Source: Methylophaga sp. | GTDB lineage: Bacteria; Pseudomonadota; Gammaproteobacteria; Nitrosococcales; Methylophagaceae | NCBI GenBank assembly: GCA_002733715.2 | Contig: NVWQ02000016.1 | Span: 1 to 64,000 of the forward strand | Direction: 5' to 3' | DNA length: 64,000 nt | Shown here: in pieces, positions 1-64,000 of the stretch | How the letters are laid out: every line of letters starts with the position of its first letter | How positions within the stretch are numbered: the first letter of the stretch is position 1 | Notes under the pieces: generated by a model | What the model was told of the DNA's origin: nothing | What the model saw: the letters and a program-made list of their open reading frames with translations, nothing else | The model's database searches: none | Translations under genes and position numbers: made by a program

Positions 1-390
1 CGTGTCACAACACATCACTGGAACAGTTTCGTCGTAGTTTTGTTTTGGCTCATATTTCCATTTGATAGCACCGTCGTTGCTTAGATCTAAAGCAAAAACG
101 ATGTTAGGGAACGCAGTATGTACATACATAGTACCGTCGATAATAAGAGCATTACCTTTGTGACCACGTAAAACACCTGTTGAGAAAGACCATGCCATGT
201 TCAAATCAGCAACATTATCTTTGGTGATTTGTGCTAGTTTGCTATAACGTTGGTTGTTATAATTACCGGCTGCGGACACCCAGTTGTTTGGATTTTCTTG
301 TAGTAACTTAATTTCATCTGCTACCGCTACACTTGTTACACCAGTAGTAGCAATTGCCATCATTGCGATTGAGAGAGTTTTCAGCTTCAT
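1..390 (-). CDS. xoxF: PQQ-dependent methanol dehydrogenase, XoxF-like, N-terminal part only (continues beyond window start)
   Basis: Minus-strand reading from the ATG at 390 gives MKLKTLSIAMMAIATTGVTSVAVADEIKLLQENPNNWVSAAGNYNNQRYSKLAQITKDNVADLNMAWSFSTGVLRGHKGNALIIDGTMYVHTAFPNIVFALDLSNDGAIKWKYEP...; signal peptide plus PQQ-ADH N-terminus. Confidence 0.88.
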   Translation of the reverse strand, partial: MKLKTLSIAMMAIATTGVTSVAVADEIKLLQENPNNWVSAAGNYNNQRYSKLAQITKDNVADLNMAWSFSTGVLRGHKGNALIIDGTMYVHTAFPNIVFALDLSNDGAIKWKYEPKQNYDETVPVMCCDT

Positions 391-599
391 AGTTATTCCT
401 TCCAAAATATTTCATGAATTATTATTGCCACGTAGCCATTAATCAAAAACTAATGCTACACGGAACATGACTTTATCCTGAACACTCCCATGAGGTACTA
501 TGATGGTCTCCCCTTGTAGGGGGGGACTTTATCCCATTCGGAATGGGATGGAGTCCCGTAAACAAATAAGTTACATGCCAACCAATGACTTGCAATTAG

Positions 600-1631
600 T
601 TACGGTATAATATCTACTTCCAAATCATCAAAATTATAGCGGTCTATTTGTACAAAACCGCCGTCTTTCATTTCAGGTACTTTATGAATTCTGACATCAC
701 CGACACGAATACTGCCGTCATCTTCATTCAACCAAAAATCAATATCATAATATTCGTTAGTGCTGCCGTGTTTGCGAAAGTCGGTGCAAGCAAAATAACG
801 TCCATCTTCTTTAAGCCGTCGCACTGGTTGATGTACTCCAACAAATTCTAAGCTAACTTTTTCACCTGTTTCCTCATCAATAAGAATATATTCACCTTTA
901 TCTCGGAATTTCTGTTCCAGAATATTGCTTTCAATCGCTGAAATTACTTCCCATGCTTTTTTCTCTTCTGTCTCGCCAGGGTGTTCTGAAGCAGGGATCC
1001 ACCACCATGGACGAGGGTCACGCATCCATAACGTCCATTTGCCATCATAACGTCGTGGCGCTTTATAAATGCGTTCCTCCATCACTAACAATTTTCCATT
1101 TTCAGGCTTTACCCAAAAATCAATCAAATATTTTTTATCTTCTTGGTTTTTTAAATGAAATTTCACACTGGGGAAGTAACCATAGCCATGCAATTTACGG
1201 GTAAAATCTATCTCGTTATAGGTTAACTGAAGATCACGCCCTAAAATCGCATCACGTAATGGAAATACTCCACCATGCGCTGCTGTTTTATCTGTAATAT
1301 ATTTATCGATAAATTTATTGACCTCTTTTGTCGAGAACAAGCCCATTTGGTCTTTAGTTTTACTCAAGCTATTCACGGCATAAAACTCTTTGGCTCGCTC
1401 CACATTTCTAGCTGAGTCTTGAACAAAGACTGATTTAGCATCTTCACTCTGGAAACAATAAGTTTTGTTGTCATCGCTAAGCCATGTCACATCACAATCC
1501 GTCTTGATCACTTTGCCTTCTGCCAAGCCCATGACACACAGGCCACCAAATTCTGAGTCATCTATAATGTCTGCATAAGCAGAAACCGTCATGCTAAGCA
1601 GCAATAATATCTTCATCAACATATTTCGCAT
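600..1631 (-). CDS. Secreted protein of unknown function with two copies of an internal domain
   Basis: Signal peptide; internal duplication: YLIDFWVKPENGKLLVMEERIYKAP versus YDIDFWLNEDDGSIRVGDVRIHKVP. Confidence 0.7.
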   Translation of the reverse strand: MRNMLMKILLLLSMTVSAYADIIDDSEFGGLCVMGLAEGKVIKTDCDVTWLSDDNKTYCFQSEDAKSVFVQDSARNVERAKEFYAVNSLSKTKDQMGLFSTKEVNKFIDKYITDKTAAHGGVFPLRDAILGRDLQLTYNEIDFTRKLHGYGYFPSVKFHLKNQEDKKYLIDFWVKPENGKLLVMEERIYKAPRRYDGKWTLWMRDPRPWWWIPASEHPGETEEKKAWEVISAIESNILEQKFRDKGEYILIDEETGEKVSLEFVGVHQPVRRLKEDGRYFACTDFRKHGSTNEYYDIDFWLNEDDGSIRVGDVRIHKVPEMKDGGFVQIDRYNFDDLEVDIIP

Positions 1632-1819
1632 CTTTATATCTCCTAAATATACCCTAGTAAATTTGTAGAGTTATCTAATATGACACAACACTACATTCTT
1701 GGTTTCATGTGTATTTCCTTTATTAGGCAGGATTATTTCACCACACTTTAATCATAAAAAATCCCCCCTTAAAAAATTAAGAGGGGATTTAATGTTAATC
1801 CTTAATAATAAAGACGTTA

Positions 1820-2788
1820 TTACGGTATATAAACACCCCAAGGCATTTTCCCAACAGGTATTGTTTCTATCACTTCAAGCTTCTTTGTATCAATAACTGA
1901 GATAGTATGAGATCGTCCATTGGCAACATAAAGCTTAGAATCATCCGATGTTAATCCCATATTCCAAGGACGCTCACCTACAGGAATGCTTTTTATTACA
2001 AAATCACCATCTGTATCAATCACATCAACGGTGTAAGATTTACCACCTGAAATATAAACACGTTTGCCGTCTGATGATACTTTGACACCATTAGAACGCT
2101 CACCCGTATTAATTGTAGTAAGCAATGTCCAATCAAACGTATTCCATACCTCGGTTACATTTTCTGATTCATTAGCAACATATAGTTTTGTACCATCGGG
2201 AGTAAAGCCCATACCGCGTGGGTGACCCGCCGCAGGAAGTGTTCTGATGATTTTGGGGTTAATTGCATCAATTACATCTACAGAATCTGAGCTTTCTTGA
2301 CTCGCTACCACCCACTTGCCATCAGGTGAATAAACGCAATGTTCTGGTGCATCTCCCATCACCTTAAGTGTCGCTGTTACAGAAAAACTTGCCACATCAA
2401 TAAAAGAAACAGTTGTCGCTTCTTCTTCACAAACAACCAACGTTTTACCGTCAGGAGAAATATCAAGCCCTTCAACACCTTCACCTATGGCTAATCTATT
2501 CGCGACTTGTCGTGTAGCAAGATCCACTTTAATCAACTCTGCTGCATCGGCATCAACAACATATAAAAACTGTTCGTCATTATCTATAACCGTTGCATTA
2601 ATTTCATCACCTAAGCGTCCTGATGCAGGAATTATACCTACGACCCTATCTGTTGCAGTGTCAATCATTGAAATAGTGGCATCTTTTTCATTAATGGCAT
2701 AAGCCGTTTCACCTTGCATTGATTTAACTGACATAGTTTGACATGCCGACAGCACCAATACCAAAGGCAATAATTTTAATGTTTTCAT
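1820..2788 (-). CDS. YVTN/PQQ-associated beta-propeller lipoprotein
   Basis: Lipobox LSAC; repeated SPDGKTLVV / TPDGTKLYVAN / SSDGKRVYISGG blades. Confidence 0.85.
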   Translation of the reverse strand: MKTLKLLPLVLVLSACQTMSVKSMQGETAYAINEKDATISMIDTATDRVVGIIPASGRLGDEINATVIDNDEQFLYVVDADAAELIKVDLATRQVANRLAIGEGVEGLDISPDGKTLVVCEEEATTVSFIDVASFSVTATLKVMGDAPEHCVYSPDGKWVVASQESSDSVDVIDAINPKIIRTLPAAGHPRGMGFTPDGTKLYVANESENVTEVWNTFDWTLLTTINTGERSNGVKVSSDGKRVYISGGKSYTVDVIDTDGDFVIKSIPVGERPWNMGLTSDDSKLYVANGRSHTISVIDTKKLEVIETIPVGKMPWGVYIP

Positions 2789-2862
2789 TCAGCTTTCCTT
2801 TTTTATAATTCTTCTAAAAAAACCCTACTTCACCAACCAAGAGTCGGGCAGATATTACTTTT

Positions 2863-3540
2863 TCACCAGTTCCGGCGTTTTTCATCACCATTGAAAACAG
2901 TACGGATCCAAGCAATTATTTTCCACAGTTCCTCATCTGTTTTAATAATGTCACCATAAGGAGGCATGGGGCCAACTACGCCCTCCATCCCTTTACGGTA
3001 ATAACCTAACTTAGCTAAGTCATCGCTCCCTAGAGTAATCAAGCGAAATAAGGTGTCGTCATCGCTGCCATAAACAAATACTTCATTCGATAATGGTGGA
3101 CACATACCGCCACCACCGGTACCACCATGACAGCCATTACAACTATTTCCCATAAAGCGTTTATGGCCTTCTAATTCCATTTCTTCATCATCGGTGTACG
3201 GGTTTTTCAATTTACCTTTAGGCGTTGATGCAACACGTTCACGCGGACTCATGCCCACATCTGAAATCATGCCTTCTTCAACGACTTTTTCTACCGAATC
3301 AGCATTTTCTTGACCAGGGATGTAAATCGAAACACCTTTTCTCTTTGGTTTCTCAGCTTTAGCTTTCGCACCTGCTGGTAGAGGAGCAGCATAAGGCCCG
3401 CCATCTGCAACCGCTACTTGAAAGCTTTCTAAATTAGTATCAATAGCTGCTGTTTCTTGTTGTTCGGCGTTACAGCCTGCCGAAAGCAATAGCATTACAG
3501 CCACTAATGTTGTTTTCTTAAATATCATTTTTCTCTCCAT
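2863..3540 (-). CDS. c-type cytochrome, cytochrome cL-like (XoxG/MxaG type)
   Basis: CNGCH heme motif, GPMPPYG axial-Met region, DEELWKIIAWIRTVFNGDEKRR C-terminus; adjacent to PQQ-ADH genes. Confidence 0.8.
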   Translation of the reverse strand: MERKMIFKKTTLVAVMLLLSAGCNAEQQETAAIDTNLESFQVAVADGGPYAAPLPAGAKAKAEKPKRKGVSIYIPGQENADSVEKVVEEGMISDVGMSPRERVASTPKGKLKNPYTDDEEMELEGHKRFMGNSCNGCHGGTGGGGMCPPLSNEVFVYGSDDDTLFRLITLGSDDLAKLGYYRKGMEGVVGPMPPYGDIIKTDEELWKIIAWIRTVFNGDEKRRNW

Positions 3541-3617
3541 TCTTTTTATTTTTAAATATTGGGGAAAGATCCATTTTTACCCAATACCCTCTTATAGCCG
3601 TTAAGATTCCTCTTAAC

Positions 3618-5273
3618 TTATTTGCTTTGATTTTCTATAAACCGTGTTAGGAAATCGGCCGATTTTTGGGCTTTATCTTCCTTTGCAACATCTAATGCCG
3701 TTTGACCCAATTCGTTTTTCAATGAAGTATCCGCACCAGATTTAACTAACAGTGAAACCACATCGGCATGGTTATTAGCTGCGGCAATCATCAACGCTGT
3801 CACTCCACCCGCATTTTGTGCATTCACATCAGCTTTATACTGCGTCAACACTTGTGCCGCTGGTAACGAACCTAATTTAGACACAATCATTAATGCCGTA
3901 TAACCGGCCTCACCCATTTTTGTATCTGGGTTTGCATCACTGTCTAATAATGCGACAATCGCTAAAGGCTGGCCTTTTTGTGCTGCTAATCCTAACGCTG
4001 TACTCGAGCTAAGCTTTTCTACTAAATCAAGATCAGCACCATAGCCACCCGCGATTAAACGGATCATTTTGGGTTCATTAAGGTATGCCGCATGCATTGT
4101 AGCCGTCCAACCATCGGTATCAACGGCATCAAGATCTGCTTTATGCTCAAGCAAAGCTCTTACCAAATCAAAATTACCCCCTTTTACGGCAAGCATTAAC
4201 GGTGTTAGCCCTGCATTATCAGCTGTATTAATATCTGCACCTCGTTCAATCAAATAATCAACACGCGTAAAATCTTTCATTAATACTGAACTGATTAGCT
4301 CTTCATCAAGTGAACTACCTCCAGCCAGTGCTGCATCAATTACAGCAGGTAATGTCGTCAAATCAGATTGTTCGGTCGCTTGGAATTTAGCAACTACATG
4401 TTGTTGTTGTTTATAAGTCCCGTGTGATGGAATATCACCCGAGACAATGCAGGTATTACATTCAACAAGTGGCACACCAAAATCAACCAATATTTGTTTA
4501 ATTTCAGCACGTTTTTCTACTAATGCAGCTTCAATTTTCTTCAGCAACTCAGTATCTTGTTTTTTCAATCCAACAGAAAGCTCAAATTCCATCGGTAAAA
4601 CAGTATCAATGCTATTCATTGGCAATAATGCCAATGGTTTGCCACCATTCACTTTGTCAGTGTTATACCAACCGGCCAACGGCCCCCATGCAGCTGCAAC
4701 ATCTAGTTTGCCATCTACTACATCCTGTATTTGCCGTGTAGGTTGATTCGATTTAACCAAATCAGCATTATGACTGATGATATGAAGCTTTAGATTGGCC
4801 TTTTCACCACTCACGCCGTGCTCCATCAATTCAGTTCTCATCGCTGAGTGCTGAAATACGCCCACACTAAGCTCTTTTAAGCGTGGGTCATCTAAGCTTT
4901 TAAAATCATAATTTCTATCTGCGCGTGATGCTAAAACAAAAGTACTACGATACAACGGCGTTGATGTAATCATTCTGTCATTATCGGGCGACATGCCCAT
5001 CAATACATCACAGCTATTATTTTTAAATGTTTGGCGAGTTAATCCTCGCTCAAGATAGGGTCGATAAAAATAGCTTGTTTGTGTACCCAATGCTTCGGCA
5101 AGCACTTCGGCAATTTGATTTTGAAACCCTTCTCTTTGTGTATTTGATAAAGGCATATTGCCAGGATCTGCACAGATCCGTAATGCTACCATTTTTTCTT
5201 CAGCTGAAATAACAGATGTTGTACTTGCCAACATAACCGAGGCAGCCAATGCTACCTGTAAAAAACGTGCCAT
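3618..5273 (-). CDS. XoxJ/MxaJ-like periplasmic binding protein fused to C-terminal ankyrin repeats
   Basis: N-terminus ALRICADPGNMPLSNTQREGFQNQIAEVLAEALG (MxaJ/XoxJ-like); C-terminal half has ankyrin repeats (NAGLTPLMLAVKGGNFDLVRALLEHKADLDAVDTDGWTATMHAAYL...). Confidence 0.85.
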   Translation of the reverse strand: MARFLQVALAASVMLASTTSVISAEEKMVALRICADPGNMPLSNTQREGFQNQIAEVLAEALGTQTSYFYRPYLERGLTRQTFKNNSCDVLMGMSPDNDRMITSTPLYRSTFVLASRADRNYDFKSLDDPRLKELSVGVFQHSAMRTELMEHGVSGEKANLKLHIISHNADLVKSNQPTRQIQDVVDGKLDVAAAWGPLAGWYNTDKVNGGKPLALLPMNSIDTVLPMEFELSVGLKKQDTELLKKIEAALVEKRAEIKQILVDFGVPLVECNTCIVSGDIPSHGTYKQQQHVVAKFQATEQSDLTTLPAVIDAALAGGSSLDEELISSVLMKDFTRVDYLIERGADINTADNAGLTPLMLAVKGGNFDLVRALLEHKADLDAVDTDGWTATMHAAYLNEPKMIRLIAGGYGADLDLVEKLSSSTALGLAAQKGQPLAIVALLDSDANPDTKMGEAGYTALMIVSKLGSLPAAQVLTQYKADVNAQNAGGVTALMIAAANNHADVVSLLVKSGADTSLKNELGQTALDVAKEDKAQKSADFLTRFIENQSK

Positions 5274-5378
5274 TAAAAACTCCTCAACGTAAAAAGCCGA
5301 TGAGCCAACACCTGTGTAGGAGCCAACTCATCGGCATACTTCTTACTTAGATTGTAATAATCTAAACAATGCTAGTCC

Positions 5379-7286
5379 TTACGGATAAACACGGAAAGCT
5401 GTGAATAAACCACCTTGTGGGATAAGGTTTAATCCAACAGTTTTTGCCATTGCAGTCGCGCCGATCGCACCATATTTATCAGAGAAATCTAAATCAGCTG
5501 TAACAGGTAAGCCTGCCCAACCGCCGATTCCGCTGAAGATACCAACATACTGTTTACCAGCAATTTTCCAAGAAATTGGGTTGCCGATGATGCCTGAGCC
5601 CAATTTTTTGTTCCAAAGCACCTTACCTGAATTACGGTCTACCGCACGGAATTGACCTTCCATATTACCGTAGAATGCTAAACCACCTGCAGTAACCAAT
5701 ACGCCACTCCAGTTTTGGTATGAATCAGGAATTTCCCAAGCTGTTTTACCGGTAACAACGTTGAATTTTTTCAACTTACCAGAAACACCTGGTTTTTCTT
5801 GATACATGTAAACGTTCGCAAATACATACACAGTACCTTGTTGAGTATGCGTACGTTCTTGAGGTTCATCTTCCATACACCAGTTGTTAGTAGGCATATA
5901 GAACCACTCTGGATCACTAGGATCTACCGCACCTGGTTGTTGATCTTTACCACCTTGAGCAGATGGACAAGCAGCCACATTACGACCACGTTCAAATGGA
6001 GAATGCTCTTTCACTTTAAGTGGACGACCGGTTACTAAATCAACTTTAGTAGCCCAATCCACTGTAACGAATTTATGAGCACGTAATAAATCACCATTTT
6101 CACGATCTAATACATAAGCAAATCCGTTACGATCGAAGTTGACCAATGCTTTATGCTGTTTACCATCAACTTTTAAATCAACAAGGATGTTTTCGTTTAC
6201 ACCATCATAATCCCACTGATCAAACGGTGTTTTTTGGTAAGCCCACACCATTTCACCAGTTTTAGCCTTACGCGCCATAATCGTCATAGACCATTTATTA
6301 TCCCAGTTACCTGAGTTAATTTTAGGGTTATATGCATTACATTTTTCATGTGTTAGGTTCTTGCCTGTTTCACCACAACGATAAGCAGGAGACCAATGAC
6401 CAGGGTTACCAGTACCCATATAAACGATGTCTAAATCTGCATCGTAGCTGAACCAAGCCCAAGTTGCACCACCACCAATTTTCCACTCATCATTCGGGTA
6501 GGTAATCATACCTAAATCATGACCGTAAGTTCCGTAGTGAGGATTATCTTTATTAGTTTCTGGTGTTAAACATACATCTTTATCAGAACCTGTACTATGA
6601 CATTTCCATACTTCTTTACCTGTTTGCAAGTCATAAGCAACAGTACGACCACGCGCAGCAAACTCATCACCACCAAAACCAGCGAATACTAAGCCACCAG
6701 CAATCATTGCAGGACCCGTATGTGTTTCACCTTTGTCAGGAAACGCATGTTTAGTGATCCAAATTTCTTCACCTGTTGAGGCATCTAACGCAATCAATAA
6801 TCCATCTAAGGTATGAAATACAACTTTACCATCTGCATAGTTCAAACCACGGTTAACGGTGTCACAACATGCACGCGGCACAGCTGACAAATCACGATCC
6901 GTTTTCTTGTTATAGTTCCAAACTTGTTTAGGATTATCTGGATCAGATAAATCTAAGGCTTGTACAATATTAGGCCAAGCACTGACGAAGTACATCATGG
7001 GTTTGCCGTTGTGATTAACTACAACAGGTTGACCTTCATGTCCACGCAAAGCACCGGTAGATTGTTCCCAAGCCATGTGTAAGTTACCAACCGTTTTTGT
7101 GTTGATATCTTTTAGACCACTATGACGTGTTAACGCATAATCACCACCAGGTGAACCCCAAAGGTTTTGATCTTTATTATTAGCAATGATTTCATCATTT
7201 GCAAATGCTTGGCCCGCTAGACCCAGCATAGCAGCCGCACTAAGTGCAACAATAGATGATTTCAAAGTAAAGTTTGATTTCTTCAT
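5379..7286 (-). CDS. PQQ-dependent (methanol/alcohol) dehydrogenase with lanthanide-type DYD motif
   Basis: PQQ-ADH repeats; vicinal Cys (RACCDT); TPFDQWDYDGVNEN carrying the extra Asp two residues after the catalytic Asp. Confidence 0.88.
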   Translation of the reverse strand: MKKSNFTLKSSIVALSAAAMLGLAGQAFANDEIIANNKDQNLWGSPGGDYALTRHSGLKDINTKTVGNLHMAWEQSTGALRGHEGQPVVVNHNGKPMMYFVSAWPNIVQALDLSDPDNPKQVWNYNKKTDRDLSAVPRACCDTVNRGLNYADGKVVFHTLDGLLIALDASTGEEIWITKHAFPDKGETHTGPAMIAGGLVFAGFGGDEFAARGRTVAYDLQTGKEVWKCHSTGSDKDVCLTPETNKDNPHYGTYGHDLGMITYPNDEWKIGGGATWAWFSYDADLDIVYMGTGNPGHWSPAYRCGETGKNLTHEKCNAYNPKINSGNWDNKWSMTIMARKAKTGEMVWAYQKTPFDQWDYDGVNENILVDLKVDGKQHKALVNFDRNGFAYVLDRENGDLLRAHKFVTVDWATKVDLVTGRPLKVKEHSPFERGRNVAACPSAQGGKDQQPGAVDPSDPEWFYMPTNNWCMEDEPQERTHTQQGTVYVFANVYMYQEKPGVSGKLKKFNVVTGKTAWEIPDSYQNWSGVLVTAGGLAFYGNMEGQFRAVDRNSGKVLWNKKLGSGIIGNPISWKIAGKQYVGIFSGIGGWAGLPVTADLDFSDKYGAIGATAMAKTVGLNLIPQGGLFTAFRVYP

Positions 7287-7427
7287 TCTTCTCCCCTTCC
7301 ATTTTTATTAGAATTTACGTCACCGCAATGTGCGGATAGCGTGGAGATACTATAGTCAGCCAAAACTCATTTAGATTGAGAGTAGTTCCTTGCGCAAAGC
7401 AGGATTTATTCCTTTCATTTTTGGGAT

Positions 7428-7465
7428 AAAAAAAGCTCTATATCCAAAAGAATATAGAGCTTTTT
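7428..7465. terminator. Bidirectional intrinsic terminator hairpin
   Basis: AAAAAGCTCTATATCC-AAAAG-AATATAGAGCTTTTT inverted repeat between convergent A/T tracts. Confidence 0.7.
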
Positions 7466-7488
7466 AATTGATCTTAAAAAAACAGAAA

Positions 7489-8304
7489 CTACGTTGATGG
7501 GATCGTGATCGGTTTTCCTTGTTGCCACGTTGAGGCGAGCTCTTTTGCTTTTGCTAATTGCTTTTCATCTAAACTAAATTCAAGCTCTTTTTTCATTTTA
7601 CTTGCTTCGCCATGACCATCGCGCGTAGCTAGATCTAATAAGGCATAGGCCAAAACCATATCCTTATTAACGCCTACACCTTTTTTATACATCATTCCCA
7701 TAGTGTATTGCGCCTTATAATGCCCTTGCTCTGCTGATTGCCTAATCCAGTCAGCTCCTATTTTCTCGTCTTTTTTAACACCATTACCTTCTAAATAAAG
7801 GATACCCAGCATCAGCTGCGACTTATAATTTTTTAGATTGGCTGATTTTTCAAACCATACAGCTGCCTCTGCTGGGCTTTTCTCCACTCCCCAACCTTTC
7901 ATATACATATCGGCTAAAGCAAATTGTGCCGCAGCAAAATCTTGGTCTGCCGCTTTGCGATACCATGCCACACTTTGCTCGGCATTTTTCTCAACCCCTT
8001 GTCCTTTGGTATACATCACGCCAAGATTATATTGTGAATTAATATCACCTTTCTCTGCAGCTTTAACATACCATTTTGCCGCCATTTTATAATCTCGAGG
8101 CACGCCTAGGCCATCATCGTAGAGTACCCCCATAATATATTGAGACTTAACGTCACCACTTTCAGCAAGCGGTTTGAATTCAGTCATGGCTGTTTGATAA
8201 TCGCCTGACATCATGGCAGACTTGCCCTGCGTGAAATCTGCATTAGCTAACATTGGTAGTGATGCTATTAATAATACTGCTACTGTTTTTAATTGTATTT
8301 TCAT
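7489..8304 (-). CDS. Sel1-like repeat protein, secreted
   Basis: Repeated AxxGDxxSQYxLGVMYxxGxGVxxxxxxAxxWYxKAA units; signal peptide. Confidence 0.88.
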   Translation of the reverse strand: MKIQLKTVAVLLIASLPMLANADFTQGKSAMMSGDYQTAMTEFKPLAESGDVKSQYIMGVLYDDGLGVPRDYKMAAKWYVKAAEKGDINSQYNLGVMYTKGQGVEKNAEQSVAWYRKAADQDFAAAQFALADMYMKGWGVEKSPAEAAVWFEKSANLKNYKSQLMLGILYLEGNGVKKDEKIGADWIRQSAEQGHYKAQYTMGMMYKKGVGVNKDMVLAYALLDLATRDGHGEASKMKKELEFSLDEKQLAKAKELASTWQQGKPITIPST

Positions 8305-8321
8305 TCTATTTCCTTAAAATT

Positions 8322-8963
8322 TCAACCTTCAATAATTCCGTGTCGAATGGCTAATCTCACCAACTCAACAGGACTATTAACCTCTAATTTTTGTTTTAAT
8401 AATGTTTGATAATTCGCTACGGTTTTTTGACCAATATTGAGTAATTTGGCAATTTCATCCACCACCTTACCTTCAGCAAGAAGGCGAAATATTTCAAACT
8501 CCCGTGCTGTCAATTTCTGAGTCGGATTATCATCACCCGACATACTTTGTAAGGCTATTTTCTGCGCCATATCAGCACTAAGATAGTTTTTACCCGCTGC
8601 TACCAGACGCACTGCATTGACTAAGTCTTCCGCGTCCCCAGATTTTGCAACATATCCTACTGCGCCCGATGTTAACGCCTGCGTCGCAAAGGTTGCATTT
8701 TCATGCATTGAGAAAATAATTATTTTTGCATTATTATAACGTGCAATAATCCTCCGTAAGGCCTCAAGCCCACCCATGCCCGGCATAGACATATCCATTA
8801 TCAATACATCAGGTAAACACTCGCCAAACACTCGATATGCTTGCTCGCCACTTTCCGCTTCAGCCACGACCTCAATTCCATCATGCTGCTCTAATAACCG
8901 CCGCACGCCTGATCGCACAACCGCATGGTCATCCGTTAACAATACCCGTATAGATGTACTCAT
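8322..8963 (-). CDS. NarL/LuxR-family response regulator
   Basis: Receiver domain (DDHAVVRSGVRRLLE, MDMSMPGMGG) plus LuxR HTH (LTAREFEIFRLLAEGK). Confidence 0.92.
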   Translation of the reverse strand: MSTSIRVLLTDDHAVVRSGVRRLLEQHDGIEVVAEAESGEQAYRVFGECLPDVLIMDMSMPGMGGLEALRRIIARYNNAKIIIFSMHENATFATQALTSGAVGYVAKSGDAEDLVNAVRLVAAGKNYLSADMAQKIALQSMSGDDNPTQKLTAREFEIFRLLAEGKVVDEIAKLLNIGQKTVANYQTLLKQKLEVNSPVELVRLAIRHGIIEG

Positions 8964-10312
8964 TTTTCACCTCTAGTTATACATGGCAATTCAATATTCA
9001 CTTGGGTTCCTTTATTTGGGAATGCCACAATCTCTAACACGCCGGCCAACCCTTCTACACGTTCTCGCATACCCGGCAATCCAAACCCTGTTGTTCTAAT
9101 AGATGTGTCAAAACCTTGTCCATCATCACTGACTGACAAAAAAATCAGTTGGTTTTTTTGACTCAGAATAATCTGAATATTTTCTGCTCGCGCATGCCTA
9201 GAAATATTGGTCAAACATTCCTGAACAAGACGATATAGTGTGATCAGTACTGCTTCGTCATAATCAGAAAACAGTCCTTCAATACTATATTTCACCGTAA
9301 TATCTTTATGGCGTTGCTTCCAACCATTAATTAATTCTTGCAAAGCGGCTTCTAAACCTAACTCATCCAAACCACTAGGGCGAAGTCGTTGCAAAATATT
9401 ATGCACAATATCCATCATCTGACGTGCTACGGTATCAATAGCTGATGCGCTCTCTTTAGAAGCTTCAATTGTTTTTGCTTTCAAAATAGCAGAGGCATCA
9501 ACATGAATAGCGGTTAAATGCTGACCAATTTCATCATGTAATTCTCTAGCAAGGTTTTTACGTTCCTCTTCTTGAACCTGAATCATTTGCTGGGTCAGAT
9601 GACGGTTATCGGCAATACTTTCTTCTAGCGTATTGGCCATCACATTAAATTTATCACTGATACGGCTTAACTCAGGCAAGGTAAACTTGGGTAACCTTGC
9701 CTCTAATTTACCTGATTCTAAATCTGTTAATGCCTCTAAAATATTATCAATCGGGCGCAAAGCTCGACCAACGAAATAATAAATAAGAATATTCACAACA
9801 ATAAAGAATATACCTACAAATATCAGCATGCCTTGCATTTCTTCCCATACTTCCGCTATTTCATAAGAAGGATCCGGGGTGATCACTAATTCACCTACAA
9901 TCCTGCCACCTCGATATACCATCCGCTTTGTTATCGGCATTTCATCGGTAACAGTATCCATCATGCTTACAAACCATTTTGGCGGAGCATCATCAGATGG
10001 CCTGGACTGATTGGTATCACGTAGTCGCCCGTGTGCATCATAAAAATCTATTTTCAGGTGACGTACATCGGTTAATTTATTTAACTGAAAAGTGCTTCCT
10101 GAGCCAACATAAGCAGGAGAGACTTGCCCAGAATTAAGGCTATACGCTAGAATTTCAGAATCTAGCATATGTAATGCCAAAATTGCCGTTGAGGCAATTT
10201 CAGCTTGAACATTGCCACGAGCATTTTGAATTGTAAACATCCCACCACCAATAATAAGTGTTAAAAACAACAACACGGTTATAATCAGGTTTATACGTAA
10301 CTTTAGATTCAT
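8960..10312 (-). CDS. Sensor histidine kinase (HisKA_3 type, HAMP), MxaY/MoxY-like
   Basis: EEERKNLARELHDEIGQHLTAIHVDA; FGLPGMRERVEGLAG ATPase; overlaps the RR gene by 4 nt. Confidence 0.88.
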   Translation of the reverse strand: MNLKLRINLIITVLLFLTLIIGGGMFTIQNARGNVQAEIASTAILALHMLDSEILAYSLNSGQVSPAYVGSGSTFQLNKLTDVRHLKIDFYDAHGRLRDTNQSRPSDDAPPKWFVSMMDTVTDEMPITKRMVYRGGRIVGELVITPDPSYEIAEVWEEMQGMLIFVGIFFIVVNILIYYFVGRALRPIDNILEALTDLESGKLEARLPKFTLPELSRISDKFNVMANTLEESIADNRHLTQQMIQVQEEERKNLARELHDEIGQHLTAIHVDASAILKAKTIEASKESASAIDTVARQMMDIVHNILQRLRPSGLDELGLEAALQELINGWKQRHKDITVKYSIEGLFSDYDEAVLITLYRLVQECLTNISRHARAENIQIILSQKNQLIFLSVSDDGQGFDTSIRTTGFGLPGMRERVEGLAGVLEIVAFPNKGTQVNIELPCITRGEK

Positions 10313-10420
10313 TTAATTCAATTCATAAATAACATCAGGTAGTTTAAATAAATACACCTTAAATCAATATAGGATTTTCTCCTATTAGGAAGGAGGGCTC
10401 GTTAATTTTTAGGCAAAAAA

Positions 10421-10455
10421 AAAGCCCTGATACTTTTCAGTATCAGGGCTTTTCG
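10421..10455. terminator. Intrinsic terminator downstream of pqqA copy 1
   Basis: aaaaaaaaagccctgatacttttcagtatcagggctttt hairpin. Confidence 0.8.
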
Positions 10456-10469
10456 GATTAAGCTTTTGC

Positions 10470-10541
10470 TTAACGGTTGCAAATGTACATTGTTACTTCA
10501 AAACCGAAACGCATATCTGAATATTCTGGTGTAGTCCACAT
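10470..10541 (-). CDS. pqqA: PQQ precursor peptide PqqA (copy 1), not in ORF track
   Basis: Minus strand encodes [23 protein letters not shown]-stop (23 aa), with the canonical EVTxY core of PqqA. Confidence 0.95.
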   Translation of the reverse strand: MWTTPEYSDMRFGFEVTMYICNR

Positions 10542-10679
10542 AATAAATACCTCTAATAATTAAGTTTAAATTCTTTAACCGAAACACTTTCCAGCTTTCA
10601 CAGTTCCCACTATACGGAGATGTTCAATAAGCTGTTAGCGGAAAAACCCTGAATGCACTCAGGATATTCCTGAATCAAT

Positions 10680-12035
10680 TTAATCAGACACTGGCTCCCG
10701 CATAGTTACAAATTCTTCTGCTGCTGTCGGATGAATACCTACTGTGGCATCAAAATCTGCCTTAGTTGCCCCAGCTTTAATCGCAATTGCTATGCCTTGC
10801 ATAATTTCACCCGCATCGGCACCCACCATATGCACACCAATCACTTTATCCGTATCAGCATCAACTAACAATTTCATTAGTGTACGTTCTTGTGAACCAC
10901 TAATTGTATGCTTCATTGATCGAAATTCAGATCGATATTTCACTACATTCGGATATTTAGCCCTTGCCTGCTCTTCCGTCATGCCTACTGTGCCGATATT
11001 AGGCTGACAGAATACTGTAGTTGCAATATTGCTATAGTCCATTTCACACGCTTCATTATTATAAAGTGATTTTGCCAATGCCATGCCTTCTGCCAAGGCA
11101 ACGGGCGTTAACGCCATGCCGGGTGTCATATCCCCTAAGGCATAAATACTTTTTTCACTGGTTTGAAAATCATTGTTAACGGCAACATGTCCAGACTTAG
11201 TCAACGTTATATTGACATTTTCTAAGCCTAAATTAGCTAATTGTGGCTTGCGACCCGTGGCATATAACACTACATCGGCCACTATTTCGCCCCCTTCTTT
11301 TAATTTGACCTTCAACGTGCCGTCACTTAGTTTTTCAATGGCATCAACATGTGTTTTATAGCGTAAATTTATGCCCTTTTTAGTCATTTCAGTTGCGGCA
11401 AATTGACGAATTTCTTCATCAAAACCATCTAAAATGTGATCGCCACGATGTAATTGCGTCACTTGCGATGCCATGCCATTAAAGATCCCTGCAAATTCAA
11501 CAGCAATATAACCTCCACCCACGACGACAAGTCGTTTAGGGAATGCTGCTAAGTCAAAGATCTCATTTGACGATAAAACATATTCATTGCCTGGAAAATC
11601 AGGGATAAAAGGTTGTCCGCCTACAGCTAACAAAATACGTTCAGCTGTATAGTGCTTGCCTGCCACCTCAACCGTATGGGCATCAATAATTCGTCCGCGA
11701 CCTTTTTTCAAGTCAACATTCGCACGATCTAAAATACCACCATAAATACCGTTTAGTCGGCTGATCTCAGATGATTTATTTTCGCGTAATTTTGCCCAAT
11801 CAAAGCTTGCTTTTCCTGACTGCCAGCCAAAACCTGCACTTTCTCTAAAATGTGCTGAATATTCAGAGGCGTAGACATATAGTTTTTTAGGTACACAACC
11901 GACATTTACGCAAGTACCACCTAAATATAGATCTTCACATATTGCTACACGTGCGCCATATGATGCCGACATTCTACTGGCTCGCACGCCACCTGAACCC
12001 GCACCTATCACAAATAAATCATAATCGTATTGCAT
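10680..12035 (-). CDS. gor: Glutathione-disulfide reductase
   Basis: GAGSGGVRASRMSASYGARVAICEDLYLGGTCVNVGCVPKKL; C-terminal GIHPTAAEEFVTMR. Confidence 0.92.
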   Translation of the reverse strand: MQYDYDLFVIGAGSGGVRASRMSASYGARVAICEDLYLGGTCVNVGCVPKKLYVYASEYSAHFRESAGFGWQSGKASFDWAKLRENKSSEISRLNGIYGGILDRANVDLKKGRGRIIDAHTVEVAGKHYTAERILLAVGGQPFIPDFPGNEYVLSSNEIFDLAAFPKRLVVVGGGYIAVEFAGIFNGMASQVTQLHRGDHILDGFDEEIRQFAATEMTKKGINLRYKTHVDAIEKLSDGTLKVKLKEGGEIVADVVLYATGRKPQLANLGLENVNITLTKSGHVAVNNDFQTSEKSIYALGDMTPGMALTPVALAEGMALAKSLYNNEACEMDYSNIATTVFCQPNIGTVGMTEEQARAKYPNVVKYRSEFRSMKHTISGSQERTLMKLLVDADTDKVIGVHMVGADAGEIMQGIAIAIKAGATKADFDATVGIHPTAAEEFVTMREPVSD

Positions 12036-12102
12036 TCTATTGATTTCCTAAGTTATGAAAGGTAAAGGCATCGACTAAGTCGATGCCTTTATTTAACACT
12101 AT

Positions 12103-12618
12103 TTATAATGCATTCAACATCGTGTCTACGTCACTTACTTCAAACGGATCATCAGGGCAATTGTCCATCAAACCCGGTTCAGCAAATAGCTGTTTAATTT
12201 CACCATCAACTACATGCATTGAATAACGCCATGTACGATGACCAAAACCTAGATTTTCTTTCTTCACTAACATGCCCATCAAACGTGTGAAGTCACCATT
12301 ACCATCAGGTAACATTTTCACTTTCTCAACACCTAAATTTTTAGACCACTGGAACATAGTGAAAGCATCATTCACGCTTAAACAATAAACTTCATCAACA
12401 CCTTTTGCTTTTAGCTCGTCATATTTAGCTTCGAAGCCGGGTAGATGGGTGCTTGAACACGTTGGTGTGAATGCACCCGGTAGTGCTAGCACAACAATAC
12501 TTTTTCCTTTAAAGATATCGCTTGATGTAACATCCTGCCAGCGGAATGGATTATCGCCACCTAAGCTTGCATCACGAACGCGCGTTTTGAATGTAATTTC
12601 TGGTACTTGTGTTGTCAT
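12103..12618 (-). CDS. Peroxiredoxin, Prx5-like
   Basis: ALPGAFTPTCSSTHLPGFEAKYDELKAKGVDEVYCLSVND. Confidence 0.92.
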   Translation of the reverse strand: MTTQVPEITFKTRVRDASLGGDNPFRWQDVTSSDIFKGKSIVVLALPGAFTPTCSSTHLPGFEAKYDELKAKGVDEVYCLSVNDAFTMFQWSKNLGVEKVKMLPDGNGDFTRLMGMLVKKENLGFGHRTWRYSMHVVDGEIKQLFAEPGLMDNCPDDPFEVSDVDTMLNAL

Positions 12619-12782
12619 TTCTGTTTCCTCATTTAATTATCGTTTAATTTACTATGACTGCAACTCCAATTATCACGGCTATGGCTGCAACCAGTGGGAT
12701 ATTATTGAGGAAACACCCATTATTGTAAAACAAGTTATTTCTATTTATTTAATCGCTTTTTTCGATTATAGAGTTTAAAGCA

Positions 12783-12820
12783 AAAAAAAGCCCCGATACT
12801 TTTCAGTACCGGGGCTTTTC
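12783..12820. terminator. Intrinsic terminator downstream of pqqA copy 2
   Basis: aaaaaaaagccccgatacttttcagtaccggggctttt hairpin. Confidence 0.8.
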
Positions 12821-12834
12821 GATTTAGCTTTTGC

Positions 12835-12906
12835 TTAACGGTTGCAAATGTACATTGTTACTTCAAAACCGAAACGCATATCTGAATATTCTGGTGTAGT
12901 CCACAT
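12835..12906 (-). CDS. pqqA: PQQ precursor peptide PqqA (copy 2), not in ORF track
   Basis: Same 23-aa peptide as copy 1 ([23 protein letters not shown]), coding DNA identical by eye. Confidence 0.95.
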
Positions 12907-13031
12907 AATAATTACCTCTAATAAGTTAATCGAAAACCTTTCTGGCTTCCATGGATGACACTTTACTCGCCTAGAGAAGTGAGTGTTAGAGGAAAAATCC
13001 TGATGTCACTCAGGATTTTCCTGAGCATCCT

Positions 13032-13667
13032 TTATGCATCCAATACACCACTACGAATAGCTAGCCTAGCTAACTCGGCAGAATTCGACACATTTAATTT
13101 TTGCCTAATATTAGTGTGGTGCGTCCCTACAGTTTTAGGGCTCAAACTAAGAATATCAGCAATTTCATTGACACTTTTTCCTTCTGCAAGCAATCTGAAT
13201 ACCTCAAATTCGCGCTGACTTAACACCTCTAACACATTGTCAGCCCCCGTAAGTTTCTGCATCGCTATTTGCTGGGCTATTTCAGGGTCAATAGACATCT
13301 TACCTTGAGCCACTAGCGCTAGCGCTTTAATCATTTCTTCCGGTGCACTACGTTTAGGGATAAACCCTTTGGCCCCAGCCTGCAAGGCCCGCGTGGTAAA
13401 AATACTATCTTCATGAACACTCAGTACTAAAATACGAGCATCAGGATATCGTGCAATAATTCGCTCAATAGCACCAATTCCACCAATGCCAGGCATTGAA
13501 ATATCCATCACCACTGCATCAGGTTTATGTTTTGCATAATCTTGCACAGCCTGCTCACCACTGCCAGCCTCAGCAATCACTATGAATTGTTCATTGTCTT
13601 CCAGCAGTCGCCGAAACCCAGCACGAACCAGTTCATGATCATCTACTAATAATATTGTTGTTGTCAT
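13032..13667 (-). CDS. NarL/LuxR-family response regulator (paralogue of 8322-8963)
   Basis: Receiver plus HTH (LSQREFEVFRLLAEGKSVNEIADILSLSPKTVGTHH). Confidence 0.92.
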   Translation of the reverse strand: MTTTILLVDDHELVRAGFRRLLEDNEQFIVIAEAGSGEQAVQDYAKHKPDAVVMDISMPGIGGIGAIERIIARYPDARILVLSVHEDSIFTTRALQAGAKGFIPKRSAPEEMIKALALVAQGKMSIDPEIAQQIAMQKLTGADNVLEVLSQREFEVFRLLAEGKSVNEIADILSLSPKTVGTHHTNIRQKLNVSNSAELARLAIRSGVLDA

Positions 13668-15376
13668 AGTGTTTTATCTGCTCCTAGCGGTATAGTGACA
13701 CATATAGTCACACCATCGCCTAATGCACTTTCTAATTGAAAAGTTCCACCCAAGCTTTGTGCTCGTTCCCTCATGCCTAACAAACCAAAATCAACATCAG
13801 AATGAAAATCTAATATTTCCATACCTTTGCCATCATCAGCAATAACTATTTTCAGTTGTTGGCCTTGTTCTTCATCAAATTCATTGCTTACTGAAACAGT
13901 TAGTTCAGTTGCATTTGCATGCCGTACTGCATTGGTAATCGATTCTTGTACTACTCGAAATACTGTCATATTCATCATTTCATTTAAATGATCGAGCTTT
14001 CCTGTACAAGATAACTTAAAAGCGATATCCGGCTGTCTAATTTGCCATGCAGAAATACTTTCTTCTAGCGTTGCCAACAGGCCCAAATCGTCCAGTGGAC
14101 TAGGCCGTAATCGTGTAATCATATTATGCACAACATCATAAATATGGCTTGCAACATCAATTATCGCCTGCGCACTAGCAAATACTTTTGGCTCATTATC
14201 AACAGTCCGATTACGGATGAGTACTGCATCTGTTTTAATAGCCGTCAAACATTGACCTAGTTCATCATGTAATTCACGCGCCAAATGCCGACGCTCATTT
14301 TCCTGTACTTCAGACATGTGTTGTGCCAACAACCGTGTTTCTCGAAGTTGATTTTCTGCTGCCTCGGCTTGTTTATGTTCGGTAATATCTCGCAGAGTAC
14401 AAATCACTCCGCTCACGTTCCGGTCGGTATCTAATAAAGGCACTGTCGATAATAATATTGACAAACTTTCTGTATCTGAAATCGGTAAGCTTGTTTCTAA
14501 ATTTTCAACTATCTTATAGCTTTGTAAAATCTCGGTAATTTTCTTTTGGTTTACCGTAAAACCTAAGCTTGCTAATTCAAGCCCCAACAATGAAGATGCT
14601 TTTTGATTAAGTAACTGCTCTGCCGCGGGGTTACACAGCATGATTCGTCCGGCATTATCTAACGATAAAATCGAATCACCAGATTGCTGAACCAAAACAG
14701 CTAACCGCCTATTTTCCTCCATACTTTGTTCTAGTGTTTGCCCCATTTGATTAAATGTTTGGCTAATTTTATTCATTTCTGGCAAAGAAAAACTCGGCAG
14801 CCGTAAATGAAGATCGCCGCGCTCAAAACCAGATAATGCAGTCAATAAACGCTGTAGAGGTCGCATCAATCGACCAACACCCCAATATAAAAACATGCTG
14901 GTCAACACAAAAATAGCCAACCCTAATGTCAGAATATTTCGAATATCTAACCAACGTTCGCCTATTTCGTTAATAGGGGCGGCATAAATAACCATGTGCC
15001 CAGCACCAAAGCGTTTCGTCAAAGGCCTTACCTTTGGCAATAACAGCTTCACAAACCAATCAGGAGGCTCAACAGTTTTATATTTTTTGGGTTCGCCTTC
15101 AAACAGCAACCCTTGTGAATCAAACAATAAAATATGTAGGCTTCGAATTTCACTTAAGGCCTTAACAAGATCCTGTAAATTCTCATATACATTGACTTCT
15201 CGATTTAAGTTACCAGACAATGAGACAGTGATTATGCGTGCAGCAGAGGCCATTGTATCTTCCATTTCGAACTGCACCGATTGGCGTGCATTAGAAATTA
15301 GCACCGACGTTGTTGCTAATAAAGATGCCAATAACAATAAGGCAAAGAATAACGTTACTCTTAGTTTTAGACTCAT
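13664..15376 (-). CDS. Sensor histidine kinase with PAS domain (HisKA_3 type), MxaY/MoxY-like
   Basis: HAMP, PAS (GDSILSLDNAGRIMLCNPAAEQLL), ENERRHLARELHDELGQCLTAIKTDA, FGLLGMRERAQSLGG. Confidence 0.88.
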   Translation of the reverse strand: MSLKLRVTLFFALLLLASLLATTSVLISNARQSVQFEMEDTMASAARIITVSLSGNLNREVNVYENLQDLVKALSEIRSLHILLFDSQGLLFEGEPKKYKTVEPPDWFVKLLLPKVRPLTKRFGAGHMVIYAAPINEIGERWLDIRNILTLGLAIFVLTSMFLYWGVGRLMRPLQRLLTALSGFERGDLHLRLPSFSLPEMNKISQTFNQMGQTLEQSMEENRRLAVLVQQSGDSILSLDNAGRIMLCNPAAEQLLNQKASSLLGLELASLGFTVNQKKITEILQSYKIVENLETSLPISDTESLSILLSTVPLLDTDRNVSGVICTLRDITEHKQAEAAENQLRETRLLAQHMSEVQENERRHLARELHDELGQCLTAIKTDAVLIRNRTVDNEPKVFASAQAIIDVASHIYDVVHNMITRLRPSPLDDLGLLATLEESISAWQIRQPDIAFKLSCTGKLDHLNEMMNMTVFRVVQESITNAVRHANATELTVSVSNEFDEEQGQQLKIVIADDGKGMEILDFHSDVDFGLLGMRERAQSLGGTFQLESALGDGVTICVTIPLGADKTL

Positions 15377-15385
15377 TGTTTAATT

Positions 15386-15712
15386 TTATTTAACTCGCGT
15401 CTCGGTTAAACCTTTCGCACCCATATTGTCTACCCATCTGATTTCAATCAAATCATTACTTTCGCCGCCCACTAACTGAAAAGAAAAATAAGGGTTACGC
15501 GCTGTAGCTGTGCCGCATTTTATAGTTAATACTTCTTCTTCATTACGCCAGCAACGAATATCTTGAATAAATTCAGCAGGAATAAGTACACCTTCTTTAT
15601 TTTTTGCACGGCCAGTATGCATCGGATGTGCTAATAATAGGCGCACACTAGTATTGCCCTTTTTTAATTTTGCGCGAATACGATCTTTGGAAACTAAGCC
15701 CATTAGCCACAT
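15386..15712 (-). CDS. soxZ: Thiosulfate oxidation carrier subunit SoxZ
   Basis: LLAHPMHTGRAKNKEGVLIPAEFI; adjacent to soxY. Confidence 0.88.
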   Translation of the reverse strand: MWLMGLVSKDRIRAKLKKGNTSVRLLLAHPMHTGRAKNKEGVLIPAEFIQDIRCWRNEEEVLTIKCGTATARNPYFSFQLVGGESNDLIEIRWVDNMGAKGLTETRVK

Positions 15713-16188
15713 CCCCCAATATCAACTTCAACAAAGCGTGAGGTTTTATATAATTTACCTTCTGCACGAATTATGGCTATTACTTGTGAATCTTCTCTTA
15801 TTTTGATCATGCTTTTAAAAGGTAATATAGCCGCAGGCGTTAAATCAAAACTCATTGCCAATGGAAAAGGATTTTTTTCTACTAATACTGCAATACGCTC
15901 AATATTTTCTAAATTACTTTCAATTGCTACTGGAACAGATGCCCCATTCACTGCATAACTCGGGGGAGAACCCACTTTAAAGTTCAATGCTTTATCCGAA
16001 GCAATTTCCGCTTGTCCCACCAAGGACAATAAAGCGTCCTCAACTGTTTCAGAATTAAAGGCATCCGTTGGCCAATGAGCTAATAATCGTTGTGGCACAA
16101 TTAAGCCACTTGCTGCCACCAGTGCCAACGTTGAGGCAGAGATAGCACCTTTTAAAATTGTTCTACGTTGCTGATCTGTTTTAGACAT
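15703..16188 (-). CDS. soxY: Thiosulfate oxidation carrier protein SoxY
   Basis: Tat-type N-terminus QQRRTILKGAIS; C-terminal GGCG swinging-arm motif. Confidence 0.88.
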   Translation of the reverse strand: MSKTDQQRRTILKGAISASTLALVAASGLIVPQRLLAHWPTDAFNSETVEDALLSLVGQAEIASDKALNFKVGSPPSYAVNGASVPVAIESNLENIERIAVLVEKNPFPLAMSFDLTPAAILPFKSMIKIREDSQVIAIIRAEGKLYKTSRFVEVDIGGCG

Positions 16189-17685
16189 TTATAGTTTTTC
16201 CATCTGCGCTAATGACACTTCAACCTTGCGCAATTTAGAATTAATTTTAGCCAATTGAAATTCATCATTTTTGGCAAAACCCGCTGCCAAACGCAATTGG
16301 TCTGCTGCCTGCTCTAACTGACCTGAGCTATAATAATACTCTGCTAGCCAACTATGTGCTTGGCTTTTCTCCCCCAAATCATCTTTTGCCTGAGCAAGTA
16401 ATTTATACAGTTGTAGTGAAGGAGCGCCTAATTCTAGCTGCCTTAATAATAACTTCGTTGCCTGTTCAGGCATACTCACTTGCAACAACGCGGTGACTTG
16501 CTTAAGCGTTAATGCGTAGTCATCAGGATATAAACGTTGGCTATCATGATAAATCTTTAGCGCAGCAGAATATCGCCCCACAGCAATTTCAATATCAGCT
16601 AATGCTAATTGGTAACTTAAGCGATCACGATCATTATCAATCAGTATCTGTAACTCTTTTCGAGCCCTGGTATGCTCACCTTTTGCCTCTAATGCCAAAC
16701 TATAACCATACCGCGTTGCAGCCTCATTTAAATTATTGCCGTCTTTCAAAGCGTTGGCATAATACTGAGTAAGCTCAGTTAGGTTTGTTGCCGCCATAAC
16801 ACGCAATTTTTCTCGCACTAAATAAAATTGCAAAGTATCACTGAGCTGCCTCTTCAGAGGATATGTCACCGCACGTCCCCGCGCATCAGCAATACGCGAT
16901 GTTGTTACCGGATGAGTCCGTAAAAATTCTGGCACCGCACCACTTCCGCCATAAAAACGGCTTGTCTGTTGTAATCGCTCAAAAAATACTGGCATCGCTT
17001 GTGCATCAAAACCCGAACGCACTAAGGTTTGCATGCCTAAATTATCAGCCTCACTTTCATGAGCTCGAGTAAAGTTTATTTGTGCTTGCACGCCGCCCGC
17101 TTGCACAGCCATTAATCCTGCGGCTCCCGCACCGGGATCTGCAATTCCTAGCAACAATGCCGCAATTAATCCCACTGTAGTGGCCAGATTAACCTGTTTT
17201 GACTTTTCAAAACTACGTAATAAATGTCGCTGAGTAATATGTGCTATCTCATGCGCCAATACCGATGCCATTTCATCTTCGGTTTGACTGGTCAGCACTA
17301 ACCCACTGTGTATGCCAATAAAACCACCAGGTGCAGCAAAGGCATTAACCGTGGGGTTAGGCACTATGAAAAAGGTGAAAGGTAAATGCGGCGCATCACT
17401 ATTAGCCACCAACCTTGCTCCAACCGACCGTAAGTAGCTATTCACTTCAGGATCGTCAATCAAGTCTATCGACTGCTGCAGTCGCCAAAAAAAAGATTGC
17501 CCTATCTGATATTCCTCTTGTGGTGAAATTATTGAGCCCGCGCTATCTCCAATCTCAGGCAAGTCAATATCAGCAGCCTGAGCAACGAATACTGGCCCAG
17601 CCCATAAGCCGACAAATAATAGTGTAAAAAATAATCTCATGACATATAGGACATTTAACTGATGACAAGGGTTCCTGCAAGACAA
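16189..17685 (-). CDS. M48 family metalloprotease with TPR (BepA-like)
   Basis: VLAHEIAHITQRH; EADNLGMQTLVRSGF; C-terminal TPR-like helices. Confidence 0.88.
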   Translation of the reverse strand: MSCRNPCHQLNVLYVMRLFFTLLFVGLWAGPVFVAQAADIDLPEIGDSAGSIISPQEEYQIGQSFFWRLQQSIDLIDDPEVNSYLRSVGARLVANSDAPHLPFTFFIVPNPTVNAFAAPGGFIGIHSGLVLTSQTEDEMASVLAHEIAHITQRHLLRSFEKSKQVNLATTVGLIAALLLGIADPGAGAAGLMAVQAGGVQAQINFTRAHESEADNLGMQTLVRSGFDAQAMPVFFERLQQTSRFYGGSGAVPEFLRTHPVTTSRIADARGRAVTYPLKRQLSDTLQFYLVREKLRVMAATNLTELTQYYANALKDGNNLNEAATRYGYSLALEAKGEHTRARKELQILIDNDRDRLSYQLALADIEIAVGRYSAALKIYHDSQRLYPDDYALTLKQVTALLQVSMPEQATKLLLRQLELGAPSLQLYKLLAQAKDDLGEKSQAHSWLAEYYYSSGQLEQAADQLRLAAGFAKNDEFQLAKINSKLRKVEVSLAQMEKL

Positions 17686-17754
17686 AATGTGTTTTTCAGT
17701 CTATTATAGTAGATTAGTTTTAATTTATTTCGTATTATTTTTTGAGAAAAAAAC

Positions 17755-17991
17755 ATGTCATATTTTGATAAAGAACTCGATACATCCGGTTTAAACTGCC
17801 CATTACCCGTACTAAAAGCGCGTAAAGCTCTATCAGAAATGGCTATTGGTGAAAAACTACACCTTATCGTTACCGACCCCGGTGCAAATCAAGATATTCC
17901 CGCATTTTCTAAAATGACTGGAAATCCGCTAATTGAAGCGACCGAAAAAGAAGGTAAATTGCACTTCATCATTGAAAAAGGTGCTGAATAA
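17755..17991 (+). CDS. TusA/SirA-family sulfurtransferase
   Basis: LDTSGLNCPLPVLKARKALSEMAIGEKLHLIVTDPGANQDIPAF. Confidence 0.9.
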   Translation: MSYFDKELDTSGLNCPLPVLKARKALSEMAIGEKLHLIVTDPGANQDIPAFSKMTGNPLIEATEKEGKLHFIIEKGAE

Positions 17992-18455
17992 TGGCTAAAA
18001 AATTAGCGATCATTGCTAGCAAAGGTACACTTGATGGTGCTTACCCACCATTTTTATTAGCATCGACAGCCGTTGCACTCGGCTTTGAAGTGAAAATATT
18101 CTTCACTTTCTATGGATTGCAGTTGCTCAATAAAAACTTAAACCTAAAGGTATCACCTTTAGGTAATCCTGCCATGCCAATGCCGGTTCCCGTGCCTAGT
18201 ATCGTTCAGATTATCCCTGGTCTCGAATGGTTTGCCACATGGATGATGAAACGCAAACTAAAACAAAAAGGTGTTGCTAGCGTAGAAGAATTACGTGATA
18301 TTTGTGTTGAAACAGGCGTAGATCTAATTGCCTGCCAAATGACCGTAGATCTATTTGATTTCGATAAAGCAGATTTCATTGATGGCATCAGCTCAGGCGG
18401 CGCAGCCACTTATCTAGAATTTGCTGGTGATGCTGACGTAACGCTCTACATCTAA
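17991..18455 (+). CDS. DsrE family sulfur-relay protein (DsrE2-like)
   Basis: [43 protein letters not shown]; overlaps tusA-like gene. Confidence 0.85.
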
Positions 18456-18462
18456 TCAACTG

Positions 18463-18539
18463 TGGAGCCCCCGGCGCGATTCGAACGCACGACCTTCCCC
18501 TTAGGAGGGGGACGCTCTATCCAGCTGAGCTACGGGGGC
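18463..18539 (-). tRNA. tRNA-Arg (anticodon CCT)
   Basis: Reverse complement GCCCCCGTAGCTCAGCTGGATAGAGCGTCCCCCTCCTAAGGGGAAGGTCGTGCGTTCGAATCGCGCCGGGGGCTCCA folds as a cloverleaf; loop CT-CCT-AA; encoded CCA. Confidence 0.95.
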
Positions 18540-18578
18540 AACAGCCGCGAATTATAACAGTTTCCAAATAACAGAAAC

Positions 18579-18616
18579 AAAAAAGCCGTAATGAATTTAA
18601 TCATTACGGCTTTTTT
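18579..18616. terminator. Intrinsic terminator
   Basis: AAAAAAGCCGTAATGAATTTAATCATTACGGCTTTTTT. Confidence 0.8.
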
Positions 18617-18636
18617 ATTTTTAAACTTAGGTTTAA

Positions 18637-19281
18637 TTAAGCAATCGGTGCTTTTGCTTTACGACGTAAACCCATAAAACCTAATAGTGCAGGTGCAAAT
18701 AAGAATGCCGCTGCAGGAATAGGAACTGCATTTGGTGAATGCAATAATGTTCTTGCTCCTCCAGAAACTGCTTCAGCAAATAATTGCAATGCAGCAGCTC
18801 CAGTTCTTTCATATAACACAACATCTAGTGTATGCCAGCCTGCTAACAACACCACTGATGACAAATCAAATGTCGGAGCATGTGGATTAGGACGAGAAAT
18901 ATAGGCGGCACTATCAACTAGAAAATCAATTCCATCATCAGACCATGATCCAACGTAGGAATCAACGCTCAAATAAAAGTCACCTGTAACATGAGCAATA
19001 AAAGTATTATCATTGCCCAAAGCATGAGGCCAATAATTGGTAGCAAAACCATTTACCACTTTGCTCGAAGAGTAATCATAAAAATTAACGGTTTCACTTG
19101 AATAGGAATTTGTTGCAGAGTTGGCATCAACATATGCACGAGCAGGCGTTGTGTGATTCAACTCTGGAGTCGAAAAGCCCCATGCAGCATTATCATAAAT
19201 ATCAACAACAAATGCAGCATTAGCAGTTGAAGCCGCTAGACCAAGGGCCAATATCCCTAAAAACTTATTCATTCCTTTCAT
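18637..19281 (-). CDS. Secreted protein with PEP-CTERM-like sorting tail (VPIPAAAFLF type)
   Basis: Signal peptide; C-terminus AVPIPAAAFLFAPALLGFMGLRRKAKAPIA. Confidence 0.75.
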   Translation of the reverse strand: MKGMNKFLGILALGLAASTANAAFVVDIYDNAAWGFSTPELNHTTPARAYVDANSATNSYSSETVNFYDYSSSKVVNGFATNYWPHALGNDNTFIAHVTGDFYLSVDSYVGSWSDDGIDFLVDSAAYISRPNPHAPTFDLSSVVLLAGWHTLDVVLYERTGAAALQLFAEAVSGGARTLLHSPNAVPIPAAAFLFAPALLGFMGLRRKAKAPIA

Positions 19282-19431
19282 TTTTCACACCTTAAATTAA
19301 AAATACCAAAATTTAGATAACATTATATCAAGGAAAACCACTATAACTATTGTACCTTGGTACTATAATCGCCAGTAAATCTAAGATTCTGTGAACTGGT
19401 AGGTCTTTTTGTCACTAAATTATTTCTTCTC

Positions 19432-20445
19432 TTATTCTAGTAATGTTGTTATATGTGCTGTCACAGCACTTGCGTTACCCTCTAGGTTGTACCCACCCTC
19501 AAGCATTGATACCATCTCACCGTGGCAATGTTTGTTTGCGATTGTTTTAACCATTCGTGTCAATATTATATAGCCATTGTTACTTATCTCAAAACAACCT
19601 AACAAGTCATCCTGACGACTATCAAAGCCAGCAGAAATTAGAATAAGATCCGGTTTGAATGCCTCAGCGGCAGCTAACAGCTTATTTTTAAATGCACTAA
19701 TAATATCTTCGTCATTTGATCCACAATCTAAATGCACATTGATGTTAAAACCTTCTCCCTCACCTTCGCCAATTCGACTTGGAAACCCTGTTCCAGGATA
19801 AGCAAACATATCATGCGTTGAAAAATACAACACACTGGGATCAGAATAAAATGCCCATTCGGTGCCATCACCGTGATGATAATCCCAATCAATGATTAAG
19901 ATCTTTTTTCGGTTATATTGCTGTTGGGCGTATTTTGCTGCAATAGCAATATGGTTGTAATAGCAAAAACCTTCTTCTTGTCCTGTGTTTCTTGCATGGT
20001 GACCTGGGGGGCGTGATGCACAAAAAGCATTTTCTACTTGTTTATTGCATACGGCATCTACCGCCGCCAATACGCCAGCCGTTGCTAAAACAGCATTATT
20101 ATGTTTTCTCCTCTGCCATGTTTTTATCGCTGCAATATGTTGCGGTGAATGGATTAGACTTAACCATTGTTCAGCATCATTTTTTGGCACAATGGGCATT
20201 GTTTTGTTTGCAAGATCATTGGCAATAATATGTTGTTTTATTGCTTGATAACGCGCTGGCGACTCAGGGTGTTTAGCATTGATATGGTGGTTAAGGAATG
20301 CATCATCAAGCACTAGGCCGGTTCTCAATGTAGGCTTTGCATTACTTTTAGATGCAAACCCAATTGCCAATGTAGCCAATACACTTTTGGCAGATAATTC
20401 TAGAAGTTGTCTACGTTTCATATTACTTATTATACCCGTGACCAT
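19432..20445 (-). CDS. Histone deacetylase-family (HDAC/acetoin utilization-like) hydrolase
   Basis: CASRPPGHHA, IIDWDYHHGDGTEWAFYSDPSVLYFSTHD, LISAGFDSRQDDLLG. Confidence 0.9.
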   Translation of the reverse strand: MVTGIISNMKRRQLLELSAKSVLATLAIGFASKSNAKPTLRTGLVLDDAFLNHHINAKHPESPARYQAIKQHIIANDLANKTMPIVPKNDAEQWLSLIHSPQHIAAIKTWQRRKHNNAVLATAGVLAAVDAVCNKQVENAFCASRPPGHHARNTGQEEGFCYYNHIAIAAKYAQQQYNRKKILIIDWDYHHGDGTEWAFYSDPSVLYFSTHDMFAYPGTGFPSRIGEGEGEGFNINVHLDCGSNDEDIISAFKNKLLAAAEAFKPDLILISAGFDSRQDDLLGCFEISNNGYIILTRMVKTIANKHCHGEMVSMLEGGYNLEGNASAVTAHITTLLE

Positions 20446-20673
20446 TGAAGATACAGGTTTCTATTTTTTGTCATCCTCGCCTATGCGGGGATCCATGGGC
20501 AATATATAGCCACTATCGTTGGATTCCCGCTTTCGCGGGAATGACGGGCTTTGTTGTTAAAATATCTACAACTTCATTTCACTTTGGTATATACGATCTG
20601 AGATACGCTAAAGTTTAGCTTAAATATGCTGTAAAAGGTATGATCCAACAAATTAATAAAAAATATAATTGTT

Positions 20674-21681
20674 ATGAGTAAAAAAGCCATATTGCTTGCA
20701 AACTTAGGCTCACCTGATTCACCCAGCCCAAAATCTGTTAGCCGCTATCTCAACCAGTTTTTGATGGATCCTTATGTAATTCAATTACCGTGGTTATTGA
20801 GACGCCTTATTGTTAGCTTATTTGTATTGCCTTCACGCCCTAAAACATCAGCCAAGGCTTATCAAAGTGTCTGGCTTGATGATGGCTCACCTTTAATTGT
20901 ATTGTCACAACGATTAAAAGAAGCACTACAACAAAAAGTAAAACTACCTGTTGCTATGGCCATGCGTTATGGTGAGCCAAGCATTGAACACCAGATACTA
21001 GAGCTTGCTGATCAACCTGATATCTCAGAAATAGTGTTTATTCCTCTATATCCACATTATGCCGAAAGCACTGTTACTACCTCTGTTGAGCAGGCTCGAT
21101 TAGTAATCAGGAAACATGCATTAAATATTAAGCTGACCGTGGTTGAACCTTTTTATGACAATCCCAATTATATCTCAGCCCTCGTTAAGAGTGCCCAAGC
21201 TTATCTTGAACAGGATTATGACCATATTCTATTTAGTTATCACGGCTTACCTGAATCACATATTCGTAAACTGGATAAATCAGCTGAAAACTGCTTGATC
21301 GATGGTCGCTGCTTGCAAACAGATCATGCTCATCAACAAACCTGTTATCTCCACCAAGTTTTTCGTACTACGGATTGTTTTGTTAAGAAATCAGGAATTG
21401 CTGAAGAAAAATATTCAGTCGCATTTCAGTCTCGCTTAGGAAAAGCTAAATGGCTTGGACCTAACACTGAAGATCGTTTGCGTGAATTAGCCGCTAGTGG
21501 CAATAAAAATATATTAGTAATTTGCCCGGCATTTGTTACTGACTGTTTGGAAACGTTGGAAGAAATTGCCATTCGCGGTCAGGAAGTCTTTAAAGATGCG
21601 GGAGGAGAATCCCTCACACTTATTCCCTGCTTAAATGATCAAGCCGATTGGGTTGATGTATTGGCCTCGTGGTGCCAATAA
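20674..21681 (+). CDS. hemH: Ferrochelatase
   Basis: KKAILLANLGSPDSPSPKSVSRYLNQFLMDPYVI; LFSYHGLPESH; CLETLEEI. Confidence 0.95.
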   Translation: MSKKAILLANLGSPDSPSPKSVSRYLNQFLMDPYVIQLPWLLRRLIVSLFVLPSRPKTSAKAYQSVWLDDGSPLIVLSQRLKEALQQKVKLPVAMAMRYGEPSIEHQILELADQPDISEIVFIPLYPHYAESTVTTSVEQARLVIRKHALNIKLTVVEPFYDNPNYISALVKSAQAYLEQDYDHILFSYHGLPESHIRKLDKSAENCLIDGRCLQTDHAHQQTCYLHQVFRTTDCFVKKSGIAEEKYSVAFQSRLGKAKWLGPNTEDRLRELAASGNKNILVICPAFVTDCLETLEEIAIRGQEVFKDAGGESLTLIPCLNDQADWVDVLASWCQ

Positions 21682-21683
21682 GT

Positions 21684-21794
21684 TATACCCGTTATTCATT
21701 CAATCTGTGAATTTTCACTCCTCCGTTATTCCGGCAGGCTTTTAGCCGGAATAACGAAACGGTAAAGACTGAAAATTGATTTCAATTGGGTATA
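21684..21794. repeat. MITE-like intergenic palindrome with TATACCC termini
   Basis: TATACCC...GGGTATA ends around the perfect stem CGTTATTCCGGC/GCCGGAATAACG. Confidence 0.55.
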
Positions 21795-21804
21795 GAAGTC
21801 TATT

Positions 21805-22293
21805 TTAGACACGGCCTAAAAGTGGCTGCTGAACCACTTGGTTTGAATATTCGCCGCCCGGCCCGTATGAACTTGCTGTCATATCACGGCCACGTAATAT
21901 ACTCATCGCCTTCTGCAAATATTGACGATTTACATTAACGATACTTCCGTTGATTTGATTGTGTTCTTTACAAGCAAATGCAGTAGTGCGTAATTTTGTT
22001 ACTAATATTTTCAATGCTGAAGCTTCTGTAGCAGATTGATTTGCAATAAAGGCATCAAGTCCATCTTTACCTGCTGGAAACCCCTCTATTTTTAACATTT
22101 CCTCGCGTTGACGGCTTAACTGTTCTAAACGTACGACAAAAGGTTGTTTCTTGGCTGACATCTCATCCATTACTTCAGCATCGGACGCTGTCAATGCATC
22201 ACGCTCACCCTCAAGTAGTGTCAGCAGTTGGGCTGCCGTATCTTCTTCTGCTTTCAATATACCGCTTAACTGTTGTAATGATGTCATTGCCAT
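21805..22293 (-). CDS. flgN: Flagellar export chaperone FlgN-like
   Basis: Coiled-coil, LLTLLEGERDALTASDAEVMDEMSAKKQPFVVRLEQLSRQR; next to flgM and flgA. Confidence 0.8.
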   Translation of the reverse strand: MAMTSLQQLSGILKAEEDTAAQLLTLLEGERDALTASDAEVMDEMSAKKQPFVVRLEQLSRQREEMLKIEGFPAGKDGLDAFIANQSATEASALKILVTKLRTTAFACKEHNQINGSIVNVNRQYLQKAMSILRGRDMTASSYGPGGEYSNQVVQQPLLGRV

Positions 22294-22317
22294 TATATTT
22301 AACCTGCTAGCCCGTTA

Positions 22318-22623
22318 TTAGAGCTGTGTTTCAAAATCAATTATATTCTGTGCCAACTCAGCAGCATCAACCGTATAAGAACCCTCTGCAATCGCAGCGC
22401 GTAAGGCTTCTACACGTTCGCTATTTACAATAGGTGTATCTTCTAGTGTTTTTTGTATTGATTGCAATTGTGTTGCCTCATTTGTCAAACTCACTGTATC
22501 TGTTCGAGCTGTAACCGCTTGTATATTCTGTGACTTATCACCATCACGGCCACCGTTGTCACCCACTTTGGTAGAATTGAGCCCCGACTGTGCCGTCGTT
22601 TTTATATTATTTATTTCTGACAT
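22318..22623 (-). CDS. flgM: Anti-sigma-28 factor FlgM
   Basis: VNSERVEALRAAIAEGSYTVDAAELAQNIIDFE. Confidence 0.88.
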   Translation of the reverse strand: MSEINNIKTTAQSGLNSTKVGDNGGRDGDKSQNIQAVTARTDTVSLTNEATQLQSIQKTLEDTPIVNSERVEALRAAIAEGSYTVDAAELAQNIIDFETQL

Positions 22624-22723
22624 TGTTCAATTTCCTTTAAAGTCTGATTACTACATCGACCCCGTTCACCAAAACTTTAGTATAAGTCACACTTTTATTT
22701 TTATCCTAATAATTTTTTTAACT

Positions 22724-23431
22724 TTACATCGCTACCTTAACGATGCCAGGGGCTTGTACAATGCCCTCTACCACGCGTTTTGATGAACTATTCTTAACTT
22801 TGACTCGCTGACCTAATTGCGCATCCGCGAGCGCTGTTCCATTCATCCTAACTTCCATCTTACCCACCGAAACTACCAGCAGAATCAGCTCTCCTCGCCG
22901 AACTATTTTCTGTGGCCTAATACTATTAGGGTTAATTACCGTCCCCATTGACATAGAATATTTTAATTGCTGACCAATAAGCTGATTTTCATCAACCAGA
23001 TAACCTTGTCGTAATGTACCAATGTCTCGCGTTTGGCTTTTAATATCTCCTGCCGTGATAATATGGTTTGCAGGTAAAGAACTGTTTACAACCATAACGG
23101 TTTTAAATACTTTCACTTTCACCGGCACATACACCGTCCATGTGCTTGGAAGGCTGCACTTTACCCCGATCGTTTGATGGCCAATCTCAGCCCTAGCGTT
23201 TTTTGTAAATACTTCCAACTCTGAACCGCACGCTTTTAGCCTCAATCTACGGTCTAATGACTCCATTACCACTTGTGGATTATCATGGTGTGTTTGTGCC
23301 TGTTTTAAAGCATATTCATAAGCTGCTTGCTCAATATCAGCTAATGCATGCAAGTCTGCCGCTTGCACATTCATTACTAATAAACCCAAAATTAAACTTA
23401 TTGTATATTTCCAAATCATTATTTTCTCCAA
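22724..23431 (-). CDS. flgA: Flagellar P-ring assembly protein FlgA
   Basis: SAF domain: VMVVNSSLPANHIITAGDIKSQTRDIG...GTVINPNSIRPQKIVRRGELILLV. Confidence 0.9.
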   Translation of the reverse strand: MEKIMIWKYTISLILGLLVMNVQAADLHALADIEQAAYEYALKQAQTHHDNPQVVMESLDRRLRLKACGSELEVFTKNARAEIGHQTIGVKCSLPSTWTVYVPVKVKVFKTVMVVNSSLPANHIITAGDIKSQTRDIGTLRQGYLVDENQLIGQQLKYSMSMGTVINPNSIRPQKIVRRGELILLVVSVGKMEVRMNGTALADAQLGQRVKVKNSSSKRVVEGIVQAPGIVKVAM

Positions 23432-23608
23432 TGCGCCAAATTACAGGCATCATCATTACTTAAATTGAACAAAGCAAAGACTGTGCCCATTTGTAATTTG
23501 TGACATTCAAGAATCGATATTATCAACCGATAAAGAAGAGTGAAGAATAGAACAAGCTGCTTACAGTAATAAAAAAGGCACGTTAAAACGCGCCTTTTTA
23601 GTATTCAA

Positions 23609-24733
23609 TTACTGGGGTGAAAGCCCTGTGCCAGTAAGATCTGGCGGCATCGGAATCACTTGTTCAACCACCGTAACCATATCTGCTTTTGCTCGCATTA
23701 AGTTAGTACCAATAAAGCCACCAAAACGGTATGCCCAATTATTAAGTTCTTTGTTAATAATTTTTACTTCTTGCTGAACTTGCTCTGCCGTTTTTAATTT
23801 ATTTAAGGCCACAATATCCTTAGGTGCCGTTTTTACCAAAGCAGCATCATATTCAGCTTTGAATACTGAGAAATAGGATCCGTCAATAAAAGAAGTTTCA
23901 GCTGTGATCTTTAAACCATCAAAGGTAGTAAATTCAGCTGTAACTACTTCTGATTCACCACGGGATAAATCTTTTAACGGTTGCACATCTTCCATACGCA
24001 ATTGAAATAATGTACCTGCCATGTCGTAACCCAACTGCTCATATTTGAAGATTGTTTTACCTAACGCTTCTGGTGTACCAAATTTATCTTTCACTCCAAT
24101 ATTAACAATCGTTGCCTTGTCACCATTGGGTTGAATAATATCAACACGTGCAATTCGTTCACGCGCAATATTGATAACTTCACTTTTAATCCAGTTCAGC
24201 ATAAGTGGATTAATATTCAAATAACCTTCTGCCAGCCATGCACGCTCCTCGCCTGCACGTCGCACATAAAAGCGCCTTGCACCTTGAGTTTGGCCTACTT
24301 CACGTTCATTACCCAAGATTAAGCTGGCGACCTCCTTATCACCATTGAGCATGGTGATCTGAATCGACTCACCACCATCATCCACACCTTCAACACCTAA
24401 TAAAATATATTGTTCAGGATTGGCTGTTTTACGTTCAATGATTTTCGCTTCACTAATATCAATTAATGCTCGTTTAACCAAGTTAAAATCAGCTAAGTGA
24501 TTCCAGCGCTCTTTGACGAACCAGTCTTCACCCTCTTTATATAAGGTGAATTCATCCTGACGGCTTTTCACTTTGAGAGTATCTACACCACTCAACTGAC
24601 CAAATAATTCAGGAAACAATAATGAATAATCATCTGTTGTATCTATTGGTCTCTGTATCGTTATTAGCATCAAAACAACCATGACAGCTGTCACAATAGC
24701 TAAGATGATGAGACTGTTTAATTTTTTTATCAT
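23609..24733 (-). CDS. DUF4340 domain protein
   Basis: DTLKVKSRQDEFTLYKEGEDWFVKERWNHLADFNLVKRALIDI; downstream of GldG-like gene. Confidence 0.8.
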   Translation of the reverse strand: MIKKLNSLIILAIVTAVMVVLMLITIQRPIDTTDDYSLLFPELFGQLSGVDTLKVKSRQDEFTLYKEGEDWFVKERWNHLADFNLVKRALIDISEAKIIERKTANPEQYILLGVEGVDDGGESIQITMLNGDKEVASLILGNEREVGQTQGARRFYVRRAGEERAWLAEGYLNINPLMLNWIKSEVINIARERIARVDIIQPNGDKATIVNIGVKDKFGTPEALGKTIFKYEQLGYDMAGTLFQLRMEDVQPLKDLSRGESEVVTAEFTTFDGLKITAETSFIDGSYFSVFKAEYDAALVKTAPKDIVALNKLKTAEQVQQEVKIINKELNNWAYRFGGFIGTNLMRAKADMVTVVEQVIPMPPDLTGTGLSPQ

Positions 24734-24774
24734 TTTATCTAAACCTACGAATTCTAAATATTAGGAGCAATCAA

Positions 24775-26688
24775 TTATTGCTGATGTCTGCCTTTTGTAC
24801 GTTTACGGACACGTAACCAACCTGTTATAACGGCTATCAATGCAACAATGAGTGGTACTAATCCAATGTTATAAAACTTTAGTTTTGTATCTAAGTCATC
24901 AATATCTTTACGTAAATTCGCTTGTACTTCTCGCAATTTCTGCTGTAATTTATTGACATTGGCTCGTAACTCAGCAATTTCCTGTTTCTGCTCCGAACTT
25001 AAGATCTCTTCACCACTACCGCTACGTTCTACTTGCATCCTAGCAATTCGTTGCTTTGTTTCATCTAGTGTTTTTTGCAACTCACGTTCTTGTGTACGGT
25101 AGTGTTTCTCAGCTTCTTGTTTTAGTGCTACAACATGGTCAAATGGACGTGAAAACCCAGCGCGTGAACGCACACTTATTAAACCATGATTGCCTGACAT
25201 ATCATCAATAGCGTTAATCAAGAAGTCGATATTATTTGAGGTGTTATAGGCAATTTGTTCACCATAAAAATCTTGTAATTGTACCCAAAAGCGATCTTGC
25301 AACATATCAACATCCGCGATTGCGATGACATCAATAGATTGCTTCGATTCATCTAAATGGTTTGAGATTTTTTTGACCACACCCTCTTTAGTTTTACCAC
25401 CATCAGGGAAAGCCGTTTTCACCATACCATTCACCCGAACAGCATAAGGATAACTTAAGGTTCCAGCGTGATATTTAGTTAGCAAAGCAAGTGGATCATT
25501 ACGAAATTGTACAATTCGTTTATCCACTAGCATCGCTTCGTTACTAGATGAAAATAATGTAGTCAGTTTTGTTGATGCGCCTTCAATAGCTTCAAAACGA
25601 CCCGCCGTAGCCACTTCTAATTTTTTCAGTTGGCTGGTAATAGCCTGTTCATTACTCAATTGCTCAGCAGGAAGCCCTTGCCACAATACATAATCAATAG
25701 GTTTATTGCCTGTTCTAGCCCCGAAATCCACTTTTATCGCTGTTTTACGATCGGCAACCACATCGGCACCATTACGCTCAAAACCCCAGGCTTTAAATAA
25801 TTTAGGTAGATTTGAACTACGCGAATACACCATAGCCGCCATTGGATTATCAGGATCTTTTTCTGGGATATCCGCTTCAGAATAAGGGTCGACAAAGCTA
25901 ATCAACTTGCCACCTTTCAGCACATATTGGTCAATAGCATAAAGCGTGCTTTCTACCATTTCTTTGGGATGAATAACGACTAACACATCGATACTAGAAG
26001 GGATACGTTGAATATCAATTGGCAATACCGTCACATTAAATAGCTGTCTTAATTCCGCCATAAATGCCCATGGTTTTGCACCATCCGATGAAGGTGCTTC
26101 GCCTTTTAAAGGGTCATAGTCCTCACCATTAACTTCTAAAGAGCTGATCACGCCAACTGTTTTTCTATTTGAACTAGATAATTTATAAATCAGTTTCGTT
26201 ACATCATACTCAAGCACATCTTCTTTTTCAGGCTGGAAGAAAGGAATGCTTTCAACACCATCAAGCAAGTTGTTGCCCGCTAAACCAAAATATAAAGGAT
26301 CGTCTTCACCTTCAATAGGAACACCTTGCAGACCATACTGCTTAGCCCGTTGCTCATTATCGGTATACGGCATTGGGTTAATGGTAATCAATTCAATTTT
26401 GCCATTTGAAGCACGGCGATATTCTTCAAGCAATTCCTTCACCCGTTGTGCATAGGACTTCAAGCTCGGGAGTTCTTGTGCCACTTGCTCTGAATAGTAA
26501 AACCGAAGTGATATAGGATCATCTAAAGACTCAATAATATTTAATGTGCCTTCAGACAAGGTATAAAGCTGATCTTCTGTTAAATCAATTCGAGCTGATT
26601 TCAAATTACCGTTTGTTACAATGTTGAACGATAAAAATAAGATAACCGCAAGTATCAAACCGGTGGTTGATAATAATTGTTTATTCAT
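24775..26688 (-). CDS. GldG-like ABC transporter auxiliary/permease protein
   Basis: RIDLTEDQLYTLSEGTLNIIESLDDPISLRFYYSEQVAQELPSLKSYAQRVKELLEEY. Confidence 0.88.
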   Translation of the reverse strand: MNKQLLSTTGLILAVILFLSFNIVTNGNLKSARIDLTEDQLYTLSEGTLNIIESLDDPISLRFYYSEQVAQELPSLKSYAQRVKELLEEYRRASNGKIELITINPMPYTDNEQRAKQYGLQGVPIEGEDDPLYFGLAGNNLLDGVESIPFFQPEKEDVLEYDVTKLIYKLSSSNRKTVGVISSLEVNGEDYDPLKGEAPSSDGAKPWAFMAELRQLFNVTVLPIDIQRIPSSIDVLVVIHPKEMVESTLYAIDQYVLKGGKLISFVDPYSEADIPEKDPDNPMAAMVYSRSSNLPKLFKAWGFERNGADVVADRKTAIKVDFGARTGNKPIDYVLWQGLPAEQLSNEQAITSQLKKLEVATAGRFEAIEGASTKLTTLFSSSNEAMLVDKRIVQFRNDPLALLTKYHAGTLSYPYAVRVNGMVKTAFPDGGKTKEGVVKKISNHLDESKQSIDVIAIADVDMLQDRFWVQLQDFYGEQIAYNTSNNIDFLINAIDDMSGNHGLISVRSRAGFSRPFDHVVALKQEAEKHYRTQERELQKTLDETKQRIARMQVERSGSGEEILSSEQKQEIAELRANVNKLQQKLREVQANLRKDIDDLDTKLKFYNIGLVPLIVALIAVITGWLRVRKRTKGRHQQ

Positions 26689-26700
26689 CTGTGTTACGTC

Positions 26701-27441
26701 CTAGTCGGCCTTGCGAGCGTTAATAACAATGGCATTAGCAAATAACCAAACCAAAATAACGGAGGCGAAATACAACATATCTCGCATATCGATCACGCCT
26801 TTAGAAATCGCATCAAAATGCGTTAAAAAGCTAAATGAACTAATGGCTTCTACCAAAGTAGCGGGGGCCCAACTGCTAAAAAAGTCTAATACAATGCCAT
26901 AGCCACTTAATACAAATATCAAACTCACGATTAGGCTTAATACAAAGGCAATGACTTGGTTTTTCGTAAATGCCGAAATACAGGCACCAATCGCTAAAAA
27001 CCCGCCCGCCATTAAGAAGCTACCAATAAATCCGGCAAAAATAACACCATTATCAGGAGAGCCTAAATAATTTACCGTGATCCATAATGGAAAGTTCAAA
27101 AACAGCGCCAAACCAGTAAATGCCCACGCCGCCAAAAACTTACCTAATACCGCATCAATAACCGAAACAGGCAGTGTCATTAATAATTCAATTGAGCCAT
27201 TCTTACGCTCTTCTGACCACAAACGCATTGAAATCGCAGGTATTAACAAGACATATAGCCAAGGATGAATGGAAAAGAATGGATATAAATCAGCCTCACC
27301 TCGCTCAAAGAAATTACCCATAAAGAAGGTTGAAAAGCCTGTTAAAAGTAAAAATATGATAATAAAAACATAGGCCACAGGCGTTGCAAAATAACCGCCA
27401 ATTTCGCGTTTCATAATAAACCAGATATTTTTAAGATTCAT
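26701..27441 (-). CDS. ABC-2 type permease (GldF-like)
   Basis: Six-TM ABC-2 permease with LWSEERKNGSIELLMTLPVS. Confidence 0.88.
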   Translation of the reverse strand: MNLKNIWFIMKREIGGYFATPVAYVFIIIFLLLTGFSTFFMGNFFERGEADLYPFFSIHPWLYVLLIPAISMRLWSEERKNGSIELLMTLPVSVIDAVLGKFLAAWAFTGLALFLNFPLWITVNYLGSPDNGVIFAGFIGSFLMAGGFLAIGACISAFTKNQVIAFVLSLIVSLIFVLSGYGIVLDFFSSWAPATLVEAISSFSFLTHFDAISKGVIDMRDMLYFASVILVWLFANAIVINARKAD

Positions 27442-28406
27442 TACGCATCTCCCATTGTAATAGTCCGGAAAACCTCATCCAAACGACCATGTTCAGCATA
27501 AAGTGAATCAATTTGCCATTCTTTATCACGCAAGCTTTGAGATAACTCTGCTGTGATTTGTTTACCCTCTTTCGGATAAACACGAACGCCACGTTGTGTA
27601 TCTAAGGTTTCTACTTCAGCAACAAACTCAAGTGAGTTTAGGAACGATGTAAATGTAGCTTCTTCTATATCTACCACAGCAACCACTACAGCATTGTGAT
27701 AACGCGACATTGATTCTAGCTCGTGCGGTGTGCCATCAAACTTAATTTTACCATTGGCAATTAATACATTGCGAGTACATAAAGCATGTACTTCTTCAAG
27801 AATATGCGTAGAAATAATGATCGCTTTATCGGCCGCCATTTCATTGATCAATGTACGCACTTCATGTTTTTGGTTCGGATCAAGACCATCAGTTGGTTCA
27901 TCCAAAATTAGTACTGGTGGATTGTGTAAAATTGCCTGCGCTAAACCAACACGCCGTTTATAACCTTTAGATAACGTTTCGATAGGTTGGAACATTACGT
28001 GTGTGATGCGCGCACGTTCCGCAGCAGAATCAACAGCACGTTTTTTCTCTGTACCCGTCAAACCACGTATATCCGCAATAAATCTCAAAAAGCCATCGGG
28101 TGTCATATCTGCATAGGCAGGTGCACCTTCAGGCAAGTAACCTAAGCTCGCTTTTACTGCGATAGGATCAGTAATAACATCATGGCCACAAACACGCACT
28201 GTTCCGCGAGTCGGCGCTAAAAAGCCCGTAATCATTTTCATGGTGGTAGATTTGCCGGCCCCATTTGGACCCAGAAATCCTAAAACCTCACCCTTTTTAA
28301 CAGAAAATGATACGCCATCTACCGCTTTGATTTCACCAAAGTGCTTTGCTAAATCTTCAATTTCGATTCTCAATGTCATACTATTAAGGACACCTTTATT
28401 ATTCAA
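27441..28406 (-). CDS. ABC transporter ATP-binding protein (GldA-like)
   Basis: Walker A GPNGAGKST, LSKGYKRRVGLAQAI, Walker B LILDEP. Confidence 0.93.
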   Translation of the reverse strand: MNNKGVLNSMTLRIEIEDLAKHFGEIKAVDGVSFSVKKGEVLGFLGPNGAGKSTTMKMITGFLAPTRGTVRVCGHDVITDPIAVKASLGYLPEGAPAYADMTPDGFLRFIADIRGLTGTEKKRAVDSAAERARITHVMFQPIETLSKGYKRRVGLAQAILHNPPVLILDEPTDGLDPNQKHEVRTLINEMAADKAIIISTHILEEVHALCTRNVLIANGKIKFDGTPHELESMSRYHNAVVVAVVDIEEATFTSFLNSLEFVAEVETLDTQRGVRVYPKEGKQITAELSQSLRDKEWQIDSLYAEHGRLDEVFRTITMGDA

Positions 28407-28515
28407 TATCTTTTTGCAAACCGCATATTATTCGGAGCTTAGGGGGGGCAAGTCAAGTTTGATTTACTGTGAAGAAGCTCTATACTTACAAAATCAGCTC
28501 TAGGAACAATCAAAA

Positions 28516-29580
28516 ATGGCATTTAAACAACTTACACAGCGTATTCAAAATATAGGGTGGCGTGTCCAAGATAATTTAAGCGACCCCACTACGCGCTCAC
28601 AAATCATTAAAAAAGCGCGCTTTATTATTATTGGTATCGTTTTAATATTCACCATACTCATTCTATGGATGAACCGTATCCCTGATCAATTTAATCCCGT
28701 AGAGAATGCCATTCAAATGGCCGCCAGCAAACAACAAAATGTGGTCACTGGTTACACCTCAACCGCAACAGTTATAACGCTCGCAAATACACTTCTCAAC
28801 AAACCTGGCGGCTACCTAAGCAATGATGTTACCCCGCCCTCTATATGGATAGACAATGTGCCTAACTGGGAGTTCGGTGTTTTAGTACAAATTCGTGATT
28901 TTTCCCGGGCATTACGCAATGATATTAGCCGCTCACAATCTCAATCATTAGAAGATGAAGACCTTGCCATTGCTGAACCTCAATTTAACTTTAACTCTAA
29001 TTCGTGGTTGTTCCCACCCTCAGAGCACGAATACAAAAAGGGTATTAGTGCGTTGGAATCATATTTAGCAAGACTCAGTAACGAAGAACAAGCTAATGCA
29101 CAATTTTATGCCCGTGCCGATAACTTGGCTGATTGGCTAGCAATTGCACAGAAACGTTTAGGTAGCCTCTCTCAACGGTTAACGGCAAGTGTCGGTCAGA
29201 TACGAATTAATACCGATTTAGCGGGTGACTCGGCAGCGCAACAATCAACGTCCTCATCTGCAGAAATTGTAGCTAAAACACCTTGGTTACAAATTGATGA
29301 TGTGTTTTATGAGGCACGAGGAACTTCGTGGGCATTAATTCATTTATTAAAAGCGATGGAACATGATTTTTCCACTATTCTTAGGAAAAAGAATGCGCTC
29401 GTTAGCCTTCGCCAAATTATCCGTGAACTTGAATCTACCCAAGACACTGTTTGGAGCCCAATGATCTTAAATGGTAGCGGCTTTGGGATTCGCGCCAACC
29501 ATTCACTTGTTATGGCCTCTTATATTTCACGTGCCAATGCAGCTATGATTGATTTACAAGCTTTATTAAATCGTGGTTAA
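28516..29580 (+). CDS. DUF2333 family protein
   Basis: Single TM then conserved GGYLSNDVTPPSIWIDNVPNWEFGVLVQIRDFSRALRND. Confidence 0.82.
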   Translation: MAFKQLTQRIQNIGWRVQDNLSDPTTRSQIIKKARFIIIGIVLIFTILILWMNRIPDQFNPVENAIQMAASKQQNVVTGYTSTATVITLANTLLNKPGGYLSNDVTPPSIWIDNVPNWEFGVLVQIRDFSRALRNDISRSQSQSLEDEDLAIAEPQFNFNSNSWLFPPSEHEYKKGISALESYLARLSNEEQANAQFYARADNLADWLAIAQKRLGSLSQRLTASVGQIRINTDLAGDSAAQQSTSSSAEIVAKTPWLQIDDVFYEARGTSWALIHLLKAMEHDFSTILRKKNALVSLRQIIRELESTQDTVWSPMILNGSGFGIRANHSLVMASYISRANAAMIDLQALLNRG

Positions 29581-29684
29581 TCACAGAGCTGGCATGCCAT
29601 CGTTGCTGTTTAATTAGACTTAGTTCACGTAATAGCCTAGAATCACGCTGTTAAACCCTCATATAATTTTAAGGATAAGTTCCC

Positions 29685-30119
29685 ATGAACAAATTTACTG
29701 CTACTTTATTACTTTCATCTGCATTAATGCTTTCTGCTTGTGATCAAGCTCAAGAAGCTACTGATTCTGCCGCTGAAATGGCTGGCGATGCTATGGAAGC
29801 CACTTCTGAAATGGCTGGCGACGCTATGGATGCTACTTCTGATGCAGCAAGTGCTGTCGCTGACTCTGCCTCTGAAATGGCTGGCGATGCTATGGATGCC
29901 ACTTCTGATGCAGCAAGCGCTGTCGCTGACTCTGCTTCTGAAATGGCTGACGATGCTATAGATGCTACTTCTGATGCAGCAAGTGCTGTCGCTGATAGTG
30001 CTTCTGAAATGGTTGACGAAGCTAAAGAAATGGCCTCTGATGCGATGGATGATTCAGCAACAGAAATGCCAACTGAAGATGCTGCTAAAGACGCAGCTGC
30101 TGAGTTAATGCCTCATTAA
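29685..30119 (+). CDS. Low-complexity repeat lipoprotein
   Basis: Lipobox LSAC; repeated EMAGDAMDATSDAASAVADSAS. Confidence 0.8.
   Translation: MNKFTATLLLSSALMLSACDQAQEATDSAAEMAGDAMEATSEMAGDAMDATSDAASAVADSASEMAGDAMDATSDAASAVADSASEMADDAIDATSDAASAVADSASEMVDEAKEMASDAMDDSATEMPTEDAAKDAAAELMPH
29805..30002 (+). repeat. Three tandem 66-bp coding repeats
   Basis: Units 29805-29870, 29871-29936 and 29937-30002, each starting tctgaaatggctg. Confidence 0.85.
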
Positions 30120-30199
30120 TCAGCACCCAATATAATGCCTTTCAGGTATTAAATAAAAAAACCGGTAATGCATTAGTATTGCCGGTTTTTTATTGCGTG

Positions 30200-31030
30200 C
30201 TACTCCATCGCATCAGGATAAAATAACTGTTGCCCTGATTTTTTGAAATCAGCAATAATTGCTTGGCCCTGTTCACTTGTCACAAAATCAATATATTTTT
30301 TTGCCAATTCATATTTTACATGGCCATGCTTTTTAGGATTAACCGCCATCACATGGTAGGGATTAAACAAAGCATCATCGCCTTCAAACAACACCTTTAA
30401 ACTCGTTTTATCAGCAAAGGCAATCTGAGTACCTCGATCAGTCAAGGTATACGCCTGTTTTTCATCAGCCATTTTTAATACGGCACCCATGCCTTGTCCG
30501 GCTTGAATATACCAAGTGCCTACAGGGTTGATTTCAGCATTTTTCCACAGCGATTTTTCTTTTTTATGTGTACCTGAATCATCACCACGCGAAATAAAAT
30601 CAGTTTTTTCTTGAGAAATTAACTGCAGCGCCTGAGTGACTGTCTCAGCTTGGGCAATATTGGCAGTATCATTATCTGGTCCAATGATGACAAAATCATT
30701 ATGCATCACAGCTTTTCGATCAATGAAATCACCCGATGCAATATATTTTAACTCTGCCGCCGGTGCATGTACAAACACCACATCCACATCGCCATTGCTG
30801 CCAATTTTTAATGCTTTGCCGGTGCCGACTGCAATCACATCAACTTTAACCTTATATTTTTCTTCAAAGGCAAGGTTTAAAACAGCAAGAAGACCTGAGT
30901 TCTCCGTGCTTGTGGTTGTTGATAACTTCAAATGTTCAACGGCAAAAACCGAATTAATATTAAGTAATAAAATAAATAAAAATACCCTTGCCACCTTATA
31001 ATTCTCGCACCCAATGACCCGATTTTCCAC
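30200..31030 (-). CDS. tupA: Tungstate/molybdate-type extracellular binding protein (TupA-like)
   Basis: [60 protein letters not shown]. Confidence 0.82.
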
Positions 31031-31475
31031 CTGCTTTTTCCAGCAAACGTATATCAGTCATAATCATACCTCGATCCACAGCTTTACACATATCGTAAAT
31101 AGTTAATAGCGCCACTTGCACAGCTGTTAATGCTTCCATTTCAACGCCTGTTTGCCCGCTAGTTTGAACTTGAACAAGGCATTCAACAGCCATATCATCA
31201 TCTAAGACCTTAAAATCGACGGTCACCTTAGTGAGCGCCAAAGGATGGCAAAGTGGTATCAGGTCCGATGTGCGTTTTGCCGCCATAATCCCGGCAATAC
31301 GAGCAATCCCTAGTACATCACCTTTTTTATGATTACCTTGCTTAATCAAATCTAAAGTTTTATCCAGCATCATAATTTGGCCTTTAGCCACAGCGGTGCG
31401 TTTAGTAATGGACTTATCCCCGACATCGACCATATGCGCTTCGCCGGCTTGGTTAAAATGAGTAAGATCTGACAT
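30996..31475 (-). CDS. moaC: Cyclic pyranopterin monophosphate synthase MoaC (start re-assigned to internal Met)
   Basis: [46 protein letters not shown]; the longer ORF start overlaps moaD. Confidence 0.92.
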
Positions 31476-31535
31476 GTCGGGCAACCTTATTAAATGATAT
31501 GCTGTTAATTTTGAATGAAGTGAAGACAACAAGCA

Positions 31536-31763
31536 ATGACTATTCAAGTTAAATTTTTTGCCAGCCTGCGAGAAAAGATGGGGGTCAGTGAATCTAAAAT
31601 TGAATCCGTAGCCACTGCGGGGGATGCTTGGGATCTTGTCACTAACCATGCCGAACACCCCATTAACATATTAGTTGCGATTAATCTTGAATATGCCCAA
31701 TTTGATAGCCCCGTTAATGATGGTGATGAAGTCGCCTTTTTTCCACCGGTAACGGGCGGCTAA
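31536..31763 (+). CDS. moaD: Molybdopterin synthase sulfur carrier subunit
   Basis: MoaD fold with C-terminal PPVTGG. Confidence 0.93.
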
Positions 31764-31764
31764 T

Positions 31765-32202
31765 ATGTCGATTCACATTTCAGAACAACCATTTGATCCC
31801 TGGGTAGAAATTACCCAACATCAAAAACAATCGGCGCTTGAAAAACAATTTGGCGCAACGGCAACCTTTATCGGTAGCATGCGTGATTTCAATGATGGTG
31901 CAAAGGTTTCATCCATGGTGTTAGAACACTATCCCGAAATGACACAGCGTTATTTAGAAAAACTCGAACAACAAGCACATCAAAAATGGGATTTATTGGA
32001 TTCACTCATTATTCACCGTGTCGGCGATATTTCATTAGCTGATCCCATCGTACTGATTGCATGCTGGTCTGCACATCGCAGGGCAGCACTTGATGCTTGC
32101 AACTGGTTGATAGAAGAACTAAAGCATAATGCGCCGTTCTGGAAAAAAGAAAGCCGACAGGATGGTGAGCGATGGGTTGAAAATAATACCGATGGCACTT
32201 AA
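31765..32202 (+). CDS. moaE: Molybdopterin synthase catalytic subunit
   Basis: GATATFIGSMRDFNDGAKVSSMVLEHYPEM; PFWKKE. Confidence 0.93.
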   Translation: MSIHISEQPFDPWVEITQHQKQSALEKQFGATATFIGSMRDFNDGAKVSSMVLEHYPEMTQRYLEKLEQQAHQKWDLLDSLIIHRVGDISLADPIVLIACWSAHRRAALDACNWLIEELKHNAPFWKKESRQDGERWVENNTDGT

Positions 32203-32302
32203 AGCTTAAAATATTGAAGCCAATCACAAATTAAGAAAATTGCAATAAATCATTCCTTTCCCTGTGGCATACTCCGATCATCACGGTAGGGGTAGTAATT
32301 GC

Positions 32303-33229
32303 ATGAATTTCCAACAAAAACGAATCATTTTTACTGCATTAGTTCTACTTTTACTGGCAGGCTGCGCTTCATCTCCTACCTTTGTAAACGGCAATGAATC
32401 ATTTACTGAGGCAGAAAAAAATGCCCACTTTAATGCTGTATATTTTAAAACAGAAAAACAATTTATAAATTCCCCTCCGCAATGCATTGCCATTTTACCT
32501 TTCGGTAACAAAACAGGCGATACACCAAACAATTCAACTGAACGGCTTACATTGACAGATGAGAAAATTGAGCAATTACGTTGGATCTTATATTCACATC
32601 TAGCACCCCATTCATATCAGGATGTAGAGCTAAAAAAAGTAGACCATGTTCTATCAAAACTAAATAACAAACACTATGCCGCTATCGGGAAAAAGCTTCA
32701 TTGTGATGCACTGTTAATCGGTGAGATCACAGAATATGATGCTGATTTCTTGGGGCTTTATTCACAAATATCCATCGGTGTTAATCTAAAATTGATTACT
32801 GCAAAAGATGGCTCAGTATTATGGCAAGGTCATCATATAGCCAAAAGCCACGGCGGCAGTATTCCTATAACACCCATTGATATTGCTGTTGGCGTTTATT
32901 CTGCGACTGAAAATATCAGTGATGAGCAAGTGGTACGTGTTGAAGATGATCTGTTCAGACGGTTGCTGTCAACATGGCAATTAGATCAGATCTCACCACA
33001 ACAAAGCAACACAGTGTTAGCTGATATAAATGTAGAAGCATTTCATGTAACAGCACAAAAACTGTTTTTGCGTAAAGGTCCAGGCAGGCATTTTAATGCT
33101 CAAGATGTTTTAAACCACAATGAACAACTTACATTAATAGATTCACAACACTCACCTTGGGTACAAGTAAAAGTGGCTGATGGCCAGTTAGGTTATGTCC
33201 ATAACAAATACATTAAGTCCAATTATTAA
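32303..33229 (+). CDS. DUF799-like lipoprotein with C-terminal SH3 domain
   Basis: Lipobox LLAGC; PPQCIAILPFGNKTGD; C-terminal LFLRKGPGRHFNAQDVLNHNEQLTLIDSQHSPWVQVKVADGQLGYVHNKYI. Confidence 0.8.
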   Translation: MNFQQKRIIFTALVLLLLAGCASSPTFVNGNESFTEAEKNAHFNAVYFKTEKQFINSPPQCIAILPFGNKTGDTPNNSTERLTLTDEKIEQLRWILYSHLAPHSYQDVELKKVDHVLSKLNNKHYAAIGKKLHCDALLIGEITEYDADFLGLYSQISIGVNLKLITAKDGSVLWQGHHIAKSHGGSIPITPIDIAVGVYSATENISDEQVVRVEDDLFRRLLSTWQLDQISPQQSNTVLADINVEAFHVTAQKLFLRKGPGRHFNAQDVLNHNEQLTLIDSQHSPWVQVKVADGQLGYVHNKYIKSNY

Positions 33230-33269
33230 TCAAGCCTTCCAACAGACTATCAAGTACCAAAAAATATTT

Positions 33270-35009
33270 TTACGATTTCCCCTCTTCTTGTCTATACCCT
33301 CTAGCATCCGCTAAAGCCTCAAACGCTTTATTAGTCGTAAAGAATACCTCCCCCGATAATGACTGAAGTAAAGGAGAATACTTTAACTTGTCATAAACAG
33401 GGCCTTTTATTTCTGCTAAATGCAGCTTGCATTCTTGCTCTAACAAATCACAGTTTAGTTCGTTCAGCACTTCCATCGCAGTCGTGTCCACCCTATTGAC
33501 GGCATTCATAACCAATACAAGATCTGTCATCTCTTTTACTTTCGACATCTCATTACTGAGCCGTGCTTCAACTGCATTAAGATTGCCAAAGAACAAACTT
33601 TCATCAATACGTATAAACAGGACATTTGGAATAGTTTCTACATGATGCCGAGCTATATTTCGAAAATGCTCTGTTCCTACAATACGCCCGATTACAGCAA
33701 TATGTGGAACACTGGCACGATAAAGTAAGGTGGCAAGAGATAGGGTTACACCCAAAATAATTCCACCTTCTAACCCTAATAAAATAACACCACCCGCAGT
33801 ACCTAATAGGGCAAGCCCATCGGCTTTATCATATGACCAAGCATGTTTAAATGATTTGAAATCTACCATACTGATAGCGGCCACCATTATATTGGCTGCA
33901 AGCACTGTCAGCGGTAGGCGGGCGAGCCAATGTGATGCTCCCGCTACAATTGCCATCATCATAAATGCGGATACAATACCTGCTAAAGGTGTTTGTGCTC
34001 CCGATGCCAGATTAACTGCTGAACGTGATACACCAGCACCCACTGGCATCCCGCCATAAAATGCGGCAACAATATTAGATGTCCCCAGACCAACCAGTTC
34101 CGCATTAGGCTTGATTCGCTCTCGTCGCTTGATGGCTAGAGATTCAGCGATTGAAATACCCTGCACCATACCAATCAGCGCCATCAGCAAGGCTGGCAAG
34201 GCAAGTGTTTTAACGGTGTCGTATGCGGGTAAAAAGAATTCAAAACCTGGTAATCCTTCCGCTATATGCCCAACAACGGTTACATTAGCTGTGACATCAA
34301 GCTTAAAATTCACTACCAGCACCGTGGCCAAAAAAACGATTAGTAACGGTACTAATCGTGCAATGAATGTTGCACGGCTACGGCTTAGTCCAAAACGAGT
34401 CAATAATGAAGCCAGATAAGTACGAGAGAGTATGAGAACCAAAAAGGAGATTAAGCCCATCATCATCGTCATATAATTATTTTCAGAAAACTGTTGCGTT
34501 AAGGTATTGAACAGAACATCTATTCCTCCCCCTTGATACGAAATTCCGAGCAATGATTTAAGTTGACTGATAATAATAAGAACAGCCGATCCTGAAATAA
34601 AACCACTCATTACGGGGCGGCTTAATAATTGTGATAAAAAGCCCAAGCGGAACCAGCCAAAAAGTAACAATATCATGCCTGAAAACAGTGCAAGGCTGGC
34701 TGATAGCATAATATATTCCGATGAGCCAGGGCTCGCCATCGGGCTTAAAACGCTATAGGTCATAATCGCCGTGATAGCGACAGGCCCCACTGCCTGCACC
34801 ATACTACTGCCAAACATTATATAAGCTAAAACAGGAAATATACTGACGTAGAGACCATAATGAGGCGGTAGCCCTGCTAACAAGGCATAAGCTAAACTTT
34901 GTGGTATCACCAAAATAGTGAAGATGACACCCGCTAGTACATCATGACTTAAATGTTTAGTTTGATAATGTTGTAACCAGCTAGGAATAATTTTATTGAC
35001 TATTTTCAT
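33270..35009 (-). CDS. SulP family anion/sulfate permease with STAS domain
   Basis: DVLAGVIFTILVIPQSLAYALLAGLPPHYGLYVSIFPVLAYIMFGSS; C-terminal STAS. Confidence 0.92.
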   Translation of the reverse strand: MKIVNKIIPSWLQHYQTKHLSHDVLAGVIFTILVIPQSLAYALLAGLPPHYGLYVSIFPVLAYIMFGSSMVQAVGPVAITAIMTYSVLSPMASPGSSEYIMLSASLALFSGMILLLFGWFRLGFLSQLLSRPVMSGFISGSAVLIIISQLKSLLGISYQGGGIDVLFNTLTQQFSENNYMTMMMGLISFLVLILSRTYLASLLTRFGLSRSRATFIARLVPLLIVFLATVLVVNFKLDVTANVTVVGHIAEGLPGFEFFLPAYDTVKTLALPALLMALIGMVQGISIAESLAIKRRERIKPNAELVGLGTSNIVAAFYGGMPVGAGVSRSAVNLASGAQTPLAGIVSAFMMMAIVAGASHWLARLPLTVLAANIMVAAISMVDFKSFKHAWSYDKADGLALLGTAGGVILLGLEGGIILGVTLSLATLLYRASVPHIAVIGRIVGTEHFRNIARHHVETIPNVLFIRIDESLFFGNLNAVEARLSNEMSKVKEMTDLVLVMNAVNRVDTTAMEVLNELNCDLLEQECKLHLAEIKGPVYDKLKYSPLLQSLSGEVFFTTNKAFEALADARGYRQEEGKS

Positions 35010-35038
35010 ACCATTAATGTTCTTAGGTTTTATTCTTA

Positions 35039-36510
35039 TTATTCTAAACCTAAGTCCAGAGAGTCCCATAGTTCATCAATTCGGGCCACCACATCGGCAT
35101 CACGCTCAATCGGCCGCCCCCATTCGCGCTCTGTTTCTCCGGGTAATTTATTAGTCGCATCCATTCCCATTTTTGAACCTAAACCTGACACTGGAGAAGC
35201 AAAATCAAGATAATCTATCGGCGTATTTTCTATTAACGTAGTATCACGTGATGGATCCATGCGGGTGGTGATCGCCCAGATCACATCATTCCAATCACGT
35301 ACATTGATATCATCATCGACCACAATAATAAACTTGGTATACATAAATTGGCGTAAGAATGACCAGATCCCCATCATCACCCGTTTAGCATGGCCCGGAT
35401 ATTGTTTTTCATACTGACTACTGCCATACGGTATGAACAGCCTTCAGGTGGCAGATAGAAGTCTACAATTTCGGGGAATTGTTTTTGTAGAATAGGTACA
35501 AACACTTCATTGAGTGCCACACCTAAAATAGCAGGTTCATCAGGTGGTCGGCCTGTATAAGTGCTGTGATAGATGGGATCTTTACGTTGAGTAATGCGTT
35601 CAACAGTGAAAACGGGAAATCGATCTACTTCATTATAGTAACCGGTGTGATCGCCATAAGGCCCTTCGTCAGCCATATCATCTGGGTAGATAAAGCCTTC
35701 TAATACAATCTCGGCACTAGCAGGCACTTGCAAGTCATTGCCAATACATTTCACTAATTCTGTTTTTGAGCCTCGTAATAAGCCTGCAAAAGCGTATTCT
35801 GATAAAGTATCAGGTATCGGTGTTACCGCTGCTAAGATAGTGGCAGGGTCACAACCTAACACTACACTCACAGGGAATGCTTCACCCGGATGTTGTTGTT
35901 GCCATTCTTTAAAATCTAATGCGCCACCCCGTTGTGATAACCAACGCATAATTACACGGTTTTTACCAATTACTTGTTGGCGATAAATACCCATATTTTG
36001 ACGTGGTTTATGTGGGCCTTTTGTTACCACCAGCCCCCAAGTGATCAGTGGTGCAACATCTTCTGGCCAACAATGTTGAATCGGATAATTACTTAAATCA
36101 ATATCGTCACCGTCAATAACTTGTTGCTGACAGGCGGCTGATTTGACCACTTTAGGTGCCATGTTCAATACTTGCTTGAAGATAGGCATTTTCTGCCACG
36201 CATCTTTCATACCTTTAGGCGGCTCAGGTTCTTTTAGAAAAGCTAATAATTGCCCTACTTCACGCAATGCTTCAACTGATTCCTCCCCCATGCCCAATGC
36301 CACACGATGTGCAGTGCCAAATAGGTTGGTTAAAACGGGAATATCACTGCCTTTCGGATTTTCAAATAATAAGGCAGGGCCGCCAGCACGTAAAACACGA
36401 TCACTGATCTCGGTCATTTCTAAAACGGGATCAACTTCCACTGTTATCCGTTTAAGCTCACCGCGTTGTTCTAGGTGATCGATAAAATCTCTGAGATCAG
36501 TGTATTTCAT
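35039..36510 (-). pseudogene. ubiD: UbiD decarboxylase, split into two frames by an apparent 1-nt deletion near 35,385-35,395
   Basis: ORF 35377-36510 ends [20 protein letters not shown] 35039-35380 begins [17 protein letters not shown]. Adding one A to the A5 run restores [27 protein letters not shown]. Confidence 0.9.
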
Positions 36511-36573
36511 AGGTTCTCGATATTAACAGTAGATTCCCGCTAAAATCATGCGGGAATGACGACCTTTTCTAAT

Positions 36574-38613
36574 TCAAACGGCAATGCCAGAGTGGCGTAA
36601 TAGCGCATCAATTTTCGGTTCGCGTCCTCGGAATTCGACAAATAATTCCATTGGTTCTTTTGATCCGCCTTGCTCTAAAATAGCTTGTAAGAATTCAAGT
36701 CCTGTTTGGCGATCAAAAATACCTTTCTCTTCAAATTTAGAAAAGGCATCGGCTGATAATACTTCTGCCCATTTATAACTGTAATAACCGGCAGCATAAC
36801 CACCAGCAAAAATATGCGAGAAACTATGTGCGAAACGATTAAATTCTGGTGGTTTCACTACAGCAACTTGCTCACGCACCTCAGTTAGTATTTTCTCAAC
36901 TTGGTTTGCTTGCGCAGGGTCATATTCAAGATGTAACCGGAAATCAAAGAGTGAGAACTCTAATTGTCGAACCATAATCATTGCTGATTGGAAATTGCGA
37001 GCCGCAATCATTTTATCGAACAAATCTTGTGGCAACACTTCGCCCGTTTCATAGTGACCTGAAATCAAATCTAAGGCTTCGCGCTCCCATGCCCAGTTTT
37101 CCATAAATTGGCTTGGCAGTTCAACGGCATCCCATGCCACACCATTAATGCCTGATACGCCAGCATGATGGATTTTGGTTAGCATATGATGTAAGCCATG
37201 ACCAAACTCATGAAATAAGGTGGTCACTTCATCATGGGTAAATAATGCCGGTTTATCGCCTACAGGTTCTGAGAAGTTGCAGGTTAAAAATGCTACTGGT
37301 GTTTCAATGCCTTGCTCAGTTTGCCTACGAAGCAAACATTCATCCATCCACGCGCCACCACGCTTGTGATTACGAGCGTATAAATCTAAATAGAACTGAC
37401 CACGTAGCTCACCTTCACCATCAAAAATATCAAAGAACCGGACATCTTTATGCCACACATCAATATCATCACGTTCTTTAATTTCTAGACCATAAAGCTT
37501 ATTTACCACTCCAAATAAACCTGACACTACTTTATCTTCAGGAAAATATGGCTTTAATTCTTCTTGAGAAATTGAATAACGCTGTTGCCGTAATTTTTCG
37601 GCAAAATAGGTGACGTCCCAAGCTTCTAGTTCGGTCATGCCATCAGTTTCGTTGGCAAAGGTTTTTAATTCTTCAAATTCTTTTTCTGCTATCGATTTAG
37701 ACCGTGCAGCTAAATCATTTAAGAAATCTAACACTTGCTGTGGTGATTGTGCCATTTTGGTGGCAAGCGAACGCTCGGCATGATTAGCAAAACCAATTAG
37801 ATTGGCTAACTCATGACGTAATTTGAGAATATCTTTCATCACCTCAGTATTATCCCACTCACCCGCATTGGGGCCTTGGTCAGAGGCTTTAGTAGCGAAG
37901 GCGGTATACATCTCTTCACGAAAATCGCGATCATCAGCATAAGACATCACAGGCATATAAGAAGGAAAGTCTAAGGTAAATAGCCAACCTTCAATTTCAT
38001 CACGTTTAGCAACTTGTGCCGCCATTTCTTTTGTTGACTGAGGTAAGCCAGCAAGCAATGACTCGTCAGTGATATGTTTCTTCCATGCATGAGTCGCATC
38101 CATCAAGTTTTGTTCAAATTTGGCTGTTAATTCTGTTAATGATTGAGAGATGGCTTTAAACTTATCGCGATCTTGCTGGGACAATTCAACGCCAGACAAT
38201 CGAAAATCACGAACGGCATTGTCAATTACTTTTTGCTGGGCATGATCTAAGTTTTGATATTCTGAACCTTCGGCAATAGATTTGTAGGCCTTATATAAAT
38301 CCTCATTTTGACCTAACTCAGTGCCGAATTGGCTTAACTTAGGCAGACAAGCATTATAAGCAACACGCAATTCATCTGAGTTCATCACCGAATTCAAATG
38401 ACTAACAGGTGACCATACGTGATCTATAGTGGCATCTAACGCTTCCATCGGTAATACTAAATTTTGCCATGTGGCCTTTTGTAGATCACTAAGCAATGTA
38501 TCAACAGTGTTCTTTGCATTTTCTAAAACATAATCTAATGCTGGCTCAATATATTCAGGCTTAACCCCTGAAAAAGAGGGCAATCTATTTTTTTGTAATA
38601 ATGGGTTTGTCAT
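36574..38613 (-). CDS. prlC: Oligopeptidase A (M3 family)
   Basis: TLFHEFGHGLHHML; full-length M3 peptidase. Confidence 0.93.
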   Translation of the reverse strand: MTNPLLQKNRLPSFSGVKPEYIEPALDYVLENAKNTVDTLLSDLQKATWQNLVLPMEALDATIDHVWSPVSHLNSVMNSDELRVAYNACLPKLSQFGTELGQNEDLYKAYKSIAEGSEYQNLDHAQQKVIDNAVRDFRLSGVELSQQDRDKFKAISQSLTELTAKFEQNLMDATHAWKKHITDESLLAGLPQSTKEMAAQVAKRDEIEGWLFTLDFPSYMPVMSYADDRDFREEMYTAFATKASDQGPNAGEWDNTEVMKDILKLRHELANLIGFANHAERSLATKMAQSPQQVLDFLNDLAARSKSIAEKEFEELKTFANETDGMTELEAWDVTYFAEKLRQQRYSISQEELKPYFPEDKVVSGLFGVVNKLYGLEIKERDDIDVWHKDVRFFDIFDGEGELRGQFYLDLYARNHKRGGAWMDECLLRRQTEQGIETPVAFLTCNFSEPVGDKPALFTHDEVTTLFHEFGHGLHHMLTKIHHAGVSGINGVAWDAVELPSQFMENWAWEREALDLISGHYETGEVLPQDLFDKMIAARNFQSAMIMVRQLEFSLFDFRLHLEYDPAQANQVEKILTEVREQVAVVKPPEFNRFAHSFSHIFAGGYAAGYYSYKWAEVLSADAFSKFEEKGIFDRQTGLEFLQAILEQGGSKEPMELFVEFRGREPKIDALLRHSGIAV

Positions 38614-38862
38614 GGCTCTTCATTTTTGAATTTATTAACTAGTACGAGTATACGGCAAGTTAATAGTTCAGTATAAATATTAAACAATAATTTATTGTGA
38701 AATGAATCTCAGTAAATCCCTACTAAAACAAGGAAAATAGCTACTTTGTTGTATATAAACAACTACCCCTTTAAACTTGGGTGTTTTTTACAACATAAAC
38801 TTGTTAACATAACGGCTACATGCGATTATTCGCCTACAAATATTGAGAGCTTTTTGAGAATT

Positions 38863-39582
38863 ATGCATAAATTTAACTCCTTCTCCCGAATCGGAACCCT
38901 TGTTGCCATCCTCCTATTAAGTGGTTGCGCGACTACATCACAGTCTGATGACCCTCTGGAAGGATATAACCGTGCAATGTATTCGTTCAATGATCTTGCT
39001 GATCGTGCTGTGCTAAAACCTGTTGCTAAAGTTTATGACGCAATAACACCCGATCCGATTAGTAGAGGCATCAGTAATTTCTTCAGTAATTTAAATGAGA
39101 TCACTGTTATTTTGAACGATTTACTACAATTCAAATTCGATCAAGCTGCGCATGATACAGGCCGTTTCCTATTAAATAGTACTGTAGGCTTTGCTGGAAT
39201 ATTTGATGTTGCCGGGTATGCTGGCCATACAAAAAATAATGAAGATTTTGGTCAAACACTTGGGGCATGGGGTGTAGAGCCAGGAGCCTATGTTGTTCTA
39301 CCCTTTTTTGGTCCGCGTAATGTACGAGATTCATTTGGCTTAGTAGCCGATATTTATACCGACCCTGTTGTTTATATCGACGATAATGGCACTCGAAATG
39401 CATTTGCTGCTACACGCATTATCGATTCACGCGCTTCACTTCTTGGTGCAAAAAATGTACTTGAAGAAGCTGCACTTGATGAATATATCTTTGTTCGTGA
39501 TGCTTATCTGCAACGTCGCCAAAACCTTGTATATGATGGCAACCCACCTGAAGAAGATTTCGACGTGTTTTCAGACGAATAA
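38863..39582 (+). CDS. mlaA: MlaA/VacJ family lipoprotein (start re-assigned)
   Basis: MHKFNSFSRIGTLVAILLLSGCATTSQSDDPLEGYNRAMYSFND. Confidence 0.9.
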   Translation: MHKFNSFSRIGTLVAILLLSGCATTSQSDDPLEGYNRAMYSFNDLADRAVLKPVAKVYDAITPDPISRGISNFFSNLNEITVILNDLLQFKFDQAAHDTGRFLLNSTVGFAGIFDVAGYAGHTKNNEDFGQTLGAWGVEPGAYVVLPFFGPRNVRDSFGLVADIYTDPVVYIDDNGTRNAFAATRIIDSRASLLGAKNVLEEAALDEYIFVRDAYLQRRQNLVYDGNPPEEDFDVFSDE

Positions 39583-39626
39583 TCAATTCATCGGGACAAG
39601 CAGTTCCCAACAACCTATAATAACGA

Positions 39627-39653
39627 GCCGGACATTAGTCCGGCTTTTTTACT
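39627..39653 (+). terminator. Intrinsic terminator
   Basis: GAGCCGGACATTAGTCCGGCTTTTTT. Confidence 0.75.
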
Positions 39654-39675
39654 TTCTAAAGAATGAATCTAGAAC

Positions 39676-40662
39676 ATGACCACTGCATTATTCATCGTTG
39701 CTATTCTTGCTGGCTTTGCCATACTTATTTGGGGGGCAGATCGCTTTGTCGATGGCGCAGCTAATATCGCAACAAATTTTGGCATATCGCCTCTCATTGT
39801 TGGTTTAACAATCGTTGGATTTGGTACCTCTGCACCAGAAATGTTGGTGGCTGCATTAGCCTCTTTTGATGGAGCACCGGCACTAGGTATTGGAAATGCT
39901 CTCGGTTCTAATATTGCCAATATCGGTTTGGTATTAGGCATAACCATTCTAGTCTCACCGCTTGCAGTGCACTCCGACACTTTGAAACGTGAATTTCCCT
40001 TGCTCGCCTTTATTATGGGACTTGCTATATTCTTAATGTGGGATCAGCACTTAGGCTATCTAGACGGAATAATTCTTTTCTCCGGATTTATTCTTACCTT
40101 ATTTGGTATGGCTTACCTCGCTGTCAAAAGCAGTAAAGGTGATCCTTTAGAACGAGAATTTGAAGAAGAATTCGCTGACGCTAAAATGACAACTTCTCAA
40201 TCCATTGTTAGCTTTCTGATTGGTTTAGTTGCATTACTTATAGGTTCAAAATCATTAGTTTGGGGCGCAACCGGTGTGGCGACTCTTTTAGGTGTGAGCG
40301 ATCTTATTATTGGTCTAACCATTGTTGCCATTGGCACTAGTTTGCCTGAGCTTGCCGCATCTGTAATCTCTGCATTAAAAAACCAGCATGATATCGCCGT
40401 TGGTAATATTATTGGCTCAAACATGTTTAATATCCTTGCTGTTTTAGCTATGCCTGGCCTTATTCAACCTTCACAACTAGATCCTAATATATTGTACCGG
40501 GATGTTCCTGTAATGATTGGCTTGTTTGTAATGTTATATCTCTTTGCTCGTATAGGAAAAGATGGCAAGCTGGGTCGTTTCGCAGGTTCTACAATGCTGG
40601 TCACATATATTGCTTATAATGTATTATTAGCTTATCAAAGCACTGCAGGAATCGCCGCGTGA
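39676..40662 (+). CDS. Calcium/sodium antiporter (YrbG-like)
   Basis: Two Na/Ca exchanger repeats: GFGTSAPEMLVAALAS and AIGTSLPELAASVISA. Confidence 0.92.
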   Translation: MTTALFIVAILAGFAILIWGADRFVDGAANIATNFGISPLIVGLTIVGFGTSAPEMLVAALASFDGAPALGIGNALGSNIANIGLVLGITILVSPLAVHSDTLKREFPLLAFIMGLAIFLMWDQHLGYLDGIILFSGFILTLFGMAYLAVKSSKGDPLEREFEEEFADAKMTTSQSIVSFLIGLVALLIGSKSLVWGATGVATLLGVSDLIIGLTIVAIGTSLPELAASVISALKNQHDIAVGNIIGSNMFNILAVLAMPGLIQPSQLDPNILYRDVPVMIGLFVMLYLFARIGKDGKLGRFAGSTMLVTYIAYNVLLAYQSTAGIAA

Positions 40663-41639
40663 CCGACAACGAATCACAACAATTAAAGGCTTTAGGCCTT
40701 GCTGTCATTAATACTGAGATTGAGGCTATATCCGCCCTAAAAGATCGTGTTGATGATGCCTTTGTTAACGCTTGCCAATATTTACTGCAGTGTGAAGGTC
40801 GAATTGTTGTTATCGGTATGGGTAAATCAGGGCATATTGCAGGCAAATTAGCCTCAACATTAGCCAGCACTGGCAGCCCTGCTTTTTATGTTAACCCTGC
40901 CGAAGCGAGTCATGGTGACTTAGGCATGATCACTAATAAAGATGTTGTTTTAGCTTTATCTAACTCCGGTGAAACTAGTGAAATATTAACTATTTTGCCA
41001 CTCATTAAACGATTGGGCGTACCTTTAATCGTGATGACCGGCAAACCAAATTCAACACTCGCAAAAACGGCAACCACTCATATTGATATTAGTGTTGAGA
41101 AAGAAGCTTGCCCGCTTGGTTTGGCACCAACATCAAGCACAACAGCCGCCTTAGTTATGGGCGATGCCCTGGCTATTGCTTTACTTGAAGCTAGAGGTTT
41201 CACCGCAGAAGATTTTGCTTTATCTCACCCAGGTGGCAACCTTGGTCGACGTTTATTGCTCCGTGTTAAAGACATTATGCATTCGGGAGACAGCATTCCT
41301 CAGGTCAAGAGTGATGCTCTGCTAAGTGACGCCTTAATCGAGATGACTAAAAAAGGCCTCGGCATGACGGCTATCGTCGATGATAATGGCAATATGACAG
41401 GAATTTTTACTGATGGTGACTTACGGAGAGTGTTGGCTCAAACCATTGACATACACACTAGTCCGATCGCAGATCACATGACAACTAAATGTAAAACGGG
41501 ACGCCCTGACATGTTAGCAGCTGAAGTGCTCGCCATTATGCAGCAGCACAAAATTAATGCTTTATTAATTCTTGATGATGAACAATCATTGGTTGGGGCC
41601 ATTAATATGCACGATTTACTACGCGCTGGCGTCGTATAA
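40659..41639 (+). CDS. kdsD: Arabinose-5-phosphate isomerase
   Basis: SIS domain (GMGKSGHIAGKLASTLASTGSPAFYVNPAEASHGDLGM) plus CBS pair. Confidence 0.95.
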   Translation: MTDNESQQLKALGLAVINTEIEAISALKDRVDDAFVNACQYLLQCEGRIVVIGMGKSGHIAGKLASTLASTGSPAFYVNPAEASHGDLGMITNKDVVLALSNSGETSEILTILPLIKRLGVPLIVMTGKPNSTLAKTATTHIDISVEKEACPLGLAPTSSTTAALVMGDALAIALLEARGFTAEDFALSHPGGNLGRRLLLRVKDIMHSGDSIPQVKSDALLSDALIEMTKKGLGMTAIVDDNGNMTGIFTDGDLRRVLAQTIDIHTSPIADHMTTKCKTGRPDMLAAEVLAIMQQHKINALLILDDEQSLVGAINMHDLLRAGVV

Positions 41640-41659
41640 AAAAACAAAGGAACTCCTTA

Positions 41660-42181
41660 ATGCAAGATATTCTCGCCCGAGCAAAAGATATAAAACTGGT
41701 CATCTTTGATGTAGACGGTGTACTCACCGACGGTAGCATTATCATTGGTGATGATGGTGAGGAATACAAAGCATTCCATTCTCGTGATGGCCACGGCATG
41801 AAACTCTTGCAATATACAGGAGTCGAAATAGCCATAATCACAGGTAGAACTTCAAAAGTAGTGGAATACCGTATGACGAGCCTAGGTGTTGCTCACCTAT
41901 ACCAAGGTCAACAAGTAAAATTACCTGCTTTTGAAGATCTGATAGAACGACTTGATTTAAAACCTGAGCAATGTGCTTATGTCGGTGATGATTGGGTCGA
42001 TATCGCAATCATGAAACGCGTTGGCCTTGCTATTGCGGTAAATGATGCCGATGATATTGTTAAAAAATATGCTCATTGGATTACCCCCGCTAATGGTGGA
42101 AAAGGTGCAGCACGCCAGGTATGCGAACTCATTATGAAAGGACAAGGTACGCTAGAGGATCAAATTGAACGCCATCTCTAA
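41660..42181 (+). CDS. kdsC: KDO-8-phosphate phosphatase
   Basis: LVIFDVDGVLTDGSIIIGDDGEEYKAFHSRDGHGMKLL. Confidence 0.95.
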   Translation: MQDILARAKDIKLVIFDVDGVLTDGSIIIGDDGEEYKAFHSRDGHGMKLLQYTGVEIAIITGRTSKVVEYRMTSLGVAHLYQGQQVKLPAFEDLIERLDLKPEQCAYVGDDWVDIAIMKRVGLAIAVNDADDIVKKYAHWITPANGGKGAARQVCELIMKGQGTLEDQIERHL

Positions 42182-42737
42182 TATTCCCCTTATTGCCAAA
42201 ATACTCTTGCCAATATTGGCTATTATTTCAATTTGGCTATTATCGGGGGAAGACAATAAAAATAATCCATCACAGGATGAACAGGTGAGAACCAGTGATT
42301 ATTCTATGACAGAATTTACGCTCACTATTATGGATGATTCAGGCACGCCATCACGCGTTATAACGGGCGATAAAATGTCCCATTATCCTGATGATGACAG
42401 CACAGAAATCTTATTTCCTGTTGCTCATGTCATTGACCAACAAAAAGACACTTGGATCATGTCGTCAAATAGAGGGCGAACTCAAGGTGAAGGTGAAGAA
42501 ATAGTACTCACCGGTAATGTTATTATTACTCGCCAAGATAATAATGAAATCGAATTACGAACCGAGAAACTTATTTTAGATACTTTGCATAATACCGCTT
42601 ATACTGATCTAGCTGTTAACATAAAGTCACCCTATGGAAACACTAATTCAGTAGGCTTGCATGCGGCACTCGAAGACAAAATGATTAATCTGCACTCACG
42701 CGTAAAAGGATTCTATAATGCTCCGCCTAGTCAGTAA
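42165..42737 (+). CDS. lptC: LPS export protein LptC
   Basis: Position between kdsC and lptA; TM plus beta-jellyroll-like sequence. Confidence 0.88.
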   Translation: MNAISNIPLIAKILLPILAIISIWLLSGEDNKNNPSQDEQVRTSDYSMTEFTLTIMDDSGTPSRVITGDKMSHYPDDDSTEILFPVAHVIDQQKDTWIMSSNRGRTQGEGEEIVLTGNVIITRQDNNEIELRTEKLILDTLHNTAYTDLAVNIKSPYGNTNSVGLHAALEDKMINLHSRVKGFYNAPPSQ

Positions 42738-43530
42738 ATTATTCTTTATATTACTCGTTTCATTGCCATTTTATACTTGGGCAATACCTGGTGATAGAGA
42801 CCAACCTATTGAAATTGAAGCGGATCATGCACAGCTTGATGATGAGCAAGGCATTACACAATACAAGGGTAAGGCGATATTAACGCAAGGTACCTTACGT
42901 ATTGAAGGTGATATCATTACCTTCTACTATGATGACGATAAACAACTCACCAAAGCGGTAGCACAAGGAAAACGTGCCTCCTATGAACAAGTTCAGAAAG
43001 TAGGCGAAATGCCTATTCGTGCCAAAGCTTACACCATGGAATATCATGCAAAAGCTCAAAAAATATATCTCATAGGCAAGGCTCATGTTTGGCAAACGGG
43101 TAGTGAGTTTAGTGGCGAACGTATTGAATATGATATTGAAAGAAATATTGTGAATGCTTCTGGTCGAACAAATCACACCGAACAAGCTAAAAAAGGTGAA
43201 CGTATACATATCATTATTCAACCGCCGGGGCGATCAAAAAAACCATCATCAACTGTCGTAAAACCAAAACCTGCTACAAGCTCAACTTCAGAGCCGGCAG
43301 ATACAGATGAGCTCAAACCAAGAGATGACAGTTATCCAACAGCAGTGACAACAACAAACCTTAATGTTAGAACCGGTCCTGGCACACAATACGAGAAGTT
43401 AGGCGTGCTCTACTCTGGTTCTGAGCTATTCATTCTCACCGAACAAAAAGATTGGGTGCAAATCAGAGGTGTGATTAATGATCAAATTGTGATTGGCTGG
43501 GTTAGTCGTCGCTATCTACAACAACAATAA
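42718..43530 (+). CDS. lptA: LPS transport protein LptA with C-terminal SH3-like domain
   Basis: DQPIEIEADHAQLDDEQGITQYKGKAILTQGTLRIEGDIITFYYDD, then TTNLNVRTGPGTQYEKLGVLYSGSELFILTEQKDWVQI...GWVSRRYL. Confidence 0.92.
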   Translation: MLRLVSKLFFILLVSLPFYTWAIPGDRDQPIEIEADHAQLDDEQGITQYKGKAILTQGTLRIEGDIITFYYDDDKQLTKAVAQGKRASYEQVQKVGEMPIRAKAYTMEYHAKAQKIYLIGKAHVWQTGSEFSGERIEYDIERNIVNASGRTNHTEQAKKGERIHIIIQPPGRSKKPSSTVVKPKPATSSTSEPADTDELKPRDDSYPTAVTTTNLNVRTGPGTQYEKLGVLYSGSELFILTEQKDWVQIRGVINDQIVIGWVSRRYLQQQ

Positions 43531-43540
43531 GGGTTAACCG

Positions 43541-44266
43541 TTGGCACTGTTATCTGCTCAAGAATTATCTAAACGTTTTGGCGATCGCCACGCAGTAAAA
43601 TCAATTTCACTCGAAGTTAATAGTGGTGAAATTGTAGGGCTACTTGGTCCCAATGGCGCTGGTAAAACAACAAGTTTCTATATGATTGTGGGGTTAATTC
43701 CCGTCGATCATGGCACTATTTATCTTGATCAACTAGAACTTACTCATGAGCCCATTCACAAGCGCGCACAATTAGGCATTGGTTATTTACCGCAAGAAGC
43801 CTCTATTTTTAGAAAGCTTAGCGTGGCAGATAATATTTTTGCTATCATCGAAACACGTGAAGATCTTGATCTTGAAGCCAAACATTTATTACTCGAACAA
43901 TTATTAGCTGATTTCCATATCGAACATATTCGTGATTCACTAGGTATGGCTTTATCCGGCGGAGAGCGCCGCCGAGTAGAAATTGCCCGAGCATTAGCGA
44001 TGGAACCAAAATTTCTATTATTAGACGAACCTTTTGCGGGTGTTGACCCCTTATCGGTAATTGATATTCAAGGCGTAATTAAAGATCTCGCTGCACGCGG
44101 TATCGGCATTCTGATAACCGACCATAATGTACGTGAAACACTTAGAGTCTGCGAACGTGCTTATATTTTTAACGAAGGTGAAGTTATTGCCAAAGGCACA
44201 CCAGAATCGATTCTGGAAGATAAACAGGTGCTAAGTGTTTATCTCGGACGTGATTTTAAGCTTTAA
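43541..44266 (+). CDS. lptB: LPS export ABC ATPase
   Basis: [40 protein letters not shown]. Confidence 0.95.
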
Positions 44267-44304
44267 AAGATATACTTTTAATTTATAGAAAATCTAATTT
44301 AAAC

Positions 44305-45126
44305 CTAATCCCTCTTAGGAAAAAACAACCTAGGCTCCACTTTCACATTATTCAAACTCACTCCTAAATGTAAATGCGGTCCAGTTACCCGTCCTGTCGC
44401 CCCGACGGTTCCAATGATCTCACCTTGTTTCACTGTTTGGCCTATCTCAACACCAATTTTATCTAAATGAAGAAATAAGGTTATTAAACCCTGTCCATGG
44501 TCAATAAAAACTGTGTTTCCATTAAAGAAATAATCACCCGTATCTCGAATTATACCGTCTGCTGGTGCATGAATTTCAGTACCCGTTGGCGCGGCAATGT
44601 CCATTCCACTATGCGGTCTTTTTGGTTGGCCGTTAAATACACGTCTTCTTCCAAATAAACCACTAACTCGACCCTCAATTGGCCAAATGAAATTCATCGC
44701 CACATCACCTTCTGTCCAGTACCTTAATGCAGCCCCTGTTTTAACCTTCTCAGCATTAATTCTGGTCATATCGTAATTAGTGGGATTCACTTTTCGTTTA
44801 TCTGTGATTGTAATATGTTGTGTTGGGTAGGCTTTATCTTCCACTTCAAATAAGGTTTTACTAGTTTTCCCTGCCGATATAACGGTCACGCGCTGTGTAC
44901 CAATTTTTACACTTAAGGGAATGCCTACAACCGCAATCCACTGCTGATCTTGTTTTAACACCATGACCTGTTGTTTGTTATAAGTCACCACCGGCTTTTC
45001 ATCAGAAATAACTGCCAGCGGCACAATAACTACACCACCAGGCACGGCTGATTTCCGAGGTAAAGTTGTGGCTGATGCCACCGACAATGTCATCAACAGT
45101 AAAACAAACCCTAACAATTTAATCAT
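44305..45126 (-). CDS. M23 family metallopeptidase
   Basis: PHSGMDIAAPTGTEIHAPADGII; HGQGLITLFLHLDKIGVEIGQTVKQGEIIGTVGATGRVTGPHLHLGV. Confidence 0.93.
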   Translation of the reverse strand: MIKLLGFVLLLMTLSVASATTLPRKSAVPGGVVIVPLAVISDEKPVVTYNKQQVMVLKQDQQWIAVVGIPLSVKIGTQRVTVISAGKTSKTLFEVEDKAYPTQHITITDKRKVNPTNYDMTRINAEKVKTGAALRYWTEGDVAMNFIWPIEGRVSGLFGRRRVFNGQPKRPHSGMDIAAPTGTEIHAPADGIIRDTGDYFFNGNTVFIDHGQGLITLFLHLDKIGVEIGQTVKQGEIIGTVGATGRVTGPHLHLGVSLNNVKVEPRLFFPKRD

Positions 45127-46480
45127 TCTTTATCTCTTTAATTTCACATAATAATTGACCATGTTGTAATCGGACATTGATCTGCTGCTTGAGTTCTAAT
45201 TTTCTCGTGTTTTGCACTACTTTTCCAGACTCAGCTGCGGTGGCAATGCTGTAGCCACGTTCTAGCGTATTTAATGGACTCACCGCTGACAAAGTACGCA
45301 TTTGTTGCGTTAAATGTGATTGATATTTCTGTAACTTCTGCTTGATTCTGCTTTCTAATCTTTCAGAAAAAACCATCACTTTCTGTTTTTGCACTGCAAT
45401 CTCAGCTTGTGGATGCTTTAAGCGTACTGACCAATAATCTAATTGCTGCCGTTTATTATTAATGATATGTAACCAGCTACGATTTAACTGCTGTCCTGAT
45501 CTATTTAAGTCTTGAATTTGTTGGCGAATTTTAGCTTGTGGCTGTGGCAAGCGCTGTTTTAAATGTTTTACATGCCGATTCTCAGTTTGTATCCGATTAC
45601 TGATTAATAAATTTAGTCGGCGGAAATGATTCTTTATTTTAGCCAACAATTCGATACTATCTGGCACCGCTATCTCAGCTGCGGCTGAGGGAGTAGGCGC
45701 GCGCACATCGGCCACAAAATCAGCAATAGTAAAGTCAACCTCATGGCCCACTGCACTGATAATTGGAATTTCACTAGTAAAGATAGCGCGTGCAACCTTT
45801 TCATCATTAAAGCTCCACAAATCTTCTAATGAACCACCGCCACGACTGACAATAAGTACATCACATTCTTGCCTTTTTCCCGCTAACGTAATGGCATCAG
45901 CAATTTGCAGTGCAGAATCTCCACCTTGTACTGCTACTGGATAGAGAATGACATTAGCCGCAGGAAAACGTCGATTGAGCACCGTTAAAATATCATGGAC
46001 AGCCGCACCATCGGGTGATGACACCACACCAATACTTTGTGGCAATGTAGGCAAGTCTTTTTTATGGGCTTGATCAAATAAGCCTTCTTCACCTAAACGA
46101 TGTTTCAAAGCGTCATAAGCACGCTGCAAAGCGCCACTGCCCGCCTCTTCCATATGCTCAACAACTAATTGAAACTCGCCACGACCTTCATATAGCGTCA
46201 CTCGAACACGCAACAACACTTGCATGCCATTTTTAGGGGTAAACCGCACATTACGATTTTTATTCCTAAACATGGCACATCGCACCTGTGCGGCTTCGTC
46301 TTTTAGCGTGAAATACATATGGCCGGAGGCAGGCATCGCTAGATTAGATATTTCGCCTTCCACCCAAAGTAGAGGAAATGAACCTTCCAATACAGCTCGT
46401 GCTTCCCTCACCAAGCGTGAAACGGCATACACTTCTTTAACTGGGCGTGATGCTAATGTTGAGTTATTATCTATTGCCAC
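45119..46480 (-). CDS. xseA: Exodeoxyribonuclease VII large subunit
   Basis: RAVLEGSFPLLWVEGEISNLAMPASGHMYFTLKDEAAQVRCAMFR. Confidence 0.95.
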   Translation of the reverse strand: MAIDNNSTLASRPVKEVYAVSRLVREARAVLEGSFPLLWVEGEISNLAMPASGHMYFTLKDEAAQVRCAMFRNKNRNVRFTPKNGMQVLLRVRVTLYEGRGEFQLVVEHMEEAGSGALQRAYDALKHRLGEEGLFDQAHKKDLPTLPQSIGVVSSPDGAAVHDILTVLNRRFPAANVILYPVAVQGGDSALQIADAITLAGKRQECDVLIVSRGGGSLEDLWSFNDEKVARAIFTSEIPIISAVGHEVDFTIADFVADVRAPTPSAAAEIAVPDSIELLAKIKNHFRRLNLLISNRIQTENRHVKHLKQRLPQPQAKIRQQIQDLNRSGQQLNRSWLHIINNKRQQLDYWSVRLKHPQAEIAVQKQKVMVFSERLESRIKQKLQKYQSHLTQQMRTLSAVSPLNTLERGYSIATAAESGKVVQNTRKLELKQQINVRLQHGQLLCEIKEIKND

Positions 46481-46502
46481 GGAGCTTCCTATAAAAAGCC
46501 TT

Positions 46503-46619
46503 AACTGCTCAGTTTACCCCTAGAATTTATCAGTTTAAGGCAGGAAATGTGAGTTCACACGTGTGAATGTCCATTTCCGAACGCAGAAATGGTGAATTCT
46601 AGGGGTAAACTGAGTAGTT
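46503..46619. repeat. 117-bp nested inverted repeat (MITE-like)
   Basis: AACTGCTCAGTTTACCCCTAGAATTTA ... TGAATTCTAGGGGTAAACTGAGTAGTT terminal arms; inner GGAAATG/CATTTCC and TTCACACGTGTGAA palindrome. Confidence 0.8.
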
Positions 46620-46632
46620 ATGTTATAATTGA

Positions 46633-48132
<1,500 letters not shown>

Positions 48133-48373
48133 ACTATGCCTGTGCCCATTCCATCTACAGAAAAAAAGTATACGTTACAAAAGCCCGTCATTGATCCTTC
48201 GGTTACTTCGTTTCCGCGAAATCGTTACATGGATGTAACTTAGTAGGGCAATGCAGGAGCAATTGCCGAGCGGGAATCCAACGATAGTGGCTAGTTCTAC
48301 TTCCCATGGATCCCCGCATACGCGAGGATGACGAACAATAGTTTTCTGCAGTTAATTTATTTTAGAGATTTTT

Positions 48374-49950
48374 ATGAGCCACAATATCCACGACCACCGA
48401 ATTCTTATTGTTGATTTTGGTTCACAATATACCCAGCTTATCGCACGCCGCATACGTGAAGCCGGTGTTTACTGTGAATTAAGAGATCCTGAAATAACTG
48501 AAGCCGAAGTAAAAGAATTTAATCCAAAAGGAATTATCCTTTCAGGTGGCCCAGACTCAACAATTAGCAGTGAAGCACCTGTCGCCCCCCAATTTGTATT
48601 TGAACTTGGTATTCCCGTATTAGGTATTTGCTACGGCATGCAAACCATGGCAATGCAATTAGGTGGTCAAGTTGAATCATCCGAACATCGTGAATTTGGT
48701 TATGCTCAAATTCGTGCCCGCGGCCATTCAAACTTATTACGTGATATTGAAGACCATGTTACAGAAGAAGGTTTTGGCCTACTCGATGTCTGATGAGTCA
48801 TGGCGATCGCATATCTAAACTCCCTGAAGGTTTCAATGTTATAGCCAGTACAGAGAGCGCGCCATTTGCAGGAATGGCTGATGAAAAGCGACAATTCTAC
48901 GGTGTGCAATTCCACCCAGAAGTCACACACACTGTTCAAGGCCAACGCATTATCGAGCGTTTTCTAACTGAAATTTGTCAATGTGAAACCTTATGGACAT
49001 CAGCACAAATCATCGAAGACAGCATCAAAACAATTCACCAACAAGTCGGTACTGATGATGTCTTGTTAGGACTTTCTGGCGGTGTAGATTCATCTGTAGT
49101 TGCCGCTTTGTTACACCGTGCTATTGGCAATCAATTGACCTGTGTATTTGTAGATAACGGATTGCTTCGTGAAAACGAAGGCGATCAAGTCATGGCTATG
49201 TTTGCTAAAAACATGGGCATCAAAGTGATTCGTGTTGATGCTGAGCAACGCTTTCTCGATGAACTCGCCGGTGAAAATGATCCGGAGAAAAAACGCCGTA
49301 TTATCGGCCGTGTATTTGTAGAAATTTTTGAAGAAGAATCCAATAAACTAAACAATGTTAAATGGTTAGCACAAGGAACCATCTACCCTGATGTGATTGA
49401 ATCCGCCGCAGCTAAAACAGGTAAAGCTCAAGTTATTAAAACACATCATAATGTGGGTGGCCTACCCGATCATATGACACTTAAATTACTTGAACCTTTA
49501 CGTGAACTATTTAAAGATGAAGTGCGTAAACTAGGTGTTGAACTCGGCTTACCACGTGATATGGTTTACCGTCACCCCTTCCCTGGCCCAGGTTTAGGCG
49601 TTCGTATCTTAGGTGAAGTTAAAAAAGAATATGCTGACTTATTACGTAAAGCCGACAAGATTTTTATCGATGAACTTTATGCTCACGATTTATACGATAA
49701 AACCAGTCAAGCTTTTACCGTATTTCTACCTGTTAAGTCAGTTGGAGTTATGGGTGATGGTCGCCGTTATGATTATGTTGTTTCACTACGCGCCGTAGAA
49801 ACTATCGATTTTATGACTGCACGCTGGGCGCATCTTCCTTATGATTTTTTAGGCTTAGTCTCAAACCGAATTATCAATGAGGTTGAAGGGATCTCTCGTG
49901 TTACTTATGATATATCTGGCAAACCACCCGCTACTATTGAGTGGGAATAG
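48374..49950 (+). pseudogene. guaA: GMP synthase, split into two frames by an apparent 1-nt deletion at ~48,792
   Basis: ORF 48374-48793 ends [12 protein letters not shown] 48793-49950 starts [14 protein letters not shown]. Sequence GATGTCTGATGAGTCATGG; one extra G (GTCTGGATGAGT) restores LLDVWMSHGDR. Confidence 0.92.
49934..49949 (+). repeat. Left att-like direct repeat (guaA last codons)
   Basis: CTATTGAGTGGGAATA. Confidence 0.9.
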
Positions 49951-50112
49951 TTACAACGATTTAAGTTGCTGATTGAATTAGACGGCGCTACTACACACTA
50001 CTTTTACACGCAAAAAACAATCGTTGTTTTATAACGCTTTTGGGCATATTGTTGCGCAAAATGCTGCACAGAGATGTGACAACTACGATTAATAGTAACG
50101 AAGTGTGTAAAT

Positions 50113-51345
50113 TTGGGTTTAAAGAAGCAAATAGTTAACGAAGATGAAATAGCAATATTTGACGAAGCTGTTATACATAAGCGCGGCGAATATTGGCAAT
50201 TTAAGCTCTGGCTGAATGACGAACAAAAGTACGCAAGGAAAAGCTTACGCACACGTAGCAAAATAACAGCAATAGAAAAAGCCAAACGCTTTTACTTAGA
50301 GATATTAGCAGACAGGCAAGCGGGCAAACGATACTTTACGCTGACAACAAAACAAGGCGTGGCGAAGTATATTGAGTACAGAGCAAAAGACGTTGAAACT
50401 GGCTTAATAGTAAGCGGCAGACTGACGACAATACGCACACACTTAAAGCACTTTTTGAGAATTATTGGCAAAGACACAAAGCTTAGAGAATTAGGTTATT
50501 TGGATTGTGAGGATTACTTTTACAAGCGGCACAAGGAAACGAACGGCAACGTAAAAGTAGTAACGATACAAAACGAACAGAGCACTATAAATGCGTGCAT
50601 TTTATGGCTGTTTAAAAATAATGAAACGTACTTTGCAAAGTTTGACTTTAAAAGGCTGGCAAAAGTAGACAGCAATAATGAAGCACTGCGAAGAGCTACA
50701 TTTACATTGAATGAATACAAGCAGCTTTGCGTTACAGCTAAAAACTATGCAAATGAATGCAGCGATAGCGGCAGGCAAGATGAATACGTTATACGCACAT
50801 TAATACGTTATTTTATTTTGATAGCTGGGCACAGTGGCTTACGAGTTGGCGAGCTATTACAATTAAAATGGAATGACGTAGAATTTGAAGCAGTAACAAG
50901 CAAAGGCAAGGAACACTTGTTGGCTAAGGTTGCAGTTAGGGCTGAGACAAGCAAGGTACGTAGAAGCAGAGTGCTTTATTGTAAAGGTGGCGAGCACTTT
51001 AAGCAGTTACAAAAAATACTAAAACACGATAATGGATTAATATTTAGTACGGATAGCATTACTAAAATAACAAAACGTAAACTGCTCTATCACTTCCATA
51101 AAATCGTAGCATTAGCTAATATCCCAAATAGCACTACACGTGCACTTGTACCTTATAGCTTAAGACACTTTGCAATTACACAACGCATATTAAGCGGCTT
51201 AAGTTTGCACGCTGTGGCGAGTATGTGCGGCACGAGTGTTGTGCAAATAGAGCGAACGTACTGGCACGTTAATAATGAGACGAGGCTGACAAGTGCTTTA
51301 GCTGATTACGTGCAAAATGACGACGGCACGATTACGTTAACGTAA
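50113..51345 (+). CDS. Tyrosine recombinase/integrase
   Basis: GHSGLRVGELLQLKW (Arg I), ETSKVRRSRV, PYSLRHFAITQRI (Arg II), ERTYWHVN (Tyr); first gene inside attL. Confidence 0.82.
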   Translation: MGLKKQIVNEDEIAIFDEAVIHKRGEYWQFKLWLNDEQKYARKSLRTRSKITAIEKAKRFYLEILADRQAGKRYFTLTTKQGVAKYIEYRAKDVETGLIVSGRLTTIRTHLKHFLRIIGKDTKLRELGYLDCEDYFYKRHKETNGNVKVVTIQNEQSTINACILWLFKNNETYFAKFDFKRLAKVDSNNEALRRATFTLNEYKQLCVTAKNYANECSDSGRQDEYVIRTLIRYFILIAGHSGLRVGELLQLKWNDVEFEAVTSKGKEHLLAKVAVRAETSKVRRSRVLYCKGGEHFKQLQKILKHDNGLIFSTDSITKITKRKLLYHFHKIVALANIPNSTTRALVPYSLRHFAITQRILSGLSLHAVASMCGTSVVQIERTYWHVNNETRLTSALADYVQNDDGTITLT

Positions 51346-51412
51346 ATACACTCCAAAGCAATACCCCTTTCCACGCTTCAAGCCCCAAAACTAAACAGCA
51401 TTAACGTGCACA

Positions 51413-51428
51413 GCAAGATATATCTTGC
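51413..51428. repeat. Perfect 16-bp palindrome in element intergenic region
   Basis: GCAAGATATATCTTGC, with outer CGTGCA ... TGCACG arms. Confidence 0.7.
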
Positions 51429-51488
51429 CGTTTGCTTTTGCACGCTTAAAACACGTAAATAGTGCTTTGATTTATTTTAGGGTAATCA

Positions 51489-52019
51489 TTGGTTTGCATA
51501 AATAGAATTATGCAGGCAAATAAACAATACACAGAAGCAAGATACGACGAACGGCTACAAGCACAGACGCTTGAATGGATGGGGCAGCACGAAGAGCACT
51601 TAACGCACGCGTGCACGTTTACGATGGAGCAATTTGACGGCAACTTAACGGCTGAGCAGGCTTGGAAGCAGTGGGAGCGATTTTGCAAATATTTGAATAG
51701 AAAGATATACGGCAATGCAGCTAAGTTGCACGGCAAAACACTATTAATACTGCCAGTATTACACGGCGAGATTAGTTATAAAAATTTACACATACACGCA
51801 GCTATTGGCTGTGTTGACGATAGAAGTTATGGCTTTGCTGAATTAAAAACGATTATTGATACAGCTTGGCGTGAGATGAAATGGGCAAAGAATGATATTG
51901 AAATAGTGCAATACAGAGATATAAACTGGATTGACTATATGCTAAAAGAAAGCGTGCGACTTGATTTGCACAGTGTTGATTTAACGCGTTGCTGCATAGC
52001 AAAAACATTACAACAATAA
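51489..52019 (+). CDS. HUH-like replication initiator (inovirus Gp2/YagK-YfjJ-like), putative; true start may be at 51510
   Basis: HIH in KNLHIHAAIG followed by WIDYMLKES (candidate catalytic Tyr and Lys). Confidence 0.6.
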   Translation: MVCINRIMQANKQYTEARYDERLQAQTLEWMGQHEEHLTHACTFTMEQFDGNLTAEQAWKQWERFCKYLNRKIYGNAAKLHGKTLLILPVLHGEISYKNLHIHAAIGCVDDRSYGFAELKTIIDTAWREMKWAKNDIEIVQYRDINWIDYMLKESVRLDLHSVDLTRCCIAKTLQQ

Positions 52020-52332
52020 CAGCAGCACAAAATTACAAAGCGAAGTGCTGACTTGCGTCTACTTAGCTATTTGCAAAAGCACTTATTAGTGCTTTATTAG
52101 CGAAGCTTTGCTCAAAGTAAATACATAGAACTAAAACATAAAAGCATAAGCACTAAACAAAGAAAACGAATAACAGCTAAAGCAAATAAACACACAGATT
52201 AAATGAAGCGCTAAACAGGTGTAACTGAGATATAGCGAGCTTACAGAGAAATAAAACATATTAAGTTGGCGCAGATAGAAACAATGAGAATACTTAAAAG
52301 CTTTGTTTATTTAATTAAGGAAAGCTAAGCAC

Positions 52333-53043
52333 TTGAAATACATAAGGAATACACGACATATGAATATATGGGATAAAGCGGTAGGAATAATAAACAAAAG
52401 AAAACACACTACAGTTAATGAAATTACTTGCTTAAAGAAGGAAAAGACAATGACGGCACGTGTATTGACTGAGAAAGAGCTAAAGCAACTGCTACTGTTT
52501 ATTACAACGAGAAAATACGCAGTACGTGATAGAGCGATTGTATTAATGACGCATTTGGCGGGTATGCGAGTTAAAGAGATAGCAGCAACAAAAATTAAAG
52601 ACGTGCTGGCAAGTGATGGCAGTATTAAGAATGAAATACGTTTAACGGCTGAGCAAACAAAGGGCAAATATGCACGCACTATTGTAGTAAGCGAAAAGCT
52701 ACAAAAGGAATTACGCGTTTACTTGCAAGCACGCTTTGAGACAGAGCAACTTGAAATTATTACTAATACAAGTGAAATGAACAAGGCATTATTTAACACG
52801 CAAAAGCGCAATTACTTTAATGCAAATACACTGTGTTATCACCTGCATATGCTATACAAAACAGCAAATTTACAAGGTGCAAGCTCGCATAGCGGCAGAA
52901 GAAGCTTTTTGACAACATTAAGCAGTAAGGGTGTTGCACTTAGAACAATGATGGAGCTTGCAGGACACAGACAGGCGCAAACAACAATGCAATATATAGA
53001 CGTAAGTGAAGATATAAAAAGAGCAGCTGTGGAGTTAATTTAA
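52333..53043 (+). CDS. Second tyrosine recombinase, catalytic-domain only (start likely 52450)
   Basis: LAGMRVKEIAA, TKGKYAR, SSHSGRRSFLTTLSSKG, ELAGHRQAQTTMQYIDV: all catalytic positions (R-K-HxxR-H-Y) present. Confidence 0.85.
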   Translation: MKYIRNTRHMNIWDKAVGIINKRKHTTVNEITCLKKEKTMTARVLTEKELKQLLLFITTRKYAVRDRAIVLMTHLAGMRVKEIAATKIKDVLASDGSIKNEIRLTAEQTKGKYARTIVVSEKLQKELRVYLQARFETEQLEIITNTSEMNKALFNTQKRNYFNANTLCYHLHMLYKTANLQGASSHSGRRSFLTTLSSKGVALRTMMELAGHRQAQTTMQYIDVSEDIKRAAVELI

Positions 53044-53044
53044 A

Positions 53045-53239
53045 ATGAAGATAAACGAAATAGAAAGCATTAAGCCGATTAAAGCAAAGACAGCTGAGCA
53101 GTTACGTGTTGACACACTTAAAAATAAAAAAGACAAAGCAACAGATGCATTAAAGGCTGAACGCGAACAACAAAAGACAGCAAAAGCGAGAAAAAAGATA
53201 GAGACGGCAAATAAGGTTATTTACGCTATAAAAACGTAG
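53045..53239 (+). CDS. Small Lys-rich coiled-coil protein
   Basis: 64-aa ORF directly after the recombinase gene, KKDKATDALKAEREQQKTAKARKK. Confidence 0.45.
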   Translation: MKINEIESIKPIKAKTAEQLRVDTLKNKKDKATDALKAEREQQKTAKARKKIETANKVIYAIKT

Positions 53240-53264
53240 CGCTTGTAGGCGGGCAAGCAAGCAG

Positions 53265-53702
53265 CTACAACAAAGCTAAGTGTTTACCAAGCTGCTTATC
53301 CAAGCTTGAAACGTGCATAAAAAACCACTCAACAGCAAAATCCACAATCTCCTCTACTGCTATCTCGTCATTTTTAAAAGCAAATACTTTCGTTTTAACG
53401 CTTTCCAAGCAATAGTTGTGCGCCCTAGTATGCTCAGCATAGCCGCTATAGCCAGTATCTATCATTACGTTTTCTTCGCTCATAAAGTGGAAGCGTACAA
53501 ACTGCACAAACTCGTTAATTAACCTAACAACTCGCTCCTTGCTTGCTCCTTTCTCACTTTCATTACAAATATGATTTAACAAGTCAAAATACATTTGATG
53601 CTCTATATCGATTCGCTCGTTATTTACGCTTAACTCTTTAGTCCACTTAATTTTCATAAGCACCCTTTTCACTCTGCTGTTAATTTCGCTATAATCTATC
53701 AC
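53265..53702 (-). CDS. Bacteriohemerythrin
   Basis: IKWTKELSVNNERIDIEHQMYFDLLN; FVRFHFMSEENVM; YAEHTRAHNYCLE; WFFMHVSSLDKQLGKHL: hemerythrin metal ligands. Confidence 0.9.
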   Translation of the reverse strand: MIDYSEINSRVKRVLMKIKWTKELSVNNERIDIEHQMYFDLLNHICNESEKGASKERVVRLINEFVQFVRFHFMSEENVMIDTGYSGYAEHTRAHNYCLESVKTKVFAFKNDEIAVEEIVDFAVEWFFMHVSSLDKQLGKHLALL

Positions 53703-53870
53703 ACACTTAAGCTGCGCACTGTGTAAGTAACTAACTTACAAGTTATTGAAAACATTAGAGGCACACTTAAAACACTGCAAAACAAAACACTGAAAACTAA
53801 CGCAGCAGCTACACAAAGCGACTTTGAAGATGCAGCTAATTGAAAAGGCTGGGTTAAATGGAGGGAGTAG

Positions 53871-53886
53871 CTATTGAGTGGGAATA
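53871..53886 (+). repeat. Right att-like direct repeat, overlapping the acylphosphatase start
   Basis: CTATTGAGTGGGAATA identical to 49934-49949. Confidence 0.9.
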
Positions 53887-54162
53887 ATTGAATCCTTTCA
53901 ATATCACTTTATAATTAGTGGCCGTGTTCAAAGCGTTGGCTATCGTTACTCATCTCGTAATTATGCCCAAAATATAGATTTAGTCGGTTGGGTAAAAAAC
54001 CGTGCAGATGGTAAAGTGGAAGTGGTTGCCGAAGGTAATAAAATCACCCTAGAAAAATTATTAACCTGGTTAAAACAAGGGCCGCGTTTTGCAGATGTAA
54101 GTAACGTCGAAGTTACACACTACCCTGCCACCGGTGAGTTTAAAAAATTTAGTATTCGTTAA
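53878..54162 (+). CDS. acyP: Acylphosphatase (GTG start lies within the att repeat)
   Basis: HFIISGRVQSVGYRYSSRNYAQNIDLVGWVKNRADGKVEVVAEG. Confidence 0.93.
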   Translation: MGIIESFQYHFIISGRVQSVGYRYSSRNYAQNIDLVGWVKNRADGKVEVVAEGNKITLEKLLTWLKQGPRFADVSNVEVTHYPATGEFKKFSIR

Positions 54163-54175
54163 AAAAGAGGATTTC

Positions 54176-54607
54176 ATGGCTACCAATTGTTTTACACTAT
54201 CAAGTTTTGTTGTCCGCTTAGTTTTTGCCCTAGTCCTCGTTTACGCTAGCTATAACCCGAGTGGTTACAGCCTCTTCCACTGGGCTGAAAAAGCATTATT
54301 TGGTGAAGCACTCTTAGTCACACCACCTTTTGCCATGGCCATAGTCATACTATTAATTGGTTGGACAGTTTATATCCGTGCCACAGTACGTTCTTTAGGT
54401 ACACTGGGCTTATTTCTAGTTGCAGCTTTCTTTGGCGTTATTATCTGGTGGTTAATTGATCTTGGCTGGATTGGCGTTGATAGCTTATCCGTTATTACTT
54501 ATATTCTATTATTCCTATTAGCCACAATACTCGCCACAGGCATGTCTTGGTCTCATATCCGCCGTAAAATGTCTGGGCAAATTGATGTTGATGAGGTGGA
54601 TGAGTAA
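54176..54607 (+). CDS. Four-TM membrane protein (DUF6524-like)
   Basis: FVVRLVFALVLVYASYNPSGYSLFHWAEKAL, TM helices; start re-assigned to MATNCFTL. Confidence 0.7.
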   Translation: MATNCFTLSSFVVRLVFALVLVYASYNPSGYSLFHWAEKALFGEALLVTPPFAMAIVILLIGWTVYIRATVRSLGTLGLFLVAAFFGVIIWWLIDLGWIGVDSLSVITYILLFLLATILATGMSWSHIRRKMSGQIDVDEVDE

Positions 54608-54651
54608 ACTCATAAAAAACAGCTTATATAGAAAATTATAATTTTCTATAT

Positions 54652-54686
54652 CCAATAAAAAGGGCAGTTAAAAACTGCCCTTTTTT
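54652..54686. terminator. Intrinsic terminator between convergent genes
   Basis: AATAAAAAGGGCAGTTAAAAACTGCCCTTTTTTT. Confidence 0.8.
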
Positions 54687-54707
54687 TGTTCAAATTATGA
54701 TATCTAA

Positions 54708-56174
54708 TTAAACATCATAATTGGTAGCAGATATATCGCCACCACGACCTGTCCAGTTAGTGTGAAAGAATTCACCGCGTGGTTTGTCTAAGCGCTCATA
54801 AGTATGGGCACCGAAATAATCACGCTGAGCTTGTAATAAGTTTGCCGGTAAACGTTCGCTGCGATAGCCATCATAGAATGCTAATGCACTGCTAAATGTT
54901 GGCGCTGGAATACCGATTGCAATCGATGTTCCTACTGCTTTACGCCAACCCGGTAAAGCTTCTGTAATTGCATCAATAAAGAATTGGTCCAACAATAGAT
55001 TTTCTAAATCTGCATCTTTATCAAACGCATCACGAATATTAGCTAAGAATTGGCTACGAATAATACAACCACCACGCCACATTAATGCGATGCCGCCATA
55101 GTTCAGCTCCCAACCGTATGTTGCAGCTGCTTCACGCATCAGCATATAGCCCTGTGCGTAAGAAATAATTTTTGATGCATAAAGTGCATCGCGAATCGCA
55201 TCAACCATTTCTGCTTTATTACCACTAAAATCACTTGCAATTCTTGGTAATACTTTAGAGGCTGCTACACGTTCATCTTTGCGAGCTGACAGACAACGGG
55301 CAAATACTGCTTCACCAATTAATGTCAGTGGAATACCTAAATCTAAGGCATTCATACCTGTCCATTTGCCTGTACCTTTTTGGCCTGCAGTATCAAGGAT
55401 ATGGTCAATTAATAAACTGCCATCATCTTCTTTAACAGCCAAAATATCACGTGTTATTTCAATTAAATATGAATCTAAAACACCTTCATTCCATGTGCCA
55501 AAGACTTTATGGATCTCGTCACCCGACATGCCTAAACCTTCACGCATCATTTGGTAAGCTTCACAAATAAGTTGCATATCACCGTATTCAATGCCGTTAT
55601 GGACCATTTTCACATAATGGCCGGCACCATCATTACCCACCCAATCACAACACGCTTCACCATCCACTTGAGCTGCAATAGATTGAAAAATAGGCTTGAC
55701 TGCTTCCCATGCGCCTTTATGTCCGCCCGGCATAATTGATGGCCCAAAACGTGCGCCTTCTTCACCGCCTGATACACCTGTACCTATAAAGAAAATGCCT
55801 TTTTCTTTTAGTGATTGCGTGCGGCGATTACTGTCCGTGTAAAGTGAATTACCACCATCAATGATAATGTCACCATGATCTAAATAAGTAACAAGCTGAT
55901 CAATAAATTTATCAACAACTGGACCTGCTTTCACCATCAACATAACACGGCGTGGCGCTTTTAGGCTTTCAACAAATTCTTTTAAATTATGAAAACCAAT
56001 AACATTGGTACCCTTTGCTGGCCCTTCAAGAAAATCATCTACCTTGCTGGTCGTACGATTGTGTACTGCTACAGTAAAACCATGATCATTCATATTTAGA
56101 ACTAGGTTTTGCCCCATTACGGCTAGACCGATCAAACCAATATCTGCTATTGCTGCTATATCCACTTCACTCAT
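54708..56174 (-). CDS. gnd: 6-phosphogluconate dehydrogenase (decarboxylating)
   Basis: IGLAVMGQNLVLNMNDHGFTVAVHNRT; IIDGGNSLYTDSNRRT; GTGVSGGEEGARFGPSIMPGG. Confidence 0.95.
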   Translation of the reverse strand: MSEVDIAAIADIGLIGLAVMGQNLVLNMNDHGFTVAVHNRTTSKVDDFLEGPAKGTNVIGFHNLKEFVESLKAPRRVMLMVKAGPVVDKFIDQLVTYLDHGDIIIDGGNSLYTDSNRRTQSLKEKGIFFIGTGVSGGEEGARFGPSIMPGGHKGAWEAVKPIFQSIAAQVDGEACCDWVGNDGAGHYVKMVHNGIEYGDMQLICEAYQMMREGLGMSGDEIHKVFGTWNEGVLDSYLIEITRDILAVKEDDGSLLIDHILDTAGQKGTGKWTGMNALDLGIPLTLIGEAVFARCLSARKDERVAASKVLPRIASDFSGNKAEMVDAIRDALYASKIISYAQGYMLMREAAATYGWELNYGGIALMWRGGCIIRSQFLANIRDAFDKDADLENLLLDQFFIDAITEALPGWRKAVGTSIAIGIPAPTFSSALAFYDGYRSERLPANLLQAQRDYFGAHTYERLDKPRGEFFHTNWTGRGGDISATNYDV

Positions 56175-57128
56175 TTATCTACACACCTTAATATATTCGC
56201 CATCGGCTTCGCGGGTCGATCCAACGATAAGCCTACATTTTCCCGTGGCAAGATTTCGTTCCACGGCACCTGATACTTCTATTGTTTCACCTAGCTTTGC
56301 TTGCCCGACATAAGTATGTGTAAATGAAAGAACATCGGGTGTCATTTCATCATCCACCACATAATGTGCAGGAAAATCAAAAGCACGGTGATCATCAACC
56401 ACCGTAGTTTTTATTGTTCGCATTCCTTGCTTTTTATACTGCTTGTTATCTAGTTCAACTTCGTCAGCCAAACACACCATGCCAATATCAAACTTTGTGC
56501 CCTCTATTGCAGCTTTATTGAGTTTGCGATTTTCATGCCAAGCAAATTCATCAAAACTTAGTTCGCCTGCACGACGGTTATAATTGTCAACCATTAGCAT
56601 TTCATCTAACTTATCCAACGCCCTGTCAGCCAAGGCCGCAGCTATTGCTTCTCGTGTTTTATGAAATGCTTCTCGCCCATAAACCGTTAAATCTATATCT
56701 GATTCTTGGTGCTGCTGATTAATCAACATTGAACCTGTCAGCCCTAAATTGTGGCATTCAGCCCCATAGTGCACCAGAATAGGGATTAATTTGTGAAATT
56801 TAACTTCAATCTCATCTCGCGGTTCTCGCTGCAAAACATCTTGCAAGCGCTGTTCAGGACAATGATGTTCGCTGATATCTGACACCTTAACGGCATGAAA
56901 TTCTGCATCAACTTGCACTGATTTATAACAATACTTTGGATAATTCTGTTGCAATAATTGATTCGCGCCCTCGGTATCTATTTTTTCCCAGACACCGTCA
57001 TTTAAAACATAGCGCAAAAAGCAGGCAACCTTTCCTTCATAAGCTTGGTAACTCACCACAGCAAAGATTAACCCTTCTTTCGTTTGGATAAAATCTTTAG
57101 GTAAATACGGGAAGGAAATATCTCTCAT
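56175..57128 (-). CDS. Predicted nucleotidyltransferase-domain protein
   Basis: LGLTGSMLINQQHQESDIDLTVYG (GS-x-DxD-type NTase signature). Confidence 0.65.
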   Translation of the reverse strand: MRDISFPYLPKDFIQTKEGLIFAVVSYQAYEGKVACFLRYVLNDGVWEKIDTEGANQLLQQNYPKYCYKSVQVDAEFHAVKVSDISEHHCPEQRLQDVLQREPRDEIEVKFHKLIPILVHYGAECHNLGLTGSMLINQQHQESDIDLTVYGREAFHKTREAIAAALADRALDKLDEMLMVDNYNRRAGELSFDEFAWHENRKLNKAAIEGTKFDIGMVCLADEVELDNKQYKKQGMRTIKTTVVDDHRAFDFPAHYVVDDEMTPDVLSFTHTYVGQAKLGETIEVSGAVERNLATGKCRLIVGSTREADGEYIKVCR

Positions 57129-57143
57129 TGCAACAGTATATTA

Positions 57144-57309
57144 TATACCCGTTACCATTCAAAATGCAGATTTATTGTATGCATAATGGCTGTGGTAGCA
57201 AGGCATATTATTGATGTAATAGTTATTCTATTGCTCAATAATATAACGCGGCTAGCGCAGTCAGTATGCGTGCTAGGGATTTTCATTTTGAATGGTCACG
57301 GGTATTATA
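57144..57309. repeat. MITE-like element with TATACCCGT-ACCATTCAAAATG terminal inverted repeats
   Basis: TATACCCGTTACCATTCAAAATGCA at left; CATTTTGAATGGTCACGGGTATTATA at right. Confidence 0.7.
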
Positions 57310-57334
57310 CCTAATTGCTGGTTTCGTGTTAGTT

Positions 57335-58057
57335 CTACCATCGCCGTCTAATCCAAATCCACAAGCCAGTTAATGACAATATAATGAGTAAGATACCAAT
57401 CAGATCTAACAAGTAGGTGCCCGCAACTTTAATAATCCGTCCGTTGTGAAGATCTAAAATAAAACGTTCAACAGTGATGCCTTTACCGTGAAAATATATT
57501 GCTAACTCGGCTTCAACACTTTCAGGCATATTTAAAGGAACACTCCACCCCACACCCTGCAAAGAAATGCGTTCCCACTGATCTAATAAAAAATCACTTC
57601 GCCATAAACCATCTCGAGTTTGCACAATAGGCTCACCATGAAATAAGCCAATATTTTGAATATTAGGCGGTACACCTGCAGTAGCCCCCATACGCTCAAT
57701 AAATTCACCGTCATGATTGAGCAGCACTAGTGCATCATCTGTTGCTAAAACCATTAAATCGTCCAACATTATCCCACCTAAAAGAGCACGTTCTATATGT
57801 GCGACAGGTTTTGCATCCACAAATATCTCTGTGCCAAATTGTGAAATGGTTCTGTGGCCTAATAAATACACCGCATCAGGCTCCACATTGGCTATATTGT
57901 AATGCTTGAGTAGCCAATTCCACGTTAAATAGCGGTTATCTAATTCTAAGTCAGAGCTATGATTTAGCATTATTCCAGTAATGGATAGCAGTAAAACGAA
58001 TAAGACAATGATGGGGCCTATCGTGTGATGAATATTTCGTGACAAACTCATGAACAA
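57335..58057 (-). CDS. PepSY-domain membrane protein
   Basis: MSLSRNIHHTIGPIIVLFVLLLSITGIMLNHS ... C-terminal TM LLIILSLTGLWIWIRRRW. Confidence 0.78.
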   Translation of the reverse strand: MFMSLSRNIHHTIGPIIVLFVLLLSITGIMLNHSSDLELDNRYLTWNWLLKHYNIANVEPDAVYLLGHRTISQFGTEIFVDAKPVAHIERALLGGIMLDDLMVLATDDALVLLNHDGEFIERMGATAGVPPNIQNIGLFHGEPIVQTRDGLWRSDFLLDQWERISLQGVGWSVPLNMPESVEAELAIYFHGKGITVERFILDLHNGRIIKVAGTYLLDLIGILLIILSLTGLWIWIRRRW

Positions 58058-58062
58058 GTGCT

Positions 58063-58569
58063 CTAGTGATTTTTAGCTAGATATAATGCCAGTCTCACCA
58101 CTTTTGTCATAGCCCTAACGGACAAGGTTGCACCTGAAATGCCGTCAATATGACGATCTAGCTGATCATCATCAAGCTCAGCTTGTTTGAATTGTTTGGT
58201 AAATGCGGGGTAACGAATCTCATCACCTCGACTTTCTCGAAAAGCCAACACTTTCACCATTTCCACTTTATTTTCAGCAATGACAATGCCAAAGGTAATG
58301 GGTTCTGTTTTTCCTATCTCTTCTAATACCCATGCAGTACGATTTTCATTTTTCCAATATCGTATTCTCAGTCCAGCATAACGATGCCCTAAAATATTCG
58401 CTACACTGGTACTTATCTCTCCTTTCATCCATATAACTCGGCTCTTAGGCACATTATTATCAAATGCTTCAGCTAAAAAATTTTGATCGGTTTGATAAAT
58501 ACCTCGCGCGCTAACGCAAAAGGTCGTTAGTAACAATAATAAGACAAATAAGATTTTTCTAGTTAACAT
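58063..58569 (-). CDS. FMN-binding domain protein, exported
   Basis: C-terminal DRHIDGISGATLSVRAMTKVVRLAL flavinylation-like S/T-G-A-T motif. Confidence 0.8.
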   Translation of the reverse strand: MLTRKILFVLLLLLTTFCVSARGIYQTDQNFLAEAFDNNVPKSRVIWMKGEISTSVANILGHRYAGLRIRYWKNENRTAWVLEEIGKTEPITFGIVIAENKVEMVKVLAFRESRGDEIRYPAFTKQFKQAELDDDQLDRHIDGISGATLSVRAMTKVVRLALYLAKNH

Positions 58570-59831
58570 TAGAACTGATAGCCAAGACCTATATTAAAAC
58601 CATCAAGCTCTGTTTGACCTTTTGGTGCATCTTGATTTTGATAATCAAATTTAACTACAACATCTTGATGTAGCCACCAATTTGCACCGATATTAAGTTG
58701 TTGGTATTCACTGTCAAGACTCTTTCCTGCTGTATTATCCCACTCGTTGTAACGAGTAAAAACGCCAAAATTATCACTAAGTTGGTACGATGGTTCAATA
58801 TACCAACCTGTTTGTTCGTCAGCACCAATAGATGCAGGTCCCCGACCATCCAAGTCCCATGTTGCATAGAGTGCTCTGAATCCAAAAGGTCCTTGTTCAA
58901 ATACTGCATGCGTTTCAAATAATATTGCACTGCCAGATGCTGGATCTAGACTTTGTGTCATATCTTCTTGATACTGAACTGTCGCAGCCAACTCCAAGCC
59001 AGGAAGGGCTGTCCATTTTAATCTACCTGTATAAGCAAAATCCTTAGCTACAGCTTCAGCGACTCCTTGTCGACCACTTCTAACTTTATAACTATTGCTT
59101 GCAGATGTTTTTAACCCCGAAGAGGCAGCCAGATCATAACTAAAACCGTTGACTAGATTTCCACTCAACATAACTCCTGCTTCACGCCATGTTGTAGGAA
59201 GTATATTCTTTTCTATTGGGTTACGTTCTGTCCCATAAAATGTTGTTGGTTCATGAGTTTCATTAATAATACCAACCGGTGTCAAAAATAAACCGCCAGC
59301 CAAACGGTATTTCTCATTAATATCATACTCAATATAAGCTTGCTCTAATTCTATTGCTCCAGCTTGACCATCACCTGCAATAGTATGCTCAAGTTCTAGT
59401 TCTGAAATAAACCGTAATTTATCATTAAATTGGTGATCAAAAAACAATACAAAACGATGAAAATCTATTTCATCTTTATCCGATGAGCCATTTTGATCAT
59501 CTAAATTGTTGTAATGCAACTCACCGTAACCGCCAATTGTCGTTCTATTTGCAGCAATCGTCGCAGCTTTAGCCGCTTCTTCTGTTGCATCAGCCACAGC
59601 TTCAGCTGTTTCACTGGCTTCTTTAGCCATATTCTCAACAGATATTACTTGAGACTTTAAACCTTCATTCTCAGCTTTTAACGTCTTATTTTGCTGCTGC
59701 ACATCAGATAATTGGTCTTGAATTTGTTGCAACTTCTGCCAAATTTCTTCATTTGTTGGTGTCGCTGCTTGCGCAGCTGAAACTGCAGCTAATAAGCTAG
59801 CTACCAGCATTGTTCTTTTAAAAATCATCAT
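58569..59831 (-). CDS. Outer membrane porin with N-terminal coiled coil
   Basis: IWQKLQQIQDQLSDVQQQNKTLKAENEGLKSQ, TIGGYGELHYNNL, C-terminal LGYQF. Confidence 0.85.
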   Translation of the reverse strand: MMIFKRTMLVASLLAAVSAAQAATPTNEEIWQKLQQIQDQLSDVQQQNKTLKAENEGLKSQVISVENMAKEASETAEAVADATEEAAKAATIAANRTTIGGYGELHYNNLDDQNGSSDKDEIDFHRFVLFFDHQFNDKLRFISELELEHTIAGDGQAGAIELEQAYIEYDINEKYRLAGGLFLTPVGIINETHEPTTFYGTERNPIEKNILPTTWREAGVMLSGNLVNGFSYDLAASSGLKTSASNSYKVRSGRQGVAEAVAKDFAYTGRLKWTALPGLELAATVQYQEDMTQSLDPASGSAILFETHAVFEQGPFGFRALYATWDLDGRGPASIGADEQTGWYIEPSYQLSDNFGVFTRYNEWDNTAGKSLDSEYQQLNIGANWWLHQDVVVKFDYQNQDAPKGQTELDGFNIGLGYQF

Positions 59832-59879
59832 TACTCCTTAATCATCATAAATTGATGTTGAAGAGTATACCTACAATTA

Positions 59880-59915
59880 AATCTAAATGCAAATCATTCT
59901 TGTTTAGATTAAATT
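59880..59915. promoter_or_regulatory. Putative Fur box upstream of porin operon
   Basis: AAATCTAAATGCAAATCATTCTTGTTTAGATTT; symmetric AAATCTAAA/TTTAGATTT arms around AAATCATT. Confidence 0.5.
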
Positions 59916-60166
59916 CTAAGCAATTAGCTGCTTTCTTTTATTTGAGTAATTTTGCCGATACACTTCCAACCATAAATTGGCTTTATTTTCCCACTGCTTT
60001 TGACATTGGGTATTTGGATTATTTTCAAACAACAATCGATAATTTCTTGCTATGGAAAGAGCAATACACGAGCTCTGCTGCTGGAAATATATTTGTTCGA
60101 GTTGGCAGATAGAGCTCAATATAAGTTCACGATCTCGGTGCTTGATCACAGGTTGAATGATCATGA

Positions 60167-60358
60167 TTATCGAAGAGTACTGACTGTCACAGATCGAATC
60201 ATTGCCCAAACACCTTTTTGTGAGGGCTTATCTAAGCAACTAAAATCAGAAACCTGCAACTTACCATCTCTAATTAATAATTCCAGCGTATCTGAGTCAA
60301 AAGCTACATGTATGGGGTATGCTTGGTTTTCTGCAAAATTATTTGTATTCATAACCAT
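60167..60358 (-). CDS. Small hypothetical protein downstream of a second Fur-like box
   Basis: 63-aa ORF MVMNTNNFAENQAYPIHVAFDSDTLELLIRDGKLQVSDFSCLD; partly overlapped by ORF 59916-60209. Confidence 0.45.
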   Translation of the reverse strand: MVMNTNNFAENQAYPIHVAFDSDTLELLIRDGKLQVSDFSCLDKPSQKGVWAMIRSVTVSTLR

Positions 60359-60399
60359 CTCCTTTGCTAAGAGACTTGATTATAAATAGATATTCCTTT

Positions 60400-60431
60400 A
60401 GATGCAAATGATTGTTATTTAGATTTAAATA
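60400..60431. promoter_or_regulatory. Putative Fur box (second copy)
   Basis: TTTAGATGCAAATGATTGTTATTTAGATTTAAAT resembles the box at 59880. Confidence 0.5.
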
Positions 60432-60434
60432 GGT

Positions 60435-61361
60435 TCACCCTCGACTACCGCGTTTTTTATTCTTCCGTGCTGTTTCTTTGGCTTCTTTTTTAGCTCTAAT
60501 TTCAGCCATTTCAATTAATTCTTTTTCCATCATTTCAGGCGTTTCTAGTGTGATTCTTCCAATGGTGATATCACGAAACTCGGTCAACACTATCTTGGCC
60601 GCACGATCTAAGTCCACCAATCCACCAGCACGTAAACAGCCACGTTTAGCACCAATCATCTCTAATAATGGCAACTCATCTTCTGGCAATTCATCTAAGT
60701 GGTAACGCGCTTTTAATAACTCCGGATAAAATCGCCTGAAATAATCCACTGCATACATGGCAATATCATCATTACTAACCGCTGTTTCTTTAATTGCACC
60801 GGTAATCGCTAATCGATAACCACCATGCTTATTTTCTAACTTTGGCCACAGAACACCGGGGGTATCTAGCAATGTAATGCCTTGTTCAAGTTTGATTCGT
60901 TGTTGATTTTTCGTCACTGCCGGTTCATTGCCTGTTTTAGCAATCATGCGCCCAGCTAGAATATTGATTAAGGTTGATTTTCCAACATTAGGGATCCCCA
61001 TAATCATGGCATGAATATTTCGGTCATTTTTTGATTTTTCTGGCAACATTTTGTGGCATAGATTTAACAATCCATGCATTTTTTCAGGTTCTTCTGTTGT
61101 TAGCGCGATGGTTTTTACACCTTTCTGTTGCTCTAGATAATCCTGCCATTGCTGCGTTGCTACAGGATCGGCAAGATCACTTTTACTCAATACTTTTATA
61201 CAAGGTTTATCACCTCGAATATCAGTCAGCATCGGGTTTTCACTACTAAAGGGAATACGCGCATCGAGGATCTCAATAATAAGATCAACTGTCGGAATGA
61301 TCTTACGCATTTCCTTGCTGGCCTTATACATATGACCGGGATACCAGTTTATATTTGCCAT
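60435..61361 (-). CDS. Ribosome biogenesis GTPase (YlqF/RbgA-like, circularly permuted)
   Basis: NINWYPGHMYKASKEMRKIIPTVDLIIEILDARIPFSSENP; GIPNVGKSTLIN. Confidence 0.93.
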   Translation of the reverse strand: MANINWYPGHMYKASKEMRKIIPTVDLIIEILDARIPFSSENPMLTDIRGDKPCIKVLSKSDLADPVATQQWQDYLEQQKGVKTIALTTEEPEKMHGLLNLCHKMLPEKSKNDRNIHAMIMGIPNVGKSTLINILAGRMIAKTGNEPAVTKNQQRIKLEQGITLLDTPGVLWPKLENKHGGYRLAITGAIKETAVSNDDIAMYAVDYFRRFYPELLKARYHLDELPEDELPLLEMIGAKRGCLRAGGLVDLDRAAKIVLTEFRDITIGRITLETPEMMEKELIEMAEIRAKKEAKETARKNKKRGSRG

Positions 61362-62207
61362 TTACTTTGTGCCCGTATCAACTAATGCAATATGTGTTTT
61401 TTCGATCACAATTAACCGTTTTTTATAGAGCTTCCCTAACGCCTTCTTATAACTCGATTTACTCACACCAAATTGTTTAGCAATAACATCTGGCGGACTT
61501 TTCTCTGTCAAACTTGATTGTCCGCCCTCTTTCTCTATAAAAGCTAAAATCTGTTCCGATAATGCATCCAAAGCTTGTCGCGTCACTAACTGCAAACATA
61601 AGTCGAGTTTTTTATCTTCTCTAATATGTTTGATATAACCTTTCACCTTTTGACCCATCGTTATTGGTGTTAGCACATCACTTTTAAAGAGTAATCCAAT
61701 GGTGCCGCCATCAACTACCGCGCGATAACCTAAGTCAGTGCGACCACAAATCAATAAATCAACTTGTTGTTGTACCTTATAATAAGGTGAGGTGTCAGCT
61801 AAAAACTTATCTAATTTGGTGCTAGCAGCAATACGTTCAGATGCCTGATCAACATAAAGATAAACAACGTACGATTGCCCGACTTGCATTGGCTTTTGTT
61901 GTTCACCAAATGGCACCAATAAGTCTTTCGGCAAGCCCCAATCTAAAAAAGCACCAATACGATTAACCTCAATGACATTAAGATAGGCGCATTCCCCTAC
62001 TTCTGCCTTGGGTGTTTCAGTAGTGGCAATCAGCAAATCTTCAGAATCTAAATAAATAAAAACCTCAAGCTCATCGCCCACCGAACAACCTTCTGGCACA
62101 TAACGCCGCGGCAACAAAATTTCTTCACCATCTCCGCCATCAAGGTAGATGCCAAAATCCAGTCTTTTTAATACCGTTAATGTGTTTAGCTTTCCTAATT
62201 CAACCAT
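61362..62207 (-). CDS. CvfB-like S1 RNA-binding protein
   Basis: S1 repeats (GAFLDWGLPKDLLVPFGEQ; GYRAVVDGGTIGLLFKSDV) and C-terminal winged helix. Confidence 0.88.
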   Translation of the reverse strand: MVELGKLNTLTVLKRLDFGIYLDGGDGEEILLPRRYVPEGCSVGDELEVFIYLDSEDLLIATTETPKAEVGECAYLNVIEVNRIGAFLDWGLPKDLLVPFGEQQKPMQVGQSYVVYLYVDQASERIAASTKLDKFLADTSPYYKVQQQVDLLICGRTDLGYRAVVDGGTIGLLFKSDVLTPITMGQKVKGYIKHIREDKKLDLCLQLVTRQALDALSEQILAFIEKEGGQSSLTEKSPPDVIAKQFGVSKSSYKKALGKLYKKRLIVIEKTHIALVDTGTK

Positions 62208-62339
62208 TTCTTTCTCAATTATATTTTCTTATCACACATTTTAACCCAATCAGTCATGTCACGATAGAAATCAAATATTTAGACAAACAATAATCCTTAA
62301 ACGTGTATAAAATACAAGTCAGATAACTAAGGACAGAAC

Positions 62340-64000
62340 ATGCCTCTTTTTCACCCAAAGATACTTGCTAAAGAACTCACTATTCAGCCTGTACCTGTCA
62401 ACATATTACCCATTATTACTGACTGGGCTGATAGCATATCTAGCAAAGCCATTTACAGCCAAAAAGAAACCGCACTCAGTGGACAGTTTGTACAAAAGAT
62501 CTTGGTTGAAGTTTTAGGTTACAGCGGATTTTCTAATAATCATCAACAATGGAATTTCACCCGAGAAGAACCACTTGGAAAAGGGAGTGTTGATGTAGCA
62601 TTAGGTCAATTTACAACCGACAGCAGCAAAGTCATCGTGCCCTTTGAGCTCAAAGGCGCTAAAACTAAAGATCTTGATGCCATTATGTCAGGTCGTCATA
62701 AAAGCCCCGTGCAACAAGCGTGGGAATATGCAATGGATGCCCCCGGTGCGCAATGGGTGATGATCAGCAACTATGTTGAGATTCGGCTTTATGCCGTTGG
62801 TTACGGCAGGCAAAATTATGAGGTTTGGCAATTAGAACAGTTAACTGATCCTACTGAATATGCACGTTTTATAGCACTACTTCATGCTGATAATTTATTA
62901 GGCACACAAACAAAAACATTATTAGAAGCGAGTGAAAAAGCTGAAAAAGACATTACCGATTGCCTTTATGCCGATTATAAGCATCTTCGCCTCAACTTAA
63001 TTAACACCTTAGAAAAAGAGAACCCAACGCTTGTCGCTGAACATGTGGTTAATCTGGCTCAAACATTGCTTGATCGCATTTTATTTATCGCCTTTGCCGA
63101 AGATCGTAATTTACTACCCGATCATACCTTAGAAAAAGTCTATGATCATAATGATCCCTATAATCCTCGTCCCGTATGGGAAAACTTCAAAGGTTTATTT
63201 AACGCTATTGATAAGGGCAATGCACAACTGAATATTCCCGCCTACAATGGTGGTTTATTTGCAACTAATACTGCACTTGATGACTTAATTGTTTCTGATG
63301 AACTCTGCGCTAGTTTCAAAGAGCTAGGTGATTATGATTTTGAATCAGAAGTGAGTGTTAATGTGCTCGGTCATATTTTTGAACAATCCATCAGTGATCT
63401 TGAAGCCATTCATGAAGCATTAGAAAGCGGTCAAACCTTATTACAATCCACCAGCAAACAAACCGCCACCAAAGGCAAACGTAAACAAGATGGCGTGGTT
63501 TACACCCCCAATGATATTACCCGTTTTATTGTTGAACATACCCTAGGTAGCTATATCAACCAAGCCTTTAACGCCTTATTACTGAACTATATAAAAACCA
63601 AAAAGCTAGCCGATGGTGACCAAGATATTAACTGGAAAAACCAAAAGTCAGAACAACAATTTTGGAGCCACTGGCGCGAACAACTGATGCAAATTAAAAT
63701 TGTTGATCCCGCCTGTGGATCAGGCGCATTTTTAGTGGCTGCTTTTGATTATTTACATGATGAATATAGCCGCATTAATGAAAAACTCATTGAACTCACT
63801 GGCACCATCGATCTATTTGATCTCGATAAAGAAATTCTCACTAACAATCTTTATGGTATCGATATTAATGCCGAATCTATCGAAATCAGCAAACTGTCTT
63901 TATGGCTAAAAACAGCCAAGCGCGGCAAAGCACTCACCAGTTTAGATAATAATCTGCGTCATGGTAATAGCCTTGTGTTTACCGAGTGTGAAACAGACAC
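62340..64000 (+). CDS. Type IIG-like restriction endonuclease/adenine-specific methyltransferase (Eco57I-like), 5' part; continues beyond window
   Basis: Open from ATG 62340: MPLFHPKILAKELTIQPVPVN..., GKGSVDVALGQ...VIVPFELKGAK (PD-ExK-like), VKIVDPACGSGAFLVAAFDYL (motif I), LYGIDINAESIEISKLSLWLKTAKRGK. Confidence 0.85.
   Translation, partial: MPLFHPKILAKELTIQPVPVNILPIITDWADSISSKAIYSQKETALSGQFVQKILVEVLGYSGFSNNHQQWNFTREEPLGKGSVDVALGQFTTDSSKVIVPFELKGAKTKDLDAIMSGRHKSPVQQAWEYAMDAPGAQWVMISNYVEIRLYAVGYGRQNYEVWQLEQLTDPTEYARFIALLHADNLLGTQTKTLLEASEKAEKDITDCLYADYKHLRLNLINTLEKENPTLVAEHVVNLAQTLLDRILFIAFAEDRNLLPDHTLEKVYDHNDPYNPRPVWENFKGLFNAIDKGNAQLNIPAYNGGLFATNTALDDLIVSDELCASFKELGDYDFESEVSVNVLGHIFEQSISDLEAIHEALESGQTLLQSTSKQTATKGKRKQDGVVYTPNDITRFIVEHTLGSYINQAFNALLLNYIKTKKLADGDQDINWKNQKSEQQFWSHWREQLMQIKIVDPACGSGAFLVAAFDYLHDEYSRINEKLIELTGTIDLFDLDKEILTNNLYGIDINAESIEISKLSLWLKTAKRGKALTSLDNNLRHGNSLVFTECETD

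Follow-up and report, generated by a model that had tools for sequence, protein, structure and literature searches.

How lanthanide-dependent methanol dehydrogenases acquire their metal and PQQ is only now emerging from MxaJ, as is the reason for their need of a J protein. MxaJ and XoxJ may bind the partly folded apo-enzyme and assist the insertion of PQQ and metal (as cited in PMC12997753). XoxJ of Methylorubrum extorquens AM1 (6onp) and MxaJ (5sv6; 9ism, a cryo-EM structure of MxaF with MxaJ) are exported proteins whose genes adjoin dehydrogenase and cytochrome genes. A XoxJ joined to another domain is cited in PMC8546591: cytochrome cGJ (XoxGJ), a XoxJ-cytochrome fusion, which in Methylacidiphilum fumariolicum SolV belongs to an XoxF2 system. 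In the XoxF1 clade, the genes of Methylacidimicrobium thermophilum AP8, the source of the enzyme structure 7o6z, run in the order xoxF1-J-G by their locus tags (PMC7907005). In Methylotenera mobilis 13, an excerpt of PMC4109929 describes a single XoxFJG set, gained by lateral transfer and related to alpha-, gamma- and NC10 counterparts; the J protein is named XoxJ, and ankyrin repeats go unmentioned in that excerpt.

The window, a stretch of 64,000 nucleotides of Methylophaga sp. DNA, shares with the AP8 system both the XoxF clade and the xoxF1-J-G gene order. Its J gene, xoxJ-ank, continues into an ankyrin-repeat domain. As in the XoxJ and MxaJ systems, dehydrogenase and cytochrome genes adjoin it, and the original prediction had correctly placed it between the two (5379-7286 and 2863-3540, both minus strand). 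The features discussed below are as follows.

1759..1790, minus strand: intrinsic-terminator-like hairpin of 14 pairs with a T-run (consensus scan)
1820..2788, minus strand: gene for a PQQ-associated beta-propeller protein, closing the likely operon (TIGR03866, 4.6e-51, below the cut-off of that family)
2863..3540, minus strand: c-type cytochrome, XoxG/cL-like, with a weak MoxG match (about 59 of 80 loci have a homologue 3' of the fusion)
3618..5273, minus strand: xoxJ-ank, a 551-aa periplasmic-type XoxJ/MxaJ protein with ankyrin repeats (ORF, family profiles, fold)
3639..4328, minus strand: ankyrin-repeat domain, residues ~316-545, with an N-cap, five repeats and a C-cap (Ank_2, model)
4413..4460, minus strand: linker motif C272-x2-C275-x3-G279...P282-x-H284-G285-x-Y287, specific to ankyrin-fused J proteins
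4464..5186, minus strand: J domain of the XoxJ/MxaJ type (TIGR03871), residues 30-270, a periplasmic-binding-protein domain in which C34 and C88 are invariant (profile, fold)
5379..7286, minus strand: xoxF1-type lanthanide-dependent PQQ methanol dehydrogenase, 635 aa (identity, tree, diagnostic residues)
7489..10312, minus strand: genes for a Sel1-repeat protein, a response regulator and a histidine kinase, 5' of xoxF1 (order kept in several relatives)

Architecture of xoxJ-ank

The gene xoxJ-ank spans exactly 3618-5273 of the minus strand as a single uninterrupted ORF of 551 aa; stops abound on the plus strand. It had been predicted to encode a signal peptide, a J-like half and an ankyrin half, and this reading holds for the ORF and for both family matches, with the signal peptide recognised by eye. 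By eye, the N-terminal MARFLQVALAASVMLASTTSVISA looks like a typical signal sequence; after it come the J domain (residues 30-270), a linker in which a C-x2-C is invariant, and the ankyrin domain (residues ~316-545). Judged from its sequence, the product looks exported and periplasmic.

The J domain scores 229.6 bits (E 3.8e-68) against TIGR03871, the quinoprotein-dehydrogenase-associated J protein family, above the cut-off of 212.15; the product scores 133.9 bits against the MoxJ/MxaJ equivalog TIGR03870, below its cut-off of 258.1. phmmer matched the product to XoxJ 6onp (1.5e-35), MxaJ of 9ism (3.9e-31) and MxaJ 5sv6 (9.4e-30), with which it shares ~30% identity. Foldseek with the AlphaFold model gave the same relatives (6onp, E 5.7e-14, TMt 0.86; 5sv6, TMt 0.77; 9ism_B, TMt 0.77). 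C34 and C88 are invariant in 78 aligned fusion sequences. Family score, fold and gene neighbourhood thus back the predicted XoxJ/MxaJ identity, and with TIGR03871 above its cut-off and a XoxJ/MxaJ fold, the N-terminal domain does not fall into an unrelated solute-binding family. It is, in our judgement, very unlikely that xoxJ-ank encodes a conventional solute-binding protein that would deliver Ln3+, PQQ or some small molecule to an importer, its ankyrin tail being incidental. The periplasmic-binding-protein fold would suit such a role, as would a weak match to SBP_bac_3, under the gathering score. However, SBP_bac_3 is matched at 1e-5 in 9 of the 78 homologues and TIGR03871 in all 78, the ankyrin half is conserved over classes and phyla, and the first 12 kb, whose ORFs were gone through by reading and the six nearest also by profile, yielded no recognisable ABC permease or ATPase. 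An ABC-transporter reading was rejected for want of a permease nearby.

XoxJ 6onp and MxaJ stop at approximately the equivalent of residue 271 and have neither the CxxC linker nor ankyrin repeats. In the linker of xoxJ-ank, C272, C275, G279 and G285 are invariant across the 78 sequences and H284 is present in 95%. The linker reads CNTCI, and the haem c motif CxxCH is absent from the whole sequence. The C-termini of about 60 other J proteins were read, among which those partnering XoxF4 could not be assigned with certainty. They stop a little past the GVPL motif and have neither CxxC nor ankyrins, except for Methylophagaceae J proteins that continue into a cytochrome c domain with CxxCH.

The ankyrin domain, of six to seven repeats, matches Pfam Ank_2 over residues ~335-545 (1.7e-33, 115.5 bits against a gathering score of 27.3). 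In the AlphaFold model it forms stacked helix pairs, with pLDDT mostly above 90. The whole model has a mean pLDDT of 89.4 and a pTM of 0.64; both domains are predicted to be well formed, their relative placing being left open by the pTM. The top Foldseek matches are XoxJ/MxaJ together with ankyrin proteins or DARPins. Kinship with type IV secretion effectors or defence proteins was considered for the ankyrin half and rejected, since scores against NCBIfam AnkY, AnkH, AnkG and MzaA were 47-91 bits against cut-offs of 500-1400, low values that reflect generic ankyrin similarity.

The fusion is not a product of chance, since TIGR03871 and Ank families are both matched by all 78 aligned homologues and the model is of high mean pLDDT. 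A frameshift or misassembly was rejected as its origin, the architecture being the same in 78 sequences. GC3 is 31 in each half and 29 in xoxF; the two halves match xoxF in composition and so give no pointer to a recent graft.

The XoxF1 partner and the distribution of the fusion

The product of 5379-7286 is 58% identical to 7o6z, the closest solved chain, as against 44-50% to structures of other clades (XoxF2, XoxF5, MxaF), and it groups with 7o6z in a tree with support of 100/100. An Asp before the metal-binding Glu is diagnostic for XoxF1 (PMC8546591). The enzyme has this lineage Asp (Asp207, in GGDEF, 205-209) and the lanthanide Asp (WDYDG). Among fusion-linked enzymes the former is present in 71 of 72 and the latter in 72 of 72, which by sequence identifies the fusion-linked dehydrogenase as XoxF1-type.

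The loop after the metal-binding GNP motif has 22-33 residues in fusion-linked XoxF1 and 23 in 7o6z, compared with 10-11 in other clades. In this loop all 72 fusion-linked enzymes carry a cysteine pair, C304/C316, which is absent from 7o6z and from the other clades sampled. A second pair, C229/C239, likewise lacking in 7o6z, is complete in 64 fusion-linked enzymes and missing as a pair in eight; the product of 5379-7286 has both pairs. Such paired gain or loss is as expected of a disulfide, and the pattern suggests that C229/C239 and C304/C316 both form disulfide bonds.

A scan of species genomes with the xoxJ-ank product gave 268 relatives, and the best 80 of the 268 were examined as loci; in all 80 the match covers both halves (query ~30 to 540). 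The fusion is thus present in at least 80 loci of other species in Alpha-, Beta- and Gammaproteobacteria and a few Methylomirabilota. Hosts include Methylophaga-like MAGs, Methylophilaceae (Methylotenera, Methylophilus), Rudaea, Solimonas, Rhodocyclaceae, Hyphomicrobium, Methyloceanibacter, Filomicrobium and a Methylomirabilis MAG. In every locus with readable upstream DNA (77/77), the gene directly upstream of the fusion encodes a PQQ dehydrogenase 62-94% identical to the product of 5379-7286. One Methyloceanibacter marginalis locus (L069:2997-6080) has a single 1028-aa ORF in which J-Ank runs into a second exported substrate-binding-like protein; either a genuine fusion or a frameshift in the assembly could explain it. 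Matches on Mesorhizobium and Bradyrhizobium plasmids were set aside as plain J proteins beside XoxF enzymes outside the XoxF1 clade.

Because the ranking of the scan favours full-length matches, a second test of the linkage took XoxF as its starting point, with genomes drawn irrespective of J. A phylum-wide draw yielded two further XoxF1 genomes, both with the fusion. XoxF1 occurred in 24 of 398 Hyphomicrobiales genomes, one locus being ended by the contig end; each of the 23 readable genomes has at least one fusion, including one (G867) whose J gene is broken by a frameshift. In Methylophilaceae XoxF1 occurred in 20 of 187, again with one locus ended by the contig end, and the fusion is present in 19 of the 19 readable (one frameshifted). 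Loci with a flank of ~1500 bases show just the start of the ankyrin half. Among 59 relatives, seven have XoxF1 and six of these have the fusion. The exception (G031) has a xoxF1 91% identical to that of the window but truncated at residue 521, and J-Ank and the cytochrome are both missing downstream of it (L281, G031:C49), which represents either loss of the whole system or a misassembly. No J-Ank gene was found near two full-length lone XoxF1 paralogues (L122/L283 and L272/L282), the genomes of which have complete operons elsewhere. In Methylomirabilota, XoxF1 and the fusion occur together in two genomes only; the others read have plain J proteins and XoxF2-like enzymes, 64-67% identical to 4mae in the five compared. 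Three Hyphomicrobiales loci (L273, L276, L277) have tandem duplicated xoxF1 genes that share one J-Ank gene.

Methylotenera mobilis 13 is itself among the hosts (L050), and the fusion adjoins the sole XoxF1-type gene found in that genome. This locus is probably the XoxFJG island described in the excerpt of PMC4109929. XoxF1 operons labelled 'FJG' have a longer J than the label implies. The original prediction left room for the architecture to prove widespread and already described. Widespread it is, but the open-access literature, to which the search was confined, gave no paper on XoxJ together with ankyrin and, in wider searches, nothing relevant; the fusion is apparently undescribed.

Proposed role of the ankyrin arm

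Based on its similarity to MxaJ, the J domain most likely acts on XoxF1 as MxaJ does on MxaF, in maturation of the apo-enzyme. In the periplasm it would bind partly folded apo-XoxF1 and help PQQ and Ln3+ to enter, as proposed for MxaJ and XoxJ. The ankyrin half most likely serves as a second docking surface, on XoxF1 or on its cytochrome: it would hold XoxF1 in a clamp or else pass it on to the cytochrome. The clamp might sit on the 22-33-residue loop specific to XoxF1, directly after the GNP motif and stapled by C304/C316. We therefore propose, as the probable though far from certain reading, that xoxJ-ank encodes a J factor dedicated to the XoxF1 clade, in which the J domain matures the apo-enzyme and the ankyrin arm provides a second, clade-specific docking surface. 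The docking platform put forward in the original prediction fits this proposal, given the conservation of the ankyrins and their strict linkage to XoxF1. A second surface would let one cell separate J-Ank from the J proteins that serve XoxF5, XoxF2 or MxaF. A binding arm added to J in one enzyme clade, and kept across classes and phyla, offers a way into the question of what J recognises, and of how XoxF1, XoxF5 and MxaF are kept apart in cells that hold them.

Partial distance correlations (mirror-tree) were 0.46 for the J domain with XoxF, 0.27 for the ankyrin domain with the cytochrome and 0.21 for the ankyrin domain with XoxF. They tie the J domain to XoxF and do not single out a partner for the ankyrin domain. 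The slightly higher ankyrin-cytochrome value would favour a different role, in which the ankyrin domain has no part in maturation and is an electron-transfer scaffold that docks the downstream cytochrome to mature XoxF1. A cytochrome gene lies 3' of the fusion in most loci, and coupling of J to an electron acceptor has precedent in cytochrome cGJ (cited in PMC8546591) and in the J-cytochrome c fusions. We nevertheless think this unlikely, as no homologue of the 2863-3540 cytochrome is recognisable nearby in about 21 of the 80 loci (against about 59 with one), and ankyrin domains are general binders whose ligand the sequence does not name. Like cytochrome cGJ, xoxJ-ank joins a XoxJ domain to another domain in a xoxF system, but its partner is an ankyrin array without a haem motif, in an XoxF1 rather than an XoxF2 system.

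The cysteines of the linker allow a further reading, in which the CxxC is redox-active or metal-binding and acts as a thiol-disulfide helper for C304/C316, C229/C239 or the vicinal disulfide of XoxF1 while the ankyrin arm holds the client. C272 and C275 are present in 78 of 78 fusions and absent from other J proteins, just as C304/C316 is found in 72 of 72 fusion-linked enzymes and is absent elsewhere, including 7o6z. However, neither the AlphaFold model nor Foldseek places a thioredoxin fold around the CxxC, which is also kept in the eight XoxF1 loci without C229/C239, so that the two do not covary within the clade, and a structural disulfide accounts equally well for its conservation. We consider such a helper quite improbable. 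A more specific form of the docking proposal, in which the ankyrin arm recognises the XoxF1-only stapled loop by the active site, the CxxC helps to form that loop, and J identity sorts metal and cofactor loading among dehydrogenases, is speculative and rather unlikely to hold in full. The cysteine pairs, the CxxC and the ankyrins differ only between clades, with a single clade having them, and may reflect common descent rather than functional coupling.

Other J proteins and the genes around xoxJ-ank

The host encodes a second J protein (G000:C25:73361-74107, L002), of ~420 aa, with a C-terminal cytochrome c domain (CxxCH). J-cytochrome c fusions also occur in about ten loci of the same genus (L018, L021-L024, L026-L028, L030), and in G015 and G027 the fusion adjoins an XoxF5-like gene. 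They resemble cytochrome cGJ in idea, but with J first.

The four genes from xoxF1 to the beta-propeller gene all lie on the minus strand with intergenic gaps of 105, 77 and 74 bases, and on this basis likely form an operon, xoxF1-xoxJank-cyt-propeller. A consensus scan found nine terminator-like hairpins against 5.0 in shuffles; that at 1759-1790 is the strongest on the minus strand and likely marks the end of the transcript. The cytochrome scores 46.8 bits against TIGR03872 (MoxG/cytochrome cL), short of the cut-off of 147.8. Its N-terminus looks, by eye, like a lipoprotein signal (LLLSAGC), and it is probably membrane-anchored. The Sel1-repeat, response regulator and histidine kinase genes (7489-10312) are candidates for the regulator of the operon, and their order recurs in Methylophaga-like and some Methylotenera loci. 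Finally, 600-1631 on the minus strand encodes a 343-aa exported-looking protein without a Pfam match (a weak YHS-like match aside), homologues of which lie near XoxF1 operons in L034, L045, L048, L078, L081, L094, L100, L101, L105 and L273-L277.

Follow-up and report, generated by a model that had tools for sequence, protein, structure and literature searches.

Why does a short stretch of bacterial DNA lack almost every copy of several common restriction sites? The question arises at positions 49951-53870 of a 64,000-nucleotide stretch of Methylophaga sp. DNA (assembly GCA_002733715.2, contig NVWQ02000016.1, positions 1 to 64,000; hereafter the window). A preliminary description reported no GATC, CATG, GGCC or CCGG and a single GANTC in this segment and attributed the loss to long exposure to several restriction systems in a broad host range, perhaps in a replicating or phage-like state. 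The analysis confirms that the sites are missing. The proposed cause is only partly supported, as most of the deficit follows from a near-complete, strand-specific loss of the dinucleotide YpC (a pyrimidine followed by C, that is, CC and TC) on the sense strand.

Exact counting gives GATC 0, CATG 0, CCGG 0, GGCC 0, GANTC 1 (position 53610), CTAG 1 and TCGA 1, whereas other palindromes are frequent, with AGCT 35, TGCA 36, ACGT 27, TTAA 57 and AAGCTT 6 (about seven in the preliminary description). At the rate of the rest of the window, 14.3 GATC, 14.6 CATG, 5.8 CCGG, 7.0 GGCC and 8.5 GANTC would be expected. The G+C content is 38.2% in the element and 40.2% in the window, and an independent-base model predicts about 13 GATC and 13 CATG, in line with the earlier estimate. 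The picture changes, however, once the element's own composition is considered. Dinucleotide-preserving shuffles of the sense-oriented element give expectations of 1.2 for GATC (P=0.30), 1.5 for GGCC (P=0.21), 0.8 for CCGG (P=0.43) and 1.4 for GANTC (P=0.59), but 13.9 for CATG (P<0.001). CTAG (1 observed vs 13.9 expected), GCGC (9 vs 26) and CGCG (5 vs 14) are likewise rarer than expected, and these deficits, like that of CATG, are not explained by YpC loss. A second null, which preserves protein, codon counts and codon-junction dinucleotides, gives observed/expected values of 0/0.8 for GATC, 0/0.7 for GGCC, 0/0.0 for CCGG, 1/0.7 for GANTC and 0/4.2 for CATG (P about 0.01). Agreement with the element's own composition had been named beforehand as the outcome that would refute restriction-site avoidance, and it is found for four of the five sites but not for CATG.

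What kind of DNA carries this deficit? The segment is a 3.9-kb integrative mobile element inserted at the 3' end of guaA between 16-bp direct repeats (Table 1), and a same-genus genome (G013, locus L065) has the contiguous empty site. Homologues of its integrase occur at guaA in many Proteobacteria. Specifically, nearly all of 31 loci examined sit at the guaA 3' end, most with a guaA-to-int spacing of about 160-165 bp. The closest relatives are broad-host-range, as their int DNA is 86-95% identical between Alpha- and Gammaproteobacteria whose adjacent guaA DNA is only 54-81% identical. A search of 62 other genomes of the same order found no close copy of the integrase.

Table 1 Features of the element and its flanks (window coordinates; L numbers denote loci carrying related elements; o/e, observed/expected)
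Position	Strand	Feature	Supporting observations
49934..49949	+	attL core CTATTGAGTGGGAATA (last codons of guaA, overlapping its stop)	16-bp direct repeat; the same guaA-end core flanks relatives L033, L034, L036 and L049
49950..50112	+	Untranslated leader between guaA stop and int	1 YpC observed vs 13 expected on the sense strand; spacing conserved in most relatives
50113..51345	+	int: guaA-directed tyrosine recombinase, 410 aa (TTG start)	Pfam Phage_integrase E=3e-11; YpC o/e 0.13; 804-nt YpC-free run starting at 50282
51346..51509	+	int-rep gap; candidate Rho-dependent terminator after int (speculative)	14 YpC in 164 nt; densest YpC cluster on the operon's sense strand (51351-51390)
51510..52019	+	rep: putative HUH-motif protein, 169 aa (LHIHAAIG; downstream Tyr in WIDYMLKE), putative rolling-circle replication initiator	27-32% identical to the Reps of L032 and L033; YpC o/e 0.03
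52020..52449	+	Untranslated gap (ig2), 430 nt	2 YpC vs 23 expected on the sense strand
52450..53043	+	Second small tyrosine recombinase (XerC-like, 197 aa)	Pfam Phage_integrase E=6e-23; 48% identical to the recombinase in the L026 element
53045..53239	+	Small ORF, 64 aa	No Pfam match; only weak PHROGs matches (E 0.09 or worse)
53265..53657	-	Bacteriohemerythrin, probable cargo	NCBIfam bact_hemeryth E=3.5e-25, above cut-off; the depleted strand switches to minus here
53658..53870	+	Right-end untranslated region; in the excised circle (order inferred from the direct repeats) it would lie just upstream of the leader and int	0 YpC vs 12 expected on + in 53703-53866
53871..53886	+	attR core CTATTGAGTGGGAATA	16-bp direct repeat; contiguous empty site in G013 (L065)

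No virion genes were found. No phage structural or packaging match was present among the five ORFs of the element, and searches of viral contigs with its int, the L033 int, the second recombinase and the L032 Rep returned no relative, although an alignment search found one distant prophage integrase (L030). No proof of autonomous replication was found either. The window, L032 and L033 Reps share an HIH motif and a downstream Tyr, but only the L032 Rep matches Pfam REP_ORF2-G2P, at E=1.3e-4 and below the curated cut-off, and the poor AlphaFold model of the window Rep (pLDDT 44) gave no significant fold match. Searches with the Rep against plasmids and PDB sequences, and an Rfam search at E<0.5, were likewise negative.

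The composition of the element shows what lies behind most of the missing sites. All its genes together contain 22 YpC on the sense strand, against about 174 with host codon usage and a minimum of 11. The loss affects every codon phase, with TC at 0/26, 6/40 and 2/30 (observed/expected) at phases 1-2, 2-3 and 3-1 and CC at 4/21, 2/23 and 2/25, whereas the complementary GA and GG are only mildly low. It also extends beyond genes, as the untranslated leader, ig2 and right end hold 3 YpC vs 49 expected on the sense strand, against 66 vs 84 on the other. YpC-free runs reach 804 and 727 nt, compared to a maximum of 160 in 500 shuffles and 159 elsewhere in the window. Furthermore, the depletion changes strand in the minus-strand hemerythrin gene, and the minus-strand XerC-like genes of sister elements are depleted on their own sense strand. 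Because a palindrome containing GG/CC or GA/TC needs YpC on both strands, this loss by itself removes GATC, GANTC, GGCC and CCGG. Restriction enzymes act on double-stranded sites and are blind to strand, and so cannot cause a one-stranded dinucleotide deficit outside any palindrome. CRISPR PAM avoidance was rejected by argument only, because PAMs act on either strand.

Could the element simply have inherited the codon usage or base composition of an unknown donor? Its composition is indeed foreign to the host (GpC rho value 2.1 vs 1.37; GG/CC 0.52 vs 1.02). However, the depletion spans codon junctions and untranslated DNA and reaches the protein level. Proline makes up only 0.41% of residues, serine is encoded by AGY 44 times and by TCN twice (43:68 in the host), and residue pairs that force a pyrimidine and C across the codon junction occur 6 times vs 17 expected (10 vs 25 in a sister element, 53 vs 44 in the host). 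Among 524 ORFs of at least 130 aa in all loci examined, the four lowest YpC o/e values (0.03, 0.07, 0.13, 0.28) belong to the four large genes of this element, and most of the next 30 are genes of the same element family. No host gene set or other locus examined looks like it, and young cargo in sister elements lacks the depletion, with a median YpC o/e of 1.00 compared to 0.53 in their backbone genes. A donor origin is therefore disfavored and seems doubtful. An initially considered campylobacterial donor was dropped, without a direct test, once the relatives turned out to be proteobacterial guaA elements.

A mutational footprint, in which a deaminase or UV light turned YpC into YpT on the exposed non-template strand, also appears unlikely. 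YpC is the preferred context of APOBEC-type deamination and of UV-induced C-to-T changes, the non-template strand bias fits, and TT is enriched in int (o/e 1.48). Yet C at third codon positions after a pyrimidine was replaced mainly by purines rather than T, as threonine shifts to ACA/ACG and the isoleucine codon ATT falls from 60% of codons in host genes to 43%. T makes up 0.24 of the int sense strand, no higher than in relatives, and the almost exclusive use of AGY for serine cannot result from C-to-T change of TCN.

Restriction-site avoidance nevertheless remains relevant to the element family. In the backbones of sister elements from marine Alpha- and Gammaproteobacteria, observed/expected values under the codon-junction null are 0/5.2, 0/6.1, 1/5.4 and 0/2.6 for GATC and 1/4.3, 0/3.3, 1/4.2 and 0/1.3 for GANTC, while two young cargos have normal GATC counts (8/8.5 and 7/5.3). 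In total, GATC occurs once in 15.8 kb of backbone genes but 23 times in 11.1 kb of cargo. Avoidance beyond dinucleotide and codon expectation is thus real in the family for GATC and mostly for GANTC, most simply because of restriction or methylation barriers met on moving between Alpha- and Gammaproteobacteria. In the element studied here, in contrast, only CATG among the five initially reported sites remains as possible restriction avoidance, and restriction is unlikely to be the main cause of its missing sites.

Which pressure could then purge YpC from one strand? The available data are compatible with a model, held with moderate confidence, in which the element was selected to escape Rho-dependent transcription termination. 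Rho's primary binding site recognises 5'-YC in nascent RNA, YC repeats are proposed initial contact points of this site (PMC9160355), and Rho avoidance shapes codon usage and is a proposed barrier to foreign elements (PMC13323073). The host has Rho's RNA-binding domain, and rut-like sequence covers 3% of the element's sense genes vs 36% of host genes. While the insertion at guaA, the sense-strand loss of YpC and the resulting loss of the four palindromes are established by the sequence analysis, Rho escape itself, insensitivity of the element's transcription to Rho, and excision as a circle and transfer are inferences, without expression or termination data for this element. In this view, a transcript with no YpC over 700-800 nt would give Rho, whose main victims are foreign, poorly translated or untranslated transcripts, almost nothing to load on, whereas the antisense strand stays YpC-rich and would still be terminated. 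int and the following genes may be read through from guaA across the almost YpC-free leader, or from the right end in the excised circle.

Several features do not fit this model easily. Rho avoidance does not by itself predict the matching gain of RpC (GpC o/e 2.07 in int) or the loss of RpT, and YpC also clusters at 51085-51160, inside int near its 3' end. Sister elements are only about half depleted in genes and barely depleted in their leaders (about 0.67), while more distant family members are hardly depleted. Additionally, Rho in Proteobacteria is usually thought to be kept off translated mRNA by ribosomes, which should make purging codons less necessary. The strand, phase and untranslated evidence points to RNA or to the transcribed strand rather than specifically to Rho, so that another RNA-level pressure, such as a nuclease or an RNA-targeting defense with YC preference, might be involved. 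This appears to be a remote possibility, as no such widespread factor has been described to our knowledge, whereas Rho is nearly universal and its YC preference is described.

Rho is held to silence horizontally acquired DNA, yet it is an open question how small mobile elements without anti-Rho proteins get expressed in many hosts. A tentative reading, not excluded by the evidence, is that a lineage of small broad-host-range mobile elements has made its transcripts nearly blind to Rho by removing almost every YpC from the sense strand, down to amino-acid choice, as a built-in way around termination-based silencing of foreign DNA, with the loss of many restriction sites as a free side benefit. 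With its long stretches free of the Rho contact dinucleotide and proline nearly eliminated, the element is a natural extreme that makes this idea directly testable with one reporter and one drug. It also warns that missing palindromes in mobile DNA can arise from a strand-specific dinucleotide constraint and should be tested against strand-oriented, codon-aware nulls.

How does the element relate to known systems? Like genomic islands and integrative elements at the 3' end of guaA, for example GIsul2, it is inserted by a tyrosine integrase that leaves guaA intact and is flanked by direct repeats. The integrase family described here keeps an int about 160 bp after guaA plus a second small recombinase and a putative HUH-motif Rep. 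A plasmid search with the sister integrase, in which GIsul2 itself was not compared directly, returned no close match, and literature searches limited to titles and abstracts revealed no report of extreme YpC loss in guaA islands. Palindrome avoidance in small, broad-host-range plasmids (PMC10359461) likewise concerns mobile DNA of wide host range with missing restriction sites, and the sister elements fit this pattern. In that study, however, 4-bp palindromes were not avoided more in plasmid than in core genes, and the signal here is a strand-specific dinucleotide loss. The purine bias of genes interpreted as Rho avoidance under runaway transcription (PMC13323073) also involves a sense strand shaped to escape Rho, an exposed antisense strand and a preference for purine-ending codons, but it is a genome-wide base bias in Bacilli and other runaway species rather than a dinucleotide-specific, near-total purge in one mobile element. 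Finally, phage anti-Rho strategies such as P4 Psu (PMC11718236) and N/Q antitermination similarly protect the transcription of a mobile element from Rho, yet they rely on proteins or RNA sites, whereas the protection proposed here is built into the whole transcript.

The element lies between the stop codon of guaA and an acylphosphatase-like gene and is bounded by a 16-bp direct repeat, CTATTGAGTGGGAATA, one copy of which is at the guaA end and the other at the right end. A genome of the same genus carries guaA and the next gene contiguously at 82% identity, which is the empty site. Specifically, the element holds a 410-aa tyrosine integrase (Pfam E=3e-11), a 169-aa protein with an HUH-type motif (LHIHAAIG), a 197-aa XerC-like recombinase (Pfam E=6e-23 for the longer reading), a 64-aa ORF and a minus-strand bacteriohemerythrin (NCBIfam, above cut-off) that is carried as probable cargo by this 3.9-kb element. 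The HUH-motif protein is related at 27-32% to Rep-like proteins of sister elements, and its assignment as a Rep rests on the motif and this weak similarity. The element is present once in the genome, and a search of 62 other genomes of the order found no close copy of the integrase.

Coordinates of the features discussed, in the window and in the loci of relatives
Sequence	Coordinates	Strand	Feature
Window	49951-53870		integrated element
Window	49934-49949		16-bp direct repeat, guaA end
Window	53871-53886		16-bp direct repeat, right end
Window	51351-51390		densest YpC cluster in the operon, after the int stop codon
Window	53265-53657	-	bacteriohemerythrin
Window	29685-30116		144-aa ORF outside the element
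L026	8747-11602		952-aa helicase in a guaA-site element
L027	6181-10781		guaA-site element, inovirus-type in appearance
L030	77-11288		viral contig, tailed prophage in appearance
L032	9838-17400		element in a Pseudomonadales MAG
L051	9896-11787		guaA-site element in a Porticoccaceae MAG

Exact counts bear out what the preliminary description had observed: GATC, CATG, GGCC and CCGG are absent from the element and GANTC occurs once, against 6-15 of each at host rates, whereas AAGCTT occurs six times and AGCT 35 times. Underneath these absences lies a stronger pattern, as the dinucleotides of the element are extreme and, once split by strand, it is CC and TC (YpC) on the sense strand that are missing. 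Specifically, at codon phases 1-2, 2-3 and 3-1, TC is 0/26, 6/40 and 2/30 and CC is 4/21, 2/23 and 2/25 (observed/expected), while GA and GG on the same strand are only mildly low. Three untranslated stretches share the depletion (3 observed vs 49 expected), and in the bacteriohemerythrin gene the depleted strand switches to minus. The two longest YpC-free runs, of 804 and 727 nt, compare with at most 160 nt in 500 shuffles and 159 nt elsewhere in the window, where the lowest YpC o/e outside the element (0.59) belongs to a 144-aa ORF without a Pfam match. The genes contain 22 YpC, although host codon usage would give about 174 and the minimum possible for these proteins is 11. Additionally, the pressure reaches the proteins themselves: there are 4 prolines in 970 residues, serine is encoded almost only by AGY, and residue pairs that force Y|C at the codon junction occur 6 times instead of 17.

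A palindrome containing GG/CC or GA/TC must contain YpC on both strands, so purging one strand removes GATC, GANTC, GGCC and CCGG together. Strand-oriented dinucleotide shuffles give expected numbers of 1.2, 1.4, 1.5 and 0.8 for these four sites, and a null that keeps protein, codon counts and junction dinucleotides gives 0.8, 0.7, 0.7 and 0.0. Of the five sites originally listed, only CATG keeps a significant deficit in both tests (0 vs 13.9 and 0 vs 4.2), while CTAG, GCGC and CGCG are also low against shuffles. As such, the list of missing palindromes is mainly a by-product.

A scan of 84,980 species genomes with an integrase alignment gave 31 loci, nearly all at the guaA 3' end and most with int starting about 160-165 bp after the stop. 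The integrase of the window is sister (support 0.80) to a marine clade in Thalassobacter, SAR116, IMCC14465 and a Pseudomonadales MAG. In that clade and its near members (HTCC2150, Porticoccaceae, Oceanospirillales), int DNA is 86-95% identical between classes whose adjacent guaA DNA is 54-81% identical, which speaks directly for transfer between classes, although transfer, like excision and replication, remains inferred. Sister elements share an order of int, XerC-like gene, HUH Rep in some, small ORFs including DUF6626, cargo, a 233-aa protein and, in some, a DUF6641 protein, and their cargo varies among what, by our own reading of the genes, look like acyltransferase-, formyltransferase-, sialic-acid-synthase- and methyltransferase-like genes. 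The same integrase family also appears in other settings, namely a guaA-site element (L027) with an HUH Rep (Pfam REP_ORF2-G2P E=4e-15) and an FtsK/Zot-like ATPase, which looks like an inovirus-type integrated element, and a viral contig (L030) that looks like a tailed prophage with terminase- and portal-like genes and carries genes resembling the 7-deazaguanine pathway.

Backbone genes of the sister elements have a median YpC o/e of 0.53 and cargo genes of 1.00 (Mann-Whitney P=1e-7), where the division into backbone and cargo was our own, made from gene order and variability, and where the near-identity of the copies means that the test overstates independence. Forced Y|C residue pairs are avoided there as well (10 vs 25), and among 524 ORFs in all loci, the four lowest YpC values are those of the genes of the window element, with most of the next 30 belonging to this element family. 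A 952-aa helicase next to type III restriction-like genes in another guaA-site element (L026) also has low sense-strand YpC (0.52). The extreme state, however, is seen in one element, and the leaders of the sister elements are only mildly depleted. A guaA-site element in a Porticoccaceae MAG (L051) shows a different dinucleotide purge, with an int that has zero prolines, a CC o/e of 0.07 but a TC of 1.56, and no AGCT, ACGT, GCGC, CGCG or GGCC in the 3.1-kb stretch counted, which includes a run of N.

Separately, the sister backbones avoid GATC beyond the codon-junction null (0/5.2, 0/6.1, 1/5.4, 0/2.6) and, in most, GANTC (1/4.3, 0/3.3, 1/4.2, 0/1.3), whereas two cargos have normal GATC (8/8.5, 7/5.3) and two, the acyltransferase-like genes, are low (1/4.0, 0/3.5). 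GATC is the Dam motif of many Gammaproteobacteria and GANTC the CcrM motif of Alphaproteobacteria, so an element moving between the two would gain by lacking both. The element in a Pseudomonadales MAG (L032) also lacks CATG through 7.5 kb, cargo included, while the sister elements L033, L034 and L036 have 6-9 in the backbone. Thus, the earlier proposal that these sites were lost to restriction-site avoidance is partly supported, in that it holds in part for the family.

A dinucleotide that is lost from the transcribed sense strand, coding or not, and that switches with gene direction, points to RNA. The counts, strand switch and null tests are shown by the analysis, whereas a role for Rho-dependent termination is inferred from sequence alone. 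Using a simple rut-like rule of our own, which is not a validated predictor (C over G and at least five spaced YpC in 78 nt), 3% of the sense coding sequence of the element qualifies against 36% in host genes, and most of the antisense strand qualifies. Rho does not explain the gain of RpC and the loss of RpT. The densest YpC cluster in the operon follows the int stop codon, where termination would be useful, although this last point is speculative. The host has the Rho RNA-binding domain, and the dinucleotide that the element has purged corresponds to the one described for Rho, which contacts 5'-YC through its primary binding sites (PMC9160355). A 2026 study shows that Rho avoidance shapes sense-strand composition and codon usage and proposes it as a barrier to foreign elements (PMC13323073).
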